A stretch of DNA of 26,445 bases from a virus. Every line of letters starts with the position of its first letter. Position 1 is the stretch's first letter. This document shows positions 1 to 26,445 of the stretch, piece by piece. Position numbers and translations under genes: made by a program. The notes beneath the pieces were generated by a model. It was not told the DNA's origin. It did not search any database and saw only the letters and a program-made list of their open reading frames with translations. The stretch spans positions 1 to 26,445 of IMG/VR virus record IMGVR_UViG_3300031707_000149; one strand, given 5' to 3'.

Positions 1-136
1 AGGTATACAGCGTGGCTGACCCCTGGGGGTTCCGTACCCGGCAGCAAACTACTGCGGGATCTATCTCCTTCCCATCCTCGTCCGTGAAAGCCCCCAGCAC
101 CCGGATCACATTACCCAAGGGATACTCGTTGGCCAT
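1..136 (-). CDS. Partial phage tail-region protein, N-terminal 45 residues
   Basis: The start ATG is at 136-134 and follows a strong Shine-Dalgarno sequence (GAGGAGG, a few bases upstream). The frame stays open to the window edge, so only about 45 residues are visible, beginning MANEYPLGNVIRVLGAFTDE and including a D-P-A-V-V segment. The style (a short beta-rich domain with a G-x-F-T-D-x-x-G-x-x-I-D-P pattern) is one I associate with small proteins encoded beside phage tail fibres. No function can be assigned from this fragment. It lies 31 bp after the preceding gene on the same strand and probably belongs to the same transcript. Confidence 0.6.
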   Translation of the reverse strand, partial: MANEYPLGNVIRVLGAFTDEDGKEIDPAVVCCRVRNPQGSATLYT

Positions 137-167
137 CCCGCCTCCTCTCTGGCGTGTTACGCTGGCG

Positions 168-614
168 TTATGTCAATGTGATAATTCCGTCCGCGTGCCA
201 GGCGAGTGTGTAGTTCCCCCCGTTGGTCACGGTCGTCAGCGCCCAGTAGGCGATGAGCATGTCCGCCGATGGGGTCGTGATCCCATCGTCGTACAACACG
301 GCCCAGTCGGGGATCGCGTCCGCCGGCGTCGTGAGCAACAGGCCCGTCCAAGTCACGTTGTTGCCGTCGAACTTGCCCAGATCGAGTCCCGCCTCATACG
401 TCACCAACGGCGTCCCTACCAACTCTCCCTTGGTGGTGTAGCCCGCGCCCGCCACCTCCTGGTCAATGATGTCTGCCAGGCAGGTATCCGTGTCCATGAT
501 CGGGGCCGCGCCGTGGATCAGGCACACTCTCAGGTTTGCGCTCTGGAGGTTGTAGATCCCCTCCATCACTTGATGTTTGAACACGCCCATAATAAATCCG
601 TCGCCCTCAGCCAT
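168..614 (-). CDS. Hypothetical phage tail-associated protein (148 aa)
   Basis: I chose ATG 614 (MAEGDGFIMGVFKHQVMEG) because GGAGGG lies about 7 nt upstream; an in-frame TTG at 626 would place the start before that site. The gene overlaps the end of the previous gene (stop at 607-609) by 8 nt, as expected for translational coupling. The protein has a conserved-looking N-terminus, a central segment with V-A-G-A-G-Y-T-T, then W-A-V-L-Y-D-D and a C-terminal N-G-G-N-Y-T-L-A-W-H-A-D-G-I segment. It looks beta-rich and soluble, with no signal peptide or membrane segment. I recognise the pattern as a common small phage structural or fibre-associated protein, but I cannot name a reaction or role. 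Confidence 0.75.
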   Translation of the reverse strand: MAEGDGFIMGVFKHQVMEGIYNLQSANLRVCLIHGAAPIMDTDTCLADIIDQEVAGAGYTTKGELVGTPLVTYEAGLDLGKFDGNNVTWTGLLLTTPADAIPDWAVLYDDGITTPSADMLIAYWALTTVTNGGNYTLAWHADGIITLT

Positions 615-852
615 TTTGCCCTCCAATTTCAGACTTCACAGACAGTGTTTTCAGCCCGATGATTTGGTCCACCGGCCCGCTGGCCTGTGGTCTATCTGGC
701 GGAAGCGCCGCCAGTTCCGCTCGCAACGTCTCGATCTGCTCGCGCAGGTGCGCGATGGCCTGATCCCTGCGCGGGTCGGGGTCGTTCGCTATGCTCTGGA
801 TAAGCCATTCCCCCAAACCGATCCGCGCCTCGATATCTCTGCGATCCCTCAT
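607..852 (-). CDS. Small coiled-coil protein (81 aa)
   Basis: The start ATG (852-850) overlaps the stop TGA (851-849) of the upstream large repeat protein as ATGA, so translation is probably coupled. The protein is short and charged. Residues about 28-52 (R-R-D-Q-A-I-A-H-L-R-E-Q-I-E-T-L-R-A-E-L) form a likely amphipathic helix or coiled coil, followed by a Pro-containing linker. It has no signal peptide, metal-binding cysteines or catalytic motif. A small helical protein after a large fibre gene could be an assembly chaperone or trimerisation factor, but that is inferred only from shape and position. Confidence 0.65.
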   Translation of the reverse strand: MRDRRDIEARIGLGEWLIQSIANDPDPRRDQAIAHLREQIETLRAELAALPPDRPQASGPVDQIIGLKTLSVKSEIGGQNG

Positions 853-3800
853 CCATCACCTCCTGCCAGTTTATCCTCTATGACCACCACATAGAGTTGC
901 AACTCGCTCAACGTCACTCCACCAACTTGTAGCTCGCTCAACGTCACCCGATTGACCAGCATCTCACTGATGTCAATGTGGGCCAAGTAGCGGTTCACGA
1001 CGTCCACGGTGGGGGCCAACGAGGCCAAGTGGGCGACGCCCATCCAGATGTAAAGGCCAGTGAGGTTGGAGATCGTCGCCTGCCCCGCTGCCGCTGCCAG
1101 GACGAGCGCGTCCAGTTGCACGGAGACTTCGCCCAGCAGCAATGCCAGCGTCCGCGCCGATCCGCTCAGGGGCAGCGCGCTCAGGGCGATGGCCACGGCC
1201 CCCGGACTAACGTCCATCCCCGGCGTCGCCGCAATGATAGCCAGCGCATCCAACAGCAGGGACACACCCCCCGGCATGATCATGGCAACTCGCGCCACTG
1301 AGACCATCGCCAGCGCATCCAGGGCCAGGGCCACGGTTCCGGGTTGCACATCTAACCCTTTCACTGCCCCGGCCAGCGTGAGCGCATCCAGCACCAGGGC
1401 CACCGCTCCCGGCGAGACGTCCAACGCCCGCGCCGAGCCGGACAGGATCAGCCTATCCAGGGCGATCATCCCGCCGATCATGACGGACAGCGTTGGCGTC
1501 TCGCCTACCAGGGCCAAGGCTTGCATCGCCAGGGCCACTGCGCCGGTTTGCACGTCCAGGCCAAGGGCAGATCCCAGAAGGCTGAGAGCCTGCATGGCCA
1601 GCGCCACCACGCCTGGCTGCACATCGAGTGTGCCCGCTGCTCCGATCAGGCTCAGGGCGTCCATCGCCCTGGCCACGGCCCCCGGCGTGACCGTCGCCGT
1701 TTCCGCCGCCGATAGCAGGGTCAATGCGTGCAAAGCCAATGTGGCCGCGCCCGGAATCACATCCAGCCCGAACGGCGTGCTGAGCAGTGTCAGCGCATCC
1801 ATCAATAACGCCACAGCGCCCGGCCCCACATCTAGCCCCAACGCAACGCTTGCCAGGCTTACGGCATTGAGCACTAGCGCCACCACTCCCGGTTGCACGT
1901 CGAGGATCGGGGCTGCACCCCCCAGGATGAGCGTCTGCATGTCCAGGGTGGCAGGCGCTCCAGGCTGCTGAACATCGAGAACCTTCGCCGCCGCCAGCAG
2001 GGTCAGCGCATCCATCACCACGGCCACCGCCCCTGGCGTGACATCCAGGGTCTTTGCGGCCCCGCTCAGGATCAGCGCGTCCAGGGCCAGGGTGACAACC
2101 GCCACTACCGCCGCGTCGGGAACGGATGAGGTCAATGCCAGCGCACCCATCGCCAGAGATACTGCGCCCGGCTGCACATCCAGGAGCTTCGGGCTACCTA
2201 TCAGCAGCAGGGCATCCATCACCTTTGTAACCGCCCCTGGCGTAACCGTGGCCGCCTTCGGCGCGCCCAAAAGGGTAAGGGCGTCCATCATTAGCGATAT
2301 AGCGCCGGTCACGTCCAGCAGCTTGGGAGACCCGGCCAGAACCAGCGCATCCATCGTCTTGGTGATTGCTCCCGGCTGCACATCCAGTAACTTCCCGCTT
2401 CCGGCCAGGATCACCTTGGCCAGGTTCACCGTTGCGCCAGTGACTATAGGTTCCAGGGCGATGGACATTGCGCCCTTATAAGACGTGTGGGCCAAGTCTA
2501 CAGTGGTATTGCCATAGGCCCCGGCGTTCGCCCTCTCTCCCGTCGCCATGCCATGCCCACCGCCCAGGCCGGTGGTGCGGCAGTTGTCCGCCCGCTCGGT
2601 GATGGACTCGAGACCGGCATTGGCCCAGTTATTAAACTCTGTCGTGCTACTACTGTTGTAGCTGGTGGAGCAAATGAGCACGAGCAGGCAAGCATCAACC
2701 GTCGTTGTCGCCCCTGGGATAACACCCGTCAGGTCGTTCGCCCCACCATCGTTGCCCTCTGCATACACATTCCAGGGGTTTTCCGAGGCCTTGCACCCGC
2801 TGAATAGATAACTCTGTGCGGTTGCGTGGTCGCCTGGGGCTGCAACTGTCGGATCGCCGTCAGAGCCAACGCAGCGTTTCCAGTAGACCGCGATCCTGGA
2901 TGCGGGGTTGACCCCTCCCGTCCCAGCCGCTTTGTTCGCCTGAGCGCCCAACTCTACGAACCCTGCCGCAAAGCTTAGCGATATGGCCTGATTTTCCGAT
3001 TCCACGACGACTATGGCGATGTCTCCGGCAACAGGAGCATTAGGCGCGGTTGGCAACGGGACTGACAATGCTCCCGTTCCATAAACGTATACCCCCGATG
3101 CCTTGAAAGTCGGAAAAGCCAGGGTGGTGGTATATTCCACTACCAACTTGGGGCGATAGGCGGCCGTGGCATGGTCTGAGCTCGCCAGAAAGTTATTGGT
3201 GCCCGTGATGCCTATGAGCACCAGACCATAGTTCGTGTTGCTTGGCCCAAACCAGTCTTCTACCCGCGATGCGGTCAGCGCTGTAGAATACTCTGTACCC
3301 ACTGGAGCGCTGTCAACGACAGTGAAAGTGCCGAGCAAGCTCGATTCATAATCCGTCCCCGATGTCTGACAGCCAGCTGATCCCGGCCAAGCCACGGTAG
3401 CGTACCTTTTCCAGTCCCAGGTAGACTCGCCCACCGCAGCAACCGCCTCATTCTTGGTGCCCTCAACCCAGTCCTCGTTGGCCTGAGCCACGGAGTAGAC
3501 GTTGACCGTGCGAGACCCACCGGCGTCCAGGTAGTTGACAGTCATGTAGAGCGTGGCGCTAACACACACGTCTGAAGGGTGTCGCACGCTCAGGTCAAAC
3601 TCCAGTAAGGAGCTCATAGCCGCCGGTCTTGTTTCCAGATGGTCGGAGATGCCGCTATTCCAGGTCGGTTGTGTGCTATAGAGATAGCAGTCTTTGCCCA
3701 CCGTCCCTTGCGGTTGCAGGGTCATCGTGGGGTCAATCGTCACCGGGTAAACCGCGCCCGTGAAATCGGCGGTGAACTCCACGTATCCACCAGCATAAGA

Positions 3801-4382
3801 CGTGCTGACAGCGATAGGGACGCCGTTCGCGTCCGCGCCCGTTGGCCTGTAGACCACGCCGACAACCTCAGCCTCGGACAGCACCCGCCAGTTGTTCCAA
3901 GTGAGGCCGGTCAAGCTGACAGGCCAGCGAATGCGGCGAGCGGCGGCAGCGGTCTTGAGCACAACGTCAAGCTTTACGCGATGCCAGTTGACCTCGACGC
4001 GGAGGGAAAAGTTGGTTTGGTCCCAGAGGATTGTACTGCCCGCGCGCGTGGGCGCGTTGAGCGGCAGATCAGCCCAAGCGGAGCCGGTCCAGTATTGCGG
4101 CCTGCCAAACTCTACATACTCGGTGCTGACGTTGCGGCGCGGATACCAGCGGCGAGTGCCGTCCGTCTTAGCATAGATGGCATGGGCCATCGCCTTTGCC
4201 ATGTGCGCGAAGGAGGGCAGGTCGCTGTTGACCAGGTTCTCATCAACTGCTTGCCACTGGTTGCTTTCGTCCTGATACCACTGGTCATGCAACGTATACG
4301 TGGCGCGATGACGCCCCGGCTTCCACGCCGGGTCGCGCTCGATAGTATAGTTCCTAGCGCGCCTGACTATCTCCACTGCCAT
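849..4382 (-). CDS. Large tail/fibre protein with DNRLRE-like domain and about 20 tandem 23-residue repeats
   Basis: The start is ATG 4382, preceded by AAAGGTGATTG; a TTG codon at 4385 is less likely. The gene overlaps the upstream gene by 29 nt. The product is about 1177 residues. Residues 1-210 form an N-terminal region rich in aromatic residues. About 212-420 resemble the DNRLRE family of secreted and virion surface proteins: an I-D-P-T-M-T-L-Q-P entry, S-S-L-L-E-F-D-L-S, N-E-D-W-V-E-G-T and a closing Y-R-P-K-L-V-V-E-Y. About 420-650 form a further beta-rich domain (G-D-I-A-I-V-V-V-E-S, Y-W-K-R). About 650-1107 are a tandem array of roughly 23-residue units. The last 71 residues hold a short duplication, VTLSELQVGGVTLSELQ. 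No catalytic motif is visible. The position after the tail-tip gene suggests an adhesin, fibre or virion decoration. The family match is by eye. Confidence 0.8.
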   Translation of the reverse strand: MAVEIVRRARNYTIERDPAWKPGRHRATYTLHDQWYQDESNQWQAVDENLVNSDLPSFAHMAKAMAHAIYAKTDGTRRWYPRRNVSTEYVEFGRPQYWTGSAWADLPLNAPTRAGSTILWDQTNFSLRVEVNWHRVKLDVVLKTAAAARRIRWPVSLTGLTWNNWRVLSEAEVVGVVYRPTGADANGVPIAVSTSYAGGYVEFTADFTGAVYPVTIDPTMTLQPQGTVGKDCYLYSTQPTWNSGISDHLETRPAAMSSLLEFDLSVRHPSDVCVSATLYMTVNYLDAGGSRTVNVYSVAQANEDWVEGTKNEAVAAVGESTWDWKRYATVAWPGSAGCQTSGTDYESSLLGTFTVVDSAPVGTEYSTALTASRVEDWFGPSNTNYGLVLIGITGTNNFLASSDHATAAYRPKLVVEYTTTLAFPTFKASGVYVYGTGALSVPLPTAPNAPVAGDIAIVVVESENQAISLSFAAGFVELGAQANKAAGTGGVNPASRIAVYWKRCVGSDGDPTVAAPGDHATAQSYLFSGCKASENPWNVYAEGNDGGANDLTGVIPGATTTVDACLLVLICSTSYNSSSTTEFNNWANAGLESITERADNCRTTGLGGGHGMATGERANAGAYGNTTVDLAHTSYKGAMSIALEPIVTGATVNLAKVILAGSGKLLDVQPGAITKTMDALVLAGSPKLLDVTGAISLMMDALTLLGAPKAATVTPGAVTKVMDALLLIGSPKLLDVQPGAVSLAMGALALTSSVPDAAVVAVVTLALDALILSGAAKTLDVTPGAVAVVMDALTLLAAAKVLDVQQPGAPATLDMQTLILGGAAPILDVQPGVVALVLNAVSLASVALGLDVGPGAVALLMDALTLLSTPFGLDVIPGAATLALHALTLLSAAETATVTPGAVARAMDALSLIGAAGTLDVQPGVVALAMQALSLLGSALGLDVQTGAVALAMQALALVGETPTLSVMIGGMIALDRLILSGSARALDVSPGAVALVLDALTLAGAVKGLDVQPGTVALALDALAMVSVARVAMIMPGGVSLLLDALAIIAATPGMDVSPGAVAIALSALPLSGSARTLALLLGEVSVQLDALVLAAAAGQATISNLTGLYIWMGVAHLASLAPTVDVVNRYLAHIDISEMLVNRVTLSELQVGGVTLSELQLYVVVIEDKLAGGDG
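903..947 (-). repeat. Short direct repeat, two copies of 15 bp with 30-bp period
   Basis: CTCGCTCAACGTCAC occurs at 903-917 and 933-947 on the plus strand. On the coding strand it encodes the duplicated V-T-L-S-E-L-Q near the C-terminus of the large repeat protein. Confidence 0.8.
1065..2438 (-). repeat. Tandem array of about 20 in-frame units of about 69 bp (23 aa)
   Basis: Reading the translated minus strand, I can align about 20 consecutive units of 22-24 residues, most exactly 23. The consensus starts P-G-A-V-A-L-x-M-D-A-L-T-L-L-G and ends with a variable pair and L-D-V-Q. The most constant positions are the Gly-Ala-Val entry, the D-A-L core and the L-D-V exit. Copies have diverged in both DNA and protein, so the array is not recently amplified, although some neighbours are close (for example the units with A-M-Q-A-L). 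Alternating hydrophobic residues suggest a beta-solenoid or stacked strand-turn fold. Fold and function are inferred. Confidence 0.9.
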
Positions 4383-4632
4383 CAATCACCTTTGCCGCTT
4401 CCGGCTGTGGCTCCGGCGGAGTCACTGGCCGAAGGACGATCTCGCCCCCCGCGTTCTGCGCGAACTGCCACTCCCCCAAAAGCCCTGCCGCGCTTGTGTA
4501 GAGAGCGCACAATTCCTTGAGAGCGCCTTCTAACTCCACGAGTTGCTTTTGTGCTGCTTCGCGAACCTGCGCCTGCTCCTTCGCGATCGAAAGCACAGCC
4601 CTCTGCCTGGCCGCGCTAAGTACATGATCCAT
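4354..4632 (-). CDS. Small helical tail-region protein (92 aa)
   Basis: The start ATG 4632 follows AAGGAGG with a 4-nt spacer, one of the best ribosome-binding sites in the window, and begins 8 nt after the stop of the 1807-aa tail protein. Residues about 5-45 are rich in Ala, Gln, Glu and Leu and look like a continuous helix or coiled coil. They are followed by G-E-W-Q-F-A-Q-N-A-G-G-E-I-V-L-R-P and a Pro/Glu-rich tail. The 3' end overlaps the next gene by 29 nt. No family is recognised. It may bridge, chaperone or trimerise the large fibre proteins on either side, but only context supports this. Confidence 0.7.
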   Translation of the reverse strand: MDHVLSAARQRAVLSIAKEQAQVREAAQKQLVELEGALKELCALYTSAAGLLGEWQFAQNAGGEIVLRPVTPPEPQPEAAKVIDGSGDSQAR

Positions 4633-4640
4633 GTCCCTCC

Positions 4641-7600
4641 TTATGCTTCGATGAATCCTAATGCGACCAACGCCGCATGCACGCCGGCGGCAGTTACCGG
4701 AACGCCAGTCTGTTTAGGAATTGCCACGGTATCGTAGAAGCCCAGGCGTCCCGCAGTAAATCGGAGCTCCCCGGAGTTGGTCGTCACCAACTCTATCGTC
4801 GCCACACTTGCACCATTCTTCCCCGCGATGATGAGGATCTGGGACTCTTTATCGGCGGGGCAGTTGGTGGTCACGATCATATTGGCGTTCCGTCCGGTCA
4901 ACGAATAGAGATCCAGGTGGGCATAATGTGTACCGCCTGTCACATACGTATAGAACCCCGCTTCACGCGCTCCGCCATAATCGAAGCCGTACTCTGCGAC
5001 GGAACTGTAGGCATCTGTAACAGCCGAGATGGCGATCCCTGCCGCCGAGAGTAGAACGTGGCCTCCCCCCGCGCTGAGTTTCCCGTCCGTGCCGATCTCC
5101 ACTTGCATCGTGGTGCCGCCCCGGAACAGCAACTTCCCCGCGCTCTGATCCCATAGCAGGTTCGCCTTTGACGCCGTGTTGTCGCCCAACAACACATCCC
5201 CGATCCCCAACGCCTCGCCATTGACTGTGGTTGCCTCATTGAGCAGCGAGAAGGTAGGCTTGCCGGCGCTGTCCAGGCCGAAGATGCCACCGGCGCTGCC
5301 CTCCACCTTGCCCCTGCCCGCGCCGGTCAACAATAACGACATCGGGTTGCGCGTCGCTACTACCGGCAGGCCCGACTGGTATATCTGCCGCACCTGGTCG
5401 GCAGTCAGCACCGCCTCGGTGACAAAAAGATCGCAGAGATAACCCGGATGCCCAACTGTCGTACCAAGGGGTACAGAACAGCCTGTAGCGAAAGTGCTGG
5501 CGTGTAACGTCGGCGCAATCGCCTCGAAATGCGCGTGATCGCTCGGTAGGCCATCCACATAGACATACATCAAATCCGAATCGGAATCCCAGGTGCAGAC
5601 CGCATGATGCCAGGCTCGTACCGTGCCTGATGCCAAACTTGCAGAGTAGCCCCTAACGCGGAAAATAAGGATCCCACTTGGATTGACATGCGCGTCCAAC
5701 TGCTCATTGCCGTTCCCTGCTTGCCATAAGAACCCGGTATTCCAACCCTCACAGTAATACCAGAGACCGACACTACCCTTGCGGGCGTTCTTAATCACGT
5801 CGCCGATGACATAGGTGACGTAGGATGCTACTCGCGCGCTCGTAGAGGCGTAGGCCGTTCCCGCCCAGGTGTGGCCCGGCAAGTCGCCGGAGATGAGGGG
5901 TGTGTTATAGGCCAGGGTCGTGATCTGACTACGGGTGAGGTAAACCGTGGCCCCCGCTGCACTATAGAGGTAGAACTCAAAGCTGGAGCCAGACCCAGCC
6001 GTTGCGCCAGTATAGCAGTAGGTGTTCCACCCCAGAGTGCTAAAGTCCTCGTAATGGCTGCCGGAGCCCAGGTTGCTCATGACGCGGAAACTGCCCGCGG
6101 CGAGGTAAAATCGCAGATACCATGTGTACGTCGTGCTGTTGGTCATCGTGCCGTGATCGAGGAGGACGTAGTAGCTGCCGCTTCCGGTGAACACCAACTT
6201 CTGGCTTTTTGTGCCGTACTCGATGTACGCCATGTCCGTGTTTTCGGTCGGCGTGATTGTAGCTCCAGCATCGCTCTCGGTTACCGAGGGTGCCAGGCCG
6301 CTGGAATACGTTCCGCCAAACACCGGGTTGTAGATCAGATTGGTCGCCGCCCCGCCCGTTTGCAGCGCCTTCGAGAACTTCCCCGGCCTGCCGATGACTG
6401 CGCCTACGATTGTGCCTTTCTGCCCCAAGTGGCCCGACAGGTCAACCTGGTAGTCCGTCGCGTAGGGCCTCGGCCCATCATAGGCGCAGACCATCGAGGG
6501 GCTTTCCAGCACGAACCCGTGCCCAGGCCCGACGATCAGGTTGCCCCGGATGTCCAGGCTGGTCCCGTCCCAGTGGATGCCCTTGACCAATGTTCCTGCC
6601 ACGACTGTGCCGACGCGGAACTCGTAATCAGCAGTGCCGGGATCAAGACCCATCCATATACCATCACCCACCAATGGATCGGTCGGCAGCGTCGCGCCGA
6701 TAGCTATGTACGGTTCTACTGGCGCACCGGCGACCACTCCACCGTCTAACTTGATAGTGGGATTCGCGCCCCCCGCATAAAGCATAAGGGGAATGTTGTG
6801 CAGACCTGCCCCCTCATTGCTGATTCGCAGGTAACGGCTGGTCGTTGCCACGCCAGTGCCCGCGAAGAGGCCATGCTCATTGTCCACCGAGAAGATTCCG
6901 TGCAAGTTGCCCATGCGCATACGCACGGCCAGAGTCGTCAATGGATGACTGTTCCAAGTGACGACTTGTGCATAGGGGCTATTGTCCGCATACAACCCGT
7001 CTATGGCGTTGACCTCGTAGTATCCATTCCCCGTCACTCCATAGTCCAGCACAATGGCGTCTATCGGGATGACGCCCGATGCCGTGCCTGCCAAGCCCCC
7101 GGCTGAACGAGTAAACGTCCAGGTCTGCATCTTGTTGGCCTGGTCAGCGTAGGCCGTCACTACCCCCCAGGCGTCGGCCACTGTAAGCTCTCCGGCCGCC
7201 CGCGAGAACTGCCGGAAGCGAATCAGGTCGCCGCTCTGGAATACGGCCATGTTCTCCGCGCTTGGCAGGTCCTTGATCCACACCGTACTGGCCCCGCCGG
7301 CCGCCGGGAGCGTGTACGCCACCGCCAGAGTCGAGACCGACTTGCAGATGATCTGCCCGCCGGCCAGCGCCTGTTCCAAGTCGGCGATGAAGCTTTTGAC
7401 GTGCATCTCGTCGGCGAACAGGTAGCGGAAGTCCCCCGCGCCCTCGTAGGTGACGCGCCAGCCGGTCGTTTGGGATGCAAAGTTGTCGGCCTGGATGGAA
7501 ACGGCGTTGGTCAGCTTGACCAGGTTGCTGGTCGGGTCCAAAATCAGATCGGTTGCGGGTTTCAGGGTCAGAGCGGCCGCAGCGTTGATCTCAGGGACAG

Positions 7601-10064
7601 TCAGATCAGTGAGCAGGTCGGCGTAATCCAGTTGCAGCTCGCCCGACGTCCCGGACTTGAGCAGTGTACTATGGTTTGCCGCCCCATCCGCCGTAGCCGT
7701 CACGGCATGGCTGTGAGTTGCGGCACTGACCGCGTTAGTGCTGGCGGCTGTGGCCGTCGAAGGTGCGCCCATCTCCAGGGTCTTGGGTGTGCCCGCCAGC
7801 TGCAGGCCCGCCGCCGTGGATAGCGCCACGGCCACGGCATTGGCAGCCACGGCGATGCCGTCACCCGCCCCCACATCGAATACCCCGCTGCCCCAGGCCA
7901 ACCCCGCGCCGGCGAATGTGCTCAGCAGCGTCCACCCCGGCGTGAACGGCGAGGCTCCGGTGACCGGAACCTGGTACTGCGCTGATCCGACAGAGAGCGC
8001 CACATCATCCGCGTTGACCGTGATCAGCGTCCCCGCGCCCACGTTCAGCGTGCGATCCGCGCTCAGGTCGCCGCCCCCGGTCAGGCCAGCGCCGGCAATG
8101 ATCTGCCGCGAGGTCGGCACGGCAATAGCGGAGATGTCTGCCCAGGCCAGCACCCGGAAGTCCGGCACCGCCGCGGGAGCCGCTGCAGGGCCGCCGAAGA
8201 ACTTGTTCTCGGTTTGGGCCGGGAGCGTCGGCACGTTGAGGGCCGATAGCGTGGTGAACTTGCCCGATGATGGCGAGTCATCGCCGATCGGTGTCCCGTC
8301 AATCTCCCCGCCGTTGATGTCTACGTTGTCGCTGGAGATCGTCGTAATCACCCGCTCCACAGTCACTGAGCCGCCCTGAGAGACGATTTCCTGTACGGTG
8401 CGGATATTATCCACGACTGCGTCGCCATCCGTCTTGGGCTTATGGAAGACCGTGGCCACTTCCAAAGCCGAGGTGAACAGGCCGGCGGCATTGAGGGAGT
8501 GCGTGGCCCCCATGATATAGACGTACTTGTTGATGTCCGTCACTTTCGTGCCCGCGACCCACTCCTCGCACTCCATCTTGACCCGTTGGCCGGGCAGCAG
8601 GGCCAGCCCGAACACCTCCACCGATGCTTCGTAGGCATACTGTGGATCTTTGTGATCCTTCAGGTACTCGTAGCCTGCGTCGTAGAGCTGGTTGCTGGTA
8701 AGTTTCAGCCCCTCGGTCTTGCTGTCTCGCGTCAGGGAAATAACGTTCGGGAACGACACCACCTTCTCGATCCGCCCATAACTGCCCTCAGTGGCGTCAC
8801 AGCGTAAAAAGTTGTTGACCGTATCCAGAGTGTAGCCAGAAGGTGGGGACTTGTCCGTCTGCGCCAGCGTGGGTCGGGCCGTGCCCATCCCCCCACCATA
8901 GGGGATAATGCGCGAGATCAGCGGGTAGGCATCCCGTATCTCCTTGAGTGGGCCGATAATCGCCACAGCCGTGTTGGCCTCCACGGCACCTGGGGAACCC
9001 CCGGATACCAGCCGGATAGAGGCATCAGCTGTGTCTGTTTGCAGCCAGTCCAGGTCGCGGCCCGAACCTAATCGGAAGTGCTCGCCAGTAGCCTCGGCCA
9101 GCGCCTGCAACGCCGCCAGGACGGTGTTATCGTTGAACTCCAGGTAGGCGGTCTTGGCCGTGACCGTGTGCTCAGTCGTCGTCCATCCCGCCGGGGCGAA
9201 AGCCATGATCAGGGCAATGCCGTTGGTCGTGGGGATGTCGGCATAGGCTTCTATTTCCGCGATATCTGCCCCAGGACACGAACCGCTATTCAGATGGAAC
9301 CGCACAAAATACCAGTTGCCGGCGCTCTCCTCGGCCTGCACGCGGATCCAGTCCGCGCCAGGATCCGTCCAGGTGATCTCCCCGGTCACCGCCAGCGTCT
9401 TGCCCCCGGAGGATGTCCCATCAGCGATGGTGATATCAACCCATCCGTTTACGGTACTGAAATACTGCATGTGCAGGACGGAGGTGTAGGTGTTGGGGGA
9501 AGGTCCGACGGTTACGCGCAGCTTGTACATCCGGGCGTCGTAACCCACATATAGATACTCAAAGCCCGCCTGAATGACGGAGATGTGGATGTTATCGTAG
9601 GTGCTCAGGTTCGCGTCGTGGATGTCTGCCGCGTGATGCCAGGCAGGGCTACCAGGGGTCATCGTCCCGACGATGCCTCGGTCGGAGTCGAGGTAGGTAT
9701 ATCCCTGCTCGCAGATCTTGAGGTTGCCCACGCCGCGCCCTGCCAGTTCATACAACAGGTCGTTGCCGCTTACCACGACCGTCCCTGGCTCCCCCTGTTC
9801 GCTCTTCTGGTACTCGATGCGGTCAATGATCCCCGCCCCCACTAGGGTATCCACGCCTTTGTGCGAGGTGTAGCACCACGCCTGGCGTTTCTCTACCAGC
9901 AGGAGCCGCCGGGCGTCATCGGCGGGCATGGTGAAGGTGAACTCGCCAGACTTGTCAAGCAAGGGATGCGAATTCCACTCCGTGAGCGTGCGGATCGGGC
10001 CATCGCCTTGCTTGGTCGTTCCCGCCGAATTGTAGATGTCAACCCAGGCAGCTGGTAAACCCAT
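4641..10064 (-). CDS. Tail-tip/fibre protein with Tal-like N-terminus, discoidin-like insert and LamG-like domain (1807 aa)
   Basis: ATG 10064 lies 3 nt after the preceding stop, with AGGA just upstream. Residues 1-130 and 280-560 resemble the baseplate-hub part of siphovirus tail-associated (Tal, gp37-like) proteins: I-D-R-I-E-Y, V-V-S-G-N-D-L-L-Y-E-L and V-F-G-L-A-L-L-P-G-Q-R-V. About 135-276 look like an F5/8-type (discoidin) beta-sandwich placed inside that region. From about 650 there is fibre sequence with the familiar G-A-G-L-T-G-G-G-D-L-S motif. About 1240-1380 form another carbohydrate-binding-like module. About 1412-1565 are LamG/concanavalin-like, with W-H-H-A-V-C-T-W-D and Y-V-Y-V-D-G-L. 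The C-terminus (Q-T-G-V-P-V-T-A-A-G-V-H-A-A-L) is typical of phage fibres. The likely role is host attachment at the tail tip. No peptidase or lysozyme motif was seen. Domain names are by eye. Confidence 0.85.
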   Translation of the reverse strand: MGLPAAWVDIYNSAGTTKQGDGPIRTLTEWNSHPLLDKSGEFTFTMPADDARRLLLVEKRQAWCYTSHKGVDTLVGAGIIDRIEYQKSEQGEPGTVVVSGNDLLYELAGRGVGNLKICEQGYTYLDSDRGIVGTMTPGSPAWHHAADIHDANLSTYDNIHISVIQAGFEYLYVGYDARMYKLRVTVGPSPNTYTSVLHMQYFSTVNGWVDITIADGTSSGGKTLAVTGEITWTDPGADWIRVQAEESAGNWYFVRFHLNSGSCPGADIAEIEAYADIPTTNGIALIMAFAPAGWTTTEHTVTAKTAYLEFNDNTVLAALQALAEATGEHFRLGSGRDLDWLQTDTADASIRLVSGGSPGAVEANTAVAIIGPLKEIRDAYPLISRIIPYGGGMGTARPTLAQTDKSPPSGYTLDTVNNFLRCDATEGSYGRIEKVVSFPNVISLTRDSKTEGLKLTSNQLYDAGYEYLKDHKDPQYAYEASVEVFGLALLPGQRVKMECEEWVAGTKVTDINKYVYIMGATHSLNAAGLFTSALEVATVFHKPKTDGDAVVDNIRTVQEIVSQGGSVTVERVITTISSDNVDINGGEIDGTPIGDDSPSSGKFTTLSALNVPTLPAQTENKFFGGPAAAPAAVPDFRVLAWADISAIAVPTSRQIIAGAGLTGGGDLSADRTLNVGAGTLITVNADDVALSVGSAQYQVPVTGASPFTPGWTLLSTFAGAGLAWGSGVFDVGAGDGIAVAANAVAVALSTAAGLQLAGTPKTLEMGAPSTATAASTNAVSAATHSHAVTATADGAANHSTLLKSGTSGELQLDYADLLTDLTVPEINAAAALTLKPATDLILDPTSNLVKLTNAVSIQADNFASQTTGWRVTYEGAGDFRYLFADEMHVKSFIADLEQALAGGQIICKSVSTLAVAYTLPAAGGASTVWIKDLPSAENMAVFQSGDLIRFRQFSRAAGELTVADAWGVVTAYADQANKMQTWTFTRSAGGLAGTASGVIPIDAIVLDYGVTGNGYYEVNAIDGLYADNSPYAQVVTWNSHPLTTLAVRMRMGNLHGIFSVDNEHGLFAGTGVATTSRYLRISNEGAGLHNIPLMLYAGGANPTIKLDGGVVAGAPVEPYIAIGATLPTDPLVGDGIWMGLDPGTADYEFRVGTVVAGTLVKGIHWDGTSLDIRGNLIVGPGHGFVLESPSMVCAYDGPRPYATDYQVDLSGHLGQKGTIVGAVIGRPGKFSKALQTGGAATNLIYNPVFGGTYSSGLAPSVTESDAGATITPTENTDMAYIEYGTKSQKLVFTGSGSYYVLLDHGTMTNSTTYTWYLRFYLAAGSFRVMSNLGSGSHYEDFSTLGWNTYCYTGATAGSGSSFEFYLYSAAGATVYLTRSQITTLAYNTPLISGDLPGHTWAGTAYASTSARVASYVTYVIGDVIKNARKGSVGLWYYCEGWNTGFLWQAGNGNEQLDAHVNPSGILIFRVRGYSASLASGTVRAWHHAVCTWDSDSDLMYVYVDGLPSDHAHFEAIAPTLHASTFATGCSVPLGTTVGHPGYLCDLFVTEAVLTADQVRQIYQSGLPVVATRNPMSLLLTGAGRGKVEGSAGGIFGLDSAGKPTFSLLNEATTVNGEALGIGDVLLGDNTASKANLLWDQSAGKLLFRGGTTMQVEIGTDGKLSAGGGHVLLSAAGIAISAVTDAYSSVAEYGFDYGGAREAGFYTYVTGGTHYAHLDLYSLTGRNANMIVTTNCPADKESQILIIAGKNGASVATIELVTTNSGELRFTAGRLGFYDTVAIPKQTGVPVTAAGVHAALVALGFIEA

Positions 10065-10067
10065 TTC

Positions 10068-10850
10068 CTATGCCCATCCGTCGTAATAGTCGAAAGTAAT
10101 CGCGCTGGAGTTGTTTCCCCCGGTGCGGGTTACCGTGATGTTGTTATAGCCCACATACATCCTAAGCCACTCGTTAATTTTGTGGTTGGCCGTGCGACTG
10201 AAACCGGAATAGGCGTCCACGCCATCGTTCTTGACCGATAGCGCCCCGCAATCTATCACCAGAGATTTCGTTGCGGCCAACGTACCCGCCCAGTTAATCT
10301 CGAACTGAGCGCTGACCCCGATCAGGATATTCGTGATCGCCGATCCTGCCGCAGTCAGGGTAATGATGGTGTTGGAGACCGGGTAGTCGCCGGCGTTGGG
10401 GCAGGAAATGACCTTGGGAGAGTTGTCCAGGTACTCCAGGGTATTACGGTGCGTCCCGTTCCAGCAGGGGCTGACCATCACGAACTCGATTTCGAACTGC
10501 AGGGCGAACGGGTAATCTGGCCGACGCGTGGCCCGCACTTCCTGCACGCGAGCGGTCGCGGTATGCGACGCCCCTCCGCCACTGTAGCGAATAAGCGATC
10601 CCCTGACCCCAATGTAGCTGCGCCAGGTCTGATATTCGGTCGCCAGAGCCGACTCGCTCGCGGCCACGTACACGCCCTTGGCCGTTACCGGATAGGCGGG
10701 CCGCAGCACCTGGTCAGTGAGCTTGGGATCATAGGATCCCCCCCCCGGCAGGGGGAACAGGTACGCCGGCGCCGGACCTGTGCCAATATCGTGATCGGCA
10801 TCGAGCAGAGGGATCGAGTGCCCGGCGAAGGACAAGAGATAATATGCCAT
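10068..10850 (-). CDS. Distal tail protein (Dit-like), 260 aa
   Basis: The gene lies directly after the tape measure (3-nt gap) and before the tail-tip protein, the standard position of Dit, the hub connecting tail tube to tip. The length of 260 residues fits the family. The N-terminal half is beta-rich, with W-R-S-Y-I-G-V-R-G-S-L-I-R and F-A-L-Q-F-E-I-E-F, as in ring-forming Dit domains. The C-terminal part (I-N-E-W-L-R-M-Y-V-G-Y-N-N-I-T-V-T) resembles the galectin-like second domain. Codons for L-P-G-G-G-S-Y-D-P contain a run of nine G on the coding strand (10738-10746). The assignment rests on synteny plus fold-like pattern, because Dit sequences diverge strongly. Confidence 0.75.
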   Translation of the reverse strand: MAYYLLSFAGHSIPLLDADHDIGTGPAPAYLFPLPGGGSYDPKLTDQVLRPAYPVTAKGVYVAASESALATEYQTWRSYIGVRGSLIRYSGGGASHTATARVQEVRATRRPDYPFALQFEIEFVMVSPCWNGTHRNTLEYLDNSPKVISCPNAGDYPVSNTIITLTAAGSAITNILIGVSAQFEINWAGTLAATKSLVIDCGALSVKNDGVDAYSGFSRTANHKINEWLRMYVGYNNITVTRTGGNNSSAITFDYYDGWA

Positions 10851-10853
10851 TTA

Positions 10854-13800
10854 TCACAACCCCCTGGCCCGCAGACCCTCGAGGACGCCGATCTGTGCCT
10901 GCTCGCGCGCCTGTTGAGGATGAGTGACCGGACCATTGAAGTTGATGATGATCGGTTGGCCGCCACCACCGCCCCCGCCAGCTAGGGGGGTGACCGTAAC
11001 CCGTTCCGGGTACTTGCCCTCGCCCACGCGAATCATCTGCGGTATCCTGGCGATGAAGTCGGCCCCATTGGCCAGACCGGGAGCTCCAGGGACAGATTGC
11101 CCATACTGCCCCCCGGTGCGCTCCTTCAGGAACTCTTGCATTCCAGGCGCGTTAATGTTGAAGTTGATGGGGTGCTTATCAAGAGTTGCCTGGATCAGTG
11201 CCGCCCACCGGTCTGCCGCCGCCACCAGCTCGTTGGCCGTCTTTATGTCACCACTGGCGATCAGCGCGTCTATCAGAGCCGAACCAGCATCTGTCCCCGC
11301 CGTTTTGGCCGCGGTATTGAGGCTGGACGTGTTCCAGTTTTCCCCAATATCAGCCAGGTTTTCCTCCATCACTTCCGTGAAGAGGCCGCCGTGCTTGTTG
11401 GCCGCAGCCACTATAGCCGCCGTCACGACGGGACTCTCCTCCAGACCCATGATAAAGCCCCCTCCCTTCTTTTCCAGGGACTTCGCCGAAATCCGATTGA
11501 CCTCATCCAACTGCTCCTCCGACAAGCCGAAGGTCTTCTTGAAAACCGCCTTGGTGAAACCTTCGTCAAACTTCTGGAACAACTCCGCCGTAGCCTCTCC
11601 GGCGGTCTCCGCCGCCGTCAGCAGGTGGTTCTTGAAGGCCAATGACGTCGTCGTTTGCGTGCCCTCGGAGCCAATGAGTGCATCTACTGCGTCCATCAGC
11701 AGATTGCCCACATCCGTCCCTGCCGTCTTGGCCCCCGCCTTCACCGTTTCGCTGGTGGCCCAGATCTTGAATGACGTGGCGATCTGCTCAGCCCACTTGG
11801 AGAAGTCGGTCATCCCCTGCACCAGCCACTCGCCGAGTTGGTTACCCATCACGGTCATTTTCTCCTGCATGCCGGGGGTCTTGATCATCCCGAACTCGCC
11901 GGGGATCTCTGTGCCCTTCCACCAGATCTGGATCATCGCTGGGATCTGCGCGCCCAACTCGGAGAACTTGGCGCTCACTGTGGGCCAGACCTCGACGATC
12001 TTCTCTCGAATGCCCCGGATGATCTCCCCGCCGATCCTTTGGGCCTCGACCCAAACGACGTCAATCACCCCCTGGACGCCCTCGGCCTGGTAAGCAGACT
12101 TCATCCGCCCCCAGAAGTCACCCGCCCAGGAATACAACTCGTCCCACTTCTCTTTGATCCCCTTCATCGCCTCCGGGATCTTGATCTTGGCCCAGTCCAC
12201 GATCTGAGTGAACACTGGCTTGCCGGTCTTTTCCCAGAACCCGCTCACCGCCGTGCGGATCCCGCCCCAATCGCGGATATAGGCCGCCACCAGCAGGCCG
12301 GAGAGGATAATCAACAGGGCAATGGGGCTGGCCAGGGCCCCGAAGGTGGTGATCAGCGCCCCCAGGATGCTCGCGATCTTCAGCCCGGCAAACACCGTCC
12401 CGAAACCGATGACCACCGCCTTGATATCCTGCAGGTGCGTCTTGATCCACTTCATCCCAGTGATGATCTTTCCCCCGGTCTCGTCACCGAAAAGGGCGAT
12501 GGCCAACACGCCGGGGACACCCATCCCCCCGCTTATTTTTTCCATTTCCGCCTGCATCTGGTAACGCAGATCAGTGGGGAGACCTTCAATCTTGAGGTTT
12601 GCCTGGAGGTCGCGGAAGGTCTGGACAGTTTTCAGAACGCGATCCACGGGCGCGAGCGCGTTTTTCACCCCCACACCCAGTTGCACGCCCCACGTCTCCA
12701 GCACGCCGCTGTCGCGTACATCCAGGAACAGGTTGAGCATCGTGCTCAACCGCTCGTTGACCTGCTCCATCGCTGGGCGCAGGATCTGGGGCATCGTCAG
12801 GGCGAAGATGTCTTTGAAGGTGCTCTGCAGGCCCATCAACGTGGTGGCCATGCGCTCGGAGGCCCCGCCGAAGTTGACATCGGCGTACTCGGCGAACGCC
12901 TCAGTGAACTGCTGCCAGGTGATCTTGCCGGAGGCGATAGCCTTGTTGAAGTCGAGGTGATCCTTGATCAGGATGCCGTACTTCTTCCCGGTATACTCCA
13001 GCACGGCGCTGAGATCGAAGCCGGCCATCGCCAACTGGCGCATATCCATCTTGGTCACTGAGCCGACCATGCGGATCTGCGCGAAGTTGTAGGCCATGCG
13101 GTGCAGCATCTCGTTGGTCGCGCCCGTCCCGGCGGCCACGTTCAGGATGGCCTTGGTGAACGACATCGCCTCCTTGGACGTATAGCCGAAGGTCATGGCG
13201 AGCTTGAAGGTGGAGTTGACCATCTCCACCTGGTAGGGAGAGACGATGGCCAACCGCGCCAGCTCGTTCATCAACTCTTTGGCTCGCGCCTGGGCAATGG
13301 GGTAGGCTTCGGAGATGGTCGTCTGGTTGATGTACATTTGGCGGGTGGCCGTGGAGACGGCATACGTCGCCGCCGCATGATCGGTCAGTTTCTCTTTGGC
13401 GATGTCCAGGTCGCCCAGCGCCACCTTGAGCTTGGTATCGTAGCTCTCCACGGCGTGCTGCGCCGACATCCACTGGCTCACAGCGACCTTTTTCTTGCCG
13501 CCTAGCTCAACGAGTTTCTGCTGGGCAATGGCCAAGTGCTCGCCATAGTCAGTGATCTTCAGGTTCAGGTTGGCCTGGGTTTCCATCAGCTTGTCGTTGG
13601 CCTTAGACTGCTTCGCCGTGGCCCCGGCCATCACCGTATAGGTCTCAGTGACCAGCTCCCCCTTGGAGATCTCCCGCGCCAGGAGGCCGGTGATCCCGAT
13701 CTCCATGTACTGCAACTCAGCGGTTGCCGCGATGGCGCTCTTGACGAAATTCGTGACCTGGTTGGTCAGTTGGTTGAACAGGTTGGCGGCGATCACGCCG

Positions 13801-13967
13801 CCGGCCGTGGAGGCGACGCGGTCGAAGAAGGACTGGATGCCCGACCCGGCCGACTCAGTCTCGCGCCGGAAGGTGTCAATCCCTCGGCTGGCCAGATTCA
13901 GCTTCGAGTGTAGCTCGTTGGTATCCGCGCCGACTGTAGCGTGTAACCGAGCGATCTCTTGATTCAC
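10854..13967 (-). CDS. Tail tape measure protein (1037 aa)
   Basis: The start is GTG 13967, which overlaps the stop of the chaperone extension as GTGA. Residues about 130-220 are charged helix or coiled coil. Residues about 230-345 match the N-terminal tape-measure domain, including M-R-M-V-G-S-V-T-like residues and the M-D-M-R-Q-L-A-M-A-G-F-D-L segment near residue 300. Residues about 516-563 are strongly hydrophobic and could enter the host membrane during DNA ejection. The C-terminal half has a repeated A-K-T-A-G-T-D-x-G segment (about residues 745 and 884). The C-terminus has a seven-glycine run before Q-P-I-I-I-N-F-N-G-P-V. No peptidase or muramidase motif is evident. From the usual 0.15 nm per residue, the tail should be about 155 nm. 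Confidence 0.93.
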   Translation of the reverse strand: MNQEIARLHATVGADTNELHSKLNLASRGIDTFRRETESAGSGIQSFFDRVASTAGGVIAANLFNQLTNQVTNFVKSAIAATAELQYMEIGITGLLAREISKGELVTETYTVMAGATAKQSKANDKLMETQANLNLKITDYGEHLAIAQQKLVELGGKKKVAVSQWMSAQHAVESYDTKLKVALGDLDIAKEKLTDHAAATYAVSTATRQMYINQTTISEAYPIAQARAKELMNELARLAIVSPYQVEMVNSTFKLAMTFGYTSKEAMSFTKAILNVAAGTGATNEMLHRMAYNFAQIRMVGSVTKMDMRQLAMAGFDLSAVLEYTGKKYGILIKDHLDFNKAIASGKITWQQFTEAFAEYADVNFGGASERMATTLMGLQSTFKDIFALTMPQILRPAMEQVNERLSTMLNLFLDVRDSGVLETWGVQLGVGVKNALAPVDRVLKTVQTFRDLQANLKIEGLPTDLRYQMQAEMEKISGGMGVPGVLAIALFGDETGGKIITGMKWIKTHLQDIKAVVIGFGTVFAGLKIASILGALITTFGALASPIALLIILSGLLVAAYIRDWGGIRTAVSGFWEKTGKPVFTQIVDWAKIKIPEAMKGIKEKWDELYSWAGDFWGRMKSAYQAEGVQGVIDVVWVEAQRIGGEIIRGIREKIVEVWPTVSAKFSELGAQIPAMIQIWWKGTEIPGEFGMIKTPGMQEKMTVMGNQLGEWLVQGMTDFSKWAEQIATSFKIWATSETVKAGAKTAGTDVGNLLMDAVDALIGSEGTQTTTSLAFKNHLLTAAETAGEATAELFQKFDEGFTKAVFKKTFGLSEEQLDEVNRISAKSLEKKGGGFIMGLEESPVVTAAIVAAANKHGGLFTEVMEENLADIGENWNTSSLNTAAKTAGTDAGSALIDALIASGDIKTANELVAAADRWAALIQATLDKHPINFNINAPGMQEFLKERTGGQYGQSVPGAPGLANGADFIARIPQMIRVGEGKYPERVTVTPLAGGGGGGGQPIIINFNGPVTHPQQAREQAQIGVLEGLRARGL

Positions 13968-14185
13968 AGGTCACCCTGCCCTTTCGAGGGGGCTTCTCGT
14001 TGTTTCTCCAACCACTTGTTCTCGATCTCCAACAGTAGCATGTGCTGCGCCAGAACCGTCGCGTCCTCCTCGTCCAACTCGCTGGGCCGGCAGTGGTACA
14101 CATCGCGGCAGAGTACCAGGTCAATGTACTCCGGCGGTGGCGGGCGTGTCCCGAAATACAGGTACTCCGTCAGCCACAACTTCAG
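13964..14185 (-). CDS. Tail assembly chaperone extension (gpGT-like), made by -1 frameshift
   Basis: This frame has no convincing start of its own; the first candidate is a TTG at 14179 without a Shine-Dalgarno sequence. It is open from within the slippery heptamer at 14185-14191 to the TGA at 13966-13964. After a -1 slip the added residues begin L-K-L-W-L-T-E-Y-L-Y-F-G-T-R and end S-K-G-Q-G-D-L, 73 residues in all. The fusion (13964-14502) would be 179 residues. The segment includes a likely helix, A-T-V-L-A-Q-H-M-L-L-L-E-I-E-N-K-W. In lambda-type systems the fused product binds tail tube subunits and recruits them to the tape measure. Position immediately before the tape-measure gene fits exactly. 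Confidence 0.85.
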   Translation of the reverse strand: MKLWLTEYLYFGTRPPPPEYIDLVLCRDVYHCRPSELDEEDATVLAQHMLLLEIENKWLEKQREAPSKGQGDL

Positions 14186-14502
14186 TTTTTTGACTTGGCT
14201 GAGCTAACCCCCATGATGGACTGGGTCAGGAACAGCAGCTCCGCCTCGGTCAACCGCTCCAGGATCTCCGGTTCGTCCTTGGGCAGGGGGAAGGCAACGC
14301 CCTCGGCATCGCTCCAATTCCACTCCATGACCTGCGTGCGAATGATGATCTGTAGCGGCGTCTCGTCCTCTGACTTTGCCGCTGCGGCCATCGCCCTGTT
14401 AAAGGTTTTGACCTCGCCGTGGGTCATCTTCTTGAGCAGCACATAACTGCCCTCCCCCTGTACCGAGGCCGAATCCACTCGGTCAATCAAGATCTGAGGC
14501 AT
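14182..14502 (-). CDS. Tail assembly chaperone (gpG-like), 106 aa
   Basis: ATG 14502 is preceded by AAGGAGAGAGAGA. The product is small, acidic and mostly helical (T-H-G-E-V-K-T-F-N-R-A-M-A-A-A-A, then E-I-L-E-R-L-T-E-A-E-L-L-F-L-T-Q). This is typical of the first chaperone encoded between tail tube and tape measure in siphoviruses. It ends S-A-K-S-K-N at a slippery sequence, so most ribosomes should make this 106-residue form and a minority the 179-residue fusion. It acts in the cytoplasm during tail assembly and is not normally part of the mature virion. Sequence identity across this family is low, so the call rests mainly on synteny and the frameshift. Confidence 0.85.
   Translation of the reverse strand: MPQILIDRVDSASVQGEGSYVLLKKMTHGEVKTFNRAMAAAAKSEDETPLQIIIRTQVMEWNWSDAEGVAFPLPKDEPEILERLTEAELLFLTQSIMGVSSAKSKN
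14185..14191 (-). promoter_or_regulatory. Programmed -1 ribosomal frameshift site A_AAA_AAC
   Basis: On the coding strand the 0-frame reads TCA AAA AAC TGA. The last A of TCA with AAA AAC forms the canonical X_XXY_YYZ heptamer, directly before the stop codon. A -1 slip re-reads the C and continues as CTG AAG TTG TGG into the overlapping open frame. I saw no strong downstream stem-loop; the adjacent stop codon may itself stimulate slippage. Confidence 0.85.
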
Positions 14503-14526
14503 TCTCTCTCTCCTTGTTACTCAGGG

Positions 14527-14955
14527 TCAGACCACACCCACCGGGATCAGAGTCGGTGCGCGGAAGATCACCTCGGCAGTGATCGGGTCCGCCGACTCCG
14601 ACGAGATGTCGGGCAGCGGTACGTCCCGCAGGTAGCCCTGCGCCTTCCAGTAGTTCGCCGTGGCCGCGTTGTAGCTCCAACGCATGTAGATCAGCGAGCC
14701 GCCTAGGTGGTAGCCGCGCAGGACGCTATACGGCTCAGTCGTCCCGTCGGTGAACAGCAACCGGAAGGTCATCTCGTACGATTCCATGCGCCCCTTAGCG
14801 ATGGTCGGCGAATCGGCTGCCACACTGATAAACTCCCCCACCTTGCGTTGCCCGCCGCCTACGCGCAGTGTAGCCACATACGCTGCCAGGCTGGTCCAGG
14901 CGGTCCCGTCTGTCCCAAAACCGATGTAACTCAGTGAACTCTCGCCAGTAGGCAT
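14527..14955 (-). CDS. Major tail tube protein (142 aa)
   Basis: ATG 14955 follows GGAGGGAACACGAA. The protein is beta-rich (Y-E-M-T-F-R-L-L-F-T-D-G-T, S-L-I-Y-M-R-W-S-Y-N, P-I-T-A-E-V-I-F-R-A-P-T-L). Its length and position between the tail terminator and the tail chaperones fit the tube subunit that polymerises around the tape measure. The segment E-S-A-D-P-I-T-A-E-V near the C-terminus matches the closing strand seen in many tube proteins. If virion glycosylation occurs in this phage, this abundant protein is one plausible acceptor (inference). Confidence 0.8.
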   Translation of the reverse strand: MPTGESSLSYIGFGTDGTAWTSLAAYVATLRVGGGQRKVGEFISVAADSPTIAKGRMESYEMTFRLLFTDGTTEPYSVLRGYHLGGSLIYMRWSYNAATANYWKAQGYLRDVPLPDISSESADPITAEVIFRAPTLIPVGVV

Positions 14956-14971
14956 TTCGTGTTCCCTCCAC

Positions 14972-15364
14972 TCAAATCAATGTGATGCGATAGTTGCCGC
15001 CGCAATGCCAGTAAAGGTCCTCGCCATCCACCTCCTGGTACTCGATGGGCGTTACCCGCCGCAGCCAGAGCGTGGTGTGGCCAGAGATCGTCGCCGCAGT
15101 CTTGGTCAAAGTCAGGTCAATCAATCCCTGCACCTGCAACGCAGGCAGGACCGAGGAGTTTTTGTCCACGCACTTGACCGTGTAAGTCTGATCGTGCCAG
15201 CCCCCGGAGATCAATGCCCGATCCGCCCCAGTGTAGAAACTGACGGTCACGAAGGGATAGGGCGCTGTCCCCGGCCCGACCCCCATATAGACATCGGAGA
15301 TGCGGGCCATCAGCGCCGTGCCCGCCTTCAGTGCGGCCACAATCCCAGTGATGACCTCTTCCAT
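14972..15364 (-). CDS. Tail terminator / tail completion protein, DUF3168-like (130 aa)
   Basis: I chose ATG 15364 (MEEVITGIVAALKAGTALMA), preceded by GGGGAGG and overlapping the upstream stop by one nucleotide (TAATG). The N-terminal helix followed by Y-P-F-V-T-V-S-F-Y, W-H-D-Q-T-Y-T-V-K-C-V and a C-terminal strand region (Y-W-H-C-G-G-N-Y-R-I-T-L-I) resembles the DUF3168/gpU-like fold that caps the tail tube and joins it to the head. The position directly before the tail tube gene is the usual one. The open frame extends to 15388 through a TTG, but the ribosome-binding site supports the internal ATG. Confidence 0.78.
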   Translation of the reverse strand: MEEVITGIVAALKAGTALMARISDVYMGVGPGTAPYPFVTVSFYTGADRALISGGWHDQTYTVKCVDKNSSVLPALQVQGLIDLTLTKTAATISGHTTLWLRRVTPIEYQEVDGEDLYWHCGGNYRITLI

Positions 15365-15789
15365 TAGAACCTCCCCGCCCCGGAGCAAATCATGCCCATT
15401 GCCTGCATGAACGAGGGCTTGACGTACTCTACCGCCGGCCCCAACGATGGCCTGGCGGCCATCCGCCGCGTGCCCAGTTCCAGGTGCAGTGCATACTCAG
15501 TCCCCATCACCACCCACCACTCCATTTCGCCTTTGGGGATGGCCCTGGTGGCGTTGTACAACGCTCCGGTAACTATCGCCGGGGCCTCACCGGGCGCAGA
15601 TGCCACGTGCATCGCGCCGCCCCACAAGATGTACATGCTGCCATGTTTTGGCCCCGTCATACTTTGCTTGACGTGGGCCTCGATGTCCATCGCCGCCTTG
15701 GCCACCACCTGCCCGGCAAGCCTCCTGGATTGCCGATCCAGCGCCGGCAGGTTATTGTAAACCAGGGTGAACTTGAGATCTTTGGCCAT
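15364..15789 (-). CDS. HK97 gp10-like head-tail component (141 aa)
   Basis: The family pattern is clear. A helical N-terminal half (L-D-R-Q-S-R-R-L-A-G-Q-V-V-A-K-A-A-M-D-I) is followed by S-A-P-G-E-A-P-A-I-V-T-G-A-L-Y-N, then Y-A-L-H-L-E-L-G-T-R-R-M-A-A-R-P-S-L-G-P-A. The Gly-Glu-x-Pro...Thr-Gly-x-Leu and Glu-x-Gly-Thr...Ala-Arg-Pro signatures are characteristic of HK97 gp10-type proteins encoded between head closure and tail terminator. ATG 15789 overlaps the upstream TAA by one base, and its own TAA overlaps the next ATG by one base, so the genes are translationally coupled. Confidence 0.88.
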   Translation of the reverse strand: MAKDLKFTLVYNNLPALDRQSRRLAGQVVAKAAMDIEAHVKQSMTGPKHGSMYILWGGAMHVASAPGEAPAIVTGALYNATRAIPKGEMEWWVVMGTEYALHLELGTRRMAARPSLGPAVEYVKPSFMQAMGMICSGAGRF

Positions 15790-16151
15790 TACAGCATCTC
15801 CCGGCAGACAAGGCGCAGGGCCGAGACGTAGCTCCCCCCGCTGGCCGCGCCCACGATCCGCAAGTCGTGCCCACTCACCAGGAGCATGTCGTCGTGCAAC
15901 ACATCAGCGTCGTAGGGCAGGGCCAGCGTCCACAATACCTCCCCAGCCAACTGCTCGCCCACAGTGAACTCCCGCGGCGAGCCGGCCTTGAGCCGACAAT
16001 CATAAGTGTGGGCCACTGCCGTACCCACCGTTACCCAAGTGCCCACGGCGTCCTTGGAGCGGGTAGGCCGCAGCACCTGGCAAGAATCGGGCAGGTACAT
16101 CTCAGCCTCGTCGCGGAACCCAGCCAGTTCCACAGCGTCAAACGTTACCAT
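15789..16151 (-). CDS. Head closure / head-tail joining protein (120 aa)
   Basis: ATG 16151 lies 14 nt inside the end of the connector gene. The product is a small beta-barrel-like protein (P-D-S-C-Q-V-L-R-P-T-R-S-K-D-A-V-G-T-W, C-R-L-K-A-G, then D-M-L-L-V-S-G-H-D-L-R-I-V-G). The arrangement of Cys-Arg-Leu and the late G-x-x-L-R-I-V-G strand fits stopper or head-closure proteins that seal the portal channel after packaging. The gene position between the connector and the gp10-like gene matches this job. Sequence conservation is weak in this family. Confidence 0.75.
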   Translation of the reverse strand: MVTFDAVELAGFRDEAEMYLPDSCQVLRPTRSKDAVGTWVTVGTAVAHTYDCRLKAGSPREFTVGEQLAGEVLWTLALPYDADVLHDDMLLVSGHDLRIVGAASGGSYVSALRLVCREML

Positions 16152-16698
16152 CGTTGCGCTCCCAGTTCACGGTGATCGCCCACGACTTCTGCTCATACTT
16201 GGCGGCCATGCGCTCGCAGTGGTCGAACCAGTTAGAGCGGCTATACGAGGCCCCGTCCGCCCCGAAGGAGTATTTGCTGGACTGTAGGCCCATCCTCTCG
16301 CGCCACGCCTGGCCCGCGGCCCCGTTCAGGTCGTATCGCCGGGCGTCCAGGTAACGGGCAGACCCCTCCTGGTTAGCGGTAAAAGTCACCCGCCCCGTGA
16401 TATAGTTGACACTGTACGTCGAGGTGCCGATGGTCGAGCCGGCGGAATCGTAGATCCGCCAGTAGTCCTCCCCAGAGAACCAGTCCTCCAGATCGCCGTA
16501 GGCACAGAGGAACGTCTTGTACATGATCGTCCCGTTGACATACTTGGAGACCGGCGCCAGGTGAGACCCAAAGATCTCCTCCATATGAGCATCCAGCATC
16601 TCCTGCAGCTCGTCGTCGGTCCAGACCGCCGCAGTGGAATCGTCTATCATCCGCCGCAGGCGGGTGATCAGGTTGGCTATCCCAGCGCGAATGCTCAT
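16138..16698 (-). CDS. Head-tail connector / adaptor protein (186 aa)
   Basis: I chose ATG 16698 (MSIRAGIANLITRLRRMIDD) because it overlaps the stop of the upstream glycosyltransferase as ATGA and has GGAGAGG upstream; the open frame extends further, to 16800, inside that gene. The N-terminal helix (L-I-T-R-L-R-R-M-I-D-D-S) followed by W-T-D-D-E-L-Q-E-M-L-D-A-H resembles adaptor proteins that bind the underside of the portal (gp6/gp15-type). The middle holds an extended beta region, I-T-G-R-V-T-F-T-A-N. The coupling to a glycosyltransferase gene is unusual and shows that the glycan cassette and the connector genes share one message. Confidence 0.75.
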   Translation of the reverse strand: MSIRAGIANLITRLRRMIDDSTAAVWTDDELQEMLDAHMEEIFGSHLAPVSKYVNGTIMYKTFLCAYGDLEDWFSGEDYWRIYDSAGSTIGTSTYSVNYITGRVTFTANQEGSARYLDARRYDLNGAAGQAWRERMGLQSSKYSFGADGASYSRSNWFDHCERMAAKYEQKSWAITVNWERNDGNV

Positions 16699-17369
16699 AT
16701 CCCCCACCTCTCCCGATCCAAGGGTCTGGCGACGCGCCAGGATCCGTTCCCCCAGACGCTGGCCCGCTCCCCGATATGCTCGGTCAGGTCCAGGGCGCAC
16801 AGCACCCTGCCTTGTTCGCGCAACCGCTTGCAGACCGCCAAGTCCTCGCCGCCGGTCGTCTCCGCCAGAGGGCCGATGGCCGGCCAGTCCTTGGCCCGGA
16901 AGCTCCAGTTGCTGCCCGGCACACTGGCCCGCGCCAGCGCCCGCTGCCCGCCGGCCTCGATGACCCCGGATGGCTTATTCCAGTCGTAATCCGGCTCCAG
17001 GTTGCAGCAGACCAGGGCCACCTCTGCTGGCGCATCGCCCCAGAAAACAGCCAGTTTGTCTGCCCAACTGGCCACATAGCGGTAATCGTCTGCCGTAAAG
17101 AGCACGACGTCGGGCTTCCACTGCAATGCGCGGTTGATCGCCAGGTTCATCCCGTGCCCCACGGTGGCATTCCCGTCCCGGTTGCAGTAACCCGCCGGCA
17201 TCTCGGCCACCCAATCCTGGGTGCCGTCGTGGGAGCCATTATCCACCACGGTGAGATGCCACTCGATCTGTGGTTCGGCGCGGTACAACCCCGCGCCCAG
17301 GCTGCTCAGGGTCTGAGTAAGCATAGCGAGGCGGTTGTAGGTCAATACGGCCACCGCCAGGCGCGTCAT
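16695..17369 (-). CDS. GT2-family glycosyltransferase (224 aa)
   Basis: This is a GT-A fold enzyme that would transfer a sugar from a nucleotide-sugar donor. Residues 4-12 (L-A-V-A-V-L-T-Y-N) start the Rossmann-like domain. V-V-D-N-G-S-H-D-G-T at 41-50 is the usual nucleotide-binding loop. T-A-D-D at 92-95 is the DxD-like metal site. G-G-E-D at 173-176 fits the family ED catalytic-base motif. There are no membrane segments, so it is probably cytoplasmic. The start overlaps the preceding stop as ATGA, and its own stop overlaps the connector start the same way. It is the last of four coupled glycan genes. Donor and acceptor cannot be read from sequence. Confidence 0.88.
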   Translation of the reverse strand: MTRLAVAVLTYNRLAMLTQTLSSLGAGLYRAEPQIEWHLTVVDNGSHDGTQDWVAEMPAGYCNRDGNATVGHGMNLAINRALQWKPDVVLFTADDYRYVASWADKLAVFWGDAPAEVALVCCNLEPDYDWNKPSGVIEAGGQRALARASVPGSNWSFRAKDWPAIGPLAETTGGEDLAVCKRLREQGRVLCALDLTEHIGERASVWGNGSWRVARPLDRERWGI

Positions 17370-18127
17370 GGCACCTCCGCGATATACTGCGCGAATCGCT
17401 CGCGGTTCTCGACCACGAAGCGGGGGAAGGTCGCGTCAAACGGCACGAACGCGAACTTTAACCCGGCCTCGCCCCAGTCACGCCCCTCTCGAATGCACTC
17501 CTGCAGGCGCTCAGTGTTGATATAAGCCGGGCTATTGACCTCCTGGTGCGAGTAGGCCCGAACCTTCTCCTGGATGAACTTGGCGTCGCCCAAGTAGGTG
17601 AAGTGCCATCCGGCGTCGCTCAGATGAATATCGCCCAGGGTCTCCCTTGTGGCCTGCGGGCGCACCAGGTCGCGCCGCCGAACAGCCCGCGTGCCCGGCC
17701 AGTCCATGTGGATCGCCCGGCAGTTGAACTTGTAGAAGCTGAGTGGGATCATGAAGGTGACCATGCCTTTGAAGTCTCCCAGGGCCGATACGAGATCCGC
17801 GCGGGGTATCTCGTCCAGGTCGCTGATCAACACTGTGTCTGCGGGGTTGGCGTCCCCCAGGCCGTGCATGCAGGCGTCCCGTTGGTAGCGATCCCGGCAG
17901 AACAAGATGCAGCCGGGAGGGAAACGATCCACCATCACATGTACAAACCGCTCGTCCCACCGGGCATAGCGTGCCCGGTTCTCGGCGAAGTAAAGCGGCT
18001 TCGGCAGTCCCGAAAACGTCTCCGTGGCCTCCACGATCACGAAACGATCTACCACATCCTCTAACTCGCGCAGGCGGATCTCCAACAGGTCGAACTCGTG
18101 CAGAAACATGAAGCAGTCCCAGATCAT
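17366..18127 (-). CDS. GT17-like glycosyltransferase (253 aa)
   Basis: I chose ATG 18127 (MIWDCFMFLHEFDLLEIRL) because it overlaps the preceding stop as ATGA; the open frame extends further upstream within the previous gene. Typical GT17-family features are W-D-C-F-M-F-x-x-E-x-D-L-L at residues 3-15, F-V-I-V-E-A-T-x-T-F-S-G at 29-40, Y-Q-R-D-A-C near 81-86 and I-S-D-L-D-E-I-P-R at 101-109 carrying the metal-binding aspartates. The family is named for the eukaryotic bisecting GlcNAc transferase, but bacterial and viral members act on largely unknown acceptors. No membrane segment or signal peptide is visible. It is the third gene of the glycan cassette. Confidence 0.88.
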   Translation of the reverse strand: MIWDCFMFLHEFDLLEIRLRELEDVVDRFVIVEATETFSGLPKPLYFAENRARYARWDERFVHVMVDRFPPGCILFCRDRYQRDACMHGLGDANPADTVLISDLDEIPRADLVSALGDFKGMVTFMIPLSFYKFNCRAIHMDWPGTRAVRRRDLVRPQATRETLGDIHLSDAGWHFTYLGDAKFIQEKVRAYSHQEVNSPAYINTERLQECIREGRDWGEAGLKFAFVPFDATFPRFVVENRERFAQYIAEVP

Positions 18128-18816
18128 CCCTGCCCCCTGGCTTTGCGGTTGAGGAAGATCTGCAACCACACGTTGACTGCCTCGAGCACTCCGCTCAAGT
18201 GCAGACTACTCGTCCCGGCGTAGTAGACGATGGGGAACTCGACGATCCGCAGTTCCGCCTCCACCGCCCTGGAGAGCACCTCCATCTGCCAGGCGTGCCC
18301 CTGGGCAAAGTACTGGCCCTTGATCAGCTTGATCAGCGCCTTTCGGGTGAACGCCCGGTAGCCGCTCGACCAGTCCGAGAACTTGGTGCCCATCGCCAGG
18401 TTGCAGAGCGCAGTCATCGCCCGGCTGCCCAGGCGCCGTAGCAGCGATCCGCCCAGGTAATGTCCGAAGGGGCAGAAGCGAGATCCGATGGCCACATCCC
18501 CGCCCAGGTCGAGCATCGCCAACAGCCCTATGGCGTCTGCGGGGTTGTGCGACATTCCTGCGTCGAGTTGCACCAGGCGTTGCGCCCCGTGCAGGTTGAT
18601 GGCATCCCACCACAGATCTACCAGGCTGCGGGCGATCCCTTTGCGCGTGTCGTGGTGGCGCACATGCGCTCCGGCATCCTCAGCGAACCGCCGCGTGCGG
18701 TCCGTAGAGGCGTCGTCGCAGACCAACACCAAGAACCCCAACCCTCGCAGGGCCTTGACCAGGGGGAAGATCGTCGCCTCCTCGTCCCGCGCCGTGATCA
18801 CTGCGACGTCGTTCAT
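18124..18816 (-). CDS. GT2-family, DPM-synthase-like glycosyltransferase (230 aa)
   Basis: ATG 18816 overlaps the upstream stop as ATGA. V-I-T-A-R-D-E-E (7-14) and V-C-D-D-A-S-T-D (32-39) mark the nucleotide-sugar fold. The D-G-S-R-F-like segment I-G-S-R-F and the D-W-S-S-G-Y-R-A-F motif are typical of dolichol-phosphate mannosyltransferase-like enzymes, which often charge a lipid carrier with a sugar. The expected DxD metal motif reads D85-A-G87, so the second aspartate is missing. The family's C-terminal membrane helices are absent, with only a mildly hydrophobic end (L-E-A-V-N-V-W-L-Q-I-F-L). It is the second gene of the cassette. Lipid-linked transfer is possible but not shown. Confidence 0.85.
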   Translation of the reverse strand: MNDVAVITARDEEATIFPLVKALRGLGFLVLVCDDASTDRTRRFAEDAGAHVRHHDTRKGIARSLVDLWWDAINLHGAQRLVQLDAGMSHNPADAIGLLAMLDLGGDVAIGSRFCPFGHYLGGSLLRRLGSRAMTALCNLAMGTKFSDWSSGYRAFTRKALIKLIKGQYFAQGHAWQMEVLSRAVEAELRIVEFPIVYYAGTSSLHLSGVLEAVNVWLQIFLNRKARGQG

Positions 18817-20636
18817 GCGGCCTCCGGTTTCTGTAGCAGCACGTACAGGTTGGATCCTTCGGCCACATCCCAATCCCTGCGTTTCGTGAACTCGTCGAGC
18901 GTCTCCGGGTGCGCCAGCAGCCCGTCCTTGCCGAAGATCCCCGGCGGCGTGCTGCGCCACTCGCGGCGCAGGAACCCAGCATCGTCCACCGCTTTCGCCA
19001 GGCTGTCGAAGTCGTAGCCCCGCAGGTGTTCCTCCCCATCCACCATCTTCCCATCGGGGTCGTTCGGCGTGGCGATCAGCGCGTGCCCGCCCGGAACCAG
19101 GATGCGGTAGATATTGGCCAGCAGCGCCTGCGGGTCGGGGACGTGCTCGATCAACTCCATCGCCACTACCAGGTCGTAGGCCCCGTCATCGCCGACAGTC
19201 AATGCATCCCCGACCACCAATCGGGCCTTATCGCCCAGGGCCTTACGGGCTTCGACGATGCGCGTCTCAGAGATATCCACCCCCTCCATCCTCCACTTGA
19301 GCACTGGGGCCACTGCCTGCAGGAACTGCCCTTCGGCACAACCCAAGTCCACCATGCGTTGGACATCGAGATGACCCGTCATGAACATCGCCAGGTTGTG
19401 CCGCCCCAGGTTGTACCAACGATCCGCCTCGCTCCGTACCATCTCCGCGTCGCGCCGGGCGATGGTCTCATAGAGGCGTTTCTGCGAGCTAAAGCCCCTT
19501 TCCTGCTCGACGCCGGCCAGGAACGGCCCCCAGTAGTCTCGCGCCACCTTATCCCAGTCGTACTCCTGCGCCTGCTTGACCGCGAACGCGCATTTCTTCA
19601 GTTTGGCCTTATCGCCCCAGCGGAAGATCTCTTCCAGGGCCTCGCGCACCGCGTCCACGGAGATGGCCGCAATCCAACTCCCCAGCGGGGTATAAGTCAG
19701 TTGATAAGGCTCTATGGCGATCCCCGCCCAGGTCAACTCCGGCATGCTCGTCCAGTTCGTGGTGATCACTGGCGTCCCACAGGCTTCCGCCTCCAGGATG
19801 GGGATCCCAAACCCCTCCGCGCAGGCCGCGGCTAAGTGAACGTCCGAGGCGCGGTATACGTCAGCCAGGTAGGTTTCGGGCAGGCCCATCAGGTAGTGAT
19901 ACTGCGGCACATACTTGAAAGCATCTTTTGGCAGGCCGATCACCTCGGTATAGGCCAACAAGTTCACGCCATCGTCCATCCCGGTCATCTCCATGTGCAG
20001 GTACAGGAAAGCGTCCGGGTGCTTGTCCCGAAAGCGCTTGAACCCCAGGATGTTCTCGCACAGCGCCTTGCGCGACGGGAACCCCTTATTGGCCGCGACC
20101 ATGTCCACGATGTAGGCGTCCTTGGGCAGCCCCAGTTTCAGCCGCGCCCCGGCCTTGTCACCGGGGCAGTACACCTTGGTATCCACGCCGTGCGGGATGT
20201 AGTGGACGTTCTCGATCCCCGCCTTGCGGGCCTCCTCCAGGCCAAACTTGGAGTATACCAGCGGATAGTCTGCAGTCTTGGCCATCTCCGCGACGCGCGG
20301 CGGGATCGGTTTGTGATCCACTGGGAACCACGGCGCCCACAGAGCCTTGAAGCGCGTGTGGTAGTCCGGCGGGAGCACCCAGATGTCTTGCAGGCTGATC
20401 ACCAACTCGGCCTGGAAGTTATGAACGTGCCCCCCAATGATATCGCTCCCCCAAGGGTCGTGCAGGCAGGGGTACATAATCAACCCCCCAGCGTCTATCT
20501 TGGCCCCTTGCAGGCCGTACCACGCGAACTGGGCCACTTCATGCCCCAGATCCTTGAGCCTCGGCAGCAGGTACTTGCCCTGGATTCCGTACCCGGTATG
20601 GCTCCAAAGGGCATTTGCGGAAAAAAGGATTCTCAT
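18813..20636 (-). CDS. GT4 glycosyltransferase fused to SAM-dependent methyltransferase (607 aa)
   Basis: I chose ATG 20636 (MRILFSANALWSHTGYG) because AGGAGAGAGAG lies 4 nt upstream; the open frame reaches 20678. Residues 1-370 form a GT-B retaining glycosyltransferase of the GT4 type: G-Y-G-I-Q at 15-19, Y-I-P-H-G-V-D at 146-152 and the EX7E motif E274-GFGIPIL-E282. Residues about 390-607 form a class I methyltransferase: motif I V-D-L-G-C-A-E-G at 429-436, G-V-D-I-S at 452-456, E-H-V-P at 497-500 and V-P-G-G at 514-517. One polypeptide could therefore add a sugar and methylate it or its neighbour. It heads the coupled cassette and is preceded by a structured leader. Both domains look intact. 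Confidence 0.92.
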   Translation of the reverse strand: MRILFSANALWSHTGYGIQGKYLLPRLKDLGHEVAQFAWYGLQGAKIDAGGLIMYPCLHDPWGSDIIGGHVHNFQAELVISLQDIWVLPPDYHTRFKALWAPWFPVDHKPIPPRVAEMAKTADYPLVYSKFGLEEARKAGIENVHYIPHGVDTKVYCPGDKAGARLKLGLPKDAYIVDMVAANKGFPSRKALCENILGFKRFRDKHPDAFLYLHMEMTGMDDGVNLLAYTEVIGLPKDAFKYVPQYHYLMGLPETYLADVYRASDVHLAAACAEGFGIPILEAEACGTPVITTNWTSMPELTWAGIAIEPYQLTYTPLGSWIAAISVDAVREALEEIFRWGDKAKLKKCAFAVKQAQEYDWDKVARDYWGPFLAGVEQERGFSSQKRLYETIARRDAEMVRSEADRWYNLGRHNLAMFMTGHLDVQRMVDLGCAEGQFLQAVAPVLKWRMEGVDISETRIVEARKALGDKARLVVGDALTVGDDGAYDLVVAMELIEHVPDPQALLANIYRILVPGGHALIATPNDPDGKMVDGEEHLRGYDFDSLAKAVDDAGFLRREWRSTPPGIFGKDGLLAHPETLDEFTKRRDWDVAEGSNLYVLLQKPEAA

Positions 20637-20763
20637 TGTGCTCTCTCTCCTAGAGCCGGGGGGCAAGTTGGTGAGCAAGGAGGAAAGAGAGAGGACTCTG
20701 CCAACAGCCCCCCGATAGTAAGGAGCCGGAGAGAGAGTACTCTCTCTCCTCCCCGGCTTGACC
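20637..20763 (-). promoter_or_regulatory. Structured 127-nt leader upstream of the glycan cassette
   Basis: In an operon where most genes touch, this gap contains two strong inverted repeats. The first, 20724-20758, is a 22-bp perfect palindrome extended by AGCC/GGCT with a 5-nt bulge. The second pairs CGGGGGGC (20714-20707 on the coding strand) with GCCCCCCG (20664-20657) and adds an inner GTTGG/CCAAC pair. The GT4 ribosome-binding site, AGGAGAGAGAG at 20651-20641, is complementary to CTCTCTCTCC in the 3' half of the palindrome and to CTCTCTCT in the loop of the second hairpin. This suggests alternative pairings controlling translation. No promoter or U-tract terminator was recognised. Confidence 0.5.
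20728..20749. repeat. 22-bp perfect palindrome, copy 1 (core AGAGAGAGTACTCTCTCT)
   Basis: The palindrome lies in the leader of the glycan cassette. Its 18-bp core, at 20730-20747, is identical to the core of a second palindrome at 22684-22701 inside the scaffold gene. Confidence 0.9.
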
Positions 20764-21150
20764 CTAGAAAGTCACGTCGAGTTGCACGGAAAGCAGCACG
20801 AAAGTGCCCGTGCCTTCCTCGTTGTAGTTCAGGGCGATCACGTCTCCCTCGGCCACGTTCACGGCAGTGTCGGTCTCCGCCAGCAGTGTCTTGGGCACAA
20901 GACTGGTCCAACCTGCTGTGCCGCCAGCGATAGAACCGAGTAGCGTCGTCCCGGCGCCGGCAGCGCCGACGTTCTTGAGCTGCGCGGCGAAGTAGTTCGC
21001 CGTGCTCGCAGCCACGTCGTTGACCACTGTGGCATAGGCCCCGCGCAGCACGCACGCCTTGGGCGCGCGCCAGATCGGGATCACATCGTCCGCAGCGGGG
21101 TCGTAATCCAGGGACACCACCTGCGAGAAGCGCAGAAGTCCTTGATGCAT
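20764..21150 (-). CDS. Putative capsid accessory/decoration protein (128 aa)
   Basis: ATG 21150 follows GGAGGTAAACTACC. The protein is small, soluble and beta-rich, with I-P-I-W-R-A-P-K-A-C-V-L-R-G-A-Y-A near the start, a Gly/Ala-rich centre (K-N-V-G-A-A-G-A-G-T-T-L) and a late V-A-E-G-D-V-I-A-L-N-Y-N-E-E-G-T-G strand pair. The position immediately after the major capsid gene, separated by a GC hairpin, suggests a capsid decoration or stabilising protein. No motif proves this. It is one plausible acceptor for the glycans made by the next four genes (inference). Alternatives include another head-completion factor. Confidence 0.6.
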   Translation of the reverse strand: MHQGLLRFSQVVSLDYDPAADDVIPIWRAPKACVLRGAYATVVNDVAASTANYFAAQLKNVGAAGAGTTLLGSIAGGTAGWTSLVPKTLLAETDTAVNVAEGDVIALNYNEEGTGTFVLLSVQLDVTF

Positions 21151-21169
21151 GGTAGTTTACCTCCAACTG

Positions 21170-21193
21170 GGCCGCGGGGTTCCCCCCGCGGCC
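21170..21193 (-). promoter_or_regulatory. GC-rich hairpin between major capsid and downstream gene
   Basis: GGCCGCGGGG and CCCCGCGGCC form a perfect 10-bp stem with a GGAA loop on the coding strand. No U-tract follows, and the next gene's GGAGG lies a few bases downstream. It is more likely an mRNA-stabilising, processing or partial attenuation element that lets the capsid message outnumber downstream genes than an intrinsic terminator. Confidence 0.6.
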
Positions 21194-21219
21194 TGATTAA
21201 GTCGCACGGCTGGGTCGGT

Positions 21220-22074
21220 TTAGCTCGGCTCAGTGACGTCGCTGGTGTACTTCACGCCCCAGGTGGGCCGGCGGCCCAGGCCATGCGCGTAGATCGCGCT
21301 GATGTTCAACTCGGTCGCCTTGCGCGAAGCGTCACGCTCCGGCTCCGACTCCGGCGGTTGGCGGCTGTCGAAAGCCAGCGACTGCGGGTTGAAGATGCAC
21401 GACACCGCATCGGTGCCGCTGGGCACGATGTTGGCCGAGACGTACCAGTTCGCCAGCAGCCAGTCGCCCACATAGAAGTCCTTGAGTGCCTGGCTGGCCA
21501 GGTCGCCCAGCAGCGCCTTGGTGGCCGCGGGCTGGCCTAACTCGCTCCAGATGTCGAACCAGCAGTAAGGATGCAGGACGATCTGGATCGGGTTGGGGCA
21601 AAGCGCATTGCGGAGGACCGCAATCGCCGTGGCGAACTTGGCGATGGTCGCCGTGCCCGACGCGCCGGGGCCTTTGTCCGTGGCCAGGCTGGCGAAGTCG
21701 GCGCACATATCCCTGTCAATCTTGGTGGAGATGGCGTTGCCCAGCTCCGTGGCGCACTGCGCTTTGGCATTCTCCGGGTCGGTGTCCAAGTCCTCGTCGG
21801 TCAGCAGAGACTGCGCGAACACCGTCGCCGGGGTCAGCGTGCCCACGCTGGCTTTCCCGAACTTGATCGGGGTGACAAAGTCCTCGCCCTCCGCCTTCAC
21901 TGTAGCCGAGATCTGCGGGCGCGTGGTGAAGGTGCGGGTCATCATGCCCTTGCCAGTGAACGTGCTGACCAGGCCGGTCATGATGTTGGATTCACGAGCC
22001 ACGAAGATCGCGTCCTCGAAGATCGCGTTGTAAAGACTGTTGAGATCCGAAACCTTGGTGATACCTGTGGCCAT
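21220..22074 (-). CDS. Major capsid protein, HK97-fold (284 aa)
   Basis: ATG 22074 follows AGAGGAAAAC. The protein has an N-terminal helix with E-D-A-I-F-V-A-R-E-S-N-I-M, then an extended loop (T-F-T-T-R-P-Q-I-S-A-T-V-K-A-E-G-E-D-F) and helical P-domain segments (L-G-N-A-I-S-T-K-I-D-R-D-M-C-A-D-F-A). Next comes the typical I-Q-I-V-L-H-P-Y-C-W-F-D-I-W core, and the C-terminus closes with G-R-R-P-T-W-G-V-K-Y. This order, the length and the location directly after a scaffold-like gene support a capsid subunit of the HK97-like fold. No N-terminal protease gene or delta domain is seen, so the scaffold is separate and the mature protein probably starts close to the encoded N-terminus. Confidence 0.88.
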   Translation of the reverse strand: MATGITKVSDLNSLYNAIFEDAIFVARESNIMTGLVSTFTGKGMMTRTFTTRPQISATVKAEGEDFVTPIKFGKASVGTLTPATVFAQSLLTDEDLDTDPENAKAQCATELGNAISTKIDRDMCADFASLATDKGPGASGTATIAKFATAIAVLRNALCPNPIQIVLHPYCWFDIWSELGQPAATKALLGDLASQALKDFYVGDWLLANWYVSANIVPSGTDAVSCIFNPQSLAFDSRQPPESEPERDASRKATELNISAIYAHGLGRRPTWGVKYTSDVTEPS

Positions 22075-22083
22075 GTTTTCCTC

Positions 22084-22836
22084 TTACTTCCGGCCCTCTG
22101 GATTCCAGAAGTCGGTGCGGCCCCCGCCGAAATAATCCCGGCGGCGGTCTTCGTCCGTCCGTTCCTGAGAGCCACTATCGCGGGAGGGATTGGCCGGTGG
22201 CACGACCAGGGCATTCTTCTGGCGCAGATACGGCTTGGCGGTGGCCAGGGCCGTAAGGGCCTCGGTCAGCCCCTTCACCGTCCCGTCCTCCCCCAACCCC
22301 ATCTTGGCCATATCCAGCAGTTTGTAGGCATCCATCGGGTCAGCGAACCCCTGTTTCGCGGCTTCCGCGATCACCGCCCCCCTGAGCGTGCTCTCGCGCG
22401 CCTGAGCCTCTAACTGCGTCGCCTTCGTCTGTGCCTGGGCCGCTGCGGTCTGTGCCTGGGCAACCTTCTCCCGCTCTTTTTCCAGTTCCGTTTTGTTGGC
22501 GTCCTCGATGACCTTGTACTTGTCCGCCGCCTTTTTCAGATCGTCATAGTCGGCGTACTTCTTCAGCCGGGCCGCCAACGCCGTGTTGAACTCCTCCTGG
22601 GTCATCGTCTTGCCCGCAGGAGGTGCTGGCGGCGTGGGTTCGACAGGCGGGGTCTGGACAGGAGGCGTCGCGCCCGTTACAGTAGAGAGAGTACTCTCTC
22701 TACCTGTCCCCGGCGGCGGGGGTGTGCCCGATCCAGTCCCAGCCGGTGGCGTTACCGGCGGTGTTGCCGGCGGCGTGCCGCCAGCGGCGCCGCCCCCATC
22801 AGGGGCCAGCATGTACCACAACTGCTTCTGAAACAT
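22084..22836 (-). CDS. Capsid scaffolding protein (250 aa)
   Basis: ATG 22836 follows AAGGAGCAGG. The N-terminal third is Pro/Gly/Thr-rich low-complexity sequence. Residues about 75-160 are a long, highly charged helix or coiled coil (E-L-E-K-E-R-E-K-V-A-Q-A-Q-T-A-A-A-Q-A-Q). Further helices follow, with a basic and acidic tail, E-R-T-D-E-D-R-R-R-D-Y-F-G. This composition and the position immediately before the major capsid gene are typical of scaffolds that template prohead assembly and are then lost. The linker coding sequence contains a perfect 22-bp palindrome (22682-22703), encoding R-E-S-T-L-S and shared in its core with the glycan-cassette leader. No protease motif is visible. Confidence 0.85.
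   Translation of the reverse strand: MFQKQLWYMLAPDGGGAAGGTPPATPPVTPPAGTGSGTPPPPGTGRESTLSTVTGATPPVQTPPVEPTPPAPPAGKTMTQEEFNTALAARLKKYADYDDLKKAADKYKVIEDANKTELEKEREKVAQAQTAAAQAQTKATQLEAQARESTLRGAVIAEAAKQGFADPMDAYKLLDMAKMGLGEDGTVKGLTEALTALATAKPYLRQKNALVVPPANPSRDSGSQERTDEDRRRDYFGGGRTDFWNPEGRK
22682..22703. repeat. 22-bp perfect palindrome, copy 2, inside the scaffold gene
   Basis: It shares an identical 18-bp core, AGAGAGAGTACTCTCTCT, with the palindrome at 20728-20749. Here the outer bases are GT/AC instead of GG/CC. It is translated through in the scaffold frame. Confidence 0.9.
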
Positions 22837-22945
22837 CCTGCTCCTTAACCGGCACTATTCGTGCCGCAGCGCCCGGAACCTCGGCGGCAGGGGCCGGTTT
22901 CCCGGCCAGTAGATCGCGCCCGTTAACCCGGCGACGGTGCGGCAC
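22799..22945 (-). CDS. Candidate small protein (48 aa, GTG start), uncertain
   Basis: A GTG at 22945-22943 overlaps the upstream TAG by one base (TAGTG), like the TAATG junctions elsewhere in this operon. It opens a 48-codon frame reading (M)PHRRRVNGRDLLAGKPAP and ending V-V-V-H-A-G-P before a TGA at 22801-22799. The frame fills an otherwise empty 108-bp gap and overlaps the scaffold start by 38 nt. Against it: no Shine-Dalgarno sequence is visible, third-position GC is only moderate, and two hairpins lie within it. It may be non-coding. Confidence 0.25.
   Translation of the reverse strand: MPHRRRVNGRDLLAGKPAPAAEVPGAAARIVPVKEQDVSEAVVVHAGP
22850..22866 (-). promoter_or_regulatory. CGGCAC hairpin copy, 13 nt upstream of the scaffold start
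   Basis: On the coding strand, CGGCAC-GAATA-GTGCCG forms a 6-bp stem with a 5-nt loop, followed at once by the scaffold ribosome-binding site AAGGAG. Two further hairpins with the same arms and a TA before the 3' arm occur at 22939-22956 and 25114-25130. Confidence 0.6.
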
Positions 22946-22956
22946 TAGTGTGCCGC
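22939..22956 (-). promoter_or_regulatory. CGGCAC hairpin copy over the stop codon of the upstream gene
   Basis: GCGGCAC-ACTA-GTGCCGC forms a 7-bp stem with a 4-nt loop on the coding strand. The TAG stop codon of the 97-residue protein gene lies in its loop and 3' arm. Confidence 0.6.
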
Positions 22957-23238
22957 GTGGATCGCCTCGACATACATCACCTCGGCGGCCACTTCATACC
23001 CGATTCGTTGCTGCACCTCGGCCCACCACATGCGGAACTGGCCCGGCAGAAGGATCCGTACCTCTTCTACCCCCGGCCCGCAGTAGGGCATCGGGCAACC
23101 CTTCAACCACAGATCGTTGATCGCATCTTCCGCCCAACTCCAGCCCATGCAATAGGGCAGCAGCACCCGGCGCAGTTGCGCCAGGGTCACCGTCTTGGGC
23201 TGGGTCAGTTCTGCGGCGGTGACGATCATCTCAGGCAT
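22945..23238 (-). CDS. Hypothetical head-module protein (97 aa)
   Basis: ATG 23238 overlaps the end of the preceding gene by 8 nt and has AAGGTGAGG upstream. The product begins M-P-E-M-I-V-T-A-A-E-L-T-Q and contains W-S-W-A-E-D-A-I-N-D-L-W-L-K-G-C-P and G-Q-F-R-M-W-W-A-E-V-Q-Q-R. It is tryptophan-rich and helical at the C-terminus. I do not recognise a family. The position between the MuF-like and scaffold genes is where phages often carry small, poorly conserved head genes. Its stop codon lies within a hairpin of the CGGCAC type. Confidence 0.7.
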   Translation of the reverse strand: MPEMIVTAAELTQPKTVTLAQLRRVLLPYCMGWSWAEDAINDLWLKGCPMPYCGPGVEEVRILLPGQFRMWWAEVQQRIGYEVAAEVMYVEAIHAAH

Positions 23239-23701
23239 TACGCCTCACCTTCTTGCCGCTATCCCTCAGCACCCCCTCCCCCGGCAGGGAAAGATCCGGG
23301 TCAAGCACGATATCGAGTTTGCCCTCGACGTCGGCCTTAGTAAACTTGGCATCGTAAAGGCCAATCTCACAGACCTCACGCAGATCCTTGACGTGCGCCT
23401 TCAGGTCGGCAATGCGCTCCAGCAGGCACTTCACGTAGGGATCCTCCCGCAGCGTCAACGGCTTGACCGCTGAGGCCAGGGCCTCGAGCAGCGACTCTCC
23501 CGCACAGTAAGGGATCCATAGCGACGGCTCAGTGAATTGCTCCGATGTCACGTCCGCATCCAGTGTCGCCAGCCGGTAAGTCGAATTGCTGCCTGGATAA
23601 ATCATCTCGATCTTGCCGGGAGCCAACCGGCGATAGATCCAGATGTTCCAACCATCCGCCGGCAGGTCGCGCTCCACCCAAGCCTTGTACTCTCCCATCA
23701 T
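23231..23701 (-). CDS. Hypothetical head-module protein (156 aa)
   Basis: Two adjacent ATG codons (23701 and 23698) follow AAGGAGAGAGAG; the first gives a 6-nt spacer. The protein opens with a small beta-rich region (W-N-I-W-I-Y-R-R-L-A-P-G-K-I-E-M-I-Y). Two helical parts follow (E-S-L-L-E-A-L-A-S-A-V and C-L-L-E-R-I-A-D-L-K-A-H-V-K-D-L-R-E-V). The tail is charged, ending G-K-K-V-R-R-N-A. No catalytic or binding motif is recognised. It is the first gene after the 143-bp gap at 23702-23844. A head-assembly role is inferred from position only. Confidence 0.75.
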   Translation of the reverse strand: MMGEYKAWVERDLPADGWNIWIYRRLAPGKIEMIYPGSNSTYRLATLDADVTSEQFTEPSLWIPYCAGESLLEALASAVKPLTLREDPYVKCLLERIADLKAHVKDLREVCEIGLYDAKFTKADVEGKLDIVLDPDLSLPGEGVLRDSGKKVRRNA

Positions 23702-23844
23702 CTCTCTCTCCTTGTACCCGTACTCATCGCCCGGTCAAAGCGTCTAAGAGTCGGATCGCCGGCCAGAAAAAGGCCCATAGCTCCAATCGGTTCATCCCTA
23801 TTGTACCACATCCCTCAACCTGGCACAATAGGCGCTGCGTCGCG
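23699..23844 (-). other. Gap between genes with inverted repeat and possible promoter or mini-ORF
   Basis: This is the longest stretch without a firm gene. It holds an 8-bp inverted repeat, CCTATTGT (23797-23804) and ACAATAGG (23825-23832), separated by 20 nt. On the coding strand the second arm includes TACAAT, close to a -10 box, with only a weak TTGTGC 18 nt upstream. A 23-codon frame (23724-23795, MNRLELWAFFWPAIRLLDAL then T-G-R) follows without a clear Shine-Dalgarno sequence. The 3' end contains the ribosome-binding site of the next gene. An internal promoter/operator is possible but unproven. Confidence 0.4.
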
Positions 23845-24036
23845 TCACCCACTGATTTTCTTCAGAGTCTTGGCCAGGTTCTTGCGCCGCTTCATAAGGA
23901 GCGTGTCGCCCTTCTTGATCTTCAGCTTCTTGGCCGGGATCTTTTTCCCTTCCTTGACCCCCAGCGCCTTCTTGAGGGCGCCGGGCCGGGATATCGCCTT
24001 ACTGATCCAGAAACCGTTCTTAGCTTTCTTTGCCAT
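23845..24036 (-). CDS. Small lysine-rich protein (63 aa)
   Basis: ATG 24036 overlaps the MuF-like stop by one base (TAATG). The protein has 19 Lys and 3 Arg but only 2 acidic residues among 63. It starts M-A-K-K-A-K-N-G-F-W-I-S-K and ends K-T-L-K-K-I-S-G, with no cysteines, signal peptide or membrane segment. Such a charge strongly suggests nucleic-acid or polyanion binding. Encoded with portal and MuF proteins, it could be an internal head protein that binds packaged DNA, or a scaffold partner. I do not recognise a named family. Confidence 0.75.
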   Translation of the reverse strand: MAKKAKNGFWISKAISRPGALKKALGVKEGKKIPAKKLKIKKGDTLLMKRRKNLAKTLKKISG

Positions 24037-25103
24037 TACGCTGCCTCTTTCTGCTTGTAATAGTCCTTGGCCTTCTCCCCCAAGATCCCCTTCAGGGACG
24101 CCTCAGTCCACATCTCGCCATAGACCTCGTCCTGATAGGGCGTGCTCAAGTCAGAGAACTGGAAGGCGCCGTCCTTCCACGCCTTCCACATGGACTCGCC
24201 CATCAACTGCCGCTGGGTCTGCTCGTCCAGTCTGGCGAACACTTGTTCCCCCGGCTCGATCTCCGCCGCCGTCTCCGGGATCCCCTCAAACCCCAACTCC
24301 GCCCACGACCTGGTGTTGGGGATCGCCGCGCAGCGCCCGCACCAGTGGTCGTTGAGCGGCTCGGATAGCAGATGAACCGTGCCGTGCTTCGCCCAACAGG
24401 AGAGACAAGTTCTGCCATCCAGCGCAGCATGCCAACTCCAGGTAGAAACGATATCGCCGTTGGCCAGGTAGCCGGCCCTGGTTGCCTCGCGGTAGGCCCA
24501 CAACTGCGCCGTGCGCGTCGCTGAGAGCGACCAGGTGAGGCCCTGACCCAGCGTTTGCCGGAGCCGATTCTGGATCTTCACCGGGTTGTAGCCCAATGCG
24601 ATCCCCTCCGTCAGCCCCTTCCGCACCCCGTCGGCGACGCTCGCTCCCAGCCTCTCGGTCATGCGCGCGTACAGGGGCGAGCTTGTCCCAGTCATCCCCA
24701 GCATCATCTCCACGGCGTCGGCGGGCAGATTGTGCCACATGGCCTGGATCACTGCGGCTCCGTGGGGCCACAGGCGGGCCTGCACCGCATTCGCCGCGTC
24801 CCCCAGCCCCTGCCCAATGGATGCCTGCACCTGGTTGGCCACCTCCTGATCGGCATAGATCGCGTAGCGGGCCACCTCGTCTTCCACCTGCTTGGCCAGC
24901 GCCAGCACCCGCACCTTCAGGTACTGCTGGTCGCGCCCGGCGGCGATAGCATCCTCCACGGTCTTGAGTTGCTGCTGCAGTCGCACCCAGATCTGGCCAT
25001 AGGTCTGCACCAAGCGGGTCGCCGACTCCATGTCGCGCCGCAACAAGAGCGCCCTGGCCCCGGTAATGGCCTGGATGATCGGCGCCGGCAGAGAATCCGT
25101 CAT
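24036..25103 (-). CDS. Minor head protein, SPP1 gp7 / Mu F-like (355 aa)
   Basis: ATG 25103 overlaps the portal stop as ATGA. The N-terminal two thirds are helical (L-V-Q-T-Y-G-Q-I-W-V-R-L-Q-Q-Q-L, then V-A-N-Q-V-Q-A-S-I-G-Q-G-L). The C-terminal MuF-type domain is clear: R-T-A-Q-L-W-A-Y-R-E-A-T-R, W-S-W-H-A-A-L-D-G-R-T-C-x-x-C near residues 222-235, H-G, then H-W-C-G-R-C near 251-256. The cysteine/histidine pattern matches the family of minor capsid proteins that sit near the portal and can be ejected with the DNA. It is shorter than MuF-toxin fusions, and no C-terminal effector domain is attached. Confidence 0.9.
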   Translation of the reverse strand: MTDSLPAPIIQAITGARALLLRRDMESATRLVQTYGQIWVRLQQQLKTVEDAIAAGRDQQYLKVRVLALAKQVEDEVARYAIYADQEVANQVQASIGQGLGDAANAVQARLWPHGAAVIQAMWHNLPADAVEMMLGMTGTSSPLYARMTERLGASVADGVRKGLTEGIALGYNPVKIQNRLRQTLGQGLTWSLSATRTAQLWAYREATRAGYLANGDIVSTWSWHAALDGRTCLSCWAKHGTVHLLSEPLNDHWCGRCAAIPNTRSWAELGFEGIPETAAEIEPGEQVFARLDEQTQRQLMGESMWKAWKDGAFQFSDLSTPYQDEVYGEMWTEASLKGILGEKAKDYYKQKEAA

Positions 25104-26445
25104 TCAGCCGCAGCGGCACTAAGAGTGCCGACTCCTGCGGCCTGCATCGCCGCCGGGGCCTGGGCTTCAGGGGGGATAGCCGGCGCCGCCTGCGCCGGCG
25201 CCTTCTGCGGGATCCCCAGGTTCTTGCCCTGGTTGAAGCCGGTGAGCAGCGCCTCGCCCAGGTTCAACTTGCCCTGCTGTTCCTCCTCCAGCCGCGTATT
25301 CTCGGTCTCGAAGTCGTAACCCCGCTTCTCGCTGGCCGTTTCTTTGCTGCATAACTCGGCCTGCATGTCGAACTGCAGCGCCGCGATCTCGCTGCGCTCG
25401 TCGGGGGGTAGGGGGTCTTTCCAGTGGACGGTGACGATCTTGTCGTCCCCTTTTCCCCGGAAGTCCAGGATCCGCCGGTTCAGTTCCACCAACGCATCGC
25501 CGTAGAGTAGCTGCTTGGTGGTTGTTTTCTCAATCAGGTCGCCGTACAGCACCCGCAAGGCGAATCCCGACTGCGCCCCCAGGGTCATCAGCGACGGATC
25601 CATTTCCGGCACCCTGGCGGTTTTGTAGAAATCTGTGGTGTACCGCTGCAAGAGGCCCAGGCTATTGCCCATGTCGCTGGTCATCTGCAGGTACTGCAGG
25701 TTCGCTTTCTCGTTGTTGGTCAGCACCGCCTTGCCGGGTTCCACGGACAGTTCCTTCTGCGAGAAACCGAAGCCCCAGGGCACCGGATGGCCGTATAGCC
25801 GGGTGATACGGTTCATGTTCGAAGCCACGAAGTTTACCGCGTCGTTCAGATCGGCATCCTCCAGGTCGGATAGGCCGAAAAAGTTGTTGGGGTTGGGCAG
25901 GTTCTTGCCGCTGATGATCGGGCACCAACTGTATTCCCAGATCCCCGACGCGCCCTCCTTGACCCATCGCCCCCTGCCGGACATCACCTCCTCGAAGAAC
26001 TCCCACGTTTTCCCATCTTCGCGCAGCGTCCAGATCGTGCGTTTGACTTTGCCATCCTCTGAACGCCAGCGAAGCTGGTAGACCCACACATCGTCCACAT
26101 CGTTGGGGTTCCACTCCGGGAAAACCATCCCAGGGTAGAGATTGACCAGCCGGACCCCGCTCGCTCGCTCCTTGTCGGGCATGATCTGGATGTGGTAGGT
26201 GCCGCAGACCCCCCCATTCAGGGCGATATCGTGTAGCAGGGACATCTTGTGATTGTCCGTCCACACCTCATCCAGCGCCTTCTCATTGGCGGTCTTCTGG
26301 CCCTCGGTGAGTTGGAAGACTACCTCCTGGCCCATCAGAAAGCTGACCCCCTTATCCACGATGCGCCGGCAGTGGTTGATCAAGACATTGTCGTCCGGCT
26401 TGCCCGGCGTCACCTTGAGCGGCCTCTTGAACTGGCCGCCGTAAT
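25100..26445 (-). CDS. Portal protein, SPP1 gp6-like (5' end outside the window)
   Basis: The frame is open to the window edge, reading Y-G-G-Q-F-K-R-P-L-K before the GTG at 26413. That GTG is therefore probably internal and the gene starts outside. The visible 448 residues match the SPP1-type portal family: N-H-C-R-R-I-V-D-K-G-V-S-F-L-M-G-Q, L-Y-P-G-M-V-F-P-E-W, D-A-V-N-F-V-A-S-N-M-N-R-I, then a stem/crown region with L-T-L-G-A-Q-S-G-F-A-L-R and an Ala/Pro/Gln-rich C-terminus. The portal forms the dodecameric ring through which DNA is packaged and exits. The next gene is MuF-like, the usual partner. The terminase is presumably just upstream, beyond 26445. Confidence 0.93.
   Translation of the reverse strand, partial: YGGQFKRPLKVTPGKPDDNVLINHCRRIVDKGVSFLMGQEVVFQLTEGQKTANEKALDEVWTDNHKMSLLHDIALNGGVCGTYHIQIMPDKERASGVRLVNLYPGMVFPEWNPNDVDDVWVYQLRWRSEDGKVKRTIWTLREDGKTWEFFEEVMSGRGRWVKEGASGIWEYSWCPIISGKNLPNPNNFFGLSDLEDADLNDAVNFVASNMNRITRLYGHPVPWGFGFSQKELSVEPGKAVLTNNEKANLQYLQMTSDMGNSLGLLQRYTTDFYKTARVPEMDPSLMTLGAQSGFALRVLYGDLIEKTTTKQLLYGDALVELNRRILDFRGKGDDKIVTVHWKDPLPPDERSEIAALQFDMQAELCSKETASEKRGYDFETENTRLEEEQQGKLNLGEALLTGFNQGKNLGIPQKAPAQAAPAIPPEAQAPAAMQAAGVGTLSAAAAE
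25114..25130 (-). promoter_or_regulatory. CGGCAC hairpin copy near the portal 3' end, 10 nt upstream of the MuF start
   Basis: On the coding strand, CGGCAC-TCTTA-GTGCCG forms a 6-bp stem within the last codons of the portal gene. It can extend through an outer CCGCAG/CTGCGG pair (25108-25113 and 25135-25140). It could affect coupling between portal and MuF translation. Confidence 0.55.

Follow-up and report, generated by a model that had tools for sequence, protein, structure and literature searches.

A lineage-wide slot for exchangeable sugar enzymes in the head operon of uncultured phages suggests glycosylated virions

Dozens of related viruses carry a matching, interchangeable set of sugar enzymes in the same slot of their head operon, and their particles are probably sugar-coated by these enzymes of their own. 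The sequence analysed here, the window, is a 26,445-nt fragment of an uncultured siphovirus-like phage infecting bacteria (IMG/VR record IMGVR_UViG_3300031707_000149). From the content and position of its genes we consider it likely that the enzymes assemble a variable, often methyl-capped glycan in the cytosol on a virion protein, in the manner of Corndog gp35-38 or chlorovirus A064R. In tailed phages, virion glycosylation has been proven in a few mycobacteriophages. Systems of this kind are already known (Corndog, Che8, chloroviruses); what is new is a lineage-wide, exchangeable slot anchored by a GT4 glycosyltransferase, together with a leader RNA.

Table 1. Features of the cassette and its flanks, in window coordinates.
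Feature	Coordinates	Strand	Basis
Major capsid protein (MCP), candidate acceptor	21220..22074	-	PF25209 and phrog_267; alignment
Jelly-roll protein of 128 aa, predicted to be a capsid cement/decoration protein; candidate acceptor	20764..21150	-	AlphaFold, Foldseek
GT4 5' leader (structured; loop complementary to the Shine-Dalgarno)	20637..20763	-	folding, covariation
GT4 Shine-Dalgarno (SD) AGGAGAGAGAG	20641..20651	-	sequence
GT4-methyltransferase (MT) fusion	18813..20636	-	Pfam; PHROG 2170 E 5e-34; motifs; AlphaFold
GT4 domain of fusion	about 19482-20636	-	Glycos_transf_1
Class-I SAM methyltransferase domain of fusion	about 18813-19439	-	Methyltransf_23
GT2b, DPM1-like (dolichol-phosphate-mannose-synthase (DPMS)-like) GT2, soluble	18124..18816	-	Pfam; 5mlz profile match; alignment; hydropathy
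GT17 glycosyltransferase, optional cassette member	17366..18127	-	PF04724 E 9e-33
GT2d, GT2 glycosyltransferase	16695..17369	-	Pfam; identity to L005, L207/L208
Probable head-tail adaptor	16138..16698	-	synteny; ATGA coupling to cassette

The structural operon lies on the minus strand (Table 1). Its upstream part encodes a portal, a MuF-like protein, two small genes, a scaffold and the MCP; then come the 128-aa protein, the four sugar enzymes, the head-tail adaptor, stopper, neck and tail terminator, and finally tail tube, chaperone, tape measure and distal tail proteins. Several of these names were assigned by synteny. Pfam and PHROG models recognize an SPP1-type portal, the MuF-like protein, scaffold, MCP, neck protein and tape measure, and structural genes on both sides thus confirm that the cassette is embedded in a structural operon, as the initial annotation had proposed. 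The adaptor gene matched none of the Pfam and PHROG models searched, so its earlier label of 'connector' comes from synteny and sequence signature only. The AlphaFold model of the 128-aa protein is a jelly roll (pLDDT 89) with a weak Foldseek match to the trimeric cement protein of KHP40 and further viral jelly-roll matches; on this model, the cement-like protein is a good candidate acceptor.

Between the predicted cement gene and the adaptor gene, the four cassette genes span 16695-20636, and open reading frame positions and Pfam agree with the initial annotation on both these limits and the four enzyme families. It had also described all junctions as ATGA overlaps. This holds for the three junctions inside the cassette and for the GT2d/adaptor junction (exact 4-nt overlaps), but the cement gene and GT4 are separated by a 127-nt gap. 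The window has ATGA overlaps outside the cassette as well (portal/MuF); they indicate an operon and nothing special to the cassette. The cassette genes look resident because their GC3 (0.81-0.85) is the same as that of their neighbours (0.82-0.87).

Pfam recognizes each of the enzymes: Glycos_transf_1 (E-value 1e-9) and Methyltransf_23 (4e-18) in the fusion, Glycos_transf_2 in GT2b (1.5e-7) and GT2d (3e-8), and Glyco_transf_17 (9e-33) in GT17. Catalytic motifs are found in GT4 (E-x7-E), MT (VDLGCAEG), GT17 (DLD) and GT2d (DD). With E-x7-E and a GT-B fold in its AlphaFold model (pLDDT 93.9), the leading enzyme belongs to CAZy family GT4. Foldseek places MshA and B736L of chlorovirus NY-2A nearest to this model; GDP-mannose is the best-bound donor of B736L (PMC9614988), and we take this fold likeness as a lead only to the donor of the window GT4. 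GT17 belongs to CAZy GT17 by PF04724 (114 bits against a gathering cut-off of 26) and a DLD at residue 103; a sequence-based search found no solved relative. GT2d is 73% identical to its L005 homologue and 59% to those of L207/L208 (L numbers denote related loci). GT2b (230 aa) matches the profile of the Pyrococcus DPMS 5mlz (E 2e-13) and, weakly, the GtrB-like phrog_841. It lacks the DXD metal-binding motif of DPMS: where P. furiosus has DAD, the window, L003 and L005 have DAG. Hydropathy and alignment reveal no C-terminal membrane helix in GT2b, and the cassette holds no partner subunit gene. Lacking both the DAD and a membrane domain, GT2b is DPMS-like only, and its activity is uncertain because the second Asp is absent. 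The 'four different folds' of the initial annotation had to be revised: the cassette has one GT-B enzyme (GT4), two GT-A enzymes (GT2b and GT2d), GT17 as a family of its own and an MT of class I. Ordinary annotation would label the cassette genes morons.

Of the close relatives L002 and L003, L003 carries all four genes at the same position and L002 carries the cassette there too on a contig that stops within GT4; L005 (MCP identity 69%) has GT4-MT, GT2b and GT2d and lacks GT17. Relatives were scanned by MCP alignment, with no direct selection for glycosyltransferase (GT) genes. With a query alignment of four sequences, all from GT4-bearing phages, GT4 was found in the slot in 20/20 loci (at least 870 nt after the MCP gene; MCP identity at least about 32%), or about 15 loci once near-duplicates are removed. 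A more distant MCP branch has GT4 in 0/33 loci with more than 1.5 kb downstream, and a recognisable 128-aa gene is likewise absent there. After loci reached through GT4 were added, 27 complete slots could be read. GT4 is in every one of them and is their only constant member, GT17 being optional. The search of relatives for the same four genes at the same position, proposed at the outset, is thus positive for the slot and for GT4 and does not support a fixed four-gene unit.

The genes behind GT4 (GT2, GT17, epimerase, GNAT, UDP-galactopyranose mutase, methyltransferases) are swapped between lineages. The sets include GT2 with epimerase (Mae-JY09 type), GT2-like with MT and GNAT, a second GT4 with MT, UDP-galactopyranose mutase with MT, PglD-like with MT, a formyltransferase, MptE/Maf-like and radical SAM genes. 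The domain fused to GT4 varies as well: it is Methyltransf_23 in the window clade, FkbM-type MT (six other loci), Methyltransf_11 (L114) or GT34 (L109). GT4 has thus acquired unrelated fusion partners in several lineages, most of them methyltransferases. This repeated fusion or adjacency to several unrelated methyltransferases supports a methylated glycan, and the multi-step, methyl-capped product proposed at the outset would fit. Some slots also hold genes without an obvious glycan role, namely TnpB (L003), HNH (L105), DNA methylase (L107) and radical SAM (L092, L111).

Two cultured phages of different hosts, both annotated by others, carry the same GT4 family: Microcystis phage Mae-JY09 (PP395641; MCP 36% and GT4 43% identical to the window) and Pontimonas phage phiPsal1 (MG835450). 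As in the window, GT4 directly follows the MCP/cement gene and sugar genes reach up to the neck gene; the tailoring genes differ, with GT2-like and SDR epimerase genes in Mae-JY09 and MT and GT2 in phiPsal1. We found no published description of either slot as a virion-glycosylation locus. In S-CBS4, this GT4 family is found in the portal-protease interval, accompanied by a GT and an MT. The initial annotation had set phage structural operons against host polysaccharide loci as the place of homologues, and the phage genomes favour virion glycosylation: in dozens of contigs, in Mae-JY09 and phiPsal1 and in rearranged relatives, the enzymes stay in the interval from the capsid/cement gene to the genes for neck and tail tube. 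A DNA-level search of cultured phages gave no match; among cultured phages, GT2d had no match either and GT17 had three distant ones. In bacterial genomes scanned with the GT4 alignment, which contains generic GT4 motifs, the matches listed were all partial, at 24-44% identity. A prophage search by MCP gave matches in 20/400 Chloroflexota, 1/397 Actinomycetota and 0/292 Cyanobacteria genomes. Four of the loci in Chloroflexota were inspected; with an MCP 27-29% identical and no GT4, they represent another branch and are not a firm guide to the host.

The cassette is tied to the virion genes in several ways. GT4 distances correlate with those of the head genes (Mantel r 0.63 for MCP, 0.76 for portal, 0.79 for cement and 0.83 for adaptor; p=0.0005). 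In L207/L208 the cassette is split (cement, GT2b, GT2d, MT, adaptor, stopper, GT4, neck, terminator), and all its pieces remain inside the head-neck block despite the rearrangement. Strongly hydrophobic segments are missing from 106 of the 109 slot ORFs in the 27 complete slots (present in 3/109), so the chemistry looks cytosolic and a cytosolic acceptor would be expected. GT4 is kept in three loci that have no cement gene (L099, L106, L108). The acceptor is therefore not fixed, and at least there the MCP or a neck/tail-tube protein would have to serve; we dropped the cement protein as sole acceptor for this reason. No acceptor motif was identified.

The 127-nt leader of GT4 folds as a hairpin, and its loop sequence complements the GT4 SD in the window (8 bp), L002 (8 bp), L003 (9 bp), L005 (10 bp) and L013 (9 bp), and the paired sequences differ in L002, L005 and L013. 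In a set of 42 non-redundant GT4 leaders, the mean length of the longest loop-SD helix is 5.69 bp, versus 4.59 bp when loops and SDs are exchanged between phages (z 7.1, p<5e-5); a control region just upstream gives z 1.7. The covariation claim rests on this permutation across leaders: within the five-member window clade alone it was not significant, and leaders tested singly were mostly not significant. RNAalifold returned six pairs only, because P1 is poorly aligned. In 19 int-alpA-like leaders the loop is also complementary to a first G-run before the SD (z 6.0), and since it matches both, two alternative pairings are possible. The Rfam int-alpA RNA (RF02996) stands as a cis leader before the head-operon GT4 gene in L087 (43.8), L090 (40.6) and L111 (38.6; gathering threshold 35.8), the only above-threshold matches in 145 kb, and L023 and L026 score just under the cut-off. 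The window's own GT4 leader, a divergent element, had no Rfam match by cmscan. The strong SD AGGAGAGAGAG is used by other window genes too, and the anti-SD octamers CTCTCTCC and CCTCTCTC occur on the coding strand of the window only in the GT4 leader. We infer that the leader lowers or regulates translation of the cassette relative to the capsid.

To explain these results we propose that, upon late expression, the four soluble transferases would act in the cytoplasm, building a short glycan onto a virion protein as it assembles, the candidates being the MCP, the cement protein or a neighbouring neck/tail-tube protein. The constant GT4 would make an early or the first linkage, the exchangeable GT2/GT17/GT2 enzymes would lengthen or branch the glycan, and the GT4-fused methyltransferase would O-methylate and cap a sugar. 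GT4 translation would start at an SD that the upstream RNA loop can sequester, and through ATGA coupling ribosomes would then translate all four enzyme genes and go on to the gene for the low-copy adaptor. Together, sequestration and coupling would set enzyme output in vivo apart from the high output of capsid and cement.

The enzymes could instead act late in infection to modify a polysaccharide or glycolipid of the host surface, for receptor masking, superinfection exclusion or keeping progeny off debris, with the head-operon position providing late expression only. The resemblance of GT2b to DPMS and GtrB-type polyprenyl-phosphate transferases, the classification of phrog_2170 and phrog_841 as morons and an ABC transporter adjoining GT4 in L100 all speak for such a role. 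However, flippases, GtrA, polymerases and membrane proteins in general are almost absent from the 27 complete slots, which makes host-glycan modification less likely, and GT2b has no membrane domain. The weak phrog_841 match is a likeness to the GtrA/GtrB/Gtr modules of O-antigen conversion, but a GtrA flippase and a membrane Gtr are lacking, the cassette does not lie in a lysogeny region, and none of the four enzymes is a membrane protein. The head-gene position is also kept after rearrangement in L207/L208, and GT4 stays constant while tailoring genes change, unlike in typical serotype-conversion morons. On balance we regard a host-surface target as unlikely.

The acceptor could also be a small metabolite, or phage DNA if a hypermodified base is glycosylated. 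Phage GTs acting on modified DNA bases are well known, and the small-molecule GT4s MshA and BshA are among the nearest folds. Yet the surroundings of the cassette show no genes for base hypermodification, in a window that excludes the replication half of the genome; the cassette lies in the head operon, and tailoring genes that vary between methyl, acetyl and galactofuranose types suit an oligosaccharide; we hold a non-protein acceptor to be quite improbable. Finally, the gap after the capsid/cement gene might be a neutral hot spot that tolerates cargo, with the sugar genes as unconnected passengers. The non-glycan genes of L003, L105, L107, L092 and L111 would be expected of such a site. It is hard to reconcile with a GT4 that is in all complete slots, is co-inherited with head genes and has its own conserved leader, or with the strong functional bias to glycan chemistry, and we give the hot spot very little credence.

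Glycosylation of a virion protein, the reading we prefer, has precedents. In the cluster O mycobacteriophage Corndog (PMC4351075), the portal-protease interval of the head operon holds gp35-38, an O-methyltransferase, two glycosyltransferases and a GlcNAc-transferase; these enzymes are made in infected cells and absent from purified virions, and methyl and glycan modification of the capsid was proposed. Che8 gp110 and Corndog gp38 are reported to be essential for capsid glycosylation (PMC12363180, citing Freeman 2023). The Corndog, Che8 and Myrna systems share with the window several GTs and a methyltransferase within the virion structural operon. The interval differs, being portal-protease in Corndog (PMC4351075), as for the S-CBS4 GT4, and cement-adaptor in the window. 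Window-type cassettes further differ from Corndog in their leading, constant and partly MT-fused GT4, the GT17 and the structured leader, and the likeness of GT4 to the Corndog/Che8 enzymes is at family level. In chlorovirus PBCV-1, the GT-GT-methyltransferase fusion A064R assembles the terminal part of a capsid glycan and O-methylates it (PMC9614988). A064R and A546L/NY-2A B736L are, like the window enzymes, virus-encoded soluble GTs including one GT-methyltransferase fusion, and the B736L fold is very close to the window GT4 model. The chloroviruses differ as eukaryotic algal viruses with N-glycans, GT-A domains in A064R, a separate evolution and no common operon.

A bolder reading, which we hold only tentatively and at somewhat less than even chances, is that a large uncultured lineage possesses a dedicated modular 'capsid glycotype' locus, in which GT4 primes, tailoring enzymes are swapped and an int-alpA-type RNA sequesters the SD. 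Tailoring swaps would then change the outer glycan structure, as O-antigen loci do for bacteria, and the leader RNA would set enzyme dose relative to capsid or sense a ligand. The leader gives a candidate function, translation control, to a phage RNA whose structure has been known chiefly as a motif. Two cultured phages have the same slot, making the preferred reading, glycosylated virions, directly testable. If that reading holds, virion glycosylation would be a fixed, lineage-wide trait of environmental phages, with serotype-like swapping of glycan genes. One would then ask what use a glycan on the capsid has where there is no animal immune system: it may serve stability, act against protist grazing, mediate mucus or particle binding, or help evade host surface defences.

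In L003, a close relative carrying all four cassette genes, the MuF-like head gene is apparently split by an intein-like insertion, the apparent insertion point lying between 'DGRTC' and 'CLSCWAKHG'; the window's MuF-like gene, in contrast, is uninterrupted. The structural operon of L003 also holds two inserted TnpB-like genes, and one of these sits exactly at the boundary between GT2d, the last cassette gene, and the head-tail adaptor gene.

At the other end of the cassette, the window's GT4 gene is preceded by a structured leader, in which a loop is predicted to pair with the Shine-Dalgarno sequence. In some relatives (L087, L090 and L111), GT4 leaders contain the int-alpA RNA motif, an unexpected location for this family. 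Some relatives (L018, L077 and L079) carry, after the major capsid protein (MCP) gene and ahead of GT4, a tandem duplication of the gene for the predicted cement protein.

Features in the window and in related contigs
Feature	Location	Strand
MuF-like head gene with intein-like insertion	L003:8-1684	
TnpB-like gene, IS200/IS605-type	L003:1726-2805	-
TnpB-like gene, IS200/IS605-type	L003:10208-11311	-
Structured GT4 leader	window 20637-20763	-
int-alpA RNA (RF02996), GT4 leader	L087:6314-6383	
int-alpA RNA (RF02996), GT4 leader	L090:1513-1576	
int-alpA RNA (RF02996), GT4 leader	L111:4759-4824	
Tail protein, 1178 aa	window 849-4385	-
Glycan island with GT17 gene	L201:6001-10643	

In the window's long tail protein, a repeat resembling 'LDVxPGAVxLxMDALxL' recurs about 20 times in degenerate form. 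In another phage contig, L201, GT17 belongs to a separate glycan island, together with epimerase-like, methyltransferase-like and two glycosyltransferase-like ORFs, and endolysin-like genes lie nearby.

MCPs 27-29% identical to the window's occur in about 5% of the Chloroflexota genomes sampled (L221, L222, L223, L224), in loci that are possibly defective or domesticated prophages. In the two of these loci that were read, no GT4 was found after the MCP gene, and the ORFs there have no Pfam match. In an Actinomycetota contig (L225, from a 1.6-Mb genome), an MCP relative is followed by methyltransferase-like and GT4-like genes, and this contig may offer a clue to the host of the phage lineage.
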